Shown: in pieces, positions 1-38,177 of the stretch | How the letters are laid out: every line of letters begins with the position of its first letter | Numbering within the stretch: the stretch's first letter is position 1 | IMG/VR virus record: IMGVR_UViG_3300037560_000024 | Coordinates: 1-38,177 of that record | DNA from: a virus | Direction: 5' to 3' (one strand) | DNA length: 38,177 bases | Position numbers and translations under genes: made by a program | The notes under the pieces: generated by a model | What the model was told of the DNA's origin: nothing | Seen by the model: only the letters and a program-made list of their open reading frames with translations | Database searches by the model: none

Positions 1-486
1 GACATTGACAACGTGATTCAAGCTAAGCTGTCTTTGGACAAAGCACAAGTGCCTTACGCTGGTCGTATCGCAATTGTAGACCCAATCGTTGAAGCTACTT
101 TAAACGCAAGTTTCCAAGGTACTTACAACGTAGACTCTAACCCTGTTATGCAGGAAGTAATTGAGTCAGGCTTTGCACGTGACCATAACTTCATTATGAA
201 CTTTATGGGATTCACATTCATCGCGTCTAACCGCTTACCAAATGGTATCACTGAGACTGTTGACACAGTAGCAGTAACCACTGGTGTAGCTAACATCTTT
301 ATGTCTGTACTAGATGACAACACCAAGCCTCTTATGATGGCATGGCGTCAGCAGCCTAAAGTTGAAGGTGAGCGCAACAAAGATCGTCAGCGTGACGAGT
401 TTGTATCAACAGCCCGCTTTGGTTTCGGCCTTCAGCGTACTGACACACTTGTTATCATCTTGACATCAGCTACTGCTTACAAGTAA
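1..486 (+). CDS. Major capsid protein, C-terminal part (5' truncated by the window edge)
   Basis: The frame is open from base 1, so this is the 3' end of a gene that starts before the window, and the GTG at 13 is only an internal valine. The visible 161 residues are rich in beta strands and contain a basic stretch (QPKVEGERNKDRQRDEF) followed by an aromatic STARFGFGLQRTD segment. The late-gene position, just ahead of adaptor and nozzle genes, and the strong ribosome sites around it fit a podovirus coat protein, presumably HK97-fold. The fold is inferred; the N-terminal half needed to confirm it is absent. It would form the icosahedral shell. Confidence 0.7.
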   Translation, partial: DIDNVIQAKLSLDKAQVPYAGRIAIVDPIVEATLNASFQGTYNVDSNPVMQEVIESGFARDHNFIMNFMGFTFIASNRLPNGITETVDTVAVTTGVANIFMSVLDDNTKPLMMAWRQQPKVEGERNKDRQRDEFVSTARFGFGLQRTDTLVIILTSATAYK

Positions 487-499
487 GAGGAGATAGAAC

Positions 500-946
500 A
501 TGGGATATGAAACAGACCCAGCAGGCATTGGTGTACCTAAGACCTATGGCCCTCGTGACATTGGTGATGTGAATGGCATCATCAAGACAGAGGGTGGTAC
601 AAACGAGATAGTGTATCAGATCACGCACGGTACATCGGAAGGAGCCGACGCTACTGATCAGCGTTACGTTGTAACACTACCTGTCAACTATCGAGTGACC
701 GAGATCTACGCTGTAATTACAGAAGCATTTGCTTCTTCTTCTACAGCAGACTTCTCTATCGGCGGGGGTGCAGGCATGACTACCGATGTTAACTTAACCA
801 CGTTAGGTAACACTAACTACGTCTTAACAGGACTGGCTAACACTACCAGCACTACTAGTAAAGATATAGTTGTTATCCTAAACGCTAACGCTTTGGCGTC
901 AGCTACAGGTGAAGTTAAACTCGTAGTTAAGTACGAAGCACTATAA
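500..946 (+). CDS. Small beta-rich head protein, possible decoration or minor capsid protein
   Basis: 148 residues, starting 14 nt after the capsid stop with a strong GAGGAG site ahead of ATG. The protein is rich in Thr, Ser, Gly and Val with alternating hydrophobic residues and no helix-forming runs, which suggests a beta-sandwich. It has no signal peptide or membrane segment. Being co-transcribed with the coat protein and cut off by a terminator immediately downstream, it should be made in amounts like the coat protein, as head decoration or fibre proteins are. I do not recognise the family, so the role rests on position and composition. Confidence 0.5.
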   Translation: MGYETDPAGIGVPKTYGPRDIGDVNGIIKTEGGTNEIVYQITHGTSEGADATDQRYVVTLPVNYRVTEIYAVITEAFASSSTADFSIGGGAGMTTDVNLTTLGNTNYVLTGLANTTSTTSKDIVVILNANALASATGEVKLVVKYEAL

Positions 947-952
947 CATGAC

Positions 953-971
953 GGGGGCGAAAGCCCCCTTT
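953..971 (+). terminator. Intrinsic terminator after the capsid genes
   Basis: A perfect 6-bp GC stem (GGGGGC at 953-958, GCCCCC at 963-968) closes a GAAA tetraloop and is followed by TTT. It lies between the small head protein and the adaptor gene. It probably lowers transcription of the tail genes relative to the coat gene rather than ending it, because no clear promoter is seen before base 989. Confidence 0.75.
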
Positions 972-988
972 CCTACAGAGGTTACAGC

Positions 989-1777
989 ATGAAAGAGACA
1001 TTGCTTTCTATAGTAAACAAAGTGCTGTCGTCTATATCCGGTGACGAGATAAATAGTATCGGTGATACTATTGAAGCGTTGCAAGTAGCGGATCTAGTTC
1101 AGGCGGAGTATGAAGACATGATCTCAGTGGGTAACTGGGAACATCTGAGGACACTTGCACAGCTAGATGCTTCAGGTGATAATACCAAGCCAACACATAT
1201 GCAAGTACCAGAAGATGTATCTGAAGTTGAATGGATTAAGTATGATCAGACTGTACTGTCAGATAATGGAAGACCTAAAGTAAATACTATACCCTATCTT
1301 TACCCAGATCAATTTTTAAACATGACTAACGGTAGAGACCCTGCCGAAGCTAACGTAGATTCAATAGTAGACTTTGGCGGAACTAACATATTAGTACGTA
1401 ATGATATACCCCCATCTTTTTGGACATCCTTTGACGACGAATGGGCTGTCTTTGATTCATATGATTCAGATGTGGATACAACTCTACAATCAGCTAAGAC
1501 GCAGTGTTTATACTTTATCTCAACAGCCTTCAGCTTAACTGATAGTTTTATACCTGTCCTACCATCTGAGGAGTTTCCTCGACTGGTTAACAGATGTAAG
1601 ATGGCAGCATGGCGTGACATAAAGCAACAGACTAATCGAAGGTTAACTGCAAGAGGCAGGAAGCAGGACACGTGGTCTACCAACAAACGGTGGAAGCTAC
1701 AAGGTGGATTTAGGTTCGACGGGTACGGGCGTAATCCCGGTAAAGAACGTAACTGGAAGTTTGATAAGAATGGGTGA
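989..1777 (+). CDS. Head-tail adaptor, T7 gp11 (tail tubular protein A)-like
   Basis: 262 residues with an AGAGG site before ATG. The N-terminal half is helical (EALQVADLVQAEYEDMI) and is followed by a beta-rich middle with GNWEHLR and VPEDVSEVEWIKYD segments of the kind seen in podovirus adaptor/tail tube A proteins, then a basic C-terminus. In this family twelve copies form a ring under the portal and receive the nozzle. Size and position, between capsid and a large nozzle-like gene, agree. The assignment is from pattern and gene order; another connector type is possible. Confidence 0.6.
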   Translation: MKETLLSIVNKVLSSISGDEINSIGDTIEALQVADLVQAEYEDMISVGNWEHLRTLAQLDASGDNTKPTHMQVPEDVSEVEWIKYDQTVLSDNGRPKVNTIPYLYPDQFLNMTNGRDPAEANVDSIVDFGGTNILVRNDIPPSFWTSFDDEWAVFDSYDSDVDTTLQSAKTQCLYFISTAFSLTDSFIPVLPSEEFPRLVNRCKMAAWRDIKQQTNRRLTARGRKQDTWSTNKRWKLQGGFRFDGYGRNPGKERNWKFDKNG

Positions 1778-1782
1778 GCCAC

Positions 1783-1977
1783 ATGGATAAAAAGAATTTA
1801 ATTATTGAACCTACAGGAAAGTATGCTCTGTTCACCATCAAGTATGAAGGTGGCGGTCAGATGCCTAGCACTCTTAAAGGGGCGTATACTTCAGTACGAC
1901 TGGCACAGAATGCCATAGATATATATGAGGCTACCAAAGCTAGAGGTAAAGCACAATGCCAAGCCGTCAGTAAATGA
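1783..1977 (+). CDS. Small hypothetical protein between adaptor and nozzle genes
   Basis: 64 residues from the ATG at 1783, which has GGGTGAG upstream; a GTG at 1774 overlapping the adaptor stop would add three residues and is less likely. The 3' end overlaps the start of the nozzle gene by 53 nt in another frame. The product is basic at its C-terminus, with an amphipathic stretch (SVRLAQNAIDIYEATKAR) that could be a helix. The family is not recognised. Overlap at both ends suggests translational coupling within the tail operon. Confidence 0.55.
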   Translation: MDKKNLIIEPTGKYALFTIKYEGGGQMPSTLKGAYTSVRLAQNAIDIYEATKARGKAQCQAVSK

Positions 1978-4219
1978 GGAAGTAAGGCTACTAAACGGTG
2001 GCCTCAGTCCTGATACCAACCCCATTAGTGGGGGAGGCAGATCACTTAAGGATGCTGCTAATATAGTAACAGCTAGTGATGGTGCAGTGGCACGTAGGTA
2101 TGGTCTTGACTTAGAAACTAGTGGTGTTACTGTATTAGATGATACAACAAGCCAAGCTATAGGTACTTCTATAGCAGACGTAGTGGGGACTTCAGATATA
2201 TTTATGTTATCCACTAGCGGCTCTAGGTGTACCCCTACAATTAGAACCACTTCTAACACACACATTAAGTTGCTAAATGGCACGCTGGATAGCCCAAGCA
2301 CGTCTGTAATAACCTCAGCCACAATAGGTACACTTACTACACGTATGAGTAGAGACATACAGCATACCACAATAGGCACTTCTGTAATAGTCCCTGTTGG
2401 GGCAACTAGCACCAACAACATGGCGGTAATAAACGTCGATACTGGTGACGCAATAACCACACCCCTAGCCAAGATAGCAATCAGAGATTTCTGGGGGTAT
2501 GATGACACTCTAGATATAGCAGAACGACCTGCTGTACTTACAGGAGAGCACAGCTATAACCTTATAAACCAAGGCTGGACTGAAGATAACATAGGTAGCT
2601 TCTTCACAGTGATGGCAGTATACCCTAGCAACGGAGATCTATATTACATAGGTAGGGATGTAACTACAGGAGTATACAATGCTGCGCTATTAGAGGATAT
2701 ACCTGCACCTAGTGGGGCACCTAAGGGTGCTATACCTATGGACTTACGTGTAGGTGTGCAAAGAGGTACACAGTATGACGCCCTGAGAGGCTCACTACCA
2801 GCGCTGCCTGCTGGCAGCACAGCTGAGGCATATGATACTACTATAGTTGCAGCTCACACACATGCAGGCAGGGTATTTTTTGCAGCAGGATCAGCCGGGG
2901 CATTAACCCCTTCTACTGGGGGAGTAAGTAAAGTTCCAGACACGTCTGGGTTTATATATTTCTCCAGAGTAGTAGATGATAAGACTACTATTAGTTTTCC
3001 CGATATTACAACAGCCGCACCTACTGTGTGTATGTCAATCATATCACCAACAGATGAGGGATCAATCCCTCTCGATACAGATGGTGGATTTATATCTATA
3101 GCTGAAGCAGGAAGGGTAAGTGGTTTCCTATCTACTAATGAAGTTCTGTTTGTTTTTGCAGAGCATGGCATATGGGCAATACAGTCACAAGACAGATCAT
3201 TTAGTCCTATATCTTTAAGTGTTGAGAAGATATCATCTTACACAGGTGTTACCCCTAGGTCCATAGTACGTTCACCTTCAGGTGGATATGCATGGTCAGC
3301 AGCAGGTGTTCTACATTTATCCTATGACGCAAGGGCAGCGCGTCCAGTAGTAAACAACATAAGTGAAGGAGTAGTAAACTCCCTATACAGCACGCTATAT
3401 AACAATGTGTATGCGTCCACATTTGATGTTACTACACAAACAGTTAAGTGGTTATCATTTACAGATGAGGGTACAACTACCCACACAGTAAAGGAACTAA
3501 CCTTTGAGACAGCTAACAGGACATTCGGAATCAATGTATTCTCTGATGTTACTGGCACTACCAGTGATGGTGAGTTAACCTTAACAGCAGCAGGCAGGCT
3601 GCCTATTGCATATGCTACCTTAGCACATACGTTCCCAACCCCCTCAGTAGCAGGTAATGCTGTAGATAGGGAGAGGAAAGTACAGTCAGTTAAGTATTTA
3701 GTGTATGACCTAAAGGCTACCAACGATAGATCATGGTACCTTAGTGACTACAACAATGTTGACTTCTTAGACTATGAGAACATACCTAGTGCTACAGGAG
3801 TTGATGCTCCTGCTAATCTACTGACACAGTACATAACATTAGGTGATAGCCAGAGGCGTAAGAACTACAACTATGTTACTACACACTTCTTTAGAACAGA
3901 AGATGGATTCACCGACACAGGTGGTGGCAACCTAGAGGCTGATAACCAGAGCAGCTGTCTAATGACAGGTAGGTTTGACTTCAGCAACAGTGCAGCAGCA
4001 GGCAAGTGGGGAACACAGCAGCAAGTGTATAGACTGCTACGTAACTACATACCAGCTGACGCTAGTGATACGTTTGATTATGGACAAGAGATTATAACAA
4101 CAAAGAATAGGGTGAGAGGTAGTGGTAAATCCCTACAGCTTAAATTTGAATCAGAAGCCGGTAAAGACTTTCAGCTAATAGGCTGGGGCTGGACTGGTAA
4201 CGTAGCAACAGGGGTTTAA
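1925..4219 (+). CDS. Tail nozzle / stabilisation protein, T7 gp12 (tail tubular B)-like
   Basis: 764 residues of almost wholly beta character. The N-terminus has the LLNGGLSPDTNPISGGG pattern typical of podovirus nozzle and stabilisation proteins, which thread an N-terminal arm into the adaptor. Around residues 390-470 there is a block with FAEHGIWAIQ and YAWSAAGVLHLSYD, like a beta-propeller blade. In T7-like phages six copies close the tail tip. The start has a poor ribosome site and overlaps the previous gene, so initiation may depend on coupling. No separate tail fibre gene follows, so this protein could also carry host contacts, which is speculation. Confidence 0.6.
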   Translation: MRLPKLEVKHNAKPSVNEEVRLLNGGLSPDTNPISGGGRSLKDAANIVTASDGAVARRYGLDLETSGVTVLDDTTSQAIGTSIADVVGTSDIFMLSTSGSRCTPTIRTTSNTHIKLLNGTLDSPSTSVITSATIGTLTTRMSRDIQHTTIGTSVIVPVGATSTNNMAVINVDTGDAITTPLAKIAIRDFWGYDDTLDIAERPAVLTGEHSYNLINQGWTEDNIGSFFTVMAVYPSNGDLYYIGRDVTTGVYNAALLEDIPAPSGAPKGAIPMDLRVGVQRGTQYDALRGSLPALPAGSTAEAYDTTIVAAHTHAGRVFFAAGSAGALTPSTGGVSKVPDTSGFIYFSRVVDDKTTISFPDITTAAPTVCMSIISPTDEGSIPLDTDGGFISIAEAGRVSGFLSTNEVLFVFAEHGIWAIQSQDRSFSPISLSVEKISSYTGVTPRSIVRSPSGGYAWSAAGVLHLSYDARAARPVVNNISEGVVNSLYSTLYNNVYASTFDVTTQTVKWLSFTDEGTTTHTVKELTFETANRTFGINVFSDVTGTTSDGELTLTAAGRLPIAYATLAHTFPTPSVAGNAVDRERKVQSVKYLVYDLKATNDRSWYLSDYNNVDFLDYENIPSATGVDAPANLLTQYITLGDSQRRKNYNYVTTHFFRTEDGFTDTGGGNLEADNQSSCLMTGRFDFSNSAAAGKWGTQQQVYRLLRNYIPADASDTFDYGQEIITTKNRVRGSGKSLQLKFESEAGKDFQLIGWGWTGNVATGV

Positions 4220-4220
4220 C

Positions 4221-4838
4221 ATGGGATTCTTTGCTGACATAGAGAACTTTATAAACGATGTAGGTGCTGGCATAGAGAATATCCTCACGGATACAGGAGA
4301 GATCCTGGAAACTGCTGTTGAAGTGGGCATAGGCTTTGCTGTTGCTGGCCCTGTAGGTGCCGGTGTAGCCTTAGCGGGTGCATTGGATGAGAACATAAAG
4401 GATGTGGAAGCTGAGAAGGCTCAGGGTACAGCACAGACAGCACAGAGTGGTATAAGAGAAGTACAACTAGAGTTAGATGCTACCGCTAGAGCTAGACAAA
4501 CAAGATCAGCAGTGCGACAAGCACAGGTAGCCGAGGCTAGGATATCACTAGCAGGTACTACTAGAGGATTAGCAGGATCGTCTATTGCACTAGGTGCAGC
4601 AGCTAGGGTAACAGGACAAAAGGCTAGTGCGGTAAGCGACATACGTGCAGGTAGACTAGCAACTGAGAAGCTAGCAGACCTAGGTGCAGACCTGTCAGCA
4701 GCACAGCAACAGGAAGCTAACATAAGAGCAGACCAGCAGTCGAGTGCGGCGTTGTTTAACGCTAGCTTGTTTGCATTGTCAGCAGGGGCAGGGGGTAGAG
4801 ATACACCGGCACCCATAGAAGTAAGTACACCAGTTTAA
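4221..4838 (+). CDS. Internal virion protein, T7 gp14-like
   Basis: 205 residues starting 1 nt after the nozzle stop. A short N-terminal part is followed by an Ala/Gly-rich hydrophobic segment at about residues 30-55 (VGIGFAVAGPVGAGVALAG) that could insert in a membrane, then a long Ala/Gln/Arg-rich coiled-coil with QVAEARISLAGTTRG and GRLATEKLADLG. This is the usual make-up of podovirus gp14 proteins, which leave the head with the DNA and form the pore in the outer membrane. It is followed by two large core proteins, matching the T7 gp14-15-16 set. Confidence 0.65.
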   Translation: MGFFADIENFINDVGAGIENILTDTGEILETAVEVGIGFAVAGPVGAGVALAGALDENIKDVEAEKAQGTAQTAQSGIREVQLELDATARARQTRSAVRQAQVAEARISLAGTTRGLAGSSIALGAAARVTGQKASAVSDIRAGRLATEKLADLGADLSAAQQQEANIRADQQSSAALFNASLFALSAGAGGRDTPAPIEVSTPV

Positions 4839-4848
4839 GGAAGGTAAC

Positions 4849-7800
4849 ATGGCAGAAGTAGATATCACACAACTGACAGATATGCTGGAAGCTGGTAGAA
4901 CTCCTGAGCAAATTAAAGGGGTTATCGCTTCGTTAGACTTTACCCCAGCTATGAAGGAGAGATTAAACGCAGCTGTAGATAAAGCTACACCAGCTAGTAA
5001 AGTTAAAACTGTAGGCATAGAAACAGTATTAGATTCCCCAGTGCAGAAGAGAGTTGATAACTCTGTGCCTGAAGGGGTAGGTATGCCTGAACTAGCCTTA
5101 GCTATTGAGACTACTCCTACCAGCTCAGATGAATACACTAAGATGAAGGCAGTTGAGACTAGCCTTGTCAAGACAAAAGGGGATAGCATAATTACTCAGG
5201 AAGAGTTAGGTGTTAGTGTTATGGAGCTAAACTCTGGGAGAAACATACAAGAGATAATGGATCTGTATCAGGGTGTGGTATCATCGTTTATGAAGGCTAA
5301 CCTACTTAGAGTTATAAAAGACGATGTAGCACAAGATCCCTCAGTACTGGAGCACTATGCTCCTACACTACAAGCAACTGATGCACTGCGTGCTCAGCAG
5401 GTTACAGGTGATCAGAAGGGTACCGTTGCTACTATCAGTGACCTGTATGCTAACGAAACTCTTGATGAGTTTAGTCTGCGTAGCAAGGAAGCAGAGAATT
5501 ACATGTGGTCTAAGTATGCAGAGTACACAGAGGATAAGGGATTGTTTAGTAAGATAGTGGATGGTACTGGCTTACTGTTATTACCTGACTTTACTAAGGA
5601 TGCATCAGATGTAGCCAAGGCACTGAATGGTAAGCGTTCAGACCTCATGGATATAATCTCAGGCTTTCAAGAACAAGACCCTGCTACGCAGATGCAACTG
5701 ATTGATCAGATATTTCCAGTGATAGTAGAGGCGTTTGAAGATAACGCTTTCAAGGTAGGAGCGTACATGTCCTTAATGTATGACCCTAAGCATATCACCC
5801 ACATCACACAGGGTATGGTGTTTGATGGGCTAGAGATTGGCAGCATTATAGCAGCCCCTATTGCTTGGACTGGTAAGGCCGCTAAGACTATGGCTGCTGG
5901 AGTCAAGCCTACAAAAGAATTAAAGAACTTAGGTGCTACAGATGAGGCAGTTAAGCTAAACGAATTAGCACAGGCTACTGGTGATCCCTCTCTTACTAAG
6001 ATTATAGCAGGAGATGAAGTAGACGTGGCCATGAACTCAAGCCCCTTTAAGTTTGAGGAGACTGTACTGTCAGGTAATGCAATGGATGGCTTAGCAGGTG
6101 AACAACAGAGGCTAAAAGAATTAATACGTGCTGAGGTACGTGCACCTATGGCTGCAATTAGAGACGACAAGTTCCTAATGCAGACTGATGCGTTAACTAT
6201 GGATGAGAAGGCAGGAGCTGTAGACTCATTCATTGTAGGTAGACAAGCCTTAGCTGAGAAGCAAGGTAAGATTGTAGATCAGGCAGTAGTAATAGCATCT
6301 GATGATTCAGGTTTTAAGGTACGATACAAAGTAGCAGAAGAAGGTGCTCCTAACTTCAACGTAGTGGAAACTGTTAAGTACACTAGGAGTGATGTAGGTG
6401 TAATGGAAGCTTCATCAGTAGAGGGCGCTGCGCTAGTTAACTCAAAGCTAGGCGGAAAGATATTCTCCCCTGAGAGATTGCTATCTGGTACTGGTATTGT
6501 GGAAACAACCACAGCAGGTGGACTACAGTCTAGCAGACTACGTAATGTTCTAGTTAAGCAGCTGAATGATCTGGACACAGGGATGAACAGGAAACAGAAG
6601 GTAGCAGTGGATGAGCTGATGCTTGCAGGTGATGAGCAAGAAGTTGTGTTCAGCCTCAAGGAACTACTAAGTGGAACTGTTGAGGTTAAGTCAGGTAAGC
6701 GTGCATACACTACACCTGAGATTGAGAACTATTATAAGAAGCGTGCATTCATGGATGAACTATGGATGTTCCAAGATAAGAAAGTAAGAGATCAGTTAGA
6801 CTTCCTTGGCTACAAGGAGGTACGATACTCCAACAACAAGAAGATAGAAGGTATAGATCTAGGCATACCTCGCACCTCTTTGGGTGCAGCTGTTGATGAC
6901 TTTGTATTCATGCCCGGCAGAACTAAGGGTGGTGAGTTTGTAAAGCGTAGTGATATGGGGGATGTACCCAAACTTCAGGACGAAGGATGGCAGGCTATAC
7001 AATTGCTTGAGCCTAAGACTGTAGCAGGTAATAACAATGTAACGTGGATGATGGTACGTGCTGGAGGAGAGGGTACTACTGGAGTTGTTAAAGGATTACC
7101 TCGTGTAGGTATTCTTAATAAGGTACCCGGCTATGTACCACGTGTACGTAGACCTGGGTTACACTATGTTAAGGATGCAGCTAGAGGTAGCAAGACAGTA
7201 CGTGCGTTTGAAGGTAAGAAAGCAGCACAGGCATGGGCTGATGAGCAGATGGCAGCACAGCGGCTAGCTGGTGTATCCCAAAAGGATGCGTCTGAGCTGG
7301 TAGTACGAGCTGACCAAAACCTAACCCCATCTGAGATACTGCTGGAAGATGCAAGATCTGGTGGTGGGCTATACACAGGCTCACGTTCTAAAGATCCTAT
7401 ACTAGTAGGTGCTGATGGTGTTACGGCTGAGAGGTTTAGCACAGGCCAAGCTACACAAAGATACTTACAGAACATAGCAGATTCTATGCCTCTTAATAGG
7501 TACAGACAAGCTCTGTCCCAGAGGTTTATCAATACAGTTAATGACATAGCTAAGCGAGAAGGCAAGGCTAGTGGTTTCACTGATCAGAATGATTGGGTTA
7601 ATACTCAGCTCACACTTGAGCCGGGTAACCAGAAAGAGATGATGGAGCAGACACGTAGGTACCTAGTTGATCAGCTACATATCCCTGAGAACAACGAACG
7701 TACATGGGAAAACTTTATATCTGGTATAGTAGATGGGTTAGAAGGTAAGGCTCCTCTGAAGGTACGCCAAGGTATCATGGATCTAGCATCTAAAGACCCT

Positions 7801-9393
7801 GTACGTGCAATGAAGGGAGCTACATTTAACCTACACCTAGGGTGGTTTAACCTAAGACAGCTATATGTACAGTCACAGAACGCATCATTAGCAATAGCTA
7901 TGTTCCCTACTCAGGCACCAAGAGCATTACCTAAAGCATTAGCACTACGCTCTGCTATTCTTATAAGCAACAAGCAGTCTAGAGGCTCAGCCTTAATTAA
8001 GGCAGGTAAAGCATTAGGACTAGATGCTGACGACCTACAAGACAGCGCTGATGGCTTCATACGATCAGGCATGAATGATTCTATCATGCGTACAGCTGAC
8101 TACGACGCTAACCTATCAGGGTTTACTAACGGCACCCTTGAAAGTACACGTAGACTAGCGTCACATGGCCGTATATTCTATGAGGAAGGTGAGAGATTCT
8201 CACGTCTAGTTGTATGGGATATAGCACGTCACAACTGGAAGAAGGCTAATGTAGGTAAGGCAGTAGATGATAAGGCTTTACGTCAGATCACTGATGATGC
8301 CTTGGGCATGCATCTTAACCTACAAAGAGAGAACTCTGCATGGTGGCAGAATAACATACTCACTGGCCCTGCTACACAGTTCCTCCAAGTACAAGCTAAG
8401 ATGGTAGAGAACCTACTGCCTGTAGCACTGGGTGGTGGTACTAAGTGGACAGCAGCACAGAAGAGTAAAGTATTTGCAGGACAGATACTACTGTATGGAG
8501 TAGTAGGGGTACCTCTAGTTGAGGATGCTACTAACTACATGGTAGAGCAGCTAGGTGTCAACTTTGATGAGCTAGCAAACGATATGCCACTAGTTGCTGA
8601 AGGATTAAACGATGGCGCACTTGGTGTGCTATTTGAAGCAATGGGTGTAAACAACACATTCGGTATTAGTGGTAGCTTATTGGCTAACCTAGACGATAAC
8701 GTCATTGGCGACTTAGCTAGAGGCATCATGTCCCTAGGTCAGGATGACACTGGGTTCTTTGAGCTGGCTACAGGCCCAACAACCTCAACTGTTACGCGGG
8801 GAGCTGATGCTATAATCTCAGTAGCACAGGCTGCTGCTGACATATGGCGTACACCTACCATAGAAGAGGTAGGTAAGGCAAGCTTACGTACTCTTGACAC
8901 AATAGGAGACATGACATCTGCATGGAACAACGCATCTAAGACATGGTTCTTACAGCACCAAGGTATAGTAGCAAGTAAGCGTGGTGATCTAGTATTCTCA
9001 AAGGCAGACCTAGGTGATCTTAACATGCAGACCATGATGGCTAGGGCTATGGGCTTTCCTCTAGATATAGAGACAGCCTACTGGGACATTAAAGATCATA
9101 ATAGAATTAAACAGCAGGTTAAGAAGGACGTTACTATTGCACTTAAGCGTGGCATTGTACGCTACGCTGCAACAGGAGACATAGAGGCACTAACTGCATA
9201 CAAGATACACATGCTATCAGGCTTTACAGAACTAGAACAGGCAGAGATAATGGAAGGGGTACTTAAAGGGTACACTGGTAAGGAGTCTTCGCTAGATAGA
9301 GAACTTAACAGGCTTGTAACTGACTACATTAAGTCAGGTGGTAGAAATAGACTACCATTCAGAGCTACAGAATTGACACAGGAGAATAGGTAA
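4849..9393 (+). CDS. Large internal virion (ejection) protein, T7 gp16-like in size and place
   Basis: 1514 residues with an AAGGAAGG site before ATG. Mostly helical and soluble, with Ala/Leu-rich helices, a Gly-rich part near residues 830-870 and a hydrophobic segment near residues 1205-1220 (AGQILLYGVVGVPLV). The segment near residue 1005 (NLHLGWFNLRQLYVQSQNAS) resembles C-terminal regions of podovirus core proteins. No lytic transglycosylase motif was found at the N-terminus, unlike T7 gp16. It is expected to be ejected into the periplasm and inner membrane with the DNA. The order here is gp14-like, giant, 654-aa, so giant and middle core proteins are swapped relative to T7. Confidence 0.6.
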   Translation: MAEVDITQLTDMLEAGRTPEQIKGVIASLDFTPAMKERLNAAVDKATPASKVKTVGIETVLDSPVQKRVDNSVPEGVGMPELALAIETTPTSSDEYTKMKAVETSLVKTKGDSIITQEELGVSVMELNSGRNIQEIMDLYQGVVSSFMKANLLRVIKDDVAQDPSVLEHYAPTLQATDALRAQQVTGDQKGTVATISDLYANETLDEFSLRSKEAENYMWSKYAEYTEDKGLFSKIVDGTGLLLLPDFTKDASDVAKALNGKRSDLMDIISGFQEQDPATQMQLIDQIFPVIVEAFEDNAFKVGAYMSLMYDPKHITHITQGMVFDGLEIGSIIAAPIAWTGKAAKTMAAGVKPTKELKNLGATDEAVKLNELAQATGDPSLTKIIAGDEVDVAMNSSPFKFEETVLSGNAMDGLAGEQQRLKELIRAEVRAPMAAIRDDKFLMQTDALTMDEKAGAVDSFIVGRQALAEKQGKIVDQAVVIASDDSGFKVRYKVAEEGAPNFNVVETVKYTRSDVGVMEASSVEGAALVNSKLGGKIFSPERLLSGTGIVETTTAGGLQSSRLRNVLVKQLNDLDTGMNRKQKVAVDELMLAGDEQEVVFSLKELLSGTVEVKSGKRAYTTPEIENYYKKRAFMDELWMFQDKKVRDQLDFLGYKEVRYSNNKKIEGIDLGIPRTSLGAAVDDFVFMPGRTKGGEFVKRSDMGDVPKLQDEGWQAIQLLEPKTVAGNNNVTWMMVRAGGEGTTGVVKGLPRVGILNKVPGYVPRVRRPGLHYVKDAARGSKTVRAFEGKKAAQAWADEQMAAQRLAGVSQKDASELVVRADQNLTPSEILLEDARSGGGLYTGSRSKDPILVGADGVTAERFSTGQATQRYLQNIADSMPLNRYRQALSQRFINTVNDIAKREGKASGFTDQNDWVNTQLTLEPGNQKEMMEQTRRYLVDQLHIPENNERTWENFISGIVDGLEGKAPLKVRQGIMDLASKDPVRAMKGATFNLHLGWFNLRQLYVQSQNASLAIAMFPTQAPRALPKALALRSAILISNKQSRGSALIKAGKALGLDADDLQDSADGFIRSGMNDSIMRTADYDANLSGFTNGTLESTRRLASHGRIFYEEGERFSRLVVWDIARHNWKKANVGKAVDDKALRQITDDALGMHLNLQRENSAWWQNNILTGPATQFLQVQAKMVENLLPVALGGGTKWTAAQKSKVFAGQILLYGVVGVPLVEDATNYMVEQLGVNFDELANDMPLVAEGLNDGALGVLFEAMGVNNTFGISGSLLANLDDNVIGDLARGIMSLGQDDTGFFELATGPTTSTVTRGADAIISVAQAAADIWRTPTIEEVGKASLRTLDTIGDMTSAWNNASKTWFLQHQGIVASKRGDLVFSKADLGDLNMQTMMARAMGFPLDIETAYWDIKDHNRIKQQVKKDVTIALKRGIVRYAATGDIEALTAYKIHMLSGFTELEQAEIMEGVLKGYTGKESSLDRELNRLVTDYIKSGGRNRLPFRATELTQENR

Positions 9394-11357
9394 TGGCTGA
9401 TCCATTCAACCCCGACGTAAGTGGCAGTGGTGTACAGGTCAGTGATGTATCTAGACCACTTGTATTCCAGCCTAGGGTAGACACAGGGCTAGCTACTGCC
9501 ATAAAGACAGGAGCTGACCTACTCAACGCAGGCAAGAAAGCTAAGGCACAAGCCGGGGCAGACTTATTTGTGGCTGATATGGAGAGATCCATACTAGAGC
9601 AACAACAGGTTAGAGACAATGCAAGTATCTTCCAACGCTCAGCAGAGGCTGACGCTGTATTAGCAGCTCAGCTGGCTACTGATGAGGATGGTGTAACTAC
9701 ATCTGATGCTAAGTTTATAAACGAGACAAACATTAACGTAGCAAGACTACGTAAGATGCAGGAGACAGGGATACTTAACCCTACTGTATTCAAGATCAAG
9801 ATGAGAAGCATAAAGGATGATGCACTCGCGTCACATCCGGGCTTACGTAAAGAGATTAACGGTGTCTTCTCTACACTAGGCATTAACAAGGACATATCTA
9901 GTTCATCTGTACCAGAGCAGAAGGGCCTGCCCTCTACTACTATTGCAAGTATGGACACATTATACGGACAAGGTAAGTGGGGAGCAGTACAGCTAGGACA
10001 GCAGGCTATACGCAATGAGCGTGCTCGCCAGATAGACACTAATCTATCACTAGGCAGGGTAGACTCTGCTATGCTGTCTAACAGTATACCAGCAGTAGTG
10101 TCATTAGGTACAGGTAACCTATATACTGCTACGTGGAATAAGTTTCAGAAGCAAGGGTTCTTAAGCACAGACGACATTAGCCTATTCAACGTAGAACTAG
10201 ACTCCATTGAGACCTCGTTCCAAGAGGAGCTTAGCAAACAGATAACAGCCTCCATTAGGAAAGGTAACCTAATAACACAGGATCAACAGGACAAGCTGCG
10301 GGGACAGATATCCGATGAAGTGAGTAATATGAGGGAGCTTGTGACTGGTAAAGACTTAATAACTAGGGGACAGCAAGCGCAGGACTTAGCTAATCTACAA
10401 CTTACGTTAGGTTTAGATATGCGTACCAAGATAATCAAAGATATATCTCAGTTTGGGGGAGGGAGTGGACTAGGCTTTACAATACAAATGATGAGTGCAT
10501 CAGATAGTGTTAAAGCTAACATTGAATCATTCTTACCTGAAAGCCAACGTCAACTTTACCCTGTGTATGAGGAGTATATACAAGATCTTACTCTTCTTAT
10601 ATACCAAGGGTTCGATGTAGCAGATCCGGGGCTGTTAAAGGTACAGAACTTCCTTCGTGCATCAATGGTGCGGGACGGTGCAGCTACCCCTGACGTTAAA
10701 GACGCACTAGTAGGTGGTATTAACCCTAAACTTAAAGGTAACCTAGACCTTGCAGATGCAGCTGAATTCTTGAATCAATCAGATGTATCCACACAGCTAG
10801 GTAACGACACTGAAGTTAAGAATCTTAAGCCTACACTCCTTAATATGAAGGCTATGTCTGATGCACTAGCAGCAGATCCTAGCAATGTCATATCTAAGCT
10901 AGACGATGGTACATATATTGTAGCTAGGTTAGCTGCTGAGCCTGTATCACTCACAGGTGGAGGGCTAACAGGTACTACCACAGCTGGTGTTAGGCTTGTT
11001 GAAGACCCAAACTCAACCAGAGCATTAAACAACATGGTTAGGGTGTTTGGTAACGCTAACTACACTAGTATAACAGGTGGCTCACAGCCTATAATAGACA
11101 GTATTGACAAGAATGCCAAGACTGCTGATGATAAGCGAGTGCTAGTAGGGCAGAGCGTGACTAATGCTATAGGTATAATAGCCACAGACGGCGGCAAAGC
11201 AGTACGACATGAAGTTAGACAGGCTATATTTAATGGGGATGTTGCATCTATGGCTCTATTAGCCACAGAACTGCGTAGTTCCTTACAGGAGACAACTGAT
11301 GAGGGCACACGTGAGGTCTTAACAGACCTGCTAGGACGCCTAGAGGAAAGGTTATGA
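9393..11357 (+). CDS. Second internal virion (core) protein, T7 gp15-like in place
   Basis: 654 residues. The ATG overlaps the stop of the giant core gene in a TAATG, implying translational coupling and fixed stoichiometry. The protein is helical, with Gln-rich helices at about residues 50-75 and 290-330 and no membrane segment or catalytic motif that I can identify. Its size and place fit the middle core protein of T7-like virions (gp15, 747 aa in T7), which lines the periplasmic ejection tunnel. The sequence alone does not prove homology. Confidence 0.5.
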   Translation: MADPFNPDVSGSGVQVSDVSRPLVFQPRVDTGLATAIKTGADLLNAGKKAKAQAGADLFVADMERSILEQQQVRDNASIFQRSAEADAVLAAQLATDEDGVTTSDAKFINETNINVARLRKMQETGILNPTVFKIKMRSIKDDALASHPGLRKEINGVFSTLGINKDISSSSVPEQKGLPSTTIASMDTLYGQGKWGAVQLGQQAIRNERARQIDTNLSLGRVDSAMLSNSIPAVVSLGTGNLYTATWNKFQKQGFLSTDDISLFNVELDSIETSFQEELSKQITASIRKGNLITQDQQDKLRGQISDEVSNMRELVTGKDLITRGQQAQDLANLQLTLGLDMRTKIIKDISQFGGGSGLGFTIQMMSASDSVKANIESFLPESQRQLYPVYEEYIQDLTLLIYQGFDVADPGLLKVQNFLRASMVRDGAATPDVKDALVGGINPKLKGNLDLADAAEFLNQSDVSTQLGNDTEVKNLKPTLLNMKAMSDALAADPSNVISKLDDGTYIVARLAAEPVSLTGGGLTGTTTAGVRLVEDPNSTRALNNMVRVFGNANYTSITGGSQPIIDSIDKNAKTADDKRVLVGQSVTNAIGIIATDGGKAVRHEVRQAIFNGDVASMALLATELRSSLQETTDEGTREVLTDLLGRLEERL

Positions 11358-11536
11358 GCAATGTAGTAGATACAATTGTAGTAACGACCACCCCAGTTAC
11401 CTATGGGTTAGGAGGTATGGTGTACTTTGGTATGCCAGTCAGTGATTGGATCATTGTAGGCACACTGGTGCTACTGGTGGTGAACATAACATGGGGAGGG
11501 TTAAAGCTTTATGACAGATTCAAGAACAATAAATAA
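11354..11536 (+). CDS. Small single-TM protein, holin candidate
   Basis: 60 residues, starting in an ATGA overlap with the previous stop and with GGAAAGG upstream. A short polar N-terminus with GGMVYFGM is followed by one strong membrane segment at about residues 31-48 (IIVGTLVLLVVNITWGG) and a charged tail (KLYDRFKNNK). The pattern of YGLGG, a SDW motif, a TM and a basic tail resembles small phage holins of the P21/class II or III kind. It overlaps the amidase gene by 26 nt, as holin-endolysin pairs often do. Holins permeabilise the inner membrane and time lysis. Confidence 0.55.
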   Translation: MSNVVDTIVVTTTPVTYGLGGMVYFGMPVSDWIIVGTLVLLVVNITWGGLKLYDRFKNNK

Positions 11537-11906
11537 GATTATCATACATGTAGCAGATACACCTGAGTCTATGGACATAGGTGTTAATGAGATACGTTCT
11601 TGGCACACAGCTAAGGGATGGAATGACGTAGGGTACCACTATGTGATACGTAGGGATGGGACTATTGAGGTAGGGAGACAGGAAAGTAAGATAGGAGCAC
11701 ACTGTAGAGGGTACAATTGGGAGAGTATTGGCATCTGTATGGTCGGTAGGAACATGTTTACTGACATTCAATGGGATAGCCTAGCTAAGCTAGTAAAGAG
11801 CTTAGACGGACGCTATGGAGCTACAGTACATGGACACAGGGACTTTGATAAACATAAGACTTGTCCTAACTTTGACGTAGGAGACTGGTATGAATCCATT
11901 ATTTAG
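11511..11906 (+). CDS. N-acetylmuramoyl-L-alanine amidase (endolysin), T7 lysozyme-like
   Basis: 131 residues, close to the family's usual 150. The amidase_2 fold is clear: IIIHVADT with zinc ligand H13, GYHYVIRRDG with the catalytic Tyr at 42, SIGICMVG, then GHRDF (H109) and HKTCPNFDV, giving the Lys116 and zinc ligand Cys118 that match T7 lysozyme K128 and C130. It cuts the bond between muramic acid and L-alanine in peptidoglycan. It has no signal peptide, so it needs a holin. T7 lysozyme also inhibits the phage RNA polymerase; no such polymerase is seen here, so only the lytic role is supported. A GGGAGGG site lies upstream. Confidence 0.93.
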   Translation: MTDSRTINKIIIHVADTPESMDIGVNEIRSWHTAKGWNDVGYHYVIRRDGTIEVGRQESKIGAHCRGYNWESIGICMVGRNMFTDIQWDSLAKLVKSLDGRYGATVHGHRDFDKHKTCPNFDVGDWYESII

Positions 11907-12240
11907 TATAATTGGTGGTATTGCTGGGGATATGTTTAAGAACATGCGAGAGAAACGGCAAGCCAAACACGAAGTTAAGATGACTAACATCTCTAATGCC
12001 CACACAGTACAGACATCACGTATAAGTGAGATGAGTAAGAGCTGGAAGGATGAGGCTTGGACTCTGACGTTCATTGGGGTGATATGGATGACTTTCTTGG
12101 GGGAATCGGATAGGGTATTGGCGGGGTTTGAGGCCTTGGCTAAGACTCCAGACTGGTTTCAGTGGGGAATGTTAACATCAATAGCTGTGAGCTTTGGTGT
12201 GAAGAGTTACAATGGGTTTAAGAAAGGTAAAGGGGCATAA
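11890..12240 (+). CDS. 3-TM holin-like membrane protein (GTA holin type)
   Basis: 116 residues, overlapping the amidase 3' end by 17 nt, with TAGGAG before ATG. An N-terminal hydrophobic stretch (FSIIGGIAGDMF), a charged middle (residues about 18-55, rich in Lys/Arg/Glu), then two membrane segments (TLTFIGVIWMTFLGE; FQWGMLTSIAVSFGV) and a basic tail. This layout matches the phage 3-TM holin family found in gene-transfer agents and podoviruses. It could be the true holin, with the 60-aa protein acting as partner or pinholin, or the reverse. It is the last late gene. Confidence 0.65.
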   Translation: MNPLFSIIGGIAGDMFKNMREKRQAKHEVKMTNISNAHTVQTSRISEMSKSWKDEAWTLTFIGVIWMTFLGESDRVLAGFEALAKTPDWFQWGMLTSIAVSFGVKSYNGFKKGKGA

Positions 12241-12251
12241 AGCCCCTCTTT
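12231..12251. terminator. Bidirectional terminator between convergent operons
   Basis: The stem AGGGGC/GCCCCT (12231-12236 and 12242-12247) with an ATAAA loop is followed on the + strand by CTTT. On the - strand the same stem is followed by TTACCTTTC. It overlaps the last codons of the 3-TM holin-like gene and ends 1 nt into the stop of the first - strand gene. It should insulate late and replication transcripts from each other. Confidence 0.75.
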
Positions 12252-12420
12252 AATAATGAGGAGTAATGTGAATAGGTATTACTTCTCCATCCTTATCTAG
12301 TATTCCCGCCCTTTGCAGGTTCTCGGTTATAGTCTTGATCTTAGCATCTATTTCTTCTTGTGTTAAGGCTGCCTCATCCAGCCACTTCTTATATTTTTCC
12401 ATATCTTCTAAGGTCATCAT
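12250..12420 (-). CDS. Small acidic hypothetical protein, last gene of the - strand block
   Basis: 56 residues read from ATG ATG at 12420, which overlaps the stop of the metallopeptidase-like gene as ATGATGA; AGAGAG lies upstream. The N-terminus is helical and charged (LEDMEKYKKWLDEAAL, EEIDAKIKTITENL), likely a helical hairpin, followed by a short GILDKDGEVIPIH strand segment. The family is not recognised. The stop lies inside the terminator hairpin, so this is the 3' end of the long leftward operon. Confidence 0.65.
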   Translation of the reverse strand: MMTLEDMEKYKKWLDEAALTQEEIDAKIKTITENLQRAGILDKDGEVIPIHITPHY

Positions 12421-12773
12421 ATAAGCATACTCTCTATTTGTCCTGCTATATACCCAGTAAGATAGGCTAGTGCCTCATGATTGTCAGCACTCACGTCAAC
12501 TCCAACTTCTTCCAGTATATACCAAGCAGCATGGAGAGCCTCGTGGGCTAGCTCCTCTGAATCAGGTATCTCAGCAAAGGATACACAGAATGCTCGCATA
12601 CCCTCCTCATCTTCTATAAATGTAGTAACTCCTGCATGTGTTGGGGCTATCTCTAGTCCCGGCACCTTAAACTTCTTAGCCAGTATGTCTGGCCCTATGC
12701 CTATATACAGTACCTGACGGTATAGAGGTATAATTACTTTTTTAAACTTCTTATACTTTATAGATTCTGACAT
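12417..12773 (-). CDS. Putative zinc metallopeptidase-like protein with HEALH motif
   Basis: 118 residues from the ATG at 12773, preferred because AGAGGT sits four bases ahead; an upstream start at 12794 would add seven residues inside the previous gene. A helix carries HEALH (HExxH type) at about residues 76-80 and a second helix about 20 residues later has NHEALAYLTGY, giving a possible third glutamate ligand. This is the gluzincin-like arrangement of a small metallopeptidase core. A target cannot be named. The HExxH could also be fortuitous, but the paired helix with His/Glu argues for a real site. Confidence 0.55.
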   Translation of the reverse strand: MSESIKYKKFKKVIIPLYRQVLYIGIGPDILAKKFKVPGLEIAPTHAGVTTFIEDEEGMRAFCVSFAEIPDSEELAHEALHAAWYILEEVGVDVSADNHEALAYLTGYIAGQIESMLI

Positions 12774-13125
12774 CTTTACCTCTACGATTGGCATACTCTA
12801 TTGTGTAGGCAGTACCACGGGATTCTCCGTCCCATACTGCTATCACAGCATCTGAGTTGTCTACAATCTGACGATTGCGTACAAAGAAATGTTCCATACT
12901 GAAGGGTATTCCCTTGCTCAGCTTAAAGATAGGAACAAAAGAAATAAAATCATAGCCATGGTCATTGGCAAACGACTTGGCATAAGAGTCTACTCCCTCT
13001 GCACCTCCTGATATAATAGTAATAGCCGATGTGTACTGGGATAGGTCGTTTATGTAGTCACCAATAGCGGTAATAACATACTTCTCCTCTACTACACCAC
13101 GGCTACCTACTACTGCTATTCTCAC
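12751..13125 (-). CDS. SLOG-superfamily (YspA/cpYpsA, DUF2493-like) nucleotide-binding protein
   Basis: 124 residues of Rossmann-like pattern: strand plus GSR loop (RIAVVGSRG, residues 2-10), SGGAEGVDSYA (residues about 39-49) which is the Gly-rich ligand loop of the SLOG/DprA-like fold, then RNRQIVDNSDAVIAVWDG and GTAYTIEYA. These are the hallmark segments of the family. Members bind or process nucleotide or ADP-ribose-type ligands. In a phage such a protein might act in nucleotide metabolism or neutralise host nucleotide signals; neither is shown. It overlaps the genes on both sides. Confidence 0.75.
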   Translation of the reverse strand: MRIAVVGSRGVVEEKYVITAIGDYINDLSQYTSAITIISGGAEGVDSYAKSFANDHGYDFISFVPIFKLSKGIPFSMEHFFVRNRQIVDNSDAVIAVWDGESRGTAYTIEYANRRGKDVRIYKV

Positions 13126-13322
13126 GTGACCCTTATGTTGATGTTCTTGAACATAAAGGAGTCTCCAGCGCGTAACCCATTTGCAGCTACAGTTCCAAGC
13201 ATTGCCATACTTGCTACCTCTTGCTCATTAATTTCAATGTGGCTAATTGCCCTGCCCTGACGCTTAGCTTCTGCTAGTACATGCAGTATGGTCTCCGTTA
13301 TAGGAGCATATATTACGCGCAT
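13122..13322 (-). CDS. Small hypothetical protein
   Basis: 66 residues; the stop overlaps the SLOG gene start in ATGA and GACGAGG lies ahead of the ATG. The N-terminal part looks helical (ETILHVLAEAKRQG), followed by INEQEVASMAM and a beta-rich end (GDSFMFKNINIRVT). The family is not recognised. The tight coupling on both sides makes it a real gene of the replication operon. Confidence 0.6.
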   Translation of the reverse strand: MRVIYAPITETILHVLAEAKRQGRAISHIEINEQEVASMAMLGTVAANGLRAGDSFMFKNINIRVT

Positions 13323-13573
13323 CAGTGAGCTACCGCCTCGTCACCTTCAGCTCCCTTGTCTAACCAGACCAGCACCTGCTGCCTCACTAGCTCTTTGTTC
13401 TCTGGAGAAGGGTCATCATACCATACTGTGTATTGTTTCATGATATCTACACCGAACACACCTTGCATACCTAGGAGTAACCCTAATGCACGGTCATACT
13501 GTTCCAGTACAGTTGTCATGTTCTTCTCTATTGCAAGAAACTTCTTCTTCCATTGTGTACGTTGAGTAGTCAT
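13322..13573 (-). CDS. Small helical hypothetical protein
   Basis: 83 residues, predicted mainly helical with a basic N-terminus (TQRTQWKKKFLAIEKN) and an acidic C-terminus. It shares its stop base with the start of the next gene and its own start overlaps the previous stop. There is no membrane segment, cysteine cluster or catalytic motif. The family is not recognised. Confidence 0.6.
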   Translation of the reverse strand: MTTQRTQWKKKFLAIEKNMTTVLEQYDRALGLLLGMQGVFGVDIMKQYTVWYDDPSPENKELVRQQVLVWLDKGAEGDEAVAH

Positions 13574-13770
13574 TCAGTATCCTCTTCTAATAGCTTACGC
13601 TTAGCTGCTTCTGTCTCTTCTCTTAATGCCTGCCAATAGGCAGCATCCTTAACTACAAATCCCTCAGTCTTTAATTGCTCAACCTCTGCATCAGTCTTAG
13701 CTAGCTTACGCTCATCATCCCGCCACATAACTGTGAGTGGGTGTCTATCTAGTGGGTTATCTTGTTCCAT
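13570..13770 (-). CDS. Small charged hypothetical protein upstream of a 3' gene cluster
   Basis: 66 residues of very charged, helical sequence. The C-terminal third (AYWQALREETEAAKRKLLEE) looks like a coiled coil. The start overlaps the end of the phoH gene by 14 nt and AGAAAG precedes the ATG. The family is not recognised; a role as a partner of the adjacent PhoH protein is only suggested by coupling. Confidence 0.6.
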   Translation of the reverse strand: MEQDNPLDRHPLTVMWRDDERKLAKTDAEVEQLKTEGFVVKDAAYWQALREETEAAKRKLLEEDTE

Positions 13771-14416
13771 TTACTTTCTCCCATTCTTCAAACTTCTGTA
13801 TCCAGTGCTTGCACTGTCTACTACGTACAACATCATCAATACCAAACTCAATCATATGTATGTCACACTCTACTTCCTCACACATAGCAACAAACTCACC
13901 TAAGCCACTCATGTGGAACCTAGGACTAACCTGTGCTATGTCACCACACAGTACTAGCTTGCTATATCTACCCATACGCTGTAACATCACACGTAACTGG
14001 TCAATAGACATGTTCTGACACTCATCTACTATAACAAAGGAATTATCAAAGGTCATACCTTGGATGAATTCAAGAGGATAGAACACTAACCTACCATGTT
14101 TTTCCATATCACTGATATGTCCCCTGTTTAACCCTAACTGTGCCAGTATCTGCAAGATTGGGCGTATCCAAGGGTCCATCTTCTCCCTCTCACTGCCCGG
14201 TAAGTGGCCTGATTTGTCTGCAAACGACACATTAGGGCGTGTTACTATGATCTTATCTATGCTCCCTTCATTAAGTGCGGCTAGGGCTGCTTGCACAGCA
14301 CCATATGTCTTACCTGTACCTGCACTACCGAATGCTAGTACTGGTAGCTTGTCCTTATCGTGCAGCATAAGCTCATATGTCTTATGTCTGCTTGTTATTG
14401 AGGGGTTATCTCTCAT
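13757..14416 (-). CDS. phoH: PhoH-like P-loop ATPase
   Basis: 219 residues. Walker A GSAGTGKT at residues 30-37, Walker B FVIVDECQN with D131/E132, and a CGDIAQVSP sensor segment at about 157-165 define the PhoH branch of superfamily 1-like ATPases. VTRP and LPG segments between them are also conserved. PhoH is very common in marine phages; its cellular PhoH2 relatives unwind RNA and can be joined to PIN ribonucleases, but no PIN domain is present here. The phage function is not settled. It overlaps the preceding secreted-protein gene by 11 nt. Confidence 0.93.
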   Translation of the reverse strand: MRDNPSITSRHKTYELMLHDKDKLPVLAFGSAGTGKTYGAVQAALAALNEGSIDKIIVTRPNVSFADKSGHLPGSEREKMDPWIRPILQILAQLGLNRGHISDMEKHGRLVFYPLEFIQGMTFDNSFVIVDECQNMSIDQLRVMLQRMGRYSKLVLCGDIAQVSPRFHMSGLGEFVAMCEEVECDIHMIEFGIDDVVRSRQCKHWIQKFEEWEKVNGTR

Positions 14417-14663
14417 ATAGGTATATTCTCATTCCACCTTCTATTGCATTAAGCCCATTATCTTGCTCAAAAGTATTGACGCCGGACTCGTGTCGTATCC
14501 GCCCAAACAAACCATTCTCTAACTCTATTGTTAAGCTTACGTTTCCTATAATTGTGCCATAGTGGTTACTCTGGTCTGGGTAGGGTACATCTCCATTACT
14601 CTGGACACCCAGTGACCCTGATATACTAATAGAAGCTATGCATAACAAACAGCTAAGATCCAT
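14406..14663 (-). CDS. Small secreted protein with N-terminal signal-like segment
   Basis: 85 residues, coupled to the RNR gene through a TAATG overlap and to phoH by an 11-nt overlap. The N-terminus is a hydrophobic stretch (LSCLLCIASISISGSLG) resembling a signal peptide, although it lacks a basic n-region and a clear lipobox. The rest alternates hydrophobic and polar residues (NVSLTIELENGLFGRIRHES; GGMRIYLY), the look of beta strands in an outer-membrane or periplasmic protein. I do not recognise the family. A cell-surface role, such as blocking receptors, is possible but speculative. Confidence 0.5.
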   Translation of the reverse strand: MDLSCLLCIASISISGSLGVQSNGDVPYPDQSNHYGTIIGNVSLTIELENGLFGRIRHESGVNTFEQDNGLNAIEGGMRIYLYER

Positions 14664-16558
14664 TAGGCTAGGTCCACGATCTCACACACACCTGAAACAC
14701 ATGCCAATGTCTGTGCGCCAGTAGTTGTGTCTTCTTTCTCAAAATCAGACAGCTTAGTCCAGTCAATAGACTCAGGCATTGCAGCCTTAAGCTCTTTATA
14801 CTGTTCATAGGTTATCTCCTCATAAGGTGCTTGCTTATAGATGTGCTCTTCAAAGGGCAGTAAGCTAATACCGCTACACTCATCAAAGTTCTTCCATAAC
14901 CAGCCCATTACATCTATGTAACTCTTATCTGTGTATGATATGGTTACACTAGGCTTGTGCTCACACCAGTTATCTTGGTATATCTTCCATAAATCTAAGT
15001 GATCCAAAGGATCTACATCAGCCGTAGTTAATGCACCTTCGGGTGCTGCTATAGGGAAACTAAATACTAGTGTCTCTGGTGCTCCTTCAGCTTCTTCACA
15101 AGGTACTCCTTGAGCCTGCATGAATTCTCCCATAGGGTCGTTGGCAGATATACGAACACGACGAATATAGTGATGTGCATAACGTGGATGAATGCCACTA
15201 GCAGAGTCCACAAGCTGACTAACAGTGCCACTAGGCTTAACAGTAGTGATTGCAGTTGATTGCTGTATGCCGAGCCTATCTGCCCATTCTTTATTTGTTT
15301 CAATTGCCACCTCCTTGAGATCCCATAGCCAACCTTCGGCGGCTGTGCTACCTAGTATCTCATGATCAAAGATACCTGTAAGGCTAACGCCTAAGAGTCT
15401 CTCTTCTTCTGTGTTGTGCTTCCAGATTGGTCTGATGTATCTAAAATCTGTGAGCGTTGATTGAATAGTTCCGATAATGGTAGCGATTCTAACCTTACGT
15501 TTAAGATCTTTAAAGCTATCGCCAGCTCTAACAACTGCCTCTGATAGGTTACAGAATTGGTTGGGCCTGAGAAGGATCTCTGCGCAAGGATTGACTCCAA
15601 AGTCGTAAGTAGCATCTCTACGTCCATTTCTGGCTGCTTGTGATTGTCCAGCAGCTCTCGAAATAAAGCCTCTCTCTCCTGAATGTGAGTCATATAAGCT
15701 TAACCCCTCTTTCATAAAGGTATGAAGTGGTGGTCTAGCAACGTATACTGCTGAGTTGTTGGCCATCGTCCGTTGTTGGTTTGTATCTCTCCAGTTACCT
15801 GACTTAGCTCCTGCTAGTTGCCAGTCACCGGGGTCTGATAGTGATATGGTTGCGCTTCTACGCACACCTCCTGCTTCCACTACCATAGCTATGTAACATG
15901 CTAGGTCATGGCACTCAAGGCTTGTTAGCTTGCGTCCAGCTGCCCGCCTGAATAGGTCAATAGAGAATCTAAAGAGTCTTTCAAGAGGTTCTGGGCCTGA
16001 TGCACGTCCTCCAAAAGTTTTAAGCTTAGTACCTGCGGGCCTGATTTTGCTAAAGTCCCAGTCGGGGACTCCTCCCTGATATAGGCTATGTATGAGTTGG
16101 CGGACTCCAATAGCCCATCCACGTTTCGTATCGCTAACTGTAATTGTTTCTGTTGATTCGTTGAACTCATCTGCCACTTGCGGTAGCTTACTAATATATC
16201 TGTCTTCAACACTGAACCCTACTCCTACTCCACACATTAATATGTATACCATCTCGTCAAAGAATCTGACGTTATCTATTGGGGCATACGCACAGTTGTA
16301 ACCAGCTACATTGTCCCTGTCTAAGGCAGGGCCTGCTGTCATCAGGCACCTCATAGAGGGCATAACTTCTAAGTTATATATGGCATTATATATTTCATCC
16401 CAAGGATACTCATCAATCTTTATCCCATGTTTACCTGCTTGTCCGTGCATGTAAGAGGTGTATCTACGTACTGTATCTCCCCAATCTTCCCTCTCATTAA
16501 TCTCCTCTATCCATCTAGCATACCTACTCTTTGCTATGAATTCTTGATAGCTATCCAT
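14663..16558 (-). CDS. Class II (adenosylcobalamin-dependent) ribonucleotide reductase, monomeric type
   Basis: 631 residues, AAGAGGAG before ATG. The catalytic set matches the monomeric class II enzyme of Lactobacillus leichmannii: YNCAY with C89, NPCAEI with thiyl Cys325 and E327, C336 exactly 11 residues on (408/419 in the reference), and a C-terminal redox pair CVSGVC at C620/C625 with the same spacing as 731/736. It reduces ribonucleoside triphosphates to deoxy forms using vitamin B12 and needs no oxygen or small subunit. None is present nearby, which agrees. It supplies dNTPs for the replisome encoded in the same operon. It also implies that the host makes or imports cobalamin. Confidence 0.95.
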   Translation of the reverse strand: MDSYQEFIAKSRYARWIEEINEREDWGDTVRRYTSYMHGQAGKHGIKIDEYPWDEIYNAIYNLEVMPSMRCLMTAGPALDRDNVAGYNCAYAPIDNVRFFDEMVYILMCGVGVGFSVEDRYISKLPQVADEFNESTETITVSDTKRGWAIGVRQLIHSLYQGGVPDWDFSKIRPAGTKLKTFGGRASGPEPLERLFRFSIDLFRRAAGRKLTSLECHDLACYIAMVVEAGGVRRSATISLSDPGDWQLAGAKSGNWRDTNQQRTMANNSAVYVARPPLHTFMKEGLSLYDSHSGERGFISRAAGQSQAARNGRRDATYDFGVNPCAEILLRPNQFCNLSEAVVRAGDSFKDLKRKVRIATIIGTIQSTLTDFRYIRPIWKHNTEEERLLGVSLTGIFDHEILGSTAAEGWLWDLKEVAIETNKEWADRLGIQQSTAITTVKPSGTVSQLVDSASGIHPRYAHHYIRRVRISANDPMGEFMQAQGVPCEEAEGAPETLVFSFPIAAPEGALTTADVDPLDHLDLWKIYQDNWCEHKPSVTISYTDKSYIDVMGWLWKNFDECSGISLLPFEEHIYKQAPYEEITYEQYKELKAAMPESIDWTKLSDFEKEDTTTGAQTLACVSGVCEIVDLA

Positions 16559-16560
16559 TC

Positions 16561-16782
16561 TTACTCCTCTTGTAGGTGTGCCATTGATCCTGCTAATAGT
16601 TCAAGCTTGAACTTCTCTACCATCCAGATTAAATCACCTACCCTACCGTCTATAACTCTATCACCGTTACCAGATATAAACACGTAAGGCTCCTCTGCCT
16701 CCATTGCAAACTTCACAGCTGCTAATGCCTCTTCCTTCTGCTGCTTAGTCTTGCTCTTTAGTTCTACTACTTTGTTTGTCAT
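16561..16782 (-). CDS. Small charged hypothetical protein
   Basis: 73 residues from the ATG at 16782, chosen because GGAG lies six bases upstream; the in-frame ATG at 16794 would place that site inside the gene. Lys/Glu-rich N-terminal helix (KSKTKQQKEEALAAVKFAME), then a strand segment YVFISGNGDRVIDG and a second helix. No known motif. It lies between a metallophosphoesterase and the RNR, two bases ahead of the latter. Confidence 0.6.
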   Translation of the reverse strand: MTNKVVELKSKTKQQKEEALAAVKFAMEAEEPYVFISGNGDRVIDGRVGDLIWMVEKFKLELLAGSMAHLQEE

Positions 16783-16799
16783 GTATTTCTCCATAATTA

Positions 16800-17579
16800 T
16801 TAGCCATAATGTTTAAGCAAAGATTCTAGTCTAACAAAGCTTGGGTCATAGTCTCCATCTACTACATCTTCAAGCATGACTACCCCTCTCCAATGCTGTC
16901 TATTCTGCTGTGGTCCAAGGTAATCCTCATCATGCATATAGAATGCACCTGCTACTATACCATGTATAGGTGTGCCTATTGCATCATAAGATACACCATA
17001 TTGAAGTGTCTGTGTATGGCCCTGTACGAAGGTTGTTTTCAAGTTGTTAAGCTTGGTGTTAGCCTGCCCTGCTACTGGTCTAGGTGATGCACTATTAGGA
17101 TTTAAGAAGTAATGTGAGTATGCTACTCCATCTATACTGACCACGTTTAAGAAGTCATGTACTTCCCATCCAAACTCCTTGTACCTGAGATCATCCATGC
17201 TAATGATACCCTCTAGGTGAGTAGGATTGCTATCTATGGCACGCTGTATGCGTTGCTCATGGTTACCCAGTGTCATCACCATACGTGGATGGTACTGCTT
17301 CTTCCTGTCCTTACGTCTCTTCTCATTGTACTTAGCTAGAGGTGCTAGTAGTATGTCCATAGCTAGGTGTACCCATGCTATGTCATCCTTATATCTCTTG
17401 CCCTCGAACTGTCTAGAGCCAGCCTTGTCAAAGCTGTTAAGACTAGGCATGTCAGCAAAGTCACCTATCATTACAATAACATCAGGCTTCTTCTTTACTA
17501 TATAATTACCTAGTGCATGCAGGTGATCCAGTGGAACACCCGGTCTGACCTGACAATCCGGCACAAATAAATGTTTCAT
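16800..17579 (-). CDS. Calcineurin-like metallophosphoesterase
   Basis: 259 residues. The metal-binding motifs of the family are in order: PDCQ (D8 and Q10, where most members have DxH), GDFAD (D40 region), LGNHE near residue 105, a histidine in YSHYF, and GHTQ near residue 195. The fold is the Mn/Fe dimetal phosphoesterase fold; phage members act on phosphomonoesters, cyclic nucleotides or nucleic acids. The substrate cannot be told from sequence. The start overlaps the stop of the deoxyribosyltransferase-like gene by 4 nt, so the two may act in one nucleotide pathway. Confidence 0.88.
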   Translation of the reverse strand: MKHLFVPDCQVRPGVPLDHLHALGNYIVKKKPDVIVMIGDFADMPSLNSFDKAGSRQFEGKRYKDDIAWVHLAMDILLAPLAKYNEKRRKDRKKQYHPRMVMTLGNHEQRIQRAIDSNPTHLEGIISMDDLRYKEFGWEVHDFLNVVSIDGVAYSHYFLNPNSASPRPVAGQANTKLNNLKTTFVQGHTQTLQYGVSYDAIGTPIHGIVAGAFYMHDEDYLGPQQNRQHWRGVVMLEDVVDGDYDPSFVRLESLLKHYG

Positions 17580-17926
17580 CTATATCCTACCTCCTCCAAG
17601 TAAGCGCGAGTAGCTGCCTTGTCCAGTGTGCGTCTACCAATAGAACTAGGAATCTCTATCACTGGTATGTGTCTAGCTATGGCATGTTGAATCTCCAATG
17701 CCACTCCAGAACTTATGGAACCATCAGGCAATGCCTTAAATACCACACAATCAACGGTGTCCACCAATCCAAGGAAGTAACCAAACCCCTGTGCCTTATA
17801 GCCTACATCATGCTTGAGTGCATTTGGGTTGAGTACATCAAAGCCTAGCTGTGAGATAGTGTCAACATCTCTAGCCTCAGCTGGTGTATTGTATATGTTT
17901 ATGGCATGAGCATAGTATGCTATCAT
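17576..17926 (-). CDS. Nucleoside 2-deoxyribosyltransferase-like (SLOG-related) protein
   Basis: 116 residues. YYAHAINIYNTP at the start, a DCVVFKALPDGS turn in the middle, and GVALEIQHAIARHIPVIEI near residues 77-95 reproduce the core of the nucleoside deoxyribosyltransferase fold, where the Glu in the last motif is the usual nucleophile (Glu81 here, approximately). Enzymes of this fold break N-glycosidic bonds of nucleosides or nucleotides. In the phage it may salvage bases or act on a nucleotide signal. It overlaps neighbours on both sides by 4 nt. Confidence 0.6.
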   Translation of the reverse strand: MIAYYAHAINIYNTPAEARDVDTISQLGFDVLNPNALKHDVGYKAQGFGYFLGLVDTVDCVVFKALPDGSISSGVALEIQHAIARHIPVIEIPSSIGRRTLDKAATRAYLEEVGYR

Positions 17927-18090
17927 CCTTCACTCCTCTCTACTAAAGCTTCCAGTATCTCTACTGACTGCTCTATCTCTTCTCTTCCTATAGTCTCATC
18001 AACGTTATCAATATCCTCACGTATCACAGACAGTATGGAATTCAATACATGCATGATGTGGTATACCTCATGCTTTGTTAGTGTGTACAT
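17923..18090 (-). CDS. Small acidic helical hypothetical protein
   Basis: 55 residues from the ATG at 18090 with AAAGGAG ideally placed upstream. The stop overlaps the next gene's ATG in ATGA. The sequence is an amphipathic helix pair with many Glu residues (NVDETIGREEIEQSVEILEA). The start lies inside the preceding zinc-knuckle gene by 23 nt. The family is not recognised. Confidence 0.6.
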   Translation of the reverse strand: MYTLTKHEVYHIMHVLNSILSVIREDIDNVDETIGREEIEQSVEILEALVERSEG

Positions 18091-18214
18091 CCTTAGCTCC
18101 TTTCTTTTTCACACGCTTTGGGCCTTTACAGTGGTCATGAAAGCATCCACCTGTTACATACTTACCCGTCTCACAGCATATCAACTCTTTAATTACATAT
18201 GTACCTTCACTCAT
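18068..18214 (-). CDS. Small Cys/His-rich protein, probable zinc knuckle
   Basis: 48 residues, GGAGAAAG ahead of the ATG, which overlaps the endonuclease stop in ATGA. Cys13, Cys14, Cys24, His26, His28 and Cys29 (ICCETG ... GGCFHDHC) form a compact metal-site pattern, followed by a very basic tail (KGPKRVKKKGAKD). The combination suggests a small nucleic-acid-binding protein. The precise family is unknown. Confidence 0.6.
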   Translation of the reverse strand: MSEGTYVIKELICCETGKYVTGGCFHDHCKGPKRVKKKGAKDVHTNKA

Positions 18215-18609
18215 TTCTTTCTCCATTCTAATGGAAGGCTACTTAGTTCGTAGTACTTGAAGCCATTCTTATCAGCCCACTCCCCATGTGACATCTTAGT
18301 ACCATCCTTCCTGCGCTTAGCATGAGGCATGGGTTGTTTAGGTGCCATGAATATAAATACTATCTCCTTATCTGGGTGACTCTTCTGTATATCCACGTAC
18401 TTACGTGCTTCCTCACTGCTTCTGAACCTGCCCTTAGCTTCTATAAGAATTGACTCATCACAAACAGGAACAAAATCAACAAGATAAGTACGCTCGGAGG
18501 TGTAGGTGAGTCTGTATGGCTCATATTCACACCCCTTAAGTCGTTTAATGAGAGTATCCTCAAACTTGCTTCTGCCTTTCTTTTGGTGTTTCATTGTAAG
18601 GTAATCCAT
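18211..18609 (-). CDS. Holliday-junction resolvase, T7 endonuclease I-like
   Basis: 132 residues against 149 in T7. The catalytic group of the family is visible: E17 in SKFED, then YEPYRLTY, VDFVP with D45, and LIEAKGRF with E57 and K59. T7 endonuclease I uses E20, E35, D55, E65 and K67 to cut four-way junctions and branches, both to debranch replicated DNA before packaging and to break host DNA. The start could also be the Met at residue 6 (18594). It overlaps the upstream gene by about 35-50 nt, a rather long overlap. Confidence 0.85.
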   Translation of the reverse strand: MDYLTMKHQKKGRSKFEDTLIKRLKGCEYEPYRLTYTSERTYLVDFVPVCDESILIEAKGRFRSSEEARKYVDIQKSHPDKEIVFIFMAPKQPMPHAKRRKDGTKMSHGEWADKNGFKYYELSSLPLEWRKK

Positions 18610-18748
18610 ATGATCCCCGAGTGTTGGCTATGTAGGCACTGACAGCCTTAGCCTCACTGCCATACATTATCCTAGCTCCGTACTGGTCGTCCTCGGGTAA
18701 GTTTAAAAACTCTTCAGTTAAAGCCTTGTGTCTTAGATCACGCTTCAT
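18560..18748 (-). CDS. Small basic hypothetical protein
   Basis: 62 residues, charged, with a helical N-terminus (LRHKALTEEFLNLPED) and a polar end. It overlaps the exonuclease gene by 11 nt and the endonuclease by up to 50 nt. The ribosome site is weak, so expression would depend on coupling. No family is recognised. The long overlap lowers confidence, but without it there would be an uncoded gap in an otherwise gapless operon. Confidence 0.5.
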   Translation of the reverse strand: MKRDLRHKALTEEFLNLPEDDQYGARIMYGSEAKAVSAYIANTRGSYGLPYNETPKERQKQV

Positions 18749-19580
18749 GTCGGGGCTGTCTCAATTCTAATGACTGCCGCAGGCTTAGTGGAGGTACCCA
18801 CATCTCTCCCTCTTCTCTTCGCATCCATAGTAATCTCCCTTGTTCAACAAAGTAATCATAGTCATAGCCCTTAGCTACGTATGCATCATACACTGTCTTA
18901 CACATGTCCTCCAATGACTCTGCATCTGCTAGTATAGGCTCTGCTTTCTTAATACCTATACCCGGTAGTCCCGGTATACTATCTACTCCATCCCCTGTTA
19001 GCATCTGCCTATAGAACAGGTAGTCTGCTGTCTGTGGGTCTACATAGTAGAACTCATCCTTATCAGGGTTATAATGAAAGCCCGGTGTGTTGTCTAAGTC
19101 CTTGTCTATGCTACATATCACATGTGTTAAGGGATTCTGGTAGCATAGGATAGATACCCTATCATCTACCTCCTCCCCATTTACAACAACAGCATTATAC
19201 TTCCTACGTAGGTAAGCATGTAGCTGGTCATAGTGTAAAGGTATTGAAAAAGGATCTCTATCCTTCTTGTAGTAGTCAACTAACTCCTTACGGAAGTTAC
19301 CCTCCCCTGCTATAAACACCTCATATGAGGAGAACCTAGGGTTATTGGCTATCTTATTAATGATGTGCTTAAGGTTAGATAGTGAGTCACGTAGTGGCCC
19401 AGCTGTCTTAGTCTTCTCCCATTCAAGTGTCTCATCTCCGTCTATGTACGCATCAAGATCCTTCTTGTACTTGAATGACTCTACTCCATCATGATCCTTA
19501 GCCTGCACGAGGTACTCCCTTACCTCATTAGCACAGCCTGCCTTAAAGATAGCACTGTCTGCATCAATTAGTGCATGCAT
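18738..19580 (-). CDS. 5'-3' exonuclease (flap/T7 gp6-like)
   Basis: 280 residues from the ATG at 19580, where the conserved core begins at once with MHALIDADS; GGAGAG lies nine bases upstream. An ATG at 19622 would add 14 poorly matching residues. The metal-binding acidic residues of the FEN fold are in ALIDADSAIF, GEEVDDRVS and SIDKDLDNTPG, and the helix-3-turn-helix DNA-binding part is DSIPGLPGIGIKKA. The enzyme would remove RNA primers and degrade host DNA into nucleotides for reuse. It sits among the replication genes. Confidence 0.9.
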   Translation of the reverse strand: MHALIDADSAIFKAGCANEVREYLVQAKDHDGVESFKYKKDLDAYIDGDETLEWEKTKTAGPLRDSLSNLKHIINKIANNPRFSSYEVFIAGEGNFRKELVDYYKKDRDPFSIPLHYDQLHAYLRRKYNAVVVNGEEVDDRVSILCYQNPLTHVICSIDKDLDNTPGFHYNPDKDEFYYVDPQTADYLFYRQMLTGDGVDSIPGLPGIGIKKAEPILADAESLEDMCKTVYDAYVAKGYDYDYFVEQGRLLWMRREEGEMWVPPLSLRQSLELRQPRHEA

Positions 19581-19773
19581 ATTGTACATCTCTCCATATA
19601 ACTTTATCATACTGGTAGCCACAGTTATAGCCTTGGCTGTCTGGTAGTTCCCCCTTCACGTGAACTTCCTCTTGGAGTACCATTACCACTTCCTTTTTAA
19701 ACCAGCCCGTACGTATTATACGGGGGTTGTGGCGTTTGTTTCCAGTAGGTTTCTCATAATCGTGAGCACTCAC
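19564..19773 (-). CDS. Small hypothetical protein
   Basis: 69 residues; the start overlaps the end of the OB-fold gene in ATGA and the stop lies 17 nt inside the exonuclease start. A basic N-terminus (KPTGNKRHNPRIIRTGWFKK) is followed by a beta-like VVMVLQEEVHVKGE and an aromatic end with two cysteines. No family is recognised. Confidence 0.55.
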   Translation of the reverse strand: MSAHDYEKPTGNKRHNPRIIRTGWFKKEVVMVLQEEVHVKGELPDSQGYNCGYQYDKVIWRDVQYACTN

Positions 19774-20339
19774 TGGAACTGCTGCCCTTCTACCTGACCT
19801 ACCACTGCTTCCTCAGTAGTGACACCGCCTGCCTCTGCTACTGCCAGTGTCTGTAGATAGAACCTATCAGATAGTTGATCAATCAACGCTAGCATCATAT
19901 CATACTTAGCTGCTGCCTTAGCACTAGCTGGGAAGGTGAATGCACCTGACTGTAGCATAGCCTCTGCTGCTGCAATGGCTGAGTTACGCGATGCTTGGAA
20001 CTGAATGCTAATCTGTACAACTAGGTCACGTGCTTCCTTGTTAGACCAGTACTGATCTCTAGTTAAACCACCACCGCTGGCCTGTGGTGCTGCTTGCTGT
20101 ACCGGTGCCTGTGTTGGCTCTGCTCCCACGCCTGCTGGTGCTAGTGTGCCTATAGTTACATTAACAAACTTACCTTTCTGTACTGCATCAAAGGTAACCA
20201 TGCCACCTTCAACTACTCCGAACTGGGTAGGGTTAGTCTCACCCATACCATACTGCTGTCCATTCACCTCAACACGGTACATCATCTTGTTACCGTAGGG
20301 TGATGCATGGATCTGAGTTAATACTCCTGTTACTTGCAT
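19770..20339 (-). CDS. Probable single-stranded DNA-binding protein (OB-fold)
   Basis: 189 residues, GAGGAT before ATG. Residues 1-66 alternate strands (VTGVLTQIHASPYGNKMMYR; GGMVTFDAVQKGKFVNVTIG) in the way of a small OB fold, followed by a Pro/Gln/Ala linker (residues about 70-88) and a helical C-terminal half. The gene is 4 nt from the DNA polymerase and upstream of the exonuclease, the place of the T7 gp2.5-type protein. It lacks the acidic C-terminal tip of classical SSBs, so the role is likely but not proven. Confidence 0.6.
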   Translation of the reverse strand: MQVTGVLTQIHASPYGNKMMYRVEVNGQQYGMGETNPTQFGVVEGGMVTFDAVQKGKFVNVTIGTLAPAGVGAEPTQAPVQQAAPQASGGGLTRDQYWSNKEARDLVVQISIQFQASRNSAIAAAEAMLQSGAFTFPASAKAAAKYDMMLALIDQLSDRFYLQTLAVAEAGGVTTEEAVVGQVEGQQFQ

Positions 20340-20342
20340 ATA

Positions 20343-22142
20343 CTATCCTCGTTGTGGGGGATCTATCTGATCTTTAATCTCTTCACCTAATGTCCAGTGT
20401 GTGCCAACTTTGTAGCCTACACCTAATGGGACATCAAACTCTACCCCATACACATCATATAGGTAATTATACACCTTTGTGGTGAAACAATCAAGACCTA
20501 TTTTGTAAAGAATTTGTATTTCTTCTGGGTGTACCTCACACACACCACTGTCATGTATTGTATTAACGATGAATGACTTAAGCTTCTGTCTCTTCATCTC
20601 TTTCCACATGTATACCAGTGCTATAGGTATGATGTCAGCTGTGGCAAATGACTGTACTGGGTAGTTACATATCTTTGTTGAGTTAGTGATGTAACCATTA
20701 CCTAACAGCCTAGTACCGGGGAAGAAGAACTCTAACCCTGATGGTATCCTTACCTTGCCTGTCTGTACCGCTGAGTACTTCCATTTAGTTTGTGCATCTG
20801 TGATGCCTTTATATTTCTTTCTAAAGGCTTCGTAGTATGCCTTCTCTGCCTTAGTGCCTGACGTACCATGAAACAATGGTTTAAATGTATGGGCCTTAGC
20901 TCCCTGTCTATCTGTAGGCTGCCCTGCCTTAGTTATCTCACTGGCTGTAAACATATGAACATCTACATCGTTAGCTATGTCTTCCTTAGCTACAGCATCG
21001 TTACCTAAGAATGCAGCAACCCTGAACTCTAATTGTGCACCATCTATCTCGCCTATTAACCAGCCATCATCCGCATAGCGTGATGTAAACAGTGGCTTAA
21101 GGTCACGTGCTTGGTTCTGAAATTGTACTGAATACTTCCTACCAGTGGAGCTAAGCCTATGTGTAACGGTACGTGTCTGGTGTAGGTTAGCATACAACAA
21201 CTCACCTGCATCCACACATGCCATGTAACTCTTCAATGACTTAGATATTCTCTGACTTAGGTATGTCCTACGCCTAAGCTTATTAAGGAAGTCCTTTTGT
21301 TTTTTAAGTGTTGGCTTTAGTTTATCAATAGTGTCTGCGTCAGTAGGACGCCCACCTTTGTCCGTAGTGATTAACTTCTTGCCCTTCATAAGGGGCTTTA
21401 TACCAAGGGTATCATAGATATACTCAGCCTTCTGCAAGGGTGAGCCTAGGTTGATACCTCCTGTGATCTCATGTAACTCATCGTCTAATGCTGTTAGCTC
21501 TGAGACTGTATCTGCATACTCCTTGTACACTTTCTTACCATCAAGCACCATACCGTTGGCTTCTATGTCAGCTAAGAATGGAGTAGTAATGCATCGTGTG
21601 TACATGACAGGTAGTTTACCTGACTGTACTATAGCTGCACGCTGAGCCTTGAACACCAAGGCAGTAACAGCCACGTCATACTGGCAACGTCTAGTCAGTA
21701 ATGATTCAGGAAGAGTACTAGGACACACCCCATGCTTAATACACATGTCAATGAATGGTTCTTTAACAGGGAACCCGTACCTACCAGCCACACTACCTAG
21801 ATTGAGAGGTTGTTTAATGTTACCATGTAAGACTATCTCACCTAACATAGTGTCCCAAGCTACGATGTTAGTGAGGTCAACCCCCATACGTTTAAGCCAT
21901 TGCAATTCAAACTTAGTGTTGTGTGCTACTATGAAGTCTACCTTATCGATAGCCTCTAACAGCTTACCCATGCCATACTCATTAGCTCTGAGTGTCACTA
22001 AGTCACCACCATTTACCCACCATACCCCTAGCACTAAGCTATTGTCAGGGTGTAATGCTGATCCATGGTCCTTGTTTGTAGTCTCGAAGTCTAGTACTAA
22101 GAAGTTATCACTGTTGAATATCCTCTCGTATAGTTCTTGCAC
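20343..22142 (-). CDS. DNA polymerase I family A with 3'-5' exonuclease, T7-like
   Basis: 599 residues, GTG start preceded by AGGAGG. The exonuclease domain holds LDFETT (D18, E20), VAHNTKFELQW and QYDVAVT (D156). The polymerase domain holds motif A EIDGAQLEFR (D367), motif B RQGAKAHTFKPLF (R412, K416, F420, F424) and motif C TIHDSG (D531). The residue matching E. coli position 762 is Phe (F420). In motif C the Glu after Asp is Ser (HDS), and the Tyr of motif B is Phe (F424). It replicates the phage genome, presumably with a host processivity factor. Confidence 0.96.
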   Translation of the reverse strand: MQELYERIFNSDNFLVLDFETTNKDHGSALHPDNSLVLGVWWVNGGDLVTLRANEYGMGKLLEAIDKVDFIVAHNTKFELQWLKRMGVDLTNIVAWDTMLGEIVLHGNIKQPLNLGSVAGRYGFPVKEPFIDMCIKHGVCPSTLPESLLTRRCQYDVAVTALVFKAQRAAIVQSGKLPVMYTRCITTPFLADIEANGMVLDGKKVYKEYADTVSELTALDDELHEITGGINLGSPLQKAEYIYDTLGIKPLMKGKKLITTDKGGRPTDADTIDKLKPTLKKQKDFLNKLRRRTYLSQRISKSLKSYMACVDAGELLYANLHQTRTVTHRLSSTGRKYSVQFQNQARDLKPLFTSRYADDGWLIGEIDGAQLEFRVAAFLGNDAVAKEDIANDVDVHMFTASEITKAGQPTDRQGAKAHTFKPLFHGTSGTKAEKAYYEAFRKKYKGITDAQTKWKYSAVQTGKVRIPSGLEFFFPGTRLLGNGYITNSTKICNYPVQSFATADIIPIALVYMWKEMKRQKLKSFIVNTIHDSGVCEVHPEEIQILYKIGLDCFTTKVYNYLYDVYGVEFDVPLGVGYKVGTHWTLGEEIKDQIDPPQRG

Positions 22143-22150
22143 TTATCCTC

Positions 22151-22573
22151 CTATAATAACTCAGTCCATATGTCATCTACTACCTCCCTCCATCCTCTCC
22201 TTCTATCTTCTGCTACAGGGTCTGGCATATTTATCTCTGACGCAGGGTTCACAACAACTTCCTCTGTTGATGCATCGTCAACAACCCACGCAGTAGGAGT
22301 GACACCTGCCCATGTAAAGGTAGGTTCCTCAGGTGGAAATAGCTCATCACACCGTGCCCGCCATAGTCCGTCGACGCCTGTCCAAGTAAGTAACTCCTCA
22401 TCCCTAAGCCCAAACATGAGGCTCCCCACAAGATTCATCCTGTAACTTGCATCTAAGTAGCCTTCAAAGTCAGGCTCATGCGCTTGTTTAAAGTATAGCT
22501 TTATATAGTCCTCGGTTAAATTGTATTCATCAAGGAACACAGCAAGCTGCTGTTGTACTCCATGTCTAGCCAT
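22151..22573 (-). CDS. Hypothetical protein, paralogue of the 80-aa protein at 28086-28328
   Basis: 140 residues from the ATG at 22573, one base after the helicase stop; an upstream TTG is less likely. The first 75 residues match the protein at 28086-28328: LAVFLDEYNLTEDYIKLYF against FAVFLEENNLTTEFVKAFL, and a shared W...L...WR element further on. The extra 65 residues are acidic and Pro/Val-rich and end with a second WREVVDDIW helix. No function is known. The duplication and its placement next to the helicase are the notable points. Confidence 0.65.
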   Translation of the reverse strand: MARHGVQQQLAVFLDEYNLTEDYIKLYFKQAHEPDFEGYLDASYRMNLVGSLMFGLRDEELLTWTGVDGLWRARCDELFPPEEPTFTWAGVTPTAWVVDDASTEEVVVNPASEINMPDPVAEDRRRGWREVVDDIWTELL

Positions 22574-22574
22574 G

Positions 22575-23765
22575 CTAATCAAACACTCTGGATAAATGTG
22601 GATCTACATTAACCAAGATAGGGCTATGGTTAGATGTTAGTTTGTTTTTTGTCATAGTTATCATCCTCTTATTCATAGGCTCCATACTGTCATCCATACC
22701 TATACCAAACATAATATCAAGTGTACCTTGTATAGCTATGTTACTATAGAACATATCATTCTTTTCAAGTATAGCCTTACCTGATGCAGAGTCACTAGCT
22801 TGGTGTACTATGATAGTAAATAGATTATACTTACCTGTCATTGTACGAAACCTTGTAGCTAAGAACTCATTCTTCTCCACCTTAGTGAAGGCTGTGGGTG
22901 TCTCCATGTTAGCCATCTGATCTATGATCAGTACCTCAGGCTGATACTTCTCCACTAGGTGAGCCACCTCACGCAGGGTGCCGGGTAGCATGTACTTGAA
23001 CACTAGGTTAGCATACCCATTAGCAAAAGCACGCTCACGTGCCCTCTCGGGGTTGATTAGCATCTCCTGTCTAGTCATACCTGATAGCCTAGCATAGAAT
23101 CTACCAAGCATAATCTTTGCAGCGTCCTCATTGCCACAGTATAGCACACTACGCCCATCATGTAACAGACCACATGCCATGTTGATGGTGAACAAAGTCT
23201 TACCTACCTCAGTGATAGCATACACTGCTGCCATAGTACCGGGTACTACACCTCCCTCAAGTACCTTGTTGATTGATTCAGGATAGATACGTATGAGATT
23301 CTCACGCTTGAATGCGTTGAGTACAGATTCAATATCCTCTGCTATGTACAGGTGCGTGTCCTCTTCCTCGTTAGTTTCATCAAGCCTGCTTAGGTAGTCC
23401 TGTGCTTCATCTATCTTCCCTTCATCGTTAGCAAGGCAAGCCTCAGCAAGTCTGCGTCTACCTTGTTCTATCCTTGTCTGTCTGAAATCATCCAGTACAT
23501 TAGGCACTGATACATCAGTAACCTCTGACAGCATATCAGCAAAGAGATCTACCTGCTTAGGGTGTGACCTCCCTAGCGCAGACAACAGTAACTCTATGTC
23601 TACGTTCGGTGCGTATGAATCATTCTCATAGTAGCGTATGATAGCATCTACTACAACCTGTGCTCCTTCCGTGAAGTCTTGCCCATCCCTCATTAACCGT
23701 GCTACCTCACTATAGGCTGCCTTGCTACTGATCATAGCGCTTATAACCTTTAGCTCTACGTTCAT
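22575..23765 (-). CDS. Replicative helicase, DnaB/T7 gp4 helicase-like (RecA fold)
   Basis: 396 residues. An N-terminal helical region (residues 1-130) resembles the DnaB N-terminal and linker part. The RecA-type core has Walker A ITEVGKT (residues 184-190), LYCGNED, Walker B EVLIIDQM (D282) and a TIIVHQAS motif H4-like segment near residue 320, ending with TMTKNKLTSNHSP. The first Gly of the Walker A motif is replaced by Ala183. It would be the hexameric 5'-3' helicase and works with the separately encoded primase at 24574-25320. Confidence 0.88.
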   Translation of the reverse strand: MNVELKVISAMISSKAAYSEVARLMRDGQDFTEGAQVVVDAIIRYYENDSYAPNVDIELLLSALGRSHPKQVDLFADMLSEVTDVSVPNVLDDFRQTRIEQGRRRLAEACLANDEGKIDEAQDYLSRLDETNEEEDTHLYIAEDIESVLNAFKRENLIRIYPESINKVLEGGVVPGTMAAVYAITEVGKTLFTINMACGLLHDGRSVLYCGNEDAAKIMLGRFYARLSGMTRQEMLINPERARERAFANGYANLVFKYMLPGTLREVAHLVEKYQPEVLIIDQMANMETPTAFTKVEKNEFLATRFRTMTGKYNLFTIIVHQASDSASGKAILEKNDMFYSNIAIQGTLDIMFGIGMDDSMEPMNKRMITMTKNKLTSNHSPILVNVDPHLSRVFD

Positions 23766-23782
23766 TTACTCTCCTTTAAGTC

Positions 23783-24085
23783 TTAAAACAGTAGACCGCC
23801 TGTCAAGACACCTACACCCAAGAGTAACAATGTATCACCATCAGTATTCTTAACTGTTGTGTATGTGCTTGCTCTCCTGTTCTCTATACTTGTACACAGT
23901 GCATCATACGCAGGATCTTCTGCTCTCATACGTACCTCTCTATCACGTTCTTGTCGGTACTCTGCCATCCACTTGTCAACTCTAGCGCTGGCCTGTTCAG
24001 CCAGTACCCTTTCAGCTTCAACATGTGCAGCCTTCTTAGCTTCACTCTTCACTTGTCGTGCTTTATACCATGATTTTAAACTCAT
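23783..24085 (-). CDS. Small coiled-coil protein with C-terminal membrane anchor
   Basis: 100 residues. Residues about 5-55 are charged and helical with Ala/Glu/Arg repeats (KARQVKSEAKKAAHVEAERV), and the last 17 residues are hydrophobic (DTLLLLGVGVLTGGLLF), the look of a tail anchor. The family is unknown. It overlaps the following gene by 4 nt and starts 17 nt upstream of the helicase gene. Confidence 0.6.
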   Translation of the reverse strand: MSLKSWYKARQVKSEAKKAAHVEAERVLAEQASARVDKWMAEYRQERDREVRMRAEDPAYDALCTSIENRRASTYTTVKNTDGDTLLLLGVGVLTGGLLF

Positions 24086-24318
24086 GCTACACCTCCTAAA
24101 TAATTAATAACCTGGTCTGCCTCAAGAAAGACAGGGTTTTTGATAGCTTGTGCTATATCAGTATCTTGCACGTTACTATAACAATAGTGATACTTCAGCT
24201 CTACACGTAGCCAAACTGTGTTGCTCTGTATACCCTTTAGCTCTGACATATTCCACAGAAGTACACCTATTTGTCTAGCCTGAGTGGTGTTAGCTTTAAT
24301 CCATATACTCGGTGCCAT
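24082..24318 (-). CDS. Small alpha/beta family protein, member 1 (24.1 kb)
   Basis: 78 residues with GAGGAG before ATG. It begins with a strand (SIWIKANTT) and a helix (QARQIGVLLWNMSEL), continues with a beta hairpin (TVWLRVELKYHYCYS) and ends in the shared strand-helix pattern VFLEADQVINYL. The ending closely matches the next gene (WIFLDAATTLKFL), so these two are near paralogues. Function unknown. Confidence 0.65.
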   Translation of the reverse strand: MAPSIWIKANTTQARQIGVLLWNMSELKGIQSNTVWLRVELKYHYCYSNVQDTDIAQAIKNPVFLEADQVINYLGGVA

Positions 24319-24319
24319 G

Positions 24320-24589
24320 TCACTGCTCCTCTAGAAATTTTAGTGTGGTAGCTGCATCAAGGAATATCCAAGACTCTCTGGCATGAGCATCACCAAATCC
24401 GTCCATCAGTCCCCTCATAGTAGCAGCTGTCCAGTGTGTATTCCAGTTCCTAGTACGCATTATGAACCTGTCGTCATTGTTATAATACATAGCGGAATAC
24501 TTACGCTCAGCGTCAGCACGATATGTTATATCAAGCATACCAGATATTCTACGTATATCGGTTGTTAGTCCTATTACTGCGATTTGCAT
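24320..24589 (-). CDS. Small alpha/beta family protein, member 2 (24.3 kb)
   Basis: 89 residues, AAGGTG before ATG, overlapping the primase end. Strand QIAVIGLT, helix DIRRISGMLDI, beta segment DRFIMRTRNW and the terminal SWIFLDAATTLKFLEE belong to the repeated small-protein family of this region. It lies directly upstream of member 1. Function unknown. Confidence 0.65.
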   Translation of the reverse strand: MQIAVIGLTTDIRRISGMLDITYRADAERKYSAMYYNNDDRFIMRTRNWNTHWTAATMRGLMDGFGDAHARESWIFLDAATTLKFLEEQ

Positions 24590-25320
24590 TGTAACACACC
24601 TTTGAATAATTTGTCAAGTTCTTTTTTGTTCATATCTTTTATGTCCTTCATTAATGGTTGGACTGTTAGCTTATCAAATAGAATGCTAACTCTCTGCGCA
24701 GTAGAGAATGCCTTAGCTGTAGCGTCCTCATCAAGAGCAATCACTACCTCCTTCACACCTACCTTAAGCATGTACCTTAGCTTATCAATTGATAGTGCAG
24801 TGCCAAGGATACATACTGAATCCATGTACTCACTAGCTACATAGGCACTAGGTATATCCTCTACCACCATCACACGTGTACGTCCTCTGTCTCCATACCA
24901 TGACATCAGTGTAGATAGCTCATCATCCATACGGTTGTATGCCTTAGCTCCACGTAGTCTTATCCCTACTTGAGGGAACCAACGCAGTACCCACCCTATC
25001 CTACTACCAAAGTAATCACGAATAGGTATAGCTATACGCATAGATGCAGCATCATACATACACCCTACTGGTAGAGGTGGTAACTCTATCCACTTAGGTA
25101 TAGCTTCCAACATCATTGGTCTAGCTGTTGATTGTTTCTTAACCTCTACCATGCTACCATCTGACAGGGTTGACCCTCCCTTGTGGCATGCTGCCCTATG
25201 ACAAAAGAATCTTAGTATACCACCATCATTGGTGACTGCCATAGTACCAGTACCACCACAATAAGGACACTCAATACGTAGAGTTACCCCAAGGGGAGGG
25301 GTAGGTAGAGATAACATCAT
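24574..25320 (-). CDS. DNA primase, TOPRIM type with zinc finger
   Basis: 248 residues. A zinc finger at the N-terminus (CPYCGG, C18/C21; FFCHRAACHKGG, C40/C45) is followed by a basic insert and a TOPRIM fold with VMVVEDIPSAY (E154) and VVIALDEDA (D197, D199). This is the layout of the T7 gp4 primase half, but here as a separate polypeptide from the helicase. It would make RNA primers for lagging-strand synthesis. The C-terminus (KDIKDMNKKELDKLF) may contact the helicase. It sits in the replication operon. Confidence 0.9.
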   Translation of the reverse strand: MMLSLPTPPLGVTLRIECPYCGGTGTMAVTNDGGILRFFCHRAACHKGGSTLSDGSMVEVKKQSTARPMMLEAIPKWIELPPLPVGCMYDAASMRIAIPIRDYFGSRIGWVLRWFPQVGIRLRGAKAYNRMDDELSTLMSWYGDRGRTRVMVVEDIPSAYVASEYMDSVCILGTALSIDKLRYMLKVGVKEVVIALDEDATAKAFSTAQRVSILFDKLTVQPLMKDIKDMNKKELDKLFKGVLQCKSQ

Positions 25321-25541
25321 ATGCCTAGAAGCTCAAATACTCTTTCCCGAGGCAGAACAAAGTCTGCTCGGAGAGGATCGGGTATTACACCTACTGTATG
25401 AGTTGCACACACACCCTTTAATGGTATGAATACAAAGCTCCCCTGCTGAGGGGAATTATATTTTAGATTAAGCACCTTGGCTACAGCCTTAACGTCATCA
25501 CGTGGTGTAGTTGATTCAAATGTAATATAGGAGTAGCTCAT
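25317..25541 (-). CDS. Small alpha/beta family protein, member 3 (25.3 kb)
   Basis: 74 residues, AGGA before ATG, overlapping the primase gene by 4 nt. It begins YSYITFESTTPRDDVKAVAKV, then QGSFVFIPLKG, and ends ADFVLPRERVFELLGI. The order strand, helix, strand, and terminal strand-helix matches the other members of the small family. Function unknown. Confidence 0.65.
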   Translation of the reverse strand: MSYSYITFESTTPRDDVKAVAKVLNLKYNSPQQGSFVFIPLKGVCATHTVGVIPDPLRADFVLPRERVFELLGI

Positions 25542-25747
25542 ATTCCTGCTGCCCTCCTCATGTGTGTGATACTAATAACTATATCATCATCGTCAGGGAT
25601 ATCCTGCGAACCTATCTCTGCGTTAACTAGGTCAATCCAGATGTACCCCTGTCCATTGTCGTAACCAGTCTCATAGTTTAGAGATAGTGCATTCACAAAC
25701 ATAGGTATTAACCTCATACTTTGTTTAGTCTTAGCTGTGACAAACAT
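25538..25747 (-). CDS. Small alpha/beta family protein, member 4 (25.5 kb)
   Basis: 69 residues. QSMRLIPMFVNAL forms the first helix, GYIWIDLVNAEI the middle strand, and DIVISITHMRRAAGI the end. It overlaps its neighbours by 4 nt and 1 nt. The terminal element is more divergent than in the other copies, so membership is supported mainly by the YIWIDL strand and position. Confidence 0.55.
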   Translation of the reverse strand: MFVTAKTKQSMRLIPMFVNALSLNYETGYDNGQGYIWIDLVNAEIGSQDIPDDDDIVISITHMRRAAGI

Positions 25748-25992
25748 TATAGTAAGTCCTCTGATGCTAGTGCCTTAAGGAATTCCTTAACTGGCACCCT
25801 AATGGCTGATTGAGGGTATCCACTACAAGCATAGAAGTTAAGACCTGGTGCGTTGTCGGATGAATACATACCAAGTACCCCACCAGCCCTAGTAGACCAA
25901 CTTCCCCCCTTGCACCTGAATCTTGTACGTAAGGCAGTACACATTCTGTCTGCCCTAGAAGTTTCACACTCTATACGTACGTAGCTACTCAT
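25747..25992 (-). CDS. Small alpha/beta family protein, member 5 (25.8 kb)
   Basis: 81 residues. SSYVRIECETSRADRMCTAL is strand plus helix, GLNFYACSG the middle strand, and AIRVPVKEFLKALASEDLL a typical family end. Its start overlaps the stop of the zinc-ribbon gene by 8 nt. Four family members (25.3-26.0 and one past the gap) are almost in tandem here. Confidence 0.65.
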   Translation of the reverse strand: MSSYVRIECETSRADRMCTALRTRFRCKGGSWSTRAGGVLGMYSSDNAPGLNFYACSGYPQSAIRVPVKEFLKALASEDLL

Positions 25993-26149
25993 TGAAGTTT
26001 AACTCACGTAGTGTACCATCAGAATAGGTGAACTCTCCTCCTACATCTTGCTCACCATGCTCACATAAGCGGTTACCTTCTTCATCAGCTTCAACATTGT
26101 CCCCACATTCAGGACAATATACATAATTTACATTGTCTATACTTGACAT
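25985..26149 (-). CDS. Small zinc-ribbon protein, first gene after the AT-rich gap
   Basis: 54 residues from the ATG at 26149, with GAGAGG upstream. YCPECGDNVE gives a CxxC knuckle (C12, C15) and RLCEHGEQ a Cys-His half, so a zinc ribbon is likely. The remainder is acidic. It is the first gene downstream of the dyad-containing gap on the - strand and so leads the replication transcript if a promoter is there. Function unknown. Confidence 0.65.
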   Translation of the reverse strand: MSSIDNVNYVYCPECGDNVEADEEGNRLCEHGEQDVGGEFTYSDGTLRELNFNE

Positions 26150-26214
26150 ATATACCTCTCTATATTATAATATATATTATATATATACTACCTACGGTAG
26201 TATTATATATATAT
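26150..26214 (-). promoter_or_regulatory. AT-rich intergenic control region with perfect 8-bp dyad
   Basis: This is the only gap of any size inside the main - strand gene block. It is almost pure A/T and has several TATAAT-like hexamers. In its centre, 26185-26192 (ATACTACC) and 26196-26203 (GGTAGTAT) are perfect inverted repeats with a 3-nt spacer. It divides the amidoligase cluster from the replication genes. It may be an operator/promoter or a processed hairpin; no run of T follows the hairpin on the - strand, so a classic terminator is unlikely. Confidence 0.5.
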
Positions 26215-26475
26215 CTATACTATTATAGTATCTCTTCCAAATAAAGCTTGAGCAAACTGTTGTTCAGTCACAAGCATAAACCTACTGTCTCCCGCAGCTA
26301 CAAGTCCTGAGTGGTAACTAAAGGCTTTGCTATCCTTAAGATCTATCATCATAAGGTTATCCGAGGAATTGTTTCTGTATCCTTTATTGTGACGAACTCG
26401 TGACTCCTTGACACTAATGCTTATAGCTCTAGATGCATCACTAGTAGGGCACCCAATATATCTAATGGTAGCCAC
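26215..26475 (-). CDS. Small alpha/beta family protein, member 6 (26.3 kb)
   Basis: 86 residues from a GTG at 26475 with GTAGAG ahead, overlapping the cyclotransferase gene by 14 nt. Strand TIRYIGCPTSD, helix ASRAISISVKES, strand NLMMIDLKDS and terminal RFMLVTEQQFAQALFGRD follow the family pattern. It is the last gene of the amidoligase transcript. Confidence 0.6.
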   Translation of the reverse strand: MATIRYIGCPTSDASRAISISVKESRVRHNKGYRNNSSDNLMMIDLKDSKAFSYHSGLVAAGDSRFMLVTEQQFAQALFGRDTIIV

Positions 26476-26821
26476 AGTACTCTACCCAGTCACCACTGAA
26501 CACCTCAGCTGGATCTCCTCTATAATCTCTCATGAAGTAGATCCATGTAGAAGGTAGTGCAGGTAGATCAAACACCCTGTCATAGAAGTTAGGGTATCCT
26601 TCGAGATAGTCCAGCCTCTCAAAGGTAGTATCATCTACCTCATATGTTTCAACAGTGATGTTGTGTAGTTCACCTGCTTGTAGTAGGGCAGGGAATGCCC
26701 CAAGGCTTACCATAGTGAAAGGTAACTGTACTGTACTAGTACCTAGTAACGTAGCCGATGCCAGTAGTGGGTGGTTACCCATACCCTGACGTAAGCTACC
26801 GTATACTGCGACCTGTGTCAT
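26462..26821 (-). CDS. Gamma-glutamylcyclotransferase-like (GGCT/AIG2-fold) enzyme
   Basis: 119 residues, normal length for the single-domain family. The signature substrate loop VYGSLRQG is at residues 6-13 and the catalytic acid lies in LDYLEGYP (E74). Enzymes of this fold release pyroglutamate (5-oxoproline) from gamma-glutamyl amines. Within this cluster it may trim or recycle a gamma-glutamyl product of the ligases. It overlaps the upstream gene by 1 nt and the downstream one by 14 nt, in a single transcription unit. Confidence 0.9.
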   Translation of the reverse strand: MTQVAVYGSLRQGMGNHPLLASATLLGTSTVQLPFTMVSLGAFPALLQAGELHNITVETYEVDDTTFERLDYLEGYPNFYDRVFDLPALPSTWIYFMRDYRGDPAEVFSGDWVEYCGYH

Positions 26822-27324
26822 TACTTACGGGCCTCTGCTGCCATGGCTGCCAGAAGTTTAAGAGCCTCTTCTTGCTCAGCCTTCTTCTCAGCAGCTGGAT
26901 CATAGTCACCCATATCGGGAGGTGACACTTGAAATTGTTTGATCTTACCATCCTCCTCTACCTGACTAAGTGCCAGTGTCCAGCTACGGATATCATTACT
27001 ACTGTTGTTATTGTGTGCTGCCTCACTGCTGGTGAAACCGTGGTGATCACAGAACTCTTCAAGTGTAGGGTAGCCTGTCTTAGCTGGTGTCCATCCATCA
27101 TCTTTCTTGGACTTTGTTGTAACACCACTAGCTACCAGTAGACCGAAGTCTCTGCCTTCTTTGATTACATCTATCATCAGCAGGTCGTAGATATCTGCAC
27201 GCTTCTTATCACTCAGTGACTTCTGTCCACCATTAAAACTTGAGATAAGATTAGCTCCGCAGTTACTGCTAAGCCCTGCCACTCCTACTGATACCGTTGC
27301 GCCGTATGCTTGTACTCTAGCCAT
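26821..27324 (-). CDS. Hypothetical cluster protein, candidate partner or substrate of the amidoligase
   Basis: 167 residues from the ATG at 27324, which has GAGGAAAT ahead; an earlier ATG at 27384 lies within the ATP-grasp gene. The N-terminal 30 residues are Gly/Ala/Val/Ser-rich, and the middle part holds EEFCDHHGFTSSEAAHNNNS. The last 16 residues (EEALKLLAAMAAEARK) match the C-terminus of the amidoligase at 29593-30513 (EALQLLAAMRAEAS). No enzyme motif is seen. It lies between ATP-grasp and cyclotransferase genes, so a role as substrate, carrier or subunit is proposed. Confidence 0.6.
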   Translation of the reverse strand: MARVQAYGATVSVGVAGLSSNCGANLISSFNGGQKSLSDKKRADIYDLLMIDVIKEGRDFGLLVASGVTTKSKKDDGWTPAKTGYPTLEEFCDHHGFTSSEAAHNNNSSNDIRSWTLALSQVEEDGKIKQFQVSPPDMGDYDPAAEKKAEQEEALKLLAAMAAEARK

Positions 27325-28093
27325 GATTATTTCCTCGTATTGCTTCGATTTTTTGTGCATAATTTTCAAGGGTTGTGCCGACAAGACCCGGAGCTGTGTT
27401 TACTTCCAACACGTAGTAGTTGTTACTGTTCTCATTGTATATAATATCCACTGCACCAAAGTGTAGACCTAGTGACTGGCATGCAGCTATAGCTAGCTGG
27501 TCTCTGCGCTCGTCCTGTTGTACGCCTTCTCGTGCAAATATGAATCCGTTGTTATGGTTACGTACCTGCCAGTTAACCTGACTATCAGGTATATCATTAC
27601 GTCTAGCCTTACGCTGAGTATCTATCACCTCACCTGCAAACACATGAGTACGGTACTCATTCTGCTTCTTGATGTACTTAACGTACAAGGGAGCAGTAGG
27701 TACATGCCCATTAGGGTTAACGATCTCAATACCTCTACCCTCTGACCCTCTAGTTAGGTGGCGTACTACTACTGTACTACCAGCATCAGCCCATCGCTGA
27801 GCAACAGCACGCTCTACTGTAAAGTCTGGTATACTAACCTCTCCAGTCTGCATAGATAAAAATGCACGTACCTTATCTGACGCCCTTGATATAGCAGTAG
27901 GTGGGTTAAAGAATTGCGGTGCATCATAAGTGGTCTGCTCTACATCGCTGTTACCCCAGTTCACAATGATATCACCACGTCTAGGTACATAGCTAGAGCC
28001 TGTCAGCTTAAGTCTACGTACACCTAGTCGTTCAGCCAGTGCCTTAGCACTAGCACTACCTGCCTTGTATGGCAGTATAAATAATCTAGCCAT
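27317..28093 (-). CDS. RimK-like ATP-grasp ligase
   Basis: 258 residues from the ATG at 28093 with GGAGAG upstream; the longer frame to 28159 overlaps another gene. Features of the ATP-grasp fold: DIIVNWGNSD early, VVVRHLTRGSEGRGIEIV as the Gly-rich ATP loop, LYVKYIKKQNEYR, and FGAVDIIYN with LEVNTAPG near the end holding the Mg-binding Glu/Asn. RimK-type enzymes join an amino acid to a carboxyl group through an acyl phosphate. In this cluster it would extend a peptide or metabolite by amide bonds. The acceptor is unknown. Confidence 0.88.
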   Translation of the reverse strand: MARLFILPYKAGSASAKALAERLGVRRLKLTGSSYVPRRGDIIVNWGNSDVEQTTYDAPQFFNPPTAISRASDKVRAFLSMQTGEVSIPDFTVERAVAQRWADAGSTVVVRHLTRGSEGRGIEIVNPNGHVPTAPLYVKYIKKQNEYRTHVFAGEVIDTQRKARRNDIPDSQVNWQVRNHNNGFIFAREGVQQDERRDQLAIAACQSLGLHFGAVDIIYNENSNNYYVLEVNTAPGLVGTTLENYAQKIEAIRGNNHG

Positions 28094-28328
28094 GATTAAG
28101 CTTCTCTCTCCAATTAGTTTGCAGGTCTTGCCAATAGTTATGCCCTTGTGCTGTTTCACTCCAAGTGAATGCAGCGTCTATAAATCTACTAGAATCTGCA
28201 CGAGCTAGTAGCTCTTCCAGCGATAGTTTCCTATACTGATAAGTAAGGAATGCCTTAACAAACTCAGTAGTTAAGTTATTCTCTTCCAGAAACACAGCAA
28301 ATTTAACTGCATCAGTGTGTTGTGTCAT
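28086..28328 (-). CDS. Small hypothetical protein, paralogue of the protein at 22151-22573
   Basis: 80 residues, AGGAGGAT before ATG. Contains FAVFLEENNLTTEFVKAFL and a C-terminal W..L...WREKL. Both elements recur in the larger protein at 22151. The gene overlaps both the ATP-grasp and the amidotransferase genes. The helical acidic character suggests a protein-protein adaptor. No known function. Confidence 0.65.
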   Translation of the reverse strand: MTQHTDAVKFAVFLEENNLTTEFVKAFLTYQYRKLSLEELLARADSSRFIDAAFTWSETAQGHNYWQDLQTNWREKLNHG

Positions 28329-29589
28329 CTTTCTTATCCTCCTCTTCTATCCACTCTTCAAGGTATATGTCATAGCACCTGTCATGCATTAGCCCATAAG
28401 GGGAGAACTTACCATCAAGTGCCTCCTCCATTGACATAGGGTGGCTGCAATATGCACACCCATCCTTAATAAGTTTCTTTAAGTTACCAAGTGTAACTGC
28501 ATCATGATCTATCACTATCACCTCATCATCAAGCATATCATCAGCATCAAAAGGGATGTCATCATTGTACCCTGTTGACGGGTCACCACTAGCCAGTATC
28601 TCTTCAATACCAAAGCCAGATATAAACCCTGTAGCCCTGTTAACCATAGTTCCTGAGTACATCTTACCTACCTGTAGTTCAGGCACAGCAACACGTGAAA
28701 TCTCATAGGTCCTGCCAGTGTCTAAATCAGTACACCCCCAGTAACCATCGGTACTATAGTTAACAACGAAGTCAACCTCTTCTGTTTCTAGGGCAGTATC
28801 ATTTTTCTTACCAGTCCCATGAGTTTGGTATGTATTGCCACCACGATTGTTCCATACCGACTGCCCACTGTACTTTGGGGCTAGTTCTACAGTAGTAGCT
28901 GCCTCCAATAGCATTTCCTTAGTCATGATAGGCCACTTACCTAGCTCCCATGCTGAGGGTATCTCAAGGTGCTCACCTGCCGGTAACTTAAAGATCTCCT
29001 TGATCTCTATATCATTACGACCTAACACCCAGCGCAGCATGTCTGCCTCTGATGCCCAGTATATATTACTAGCAGTGATAGCTATATGTAATGGCTTGAA
29101 CTCATTACGCAAGAAGTTAATAGTGCTACGGTCTGCATCATGCCAGACCAGTGCAAAGGTACCTCTTAGTTCCTTAGCCGTGTCTACAACCCCATGCTCT
29201 GACATGTAGTTAGTGATTGCTTCGCTATCTACATCAGCATCATGGTCAAGGCTGTAGTGGTTTGTTAACGTACCGTTATGTACCAGTGTTATATGATCTG
29301 AACAGAATGGGTGTGCATTAGCGTTAGATATTATACCCCTGCTAGCAAACCTATTGTGTCCAATGAATGCAGTGGTGTGGTACTTGTACCCTGTTATCTC
29401 AGCCAGTGTACCTTGTGATATGAACTCACTTGCAGACACTGCTTGCTTATACACTAGCCGTTTGTCCCCATCAATAGCACATACACCGGTACTATGTGGC
29501 CCCCTTATCGTGTCAGCTATCAGTAACTCCTTGAATGCTGTCTTGTCTTTCAATGCTAACGTACCTACTACTCCTACTATTCCACACAT
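28312..29589 (-). CDS. Class II glutamine amidotransferase (Ntn-type) with extended C-terminus
   Basis: 425 residues, AGAGGAT before ATG. Cys2 follows the initiator Met (MCGIVGVVG), the N-terminal nucleophile of this class. GHNRFASRG and HNGTLTN supply the glutamine-binding loop and LRGTFALVWHD completes the fold up to about residue 210. It hydrolyses glutamine to give ammonia. The 200-residue extension carries CAYCSHPMSMEEA and HDRCYD, a potential zinc site, and no asparagine-synthase domain. Ammonia may pass to the amidoligase encoded 3 nt upstream. A GFAT or PurF function is not supported because the synthase domains are absent. Confidence 0.88.
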   Translation of the reverse strand: MCGIVGVVGTLALKDKTAFKELLIADTIRGPHSTGVCAIDGDKRLVYKQAVSASEFISQGTLAEITGYKYHTTAFIGHNRFASRGIISNANAHPFCSDHITLVHNGTLTNHYSLDHDADVDSEAITNYMSEHGVVDTAKELRGTFALVWHDADRSTINFLRNEFKPLHIAITASNIYWASEADMLRWVLGRNDIEIKEIFKLPAGEHLEIPSAWELGKWPIMTKEMLLEAATTVELAPKYSGQSVWNNRGGNTYQTHGTGKKNDTALETEEVDFVVNYSTDGYWGCTDLDTGRTYEISRVAVPELQVGKMYSGTMVNRATGFISGFGIEEILASGDPSTGYNDDIPFDADDMLDDEVIVIDHDAVTLGNLKKLIKDGCAYCSHPMSMEEALDGKFSPYGLMHDRCYDIYLEEWIEEEDKKDDTTH

Positions 29590-29592
29590 ATG

Positions 29593-30513
29593 CTATCCTC
29601 TGACTGGTGGTGGTGGTGTATCTGATGCCTCTGCCCTCATGGCAGCTAACAATTGCAGTGCTTCTATCTGCTCCTCTGTTGCACCATCGAACGCAGACAT
29701 ACCTTCCACACGTTCAGGCTTGTACTGTTCACGAGGTAGTGAGTGTACTAGGTTCATGACGTTATTATGAAACTTATCATGGTAGTCACCTGATACACAC
29801 ATAGGCCCTACTAAATCATTACCATAGACGTGTCTTATAACACGCTCAGCTGGTGAACTCTGTGCAAATGCTAGCACCTCTTCAGGTGAGCTAAAGGTTA
29901 ACGATCCACTACGTAGCCGACTGATCACATCAATCCATAGTCTGATACGTGCTATGTCAGCTGTACCCTCATGCATACGGAACTCAACTGTACCTAGGTC
30001 ACCTATCCTTGATAGGTTAATGCCTGTGTACTTAGGCCACCGCCGTAGTACTGCAAAATCTTTTTGCTTATAAAAATCACGTATCGTACGGAGTAAGTGT
30101 GCTGCATTGGTTAAGCCGGGGCAGTAGATGTTATCATATCTGTCCTTACCACACATACTGTATAAGGCTGACTCTGTTACTGTATACACAGCAAGCAGTG
30201 TAGCTACCTGTTGCTCGGTTAAGTTACGAGCGTTGATGTGTACATGCACTGATGTACGTTCAGATATGTTGAAGACCTGTGACGTGAGAGCAGCTCGGAG
30301 GTCTATCAATGCTTGCTCTATATTCTTTGGCCCCTTAGGCCCGTTGAATACTATCTCAATGCCATCATTACGAAGGGATGGATCACCCACATAAGACAGG
30401 TGTCGTGACTCTGGCATACGAGACACATCTGCACCCTCCAGTTCCACCTCTACCCCTATACATAAGGGGTTCTTAAGACTAGCTATTCCAAAATATTCTG
30501 CGACTGTTCCCAT
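29593..30513 (-). CDS. Amidoligase (COOH-NH2 ligase, GS-like fold)
   Basis: 306 residues, GAGG before ATG, overlapping the preceding gene by 1 nt. The metal- and ATP-binding motifs of the amidoligase family are present: GVEVELEG (E22/E24/E26), DPSLRNDGIEIVF (D44, E53), SVHVHIN (H90, H92), then NLSRIG and TVEFRMHEG (R179). The family forms amide bonds using ATP and a glutamine-synthetase-like fold. The C-terminal 20 residues (EALQLLAAMRAEAS) are not part of the core and recur in the protein at 26821. It lies next to the amidotransferase. Confidence 0.9.
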   Translation of the reverse strand: MGTVAEYFGIASLKNPLCIGVEVELEGADVSRMPESRHLSYVGDPSLRNDGIEIVFNGPKGPKNIEQALIDLRAALTSQVFNISERTSVHVHINARNLTEQQVATLLAVYTVTESALYSMCGKDRYDNIYCPGLTNAAHLLRTIRDFYKQKDFAVLRRWPKYTGINLSRIGDLGTVEFRMHEGTADIARIRLWIDVISRLRSGSLTFSSPEEVLAFAQSSPAERVIRHVYGNDLVGPMCVSGDYHDKFHNNVMNLVHSLPREQYKPERVEGMSAFDGATEEQIEALQLLAAMRAEASDTPPPPVRG

Positions 30514-31064
30514 TATAATACCTCTTCATCAAAGCTACGTTTAACCTGTGGATCAGGGATTGATATGCGGCTGCTTATCACCTCACCTACTATAACATCA
30601 CGCATGTATACCACATAGTTCTGGTATGTAGGTCGCTTGACTATAGCAAAGTTCTTGGATATAGCACCACCCTCTTGCTTGGCCTGATCAATAGACACAT
30701 ACTCAGGTGCAAGTAAGGGTGCAATCACATCATCACCTCTTATTGCTCTGCCCTGTAGCTGTGTGATATGCAGTAAGTTAGCCATGATACCACGGTGCCA
30801 CTGCCGCTGAGGCATACGCTCAACCCAAGCTACCCCTTTACCTAGGTTCACCATCATACTATCAGGATGATCAAAGGTTAGCTTACTATCAGCTAGTGCT
30901 ACCTCTTCTGCAACACCCTCATACTCAACGATAACACGGTTGGTACCTACTGGTTCAAGTACACGTGCAGGTACTACCTTACTACCATCCTTACTAACAA
31001 TCCCAATGAACCCACGTCCATAGGTACGGGATATGTCCTCTCTTGACATACTACTTGGTCTCAT
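30513..31064 (-). CDS. Hypothetical protein conserved in position within the amidoligase cluster
   Basis: 183 residues, ideal GGAGG site before ATG. The N-terminal half is beta-rich (RGFIGIVSKDGSKVVPARV; TNRVIVEYEGVAEEVAL), perhaps a small barrel; the middle has GKGVAWVERMPQRQWHRGI. The C-terminal part looks mixed. No catalytic motif is recognised. Coupling to the amidoligase by a 1-nt overlap suggests a shared pathway or complex. Confidence 0.55.
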   Translation of the reverse strand: MRPSSMSREDISRTYGRGFIGIVSKDGSKVVPARVLEPVGTNRVIVEYEGVAEEVALADSKLTFDHPDSMMVNLGKGVAWVERMPQRQWHRGIMANLLHITQLQGRAIRGDDVIAPLLAPEYVSIDQAKQEGGAISKNFAIVKRPTYQNYVVYMRDVIVGEVISSRISIPDPQVKRSFDEEVL

Positions 31065-31327
31065 ATAGCCTCCTCTATTCCTAATGCTTTAACGAACTGA
31101 TCACAGGGTACAAGTACACTTGCAGGCTCAATATGTCTACCACTCCCATGTGATACACTTACATTACCATCTATCCATAAAAATATGTACCTTCCTGTGG
31201 GCCTGTTATTTTTTATGTGCCCTAACCACGCACTTCTGTTAGCTACCTTTAGATTATCTAACAGTGCCTTCACTACATTGAGTGGGTCAGCCGGAGGCTT
31301 AACCTCAGTGTACACTACCTTAACCAT
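31061..31327 (-). CDS. Small alpha/beta family protein, member 7 (31.2 kb)
   Basis: 88 residues. VKVVYTEVKP, helix DPLNVVKALLDNL, strand GRYIFLWIDGNVSV, and the end ASVLVPCDQFVKALGIEEAI follow the family order closely. It sits inside the amidoligase operon, next to member 8. Function unknown. Confidence 0.65.
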   Translation of the reverse strand: MVKVVYTEVKPPADPLNVVKALLDNLKVANRSAWLGHIKNNRPTGRYIFLWIDGNVSVSHGSGRHIEPASVLVPCDQFVKALGIEEAI

Positions 31328-31328
31328 A

Positions 31329-31559
31329 CTATCCTCCTGTTAGTGCCTGTTTAAATTGCTCCCATGTAACCTCTGTGCCTGTCTCACCTACTTGACTATG
31401 AGGCATTGCGAAGCCTGCGGTTCTATTATTAAAATTTACATATACATAAGGTGCATCATTATTTTCAGGATCAATAATACCACCGATAGGTTCTTTAATC
31501 CCTTTAATTAACTCTCTCGCCTCGGGTATAGAGGGGTAAGGTGCCATTATATACATCAC
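31329..31559 (-). CDS. Small alpha/beta family protein, member 8 (31.4 kb)
   Basis: 76 residues from a GTG at 31559 that overlaps the amidoligase stop, or 75 from the next ATG. Helix SIPEARELIKGIKE, strand PYVYVNFNNRTAGFAM, end TEVTWEQFKQALTGG. The family is not otherwise known to me. It follows the second amidoligase directly. Confidence 0.65.
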   Translation of the reverse strand: MMYIMAPYPSIPEARELIKGIKEPIGGIIDPENNDAPYVYVNFNNRTAGFAMPHSQVGETGTEVTWEQFKQALTGG

Positions 31560-32329
31560 AACGTAACTACCTTGTACTTAGTTATCAACTGTTGTGCTAA
31601 TGTCTTGTTGTTTGTGTTGATAGCCTGAACAATAAGCCTAGCATCAGCATCACTCACTGCATTGTTGAATGTTGTAGCTGCTGTGATGGTGTTGTTATAC
31701 ACCCACTCCATTAAGGTACTAGAGCTAAGCCAGAAGTTACTGAGTGAACGGTACTCCACACCATACACCTTGTGTCTGAATGCACCAGCATTACCATACA
31801 ACTCACGTCTACGTGCATCACCATCCATAAGGATAGAAGGTAAGCCTAGATGTAGATCCATAGCTCGTATGATCTTGCTGTTTGTTTCTTCATTGGGCTT
31901 GTTATACCCAACATGTATGTGTCCACCCGCAGTACGTAGTACTTGGTATGGGTCAGGGCTGGCGTTACGCTTCATTGTGTATGCATTGTAGTCAGGGTCA
32001 CAGCCAAACTGCAACGCTTGCTCACCCCACCCTACTAGCTGTGCCTGTGTGAATTCATGTGAACTCTCAACCACAGTGGATAGAGCATGTGGCTTAAGCA
32101 CCACGTCTAACTCATTACGTACAGTGTGATTGTTAGTGAGCCACTCTTGTACACTATGTGCTGGGTCAATGTTATACTCAGCTAGCACGTTGTCCTCTTG
32201 TAATGCACCTAGCTTACAAGCACGAGGTGACTGCTTACTACCACCTATCTTACCAATAGCAGCAGACATGTTGCCAGCTGCATCCTTAACAAACAGTTCA
32301 GGGTCTGCACCCACTAATATTTCAGACAT
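31556..32329 (-). CDS. Second amidoligase-type enzyme (phage COOH-NH2 ligase type 2)
   Basis: 257 residues from the ATG at 32329 with AGAGGT upstream. GADPELF at residues about 7-13, GGHIHVGY in the middle and YGVEYRSLSNFW toward the end are the characteristic motifs of phage COOH-NH2 ligases, which are distant relatives of glutamine synthetase. It is shorter than, and differs clearly from, the amidoligase at 29593, so the cluster has two ligases of this fold plus an ATP-grasp. The product would be an amide bond on an unknown acceptor. Confidence 0.85.
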   Translation of the reverse strand: MSEILVGADPELFVKDAAGNMSAAIGKIGGSKQSPRACKLGALQEDNVLAEYNIDPAHSVQEWLTNNHTVRNELDVVLKPHALSTVVESSHEFTQAQLVGWGEQALQFGCDPDYNAYTMKRNASPDPYQVLRTAGGHIHVGYNKPNEETNSKIIRAMDLHLGLPSILMDGDARRRELYGNAGAFRHKVYGVEYRSLSNFWLSSSTLMEWVYNNTITAATTFNNAVSDADARLIVQAINTNNKTLAQQLITKYKVVTL

Positions 32330-32579
32330 CACCTACTACCTCTTGTAATTGCTTTAATGTTAGGGTTGTAATTTCTGGGTTCATTTCCTCAAGTGTTCGA
32401 GGGTATGCACCAAGACTCATTATCTCACCATGATTAACACGTACATAACTTATAGCTGCTACTGGCTGTGCTATAGGTCGCTTGTTCCACCAATGTATGC
32501 CTACCCCTACAAGTAACCGTTGTGCAATGGCAGACTCAGCCTTAGTGAGGTTAACTATAGCTACTGTTAGTCCAGTCAT
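32322..32579 (-). CDS. Small alpha/beta family protein, member 9 (32.4 kb)
   Basis: 85 residues, overlapping the second amidoligase start by 8 nt. LTVAIVNLTKAESAIAQRL is strand plus helix, VAAISYVRVN the middle strand, and ITTLTLKQLQEVVGDV the terminal strand-helix. Function unknown. Confidence 0.65.
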   Translation of the reverse strand: MTGLTVAIVNLTKAESAIAQRLLVGVGIHWWNKRPIAQPVAAISYVRVNHGEIMSLGAYPRTLEEMNPEITTLTLKQLQEVVGDV

Positions 32580-32842
32580 ACAGTTAGCACCTCCATCACA
32601 GCCTTAAATGGTACGGGTATATATTGCCAAGGCCCACCAGTCCTACCATACTGTGATCCACCACGAGAAAGATGTTTGTACCCACCCTCATCTACTGGTA
32701 TAAACAGATAGTCTGAAAATCTATTGGTTATTATATCGTTGATAGCTGACGTACCATACCCCATGCCTTGTAGTATGGATTGTAATTCGTATAAGGACTG
32801 GTCGTTTACATCAGACACATCTATCTCAAGTTTAACCATCAC
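32576..32842 (-). CDS. Small alpha/beta family protein, member 10 (32.7 kb)
   Basis: 88 residues from GTG at 32842, or 87 from the adjacent ATG at 32839. VKLEIDVSDV, helix LYELQSILQGMG, strand DYLFIPVDEGG, a Gly-rich loop and end QYIPVPFKAVMEVLTV. The start overlaps the membrane-protein gene by 11 nt. Confidence 0.65.
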   Translation of the reverse strand: MMVKLEIDVSDVNDQSLYELQSILQGMGYGTSAINDIITNRFSDYLFIPVDEGGYKHLSRGGSQYGRTGGPWQYIPVPFKAVMEVLTV

Positions 32843-33218
32843 GTATGGCCTTAGCTATCAGCCAACACAGCCATAGCAGTACGCCATACCCTAACACGTG
32901 AAAGGTTTGTGCTACTTCAATCCAATTAATGTAGCGTGAGAAGAAGCCTTGCATTACAGCAAGTGCCATCCCACACATGACTGAGCCTAGTATGTACGTG
33001 TCACCTATGTCATACCTGTTCAGCACCCGGATACACCCATTAAGGGAGGACTCCTTAGCTATCTTACTAGCCCATAGCTGTATCTTATCAGTGTGCCATA
33101 GGTATCCAGTACCTATACGTATGAATGAGCCTACAGCCCACAAGGAGAACACCAGTGTCCACCATATGAACAGTACAAGCAGTGCAATCGAGCCTATCCC
33201 AAGTCCCTCGGTGATCAT
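32832..33218 (-). CDS. Membrane protein with three or more TM segments
   Basis: 128 residues, GGGGAG before ATG. Hydrophobic segments at about residues 6-33 (IGSIALLVLFIWWTLVFSLW), 75-92 (YILGSVMCGMALAVMQGF) and 103-123 (TFHVLGYGVLLWLCWLIAKA). The loop between the first two is charged (HTDKIQLWASKIAKESS). Family not recognised. It may alter the host envelope early in infection, but that is inference. Confidence 0.7.
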   Translation of the reverse strand: MITEGLGIGSIALLVLFIWWTLVFSLWAVGSFIRIGTGYLWHTDKIQLWASKIAKESSLNGCIRVLNRYDIGDTYILGSVMCGMALAVMQGFFSRYINWIEVAQTFHVLGYGVLLWLCWLIAKAIRDG

Positions 33219-33219
33219 G

Positions 33220-33639
33220 TTATTCTCCCCATTTAGGTCGTCTATCTACTGGTATAGGACGACAGTAGAAATAGGATGTCTGTGCTGAGGTACAAAACAA
33301 TGACCTTTCACTATACTCTAAGTCACGCATAAACCTATACACTCCTAATGCAGCCCATGAAAAGTCCTCATCGTCACTAAACTCATACAGTTTACCTACC
33401 TCTGGTTCAAAGGGCTTGTCTGTTATCTTGCCACACTCCACTGGTTTTAACATAGAGGGTAGAGTCAGTTCAATACAGTGTGGGTATTCCCGGTTCCCTC
33501 CGTAAAAATTACCGGTGCCGTCAATGGCATGCAGTTTCTCCACACTACCCCCTTCTAAAGCTGTGTGAATATTTGCAAACATGAAGTAGTACTTCCCCTT
33601 CTCATACATCTTACCCTTACATTCAAGTAACTTACTCAT
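33220..33639 (-). CDS. Hypothetical protein with aromatic Cys-containing C-terminus
   Basis: 139 residues from the ATG at 33639 (GACGAGGA ahead); the frame is open to 33729 but that part lies over the previous gene. MSKLLECKGKMYEKGKYY at the start suggests a beta-rich small domain, with EVGKLYEFSDDEDFSWAALG and SYFYCRPIPVDRRP later. No known motif. It overlaps its neighbour by 8 nt. Confidence 0.6.
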   Translation of the reverse strand: MSKLLECKGKMYEKGKYYFMFANIHTALEGGSVEKLHAIDGTGNFYGGNREYPHCIELTLPSMLKPVECGKITDKPFEPEVGKLYEFSDDEDFSWAALGVYRFMRDLEYSERSLFCTSAQTSYFYCRPIPVDRRPKWGE

Positions 33640-33853
33640 CTTCCTCGTCCTCTTCTTTAGGTTCAATATCAAGTATGAGCTGACCTTCATGCTCATAGTA
33701 TGACAGTACAGTCCACTCTGATGATGCACCCTGTATTACTAACGGTTTATTCAGTGCTTTCTTAAACACCTTATCACTGTTAGGGTCAGTATCACACTCG
33801 TCAGCACAGCCCAACTGGCTAACCGACATGCCACACCCAGTTGTGCTACTCAT
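33632..33853 (-). CDS. Small Cys-rich, acidic-tailed hypothetical protein
   Basis: 73 residues from the ATG at 33853, which has GGGAGTAAG ahead. Four cysteines near the N-terminus (GCGMSVSQLGCADECD) suggest a metal site or disulfides, then VFKKALNKPLVIQ and a strand, and a tail of EPKEEDEEDE. The longer frame to 33913 is not preferred because it overlaps the previous gene. Function unknown. Confidence 0.55.
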   Translation of the reverse strand: MSSTTGCGMSVSQLGCADECDTDPNSDKVFKKALNKPLVIQGASSEWTVLSYYEHEGQLILDIEPKEEDEEDE

Positions 33854-34025
33854 GCTTCTTACTCCCAGTATGTAACAAGGTGGTATACCCACGGAACTCA
33901 GGACGTACATCATTGAAGTGCCGTCGAGCTATACGATATGCAACATCAAACTGCTGCTTACCGACAGTAGTGGTATCAAACTTCTTAGTTGCATTAGGTT
34001 TGATCCAAGGTTTTAGGCTACTCAT
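33846..34025 (-). CDS. Small basic hypothetical protein
   Basis: 59 residues from ATG 34025 with GGGAGT ahead; it overlaps the genes on both sides by 8 nt. Basic and mixed helix, with FDVAYRIARRHFNDVRPEFR in the middle, a plausible nucleic-acid-binding helix. No family recognised. Confidence 0.6.
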   Translation of the reverse strand: MSSLKPWIKPNATKKFDTTTVGKQQFDVAYRIARRHFNDVRPEFRGYTTLLHTGSKKHE

Positions 34026-34206
34026 GCTGTACTCCCATCATCTTATCAATGGCTCTGATTGTAGTGACTGCTGCTTTACAGTGGTGTAGCCATGTCCACC
34101 TCTCAATACACACATCGAGTGAAGCTACCCCTACATAGGGCAGGAACACACTATCCCTGTTCCATATAGGTGGTGGTTTCCATACTGTTAGTTGTTTACT
34201 TGACAT
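34018..34206 (-). CDS. Small hypothetical protein, Trp-rich
   Basis: 62 residues. Several Trp residues in VWKPPPIWNRDS and ERWTWLHHC, then KAAVTTIRAIDKMM. It overlaps the gene on each side (11 and 8 nt). No family is recognised and no TM segment is obvious. Confidence 0.55.
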   Translation of the reverse strand: MSSKQLTVWKPPPIWNRDSVFLPYVGVASLDVCIERWTWLHHCKAAVTTIRAIDKMMGVQHE

Positions 34207-34312
34207 GACGTTCTCTCCAAGTCCAGATTAAATGTTTAAGTCCATACCATAAGGCACCGACTAGGAAGTACAGTAGTACACATACTACTGCTATGTTAAA
34301 CAAGATTGCCAT
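34196..34312 (-). CDS. Tiny single-TM protein (38 aa)
   Basis: 38 residues from ATG 34312, AAGAGGG ahead. One membrane segment (LFNIAVVCVLLYFLVGALWY) then a basic tail (KHLIWTWRERHVK). Its start lies 22 nt inside the upstream gene and its stop overlaps the next by 11 nt. One of at least six tiny membrane proteins at this end of the genome. Function unknown. Confidence 0.6.
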   Translation of the reverse strand: MAILFNIAVVCVLLYFLVGALWYGLKHLIWTWRERHVK

Positions 34313-34539
34313 GCCCTCTTAAGGGCAGCCATATAAACACCCAGCTCAACAGGAGTGGCAGCCTTAGGTTTGAAGGAGTAAGGCAACCAATCATCGCGGG
34401 TATCACCGGGAAGGTATCGCCCTTGTCCTTGTGCTACACACACTCCTCGTATGTGGCCATTAGATACTTGTTGGGCAAGAATAACTATGCCACTCGAACT
34501 ACCTATAGCTAAGGTGGGACAGTCTTCATTGGTTATCAT
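34291..34539 (-). CDS. Small hypothetical protein, possible remote small-family relative
   Basis: 82 residues, GAGG before ATG. LAIGSSSGIVILAQQVSN is beta-like, then GVCVAQGQGRYLPGD and a final helix (ELGVYMAALKRAWQSCL). It has the size and a terminal helix of the small alpha/beta family but the linking strand is not clear, so membership is left open. Confidence 0.6.
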   Translation of the reverse strand: MITNEDCPTLAIGSSSGIVILAQQVSNGHIRGVCVAQGQGRYLPGDTRDDWLPYSFKPKAATPVELGVYMAALKRAWQSCLT

Positions 34540-34547
34540 ACACTACC

Positions 34548-34655
34548 TCACAACAGTAGTAACAGTACCACACAAGGCAGTACTATAAATAATAAAAACC
34601 TACGTGATCTATACCATATGTAGGCTATAATAAAATCAATTGCTTCACGTAACAT
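34548..34655 (-). CDS. Tiny single-TM protein (35 aa)
   Basis: 35 residues from ATG 34655 with AAGGGG ahead. An N-terminal amphipathic part (LREAIDFIIAYIWYRSRR) followed by a hydrophobic run with five final leucines (FLLFIVLPCVVLLLLL). The gap to the neighbours is 4-8 nt, filling space between two larger genes. Function unknown. Confidence 0.6.
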   Translation of the reverse strand: MLREAIDFIIAYIWYRSRRFLLFIVLPCVVLLLLL

Positions 34656-34659
34656 AAAG

Positions 34660-34923
34660 TTACCCCTTTATAGCAGCCATAACCTGCTCAACTGTTACAA
34701 TTATAGGTTCACTGCCATCATTATAGTTACCATAATCACTAGGGTTATCGCTATTACACATGGTAGCAGACTTAGCACTCGCATCTATCAACACGAAAGG
34801 AAAGTCAGGCCAATGATCAGCATAGTTTAGGTTGTTACAGCGTATACCTACATCCTCACAGAATGCACGCAAGTCAGTGACTATAGCCTCTGTTACACCG
34901 TCTATTATCAGTATCTTGCTCAT
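34660..34923 (-). CDS. Small alpha/beta family protein, member 11 (34.8 kb)
   Basis: 87 residues, AGGATA before ATG, sharing one base with the HNH-like gene. KILIIDGVTEAIVTDLRAF, then FPFVLIDASAK and the terminal PIIVTVEQVMAAIKG. It is a clear example of the repeated family. Function unknown. Confidence 0.65.
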   Translation of the reverse strand: MSKILIIDGVTEAIVTDLRAFCEDVGIRCNNLNYADHWPDFPFVLIDASAKSATMCNSDNPSDYGNYNDGSEPIIVTVEQVMAAIKG

Positions 34924-35273
34924 TATCCTAGCCTCTCGGTTAACTTGTTAGCCATACGTTGGAGCACAGCTACACCTAGGTGCTTACCTCCATCTACATC
35001 CTCGATCAGCATCTCCTTGATCTGATTAGCCTTATGACTACACGCTACGACGTTACCCTTATGATAGCCAACGCTGTTGTCAATACGATCAAACGTTAGC
35101 TTGTTAGGCGTGTCACTCTCATGTGTCAGCTCAACAGCAGTGAAGTAGCACCGCTTGGTGTTCATCAGCCTACGCATATCAACCAGTGTTAGTGAGAAAT
35201 CATGCCCTCTCTGCTCTGCATTGGAGTGTGTCTGAATGTAACGCTTAGCTAGAGTGATGTCGTCAACGCTCAT
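34923..35273 (-). CDS. HNH/His-Me endonuclease-like protein
   Basis: 116 residues, GGAGG before ATG. KLTFDRIDNSVGYHKGNVV followed by ACSHKANQIKEML reproduces the beta-hairpin and helix of phage HNH-type nucleases, with D-R-I-D and N/H positions; C43 and C77 (approximate) could be the remains of a zinc site. Phage HNH proteins of this size are homing or packaging nucleases; the early position here favours a free-standing nuclease or nickase. Activity is uncertain because the usual CxxC pairs are missing. Confidence 0.55.
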   Translation of the reverse strand: MSVDDITLAKRYIQTHSNAEQRGHDFSLTLVDMRRLMNTKRCYFTAVELTHESDTPNKLTFDRIDNSVGYHKGNVVACSHKANQIKEMLIEDVDGGKHLGVAVLQRMANKLTERLG

Positions 35274-35506
35274 GATAGTGCCTCCAGTACCTGCTTAACT
35301 GATAGCGTTACATTGCCCGGCATGCTAGTGTACTCTTTACCACACAAACACATGGTGCATTCATCCACGCGGATCATAAAGTAAGGCCACGCCTCTACTA
35401 CTATGTGCGCCTCAGTGGCTGAGCCTTCACTAAGCCCTGCCCTTAAGCCTGCCCTTTTTACTGCACGCTGCTCATCAGGGCTATCAGTGGTTACAATTAT
35501 CCTCAT
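35270..35506 (-). CDS. Small alpha/beta family protein, member 12 (35.4 kb)
   Basis: 78 residues, overlapping the HNH-like gene by 4 nt. RIIVTTDSPDEQRAVKRAGL, then YFMIRVDECTMCLC and the end NVTLSVKQVLEALS. It also has a CTMC..C group in the middle. Function unknown. Confidence 0.65.
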   Translation of the reverse strand: MRIIVTTDSPDEQRAVKRAGLRAGLSEGSATEAHIVVEAWPYFMIRVDECTMCLCGKEYTSMPGNVTLSVKQVLEALS

Positions 35507-35571
35507 AGTAGCACCCCTACTAGTATAGCTAGACCAAAGCCTAACCCTAAGATGAATAGGTTATACTTCAC
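35503..35571 (-). CDS. Tiny single-TM peptide (22 aa)
   Basis: 22 residues from a GTG at 35571 that overlaps the stop of the previous gene (GTGA), with GAGAGG ahead; the stop overlaps the next ATG (ATGA). Almost the whole peptide is one membrane segment (LFILGLGFGLAILVGVLL). The tight coupling at both ends supports translation, but its small size leaves doubt. Confidence 0.45.
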   Translation of the reverse strand: MKYNLFILGLGFGLAILVGVLL

Positions 35572-35783
35572 AGGTCTGCCTCTCGCCCATGCCCTCGCAT
35601 GTCTATGATGTTGAGGTAGTTAGCTTGCCTACCTGTCCACTTAGGTTCACCTTTACGCTTCATTATACGCAGCTTATGCCCCTTAAGCACACCCTTAGAC
35701 AGCTTGCTTATCTCGGCACTACTGTCCACTGTCATAGTGTATGACTTGCCCTTCACGGGCGTTACCTTCACTTGAATAGCCAT
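35568..35783 (-). CDS. Small basic hypothetical protein
   Basis: 71 residues with GGGTGA ahead. Strands IQVKVTPVKGKSYTMTVD, then a basic region (GHKLRIMKRKGEPKWTGRQ). It may bind nucleic acid. Family not recognised. Its stop overlaps the tiny TM gene. Confidence 0.6.
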   Translation of the reverse strand: MAIQVKVTPVKGKSYTMTVDSSAEISKLSKGVLKGHKLRIMKRKGEPKWTGRQANYLNIIDMRGHGREADL

Positions 35784-35784
35784 C

Positions 35785-35949
35785 TTAATGTATCACCCTT
35801 CCTATACTTACAGCTATAGTTCTAGTGTCCCTATGTATACGGAACCCTACCTTTTCTGCACCTGCTACTACGCATTGATGCATACGCTTACCAATGTGCC
35901 GTGCATGAGCATGGCTCAACTGGTACACGTGTGTTGTATATACTAACAT
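35785..35949 (-). CDS. Small basic His-rich protein
   Basis: 54 residues from ATG 35949 with GTAGGAG ahead. Six histidines in the first half (QLSHAHARHIGKRMHQC) and VGFRIHRDTRTIAVSIGRVI in the second. Positively charged, likely nucleic-acid binding. It is the first gene after the terminator-like hairpin at 35979-36007. Confidence 0.6.
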   Translation of the reverse strand: MLVYTTHVYQLSHAHARHIGKRMHQCVVAGAEKVGFRIHRDTRTIAVSIGRVIH

Positions 35950-35978
35950 GTCCTATACTCCTACTTAACAGACATAAG

Positions 35979-36007
35979 AAAGAGCACATAATATACGTGC
36001 TCTTTTT
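35979..36007. terminator. Strong 9-bp hairpin with T-run, terminator-like
   Basis: AAAGAGCAC (35979-35987) and GTGCTCTTT (35997-36005) form a perfect 9-bp stem with a 9-nt loop. On the + strand two more T's follow; on the - strand the arm is followed by CTTATG. It sits between the tiny TM genes (36.0-36.2 kb) and the His-rich gene, so it may end or reduce the earliest leftward transcript. Confidence 0.6.
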
Positions 36008-36047
36008 GTATGCCTACTGACATGCCTTGATAGGCAGTCTATTGCTA

Positions 36048-36146
36048 TCAATGAAATAGATACAGGTATAGTGCCAGTAACATGATAGCTATTATCAGTA
36101 GCCCGCCTACTGGCATATCCCAGATGAACATAACTAATTCACTCAT
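36048..36146 (-). CDS. Tiny single-TM protein (32 aa)
   Basis: 32 residues from the ATG at 36146, which overlaps the stop of the next tiny gene (ATGA) and has GGGGTG ahead. A short acidic start and one membrane segment (GGLLIIAIMLLALYLYLF). A longer frame to 36230 exists, but it would run antisense-in-frame over a better small gene, so it is not used. Function unknown. Confidence 0.6.
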   Translation of the reverse strand: MSELVMFIWDMPVGGLLIIAIMLLALYLYLFH

Positions 36147-36244
36147 ACTACACCCCATATGTAACACCCAATAGACGCTACCAACAACAAGCCTAATGTT
36201 ATTGATGCCCCTACTAACAGTGCAAACCAATCATCCCTAGTCAT
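36143..36244 (-). CDS. Tiny single-TM protein (33 aa)
   Basis: 33 residues from ATG 36244 with an ideal GGGAGGAG. A charged start (TRDDW) is followed by one membrane segment (ALLVGASITLGLLLVASIG). ATGA overlaps at both ends place it in the same operon as its neighbours. Function unknown; together with the 32-aa protein it could be a two-part membrane system. Confidence 0.6.
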   Translation of the reverse strand: MTRDDWFALLVGASITLGLLLVASIGCYIWGVV

Positions 36245-36402
36245 AGCCACTCCTCCCTAGGTTTCATAATGATTAAGGTATCACACTCAACAACAAACGT
36301 AGAGTTGGGATACTTGTTGGCTAACCTTATCAGCTCATCCCTTAACTCCTCTAATGAATGTATACCCATATCTATGAAGGGTATAGCATCATGCTCATTC
36401 AT
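36241..36402 (-). CDS. Small acidic hypothetical protein
   Basis: 53 residues from ATG 36402, overlapping the 159-aa gene stop by 4 nt. Helix EELRDELIRLANKYP, then FVVECDTLIIMKP as strands. It has the strand-helix-strand order of a tiny alpha/beta fold. No family recognised. Confidence 0.6.
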   Translation of the reverse strand: MNEHDAIPFIDMGIHSLEELRDELIRLANKYPNSTFVVECDTLIIMKPREEWL

Positions 36403-36878
36403 GCTACCAACCCTTGCAATTCTTTCAAGGCAAGCTTAGCTTGTGTCTGATCAGTACCATCCTTCAATGTATGATCCTTAATGGCATTAGTCAAGCCAGT
36501 CACCAGCCCTTTGATGCGTGCTTGATAATCAAACTTACTGGCTGATTCACTATCACGCTTGTTCCAGAATGGGTTGAGCATTGCCTGCTCTAACACGGCC
36601 GCTGTATCAGTAGGCATATCACCATTCTTTTTATACACACCTGTCTTAGTAATGTACTTGACCGGTGCATATGATGTGATCCAATACTTAAGGGCATTGC
36701 CTCGACCTGACTTTGGCATAGCTGCAACCAACAAAGACAGTGTGCTACTGTCCCCATGTTCATAGAAGTGCGATATACCTGACACTGCTACGTTATGTAT
36801 ACGTTCATCCAATGCCTTGCCGCCTTTAACAATCAGTTTGATGGTCTGTTTTGCTTGGGTTTGATTTAATAGTTTCAT
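36399..36878 (-). CDS. Hypothetical early protein, first long gene of the leftward block
   Basis: 159 residues, GCGGAG before ATG. Mostly helical; the middle has GISHFYEHGDSSTLSLLVA and SGRGNALKYWITSYAPVKY, the end is basic (KDHTLKDGTDQTQAKLALKE). Proteins of this kind are found early in other podophage genomes but their function is not known to me. It directly follows a large stem-loop and the non-coding control region. Confidence 0.65.
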   Translation of the reverse strand: MKLLNQTQAKQTIKLIVKGGKALDERIHNVAVSGISHFYEHGDSSTLSLLVAAMPKSGRGNALKYWITSYAPVKYITKTGVYKKNGDMPTDTAAVLEQAMLNPFWNKRDSESASKFDYQARIKGLVTGLTNAIKDHTLKDGTDQTQAKLALKELQGLVA

Positions 36879-36897
36879 GATACTGTACTCCGCTGTT

Positions 36898-36945
36898 AAT
36901 GGTTAATGCAAGAACACTAAGACAATGCTCTTGTTGGTAACCATT
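36898..36945 (-). promoter_or_regulatory. Long two-stage stem-loop in the leader of the first leftward gene
   Basis: AATGGTTA (36898-36905) pairs with TAACCATT (36938-36945), and inside it CAAGAACA (36909-36916) pairs with TGCTCTTG (36926-36933) with one wobble pair; the loop is 9 nt. It ends 20 nt before the start codon of the 159-aa gene. A 13-codon ORF (MVTNKSIVLVFLH) is encoded in the same hairpin. Possible roles are RNA processing, attenuation or stability; none is proven. Confidence 0.5.
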
Positions 36946-37496
36946 ACGTTACCGCTATCATGCCTAACAAGATAGTATCACTACCCTAGCATGAATTGCC
37001 TTCTTTCGTTGACCGTTGGGTCGTACCAGCTATGATTAACCTAGCCTTAACTAAACCAGTGCCGCTTTGTTATGGTAGCTTAACCCGCTACCCTTGCCCT
37101 CTACTTATCAAGAGCTTACCTGCTAACCTATACGGCTAACAGTTCACCTATGACTTTCAACTGGCCTACTCGCTTTAGTACCCCTCAGGTATATAGCTGT
37201 CCACTTGTTATACTGTATGCATAACCAAGTGACCACACTGGAAGGGACACGCACCTGTCACGGTGACAATTTTGCATTGATTCAATAGTGCCTTTGTCCT
37301 GACACTACCTTGGTTCAACTGGCTGTCACCACCGCAAACCATACAATCTATTCATGTAGGGGCACCATTAGGTGCCGCCAGATCAATATATTATCGAGTC
37401 TCCTAATACACTGTGTAATTAGTCCATGATAGTCACCTCTCTACTAGTGTAGTCTGTTCAAGGGAAAGCACTGCACCAGTGCCCTCTATCAACATA
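36946..37496. other. Non-coding region with hairpins, little or no coding
   Basis: About 550 bases without a convincing gene, unusual in so dense a genome. It holds perfect hairpins GGTAGC/GCTACC (37074-37092) and GGCACC/GGTGCC (37361-37376), a palindrome TGTCACGGTGACA (37256-37268), and one weak ORF (37208-37342). No tRNA cloverleaf or T-loop was seen. It may be a structured RNA, a replication origin or promoter region. Confidence 0.5.
37208..37342 (-). CDS. Possible tiny zinc-ribbon ORF (44 aa), low confidence
   Basis: The frame from ATG 37342 encodes a protein with MVCGGDS, a middle Cys and ACPFQCGHLV. The codon just upstream of the ATG is also Cys, so CMVCGG and CPFQCGH would make a complete zinc ribbon if a non-ATG start (ATA 9 nt upstream) were used. 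There is no clear ribosome site, and the perfect dyad at 37256-37268 lies inside it. It may be a decayed or non-coding sequence. Confidence 0.3.
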   Translation of the reverse strand: MVCGGDSQLNQGSVRTKALLNQCKIVTVTGACPFQCGHLVMHTV

Positions 37497-37634
37497 CTAT
37501 CGTCTAACGAATATGAATGTAGTACCTCGTAGTCCTACGACCACCTCTACTCTGGCGCCAGCTTGTCGTAATTGAGCTATACGAGTAGCTGTATGGTTGG
37601 CGCTATGGCGGTTGCCATATTGAAACATCTTCAT
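37497..37634 (-). CDS. Small basic protein in the control region (45 aa)
   Basis: 45 residues from ATG 37634. A His/Asn/Thr-rich start (FQYGNRHSANHTATRIAQLR), then a strand part (ARVEVVVGLRGTTFIFVRR). It is strongly basic. The ribosome site (CAGGTT) is weak. Codon use and reading frame look real but the function is unknown. Confidence 0.5.
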   Translation of the reverse strand: MKMFQYGNRHSANHTATRIAQLRQAGARVEVVVGLRGTTFIFVRR

Positions 37635-37675
37635 AGTAGTAACCTGTTGTATTTGAATGGTACGAATATAGTTGC

Positions 37676-37698
37676 GTACGTGCCCCTTCGGGCAGTAC
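37676..37698. other. GC-rich hairpin between two tiny genes
   Basis: GTAC-g-TGCCC pairs with GGGCA-GTAC around a CTTC loop (37676-37698), 3 nt past the stop of the 31-aa TM gene. No T-run follows on either strand, so it looks like a processing or stabilising hairpin rather than a terminator. Confidence 0.45.
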
Positions 37699-37701
37699 CC
37701 C

Positions 37702-37797
37702 TTAACTAATTAGGTTGAGCGTGGCTACATAGAATAAGAACCCTACCATTGCCATTGGCATGGATAACATCATTAGTACAGCGATTTTGTGTGACAT
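37702..37797 (-). CDS. Tiny single-TM protein (31 aa), first gene of the leftward unit
   Basis: 31 residues from ATG 37797 with TTGGAG ahead. SHKIAV, then a Met-rich membrane segment (LMMLSMPMAMVGFLFYVATL) covering nearly all the peptide. It is the gene nearest to the right-end control region and so probably the first leftward product. Function unknown. Confidence 0.6.
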   Translation of the reverse strand: MSHKIAVLMMLSMPMAMVGFLFYVATLNLIS

Positions 37798-37897
37798 AAC
37801 ATAAACTCCAATACAGATAAAAATGAACGACACTAATACATATACAGTATCCGTGCCAACTTTACGTATCGTTATAAATCAACAACTTAGGAACAAT

Positions 37898-37998
37898 GGC
37901 ACACCTTGTGCCTATGTCCCTATCCGTCACAAAGTGACAAAGTACGTCACTATGTAACAAACATGGTCAGTATGTGACACAACAGGGCACTTAGTACA
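37898..37998. repeat. Iteron-like array: GTCAC-NNN-GTGAC dyads at exact 20-bp spacing
   Basis: Three copies, GTCACAAAGTGAC (37926-37938), GTCACTATGTAAC (37946-37958) and GTCAGTATGTGAC (37966-37978), begin exactly 20 bp apart, and a degenerate fourth, GGCACTTAGTACA, is at 37986-37998. A related inverted repeat, GGCACA-CCT-TGTGCC, precedes them at 37898-37912. The same half-site recurs in TGTCACGGTGACA at 37256. Two helical turns per step is what a cooperatively binding dimer would use. The binding protein is unknown. Confidence 0.6.
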
Positions 37999-38083
37999 GG
38001 CAAGATACATGCCAAGGCAGACATAGACATAGACAGTGATGTACATATGTACAGGTCAGTAACTATGTGGATAGTAGAGTGTA

Positions 38084-38171
38084 GGGGGGTAGAAAGGTTA
38101 TAACTACTAAATACACACGATATAGTTATTATAATCAGTATGTAGTACCCCTATAAGGGGGGTAAGGGGGG
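38084..38171. repeat. G6-run repeats near the window end
   Basis: Runs of six G at 38084-38089, 38157-38162 and 38166-38171, the last two being a 9-bp tandem repeat AAGGGGGGT (38155-38172). CCCCTATAAGGGG at 38148-38160 gives a small hairpin next to them. Such tracts can form unusual DNA or mark a packaging or terminal region, but the true genome end is not visible here. Confidence 0.5.
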
Positions 38172-38177
38172 TAATAC

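Follow-up and report, generated by a model that had tools for sequence, protein, structure and literature searches.

The minus-strand unit at positions 26462-32332 of a virus record of 38,177 bases (the window, meaning the whole stretch of DNA analysed) is best read, at roughly even odds (probability about 0.5), as a phage-borne gamma-glutamyl or amide-ligation cassette that is expressed early and synthesises, or attaches, a small amide or peptide of the gamma-glutamyl type whose action is on the infected host. In the order of steps that we infer, the class II amidotransferase would hydrolyse glutamine to ammonia and/or glutamate, and the two GS-fold ligases would phosphorylate a glutamate-type (gamma) carboxylate and then join that carboxylate to an amine. 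The ATP-grasp ligase would add one more amide bond, and the gamma-glutamylcyclotransferase (GGCT) would take off a gamma-glutamyl group as 5-oxoproline, a Peptidase_C26-type hydrolase being present in its place or alongside it in most related phages. In the clade of the window, one C-terminal tail is found on both the amidoligase and the 26821-27324 protein; the simplest reading is that this peptide docks the two proteins onto a common partner or onto one another. The cassette itself is not new; its new parts are the pattern of GGCT or C26 and the private shared tail.

Enzymes and accessory proteins of the minus-strand unit

By gene content the window belongs to a podophage, as the first-pass annotation had proposed: the plus strand encodes a tail protein, a tail appendage and a 1514-aa internal virion protein, and the minus strand encodes DNA polymerase, helicase, primase, exonuclease and ribonucleotide reductase. 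The cassette enzymes all lie on the minus strand and carry their family motifs (Table 1). Their place is within the early replication unit, next to the genes for primase, helicase and polymerase and on the strand opposite the virion genes. The five enzymes that had been read from the sequence in this single unit are borne out by matches to curated profiles, with scores far above chance, and by active-site motifs that show no or almost no variation when relatives from other phages are aligned. The accompanying description of a complete pathway stands only in part, since all five enzymes are present but completeness is not supported. No fused synthase domain is recognised in the glutaminase. No characterised close relative was found for any cassette enzyme.

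Table 1. Positions of the cassette genes and of the shared tail copies in the window
Feature	Position	Strand	Basis or remark
Gamma-glutamylcyclotransferase (GGCT; GGACT/AIG2-like, PF06094)	26462..26821	-	YGSL and LDxxEG motifs
~167-aa protein	26821..27324	-	conserved C-G-A and NxNxxN motifs; C-terminal tail AEQEEALKLLAAMAAEA common with amidoligase
Shared tail copy 1	26824..26886	-	C-terminus of 26821-27324 protein
RimK-like ATP-grasp ligase	27317..28159, probable true start ATG at 28093	-	profile, alignment
80-aa phage protein, FxWxxTxxGHxYW motif	28086..28328	-	inside unit, not a conserved cassette member
Class II (Ntn) glutamine amidotransferase, Cys2	28312..29589	-	profile, alignment
Amidoligase, GS fold (PF12224)	29593..30513	-	profile, motifs; C-terminal tail EEQIEALQLLAAMRAEA common with 26821-27324 protein
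Shared tail copy 2	29626..29676	-	near amidoligase C-terminus
183-aa cassette protein (phrog_11055/4877)	30513..31064	-	immediately upstream of amidoligase
COOH-NH2 ligase, GS fold (PF14395, phiEco32-like type 2)	31556..32332, ATG at 32329	-	profile, motif, model
Small ORFs of 76 and 88 aa	within minus-strand unit	-	

The 31556-32332 protein is a member of PF14395 both by profile (COOH-NH2_lig, E=3.7e-13, 49.7 bits, cut-off 25) and by its GS fold. It also matches phrog_3815 (8e-87), and residues D10, E12, D47, E52, R133, H138, E193 and R195 are invariant in an alignment of 11 phages. Structure prediction, which had been suggested as a check and was run for this ligase, gave an AlphaFold2 model with a pLDDT of 96.2; a fold search of the PDB matched this model to solved glutamine synthetases, YbdK and plant glutamate-cysteine ligase (GCL; E~1e-5 to 3e-4), with gamma-glutamylmethylamide synthetase also among the matches. 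The solved relatives of the GS/GCL fold are mostly formers of gamma-glutamyl amides. The amidoligase belongs to PF12224 (Amidoligase_2, 2.6e-11, 44.3 bits, cut-off 22), and its GxExE, HxH and E(F)R motifs are invariant across the phages aligned. No solved structure related by sequence was found for either GS-fold ligase.

The glutaminase matches GATase_6 (7.9e-18) and begins MCG with Cys2; it has the N-terminal Cys, the HNR and HNG motifs and the catalytic-domain profile of its class, and C2, R80, N105, G106 and D121 are invariant in the alignment. Three cysteines in its C-terminal part (C378, C381 and C405) suggest a zinc ribbon. The ATP-grasp ligase is recognised by the RimK-like profile (8.2e-6, 26 bits, cut-off 21) and by phrog_2599 (2.4e-85), with both residues of its ExN metal site, E252 and N254, invariant. 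GGCT is assigned from its match to GGACT (6.2e-19), the YGSL motif and the catalytic Glu of LDxxEG.

Three further proteins of the unit are not assigned as enzymes. The 183-aa protein, present in 61/86 non-redundant loci, is predicted to carry SH3/Tudor-like beta barrels (model pLDDT 94.7); it gave no enzyme match and, in the fold search, no PDB match below E 0.001, only barrel-like resemblances. A single-protein search with it in viral contigs returned near copies only, its family alignment being too variable for a profile. The 26821-27324 protein has no PHROG family and no relative among phage records. The 80-aa protein was considered as the substrate of a tagging reaction and rejected, its motif occurring within the cassette in only 2/94 representatives and being scattered elsewhere.

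Distribution of the cassette and its probable gamma-glutamyl cutters

Relatives of the COOH-NH2 ligase were found by tblastn in 317/50,697 phage records, none of them reaching 60% identity to the window, and a nucleotide search of the phage collection with an 18-kb stretch of the window gave no DNA-level match to any phage record. The window phage is therefore a divergent new member of an already described cassette type. Two scans of IMG/VR yielded 160 loci, of which 86 are non-redundant with at least 3 kb on both sides. Iterated profiles place the two ligases, the glutaminase and the ATP-grasp ligase together in 86/86 of these, a linkage conditional on the loci having been found via the two ligases, so that it speaks for ligase-bearing phages having the rest and not for the converse. 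The gene-set search proposed in the first-pass annotation thus clearly did not find the genes singly and unlinked. Relatives of the amidoligase also occur in other phages, for example those of Arthrobacter.

A scan of 84,980 bacterial and archaeal genomes turned up just 14 loci, every one of them on a metagenome-assembled contig, and at least 10 have most of the phage-type layout. The cassette is practically confined to viruses, and by sequence its ligases do not look like recent host copies. An origin as host-acquired metabolic genes was considered and discarded, as the genome-wide scan gave practically only phage-like contigs.

The gene set has already been annotated in LUZ24-, PA11-, RIO-1- and phiEco32-like phages, with a published hypothesis of peptidoglycan modification and superinfection exclusion (PMC5498523, PMC10580990). 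The gene table of UFV-P2 lists a COOH-NH2 ligase, a 186-aa protein, an amidoligase, an HNH endonuclease, a glutaminase, a 72-aa protein, a 34-aa ORF, an ATP-grasp ligase, GGCT, a 98-aa protein and a primase/helicase (PMC3890496). The LUZ24-like phages UFV-P2, NV1 and tf share with the window the order COOH-NH2 ligase, ~185-aa protein, amidoligase, glutaminase, small protein, ATP-grasp ligase, GGCT and primase/helicase (PMC3890496). The window differs from them in its extra small ORFs, in the 26821-27324 protein with its shared tail, in ligase identities below 60% and in the lack of any DNA-level match. The RIO-1-like set has been named a "peptidoglycan modification cassette" and is said to occur also in phiEco32, 7-11, PA11, tf, MR299-2, LUZ24, PaP3 and CW02 (PMC5498523; see also PMC11945000). 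The window has the layout of that cassette, with two amidoligases, ATP-grasp ligase, glutaminase and GGCT clustered in the early/replication region; action on peptidoglycan is putative. RIO-1, CW02, PA11 and CVT22 (Zobellviridae) have the same core set in a different order, with the glutaminase before the COOH-NH2 ligase, and a Peptidase_C26-type enzyme, absent from the window, is present in CVT22, CW02 and PA11. The core enzymes of the window recur in Privateer-like large podophages, in the crAss-like cr108_1 and, as listed in PMC5498523, in phiEco32. Privateer has its GGCT away from the cassette and no C26; in cr108_1, C26 is present and the 183-aa protein is missing.

An enzyme annotated as "glutamine amidotransferase" occurs in many related phages and is absent from the window. 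By profile match this enzyme is PF07722 Peptidase_C26, and its ORFs have a GICRGGQ-type nucleophile motif (GxCxGxQ in 118/125 ORFs). The PF07722 family includes gamma-glutamyl hydrolases such as PuuD. The window record, possibly a fragment, has no PF07722 match. Searches of whole records found GGCT, C26 or both in 58/61. On a tree built from the four core proteins, with one cassette per tip, the figure is 92/94. In this count L110 is scored as GGCT-bearing because Proteus phage Privateer, of which L110 is the IMG/VR copy or to which it is closely related, has GGCT elsewhere in its genome. The GGCT/C26 state changes at least 18 times on this tree. When the two genes were simulated independently on it, so few empty tips arose in about 2-4% of runs (p about 0.02-0.04). 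Strict exclusion of one enzyme by the other was rejected: many phages have both, and the test on independent sister pairs is not significant. Only "at least one gamma-glutamyl cutter" survives, as an excess that is modest once phylogeny is allowed for.

The presence of a cutter at 92/94 tips gives moderate support to cleavage of a gamma-glutamyl bond as a probable part of the cassette system, with the caveat that GGCT-like and C26-like folds have other activities too. Pathways that put on and take off gamma-glutamyl groups are known from PuuA/PuuD, from butirosin BtrJ/BtrG and from the glutathione cycle, in which a ligase adds the group and a C26 or GGCT enzyme removes it. The parts list of the cassette resembles these in having a gamma-glutamyl adder and a C26 or GGCT remover, but the similarity is only distant, and the cassette has three ligases and a class II glutaminase. 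GGCT chemistry depends on the alpha-amino group of the gamma-glutamyl residue being free, and the D-Glu in the stem peptide of normal peptidoglycan has no such free group. This argues for a terminal gamma-L-glutamyl group rather than D-Glu inside the stem.

A C-terminal tail shared by two cassette proteins

In the window and three relatives, the amidoligase and the otherwise unrelated 26821-27324 protein share a helix-like C-terminal peptide that is near-identical within each phage and different between phages. The tails of the amidoligase and the second protein read EEQIEALQLLAAMRAEA and AEQEEALKLLAAMAAEA in the window, TSDIESILAELDNFI and TADIESILAELDNFI in L012, and TPVEAMADYIISQLGE and TSVEVLADYIIAQLGE in L094; in L013 both proteins carry the same DANVEEILAALDAAVRAASA. 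The comparison was unplanned and was prompted by seeing the window tails side by side. The follow-up scan covered all loci, setting the 40 C-terminal residues of every cassette protein against those of all other same-strand ORFs of that locus (18,712 pairs), and was extended to 8,598 more pairs in further loci with the last 45 residues. Matches of at least 9 identities in 12 paired the amidoligase with the protein between the ATP-grasp ligase and GGCT in the window, L012, L013 and L094, repeat fetches of these same four contigs being also among the matches; one further match was a lysine-rich pair in L063. Outside the tail, the 26821-27324 protein of the window has just 23-27% identity to its counterparts in the other phages. 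A search of all four records with the tails of the window, L012 and L013 located each tail twice and no more, both times in the record it came from.

At the DNA level the two tail copies are 98% identical in L013, 93% in L012, 77% in L094 and 61% in the window. The values for L013 and L012 suggest recent conversion between the copies. The dN/dS of the tails is about 0.1 in L012 and L094, a rough ratio given the short stretches; in the window, synonymous sites have reached saturation. The match therefore seems to be maintained at the protein level. The tail is most likely a helix through which the two proteins dock with each other or with a shared partner; it may alternatively be a degron or localisation tag common to both proteins. 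A fuller proposal, which we hold tentatively and at a little short of even odds, is that the private tail addresses the amidoligase and the second protein to the same partner or to each other, is rewritten in each phage and is kept matched by gene conversion and purifying selection, as a co-evolving docking code. No description of such a tail was found in the literature searched.

Possible targets of the cassette

The early position of the cassette, together with its expression immediately after infection in the RIO-1-like phage HP1 (PMC7082346), favours an action on the host over modification of the virion. Sequence data do not discriminate between peptidoglycan, a small metabolite and protein tagging.

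Peptidoglycan modification, in which unusual amide links would be built and cut in the stem peptide so that the cell surface is altered and superinfecting phages are excluded, is the published reading for RIO-1-like and LUZ24-like phages (PMC5498523, PMC11945000) and has been taken up for phiEco32 (PMC10580990, PMC11318856). In PMC10580990 the superinfection hypothesis is traced to Iyer et al. 2009, and the link drawn to that work in the first-pass annotation holds as far as the literature searched goes. Early expression in HP1 and the named hosts in two lists of 60 records, which are Gram-negative-type bacteria, agree with this reading. Against it stand the need of GGCT for a free alpha-amino group, although the product may still end in the envelope, and the lack of a published test in the literature searched, and we regard it as possible but somewhat unlikely.

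Protein tagging is distinctly less probable. Here the ligases would put glutamyl or peptide tags on host or phage proteins, with the RimK-like ATP-grasp enzyme as finisher. By sequence that enzyme is nearest to RimK-type glutamate ligases, the 183-aa protein with its predicted SH3/Tudor-like barrels could be a binding adaptor, and the shared tails suggest docking between proteins; however, GGCT-type enzymes act mostly on small molecules, and no substrate protein has been identified. A role as auxiliary genes of nitrogen or amino-acid metabolism, as proposed for phage ZRK32 (PMC10945688), would suit glutamine/glutamate enzymes but is very improbable for a set that is strictly linked, practically virus-confined and equipped with ligases that do not look like recent host copies.

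The two remaining readings are disfavoured and harder still to credit. Amide ligation to capsid or other virion proteins, the capsid having been among the targets first suggested, may be feasible for these folds, but the genes lie in the early replication unit on the strand opposite the virion genes, and HP1 expresses its cassette at once. Amino-acid-modified bases exist in some phages, which would allow for DNA base hypermodification, but only 2/46 cassette-bearing records have a thymidylate-synthase-like gene, as would be expected for hydroxymethyl-pyrimidine routes, and no thymidylate-synthase-like hydroxymethylase was found in the window.

As the first-pass annotation had it, no product of the cassette has been shown in the literature searched, and none has been named after more than 15 years for a set kept intact in hundreds of sequenced phages, including phages that infect Pseudomonas and E. 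coli. For the gamma-glutamyl cassette preferred here, the pattern of GGCT or C26 supplies a specific biochemical handle, namely a gamma-glutamyl bond to cut, and the shared tail supplies a direct handle for an interaction test. If the docking code is real, it would assemble a phage-made peptide-synthesis complex. Either the cutter pattern or the tail could turn the vague label of cell-wall modification into a testable pathway.

Glutaminase and small proteins of the cassette unit

The C-terminus of the class II glutaminase (28312-29589) has CxxC...C cysteines that are invariant in nine of nine aligned phages and that suggest a metal-binding knob. Several adjacent ~70-90-aa ORFs look like diverged paralogues; in a C-terminal stretch of 12 residues, those at 31329-31559 and 26215-26475 agree at 8. 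Convincing relatives of the set were not found among the loci. A separate motif, FxWxxTxxGxxYW, is common to short phage proteins (phrog_16354 and others), which differ in position from case to case and sometimes adjoin one another.

Small ORFs of the window and of related loci (L012, L013)
Feature	Position	Match
Several adjacent ~70-90-aa ORFs	25538-25992, 26215-26475, 31061-31559, 32322-32842	
FxWxxTxxGxxYW proteins	28086-28328 (window); L013:6612-7281; L012:4236-4752	
Small ORF	12751-13125	weak, GTP-binding/DprA-like (phrog_289)
Small ORF	17576-17926	weak, nucleoside 2-deoxyribosyltransferase (phrog_355)

Probable gamma-glutamyl-cutting enzymes in multiple copies

At least two Peptidase_C26-type matches surround the cassette in seven phage contigs of about 37-104 kb (L023, L037, L040, L059, L060, L063, L064), some of which also carry two gamma-glutamylcyclotransferase genes there.

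Provenance of cassette contigs

Phage cassette contigs also occur inside metagenome-assembled 'bacterial' genomes of GTDB, Patescibacteria and Dojkabacteria among them (L174-L187); these are probably misbinned viruses. In its publication, 'Poriferisphaera phage ZRK32' (L003; 21.9-kb record OP650935.1) is described as chronic, with a planctomycete host. Its cassette order is LUZ24-like, and in the core-protein tree it neighbours Pseudomonas putida phage tf (L069) within the LUZ24-like group. The published host warrants checking.

Follow-up and report, generated by a model that had tools for sequence, protein, structure and literature searches.

Enhancers of the NtrC class are built from tandem dyads for a dimeric activator, which are phased with the DNA helix and placed upstream of a -24/-12 promoter, and the sigma-54 consensus is TGGCACG-N4-TTGCA. 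Lytic phages are usually thought to begin infection from strong housekeeping (sigma-70) promoters. Among the known sigma-54 activators is PilR, which activates the pilin gene pilA and whose sites in P. aeruginosa have GTCT elements as their hallmarks (PMC6058289). Here we describe a phage locus at which a phased dyad array and sigma-54-like elements stand together ahead of a putative early operon.

The window, by which we mean the whole stretch of DNA analysed, is a 38,177-bp viral record (IMGVR_UViG_3300037560_000024, positions 1 to 38,177) in which we found no end repeats. The DNA polymerase shares about 40% identity with those of VpV262 and related Vibrio phages (Zobellviridae), and its helicase, primase and capsid are likewise VpV262-like, the capsid fragment matching phrog_267. 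The genes lie in two divergent arms, as they do in VpV262: rightward structural genes begin within the capsid gene and extend to 12240, and a leftward arm with the replication set (DNA polymerase, primase and helicase) runs from 36878 down to 12417. By its gene content and layout, the window is an incomplete Zobellviridae-like podovirus from which the terminase-portal part is absent. Ahead of the leftward operon lies a 1.3-kb noncoding leader (36879-38177), arranged as in VpV262, in which a search of Rfam gave no match; blastn of positions 33000-38177 against phage records also gave none. Elsewhere in the early arm, two amidoligases, a glutamine amidotransferase, an ATP-grasp enzyme and a gamma-glutamyl cyclotransferase are clustered (26462-32332, minus strand).

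Within the leader, the first-pass annotation had reported a 13-bp dyad recurring at exact 20-bp steps, and three such dyads are present as described (Table 1). When scored with a statistic that assumes no motif and combines dyad symmetry with identity between copies at any period from 14 to 40, the array reached 34, compared with 27 for the runner-up position in the window and a top score of 30 in 1,000 dinucleotide shuffles. In a scan for the motif itself, matches with up to two mismatches in the window number 19 against 16.9 expected. Because this is the level of chance, it is the phasing and not the motif count that carries the signal. Other parts of the earlier description fell away. The weaker fourth site at 37986 is a poor match to the dyad, the half-sites at 37256 read GTCAC-N1-GTGAC and so differ in spacing, besides lying outside the array, and the related repeat at 37898 is a separate inverted repeat, GGCACA...TGTGCC. 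The statement that the array adjoins the first leftward gene is right if a 31-codon ORF (37797-37702) is counted; the first sizeable ORF (36878-36399) is about 1 kb away.

Table 1. Features of the early leader and of the start of the leftward operon, in window coordinates.
Feature	Sequence	Position	Strand	Remarks
Dyad 1	GTCACAAAGTGAC	37926..37938		10/10 to GTCAC-N3-GTGAC; closest to the early genes
Dyad 2	GTCACTATGTAAC	37946..37958		9/10; exactly 20 bp beyond dyad 1
Dyad 3	GTCAGTATGTGAC	37966..37978		9/10; exactly 20 bp beyond dyad 2
Claimed fourth site	GGCACTTAGTACA	37986..37998		6/10 only; probably not a site
Candidate sigma-54 -24/-12 promoter	TGGCACGGATACTGTA	37843..37858	-	68 bp from dyad 1; reads toward the early operon
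Second sigma-54-like site	TGGCATGTATCTTGCC	37999..38014	-	Beyond the array, reading the same way as 37858(-); the array is downstream of the site
Inverted repeat with rightward sigma-54-like site	TGGCACACCTTGTGCC	37897..37912	+	7th in the window by the pilA matrix
Short ORF, 31 aa, hydrophobic		37702..37797	-	TTGGAG upstream, a plausible ribosome-binding site
Possible second short ORF, 45 aa		37497..37634	-	Weak ribosome-binding site
First sizeable early gene, 159 aa, phrog_1448		36399..36878	-	About 1 kb from the array
Poly-C element	ACCCCCCTTACCCCCCTTATA	38150..38177	-	Contig end; like elements beside the G056 array and in the G007 leader

The array has the same motif as sites at bacterial pilA promoters. 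Arenimonas fontis and A. composti have the two-dyad pattern some 100 bp upstream of sigma-54 promoters that match perfectly (12/12) and precede genes recognised as pilin genes by their N-terminus. In a gammaproteobacterial metagenome-assembled genome (MAG), the motif sits directly between pilA and a pilS-pilR pair, recognised by the PilS-type six-helix domain of the one and by the sigma-54 activator and Fis-type DNA-binding domains of the other, a response regulator. When these three genomes were searched for GTCACN3GTGACN7GTCAC with up to one mismatch, the pilin-gene locus was the only match in each. Exact matches were found in 36 of 299 genomes sampled from the order of Arenimonas, as against one of 299 for the reversed pattern, and in a wider sample of the class in 14 of 369 genomes, as against 4. 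Among 66 bacterial loci, some of which are repeats of one genome, a type IV pilin start lay within 1.5 kb in 33, nearly always at 200-400 bp. About half of the bacterial matches thus have no adjoining pilin gene. Among these remaining loci are some actinobacterial matches and the many copies in two Uhrbacteria genomes, both of which are something other than a pilA enhancer. In the two Candidatus Uhrbacteria genomes (L137, L138, L140, L144, L145, L147, L152-L155), the two-dyad, 20-bp pattern is found at many dispersed places with neither pilin genes nor sigma-54 sites alongside. Because PilR is the sigma-54 activator of pilA, we read the motif in bacteria as what looks like a PilR enhancer of pilA. 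Since the GTCT hallmarks published for P. aeruginosa differ in sequence from GTCAC-N3-GTGAC, it is from genomic position that we take the name PilR.

The exact two-dyad pattern was also found in eight viral contigs, in arrays of two to seven copies with the same 20-bp step as in the window. In two of these (L005 and L007), the array is followed by a TTGGCACGG element resembling sequence on the minus strand of the window. This element fits the sigma-54 consensus, and it was therefore that we came to the enhancer hypothesis. One relative, G056 (IMGVR_UViG_3300032024_000065), has its gene order in common with the window: its first gene is a phrog_1448 member 30% identical to that of the window (E 2e-16), its capsid and tail genes are homologous, and its amidoligase is 43% identical, amidoligases similar to those of the window lying in its early arm too. 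The rightward tail, terminase, portal and capsid genes of G056 probably show what lies past the right end of the window. The G056 array occupies 5139-5195, and past it comes a perfect (12/12) sigma-54 site, which starts 69 bp from the full dyad closest to it, compared with 68 bp in the window, so that the array-to-promoter geometry is kept.

We then considered at least 112 IMG/VR loci with GTCACN3GTGACN7GTCAC, a set that includes L005 and L007, the source of the hypothesis. Among the 112 viral loci listed, the best sigma-54 site of the locus lay within 220 bp downstream of the motif in 43, where 3.2 were expected (Poisson P ~3e-33), and on the wrong side of the motif in seven; none had a pilin motif near the array. 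Clustering by DNA similarity placed the 49 listed loci whose sigma-54 site ranks first or second in 32 groups. The expected number was taken from locus length because a split of the viral loci into phased and solitary ones failed as a control, the solitary loci (a dyad and a half-site) being equally linked to sigma-54 sites. Viral arrays with no good sigma-54 site nearby include L003, L009 and L197. One viral contig (L009:4746-4878 and G060:12297-12381) has roughly seven phased dyads together with a further array, again with no good sigma-54 site nearby, and is a candidate PilR decoy. In L007 (3411-3544), two strong sigma-54 sites face apart around a single array between terminase and replication genes. 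The exact dyad was absent from 47 other relatives chosen by DNA polymerase, many of whose records are fragments; a search of these relatives for the phrog_1448 family gave no match, its control also being silent. A consensus array query recovered no credible phage isolate, and the array is absent from Stenotrophomonas phages DLP2 and AXL3, which we take to be users of the type IV pilus.

When the window was scored with a sigma-54 matrix built from no sequences other than 28 bacterial pilA promoters, three of the seven best sites among about 76,000 positions fell within 70 bp of the array: 38014(-) ranked 2nd, 37858(-) 3rd and 37897(+) 7th. The site at 37858(-), TGGCACGGATACTGTA, matches 10 of 12 sigma-54 positions, with an intact -24 element and a -12 element that reads CTGTA rather than the common CTGCA. 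Because the -12 element is without the conserved C, the activity of this site is uncertain, and as a promoter it may be weak. Its distance to the start of the array is 120 bp, within the range of the pilA set (88-256 bp from the motif start). The two other sites do not suit a simple enhancer-promoter layout; G056 has a rightward sigma-54-like site, TGGCATGAATATTGCT, at the place equivalent to 37897..37912. The 31-codon ORF begins about 35 nt past the transcription start predicted for 37858(-), and the homologue of the phrog_1448 gene further on stands at the head of the early operon in VpV262, 1.070.O, 1.209.O and G056. Between the array and the first genes, we found no convincing sigma-70 promoter. 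At the contig end, the poly-C element reads ACCCCCC-N2-ACCCCCCTTATA on the minus strand, and the G056 copy adjoins an assembly gap; the element may be a genome end or the edge of a terminal repeat.

Taken together, these comparisons make it likely, though well short of certain, that the early operon of this phage is under host PilR/sigma-54 control and that the array is a PilR-type enhancer. The array would be an upstream activating sequence of the pilA type, set ahead of the leftward early operon. After injection, phosphorylated host PilR, an NtrC-class sigma-54 activator controlled by PilS, would bind the dyads cooperatively, aided by a spacing close to two turns of the helix. It would then contact host RNA polymerase-sigma-54 at the -24/-12 element at 37858-37843 (minus strand) and open the promoter, so that transcription would start near 37832 and proceed through the short ORF at 37797 into the early operon. 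For the window, this account supposes that PilR recognises the array as it presumably does at pilA, that the degenerate promoter can function, and that 37858(-) is the main early promoter. The purpose of such a design would be to fire the early genes only in cells with an active pilus circuit.

Related phages give some indication of whether the design is a wider one. VpV262, 1.070.O and 1.209.O resemble the window in that their first gene is a phrog_1448 member, preceded by a noncoding leader that lies close to the genome end and contains, in each of them, a short dyad cluster of its own. They differ from it in that these dyads (TGGTCNGACCA, TTACANTGTAA) are irregularly spaced and no GTCAC-N3-GTGAC array is present. 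In VpV262, which has a 138-bp terminal repeat just outside the early leader, the six top sigma-54-like sites of the 46-kb genome all fall within 170 bp of that leader (L012:173-346), and four of them are forward, at steps of 41, 41 and 55 bp, upstream of three TGGTCNNACCA dyads. This cluster could have another role; the TGGTCNNACCA dyads have one match among 369 gammaproteobacterial genomes, with no established pilin link. The early leader of GX1 (L095:45700-46150) holds the best sigma-54 site of that complete 46-kb genome, and ahead of this site CGTAACACTTTTG or a close variant occurs three times with a 21-bp period, which suggests the same design as in the window with another activator sequence. 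These leaders hint that sigma-54 control of early genes may be common in Zobellviridae, with different activators, although we found no published test of it in these phages. The leader of 1.209.O (L011:43494-43704) has repeated TTTACAGTGTAAA palindromes with GGGGGTGAATTT, near which we found no sigma-54-like site. An rrn-like boxA leader is present in VpV262, 1.070.O and G007, and was not found in the leader of the window.

Other explanations for the array have to be weighed against host PilR/sigma-54 control. It might act as a decoy, titrating host PilR and lowering pilin expression during infection while driving no transcription, possibly for the exclusion of other pilus-dependent phages. 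The degenerate -12 of the window site would fit such a role, as would the long viral arrays that lack a neighbouring sigma-54 site, that of L009 among them. Three dyads per infecting genome would, however, titrate little before replication, and in G056 and 43 of the 112 listed viral loci a strong sigma-54 site stands where a pilA promoter would, both in side and in distance, so that we regard a decoy as unlikely, if conceivable for the window itself. Equally, the array could be a sigma-54 enhancer that serves some other host sigma-54 activator with the same recognition sequence. PilR is the better candidate, given that pilin genes adjoin many of the matches from the order and the class, that pilS-pilR is adjacent in one genome and that pilA is the only site in three; another activator seems improbable, even though about half of the bacterial matches lie away from pilin genes.

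The first-pass annotation had offered an origin iteron or a multi-site operator for a phage or host dimeric protein. The host version of the operator gains support, since the array matches the sites at bacterial pilA promoters and is kept in G056. That the array is an iteron of a replication origin, or the operator of a repressor encoded by the phage, we consider very improbable: although phased dyads in a noncoding region would suit either, and an A+T-rich stretch and one imperfect DnaA box (38074) lie nearby, this box and one at 37224 do not make a cluster, and for replication the window encodes a DNA polymerase with a primase and a helicase. A Pfam scan of 30 leftward proteins turned up neither a regulator nor an initiator, so that for these proteins the earlier remark that no repressor gene is seen holds. 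The same array also marks pilA promoters in bacteria and, in numerous unrelated viral contigs, sigma-54 sites. A packaging or terminase recognition element would be in keeping with the VpV262 terminal repeat and with the end of the window, at the poly-C element, about 200 bp from the array. We rank it as the least probable of these readings, as it leaves the motif at bacterial pilA genes unexplained, and the L007 array is internal to its contig, between early and late genes.

If host PilR/sigma-54 control is indeed what the array confers, the host pilus two-component system would decide whether and when viral transcription begins, and the phage would act only in cells of a particular surface or motility state. 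This could account for a dependence on host and conditions that receptor studies miss, and for resistance of pilR or rpoN mutants that is not due to receptor loss. Phased GTCAC-N3-GTGAC dyads with a -24/-12 site would also provide a sequence signature for finding such phages and predicting their hosts. In the open-licence literature, our coverage of which is incomplete, we found no precedent for phage early genes under PilR/sigma-54. A broader proposal, that many unrelated gammaproteobacterial tailed phages independently took pilA-type PilR/sigma-54 enhancers and promoters, and that Zobellviridae commonly pair a sigma-54 early promoter with a lineage-specific enhancer, we put forward tentatively, judging its chances to be a little short of even.

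Of the known systems, the pilA promoter of Gammaproteobacteria is like the window in having 20-bp-phased GTCAC-N3-GTGAC dyads, which stand upstream of a TGGCAC...TGC sigma-54 element that reads toward the gene and, in the window, of a candidate element of this kind; the window differs in that its gene is an early operon with no pilin gene, in its three dyads and in its degenerate -12. With NtrC-class enhancers in general, the window shares tandem, helix-phased dyads upstream of a candidate -24/-12 element, but its dyad sequence is that of the pilA group, and a viral promoter would be served by an activator of the host.
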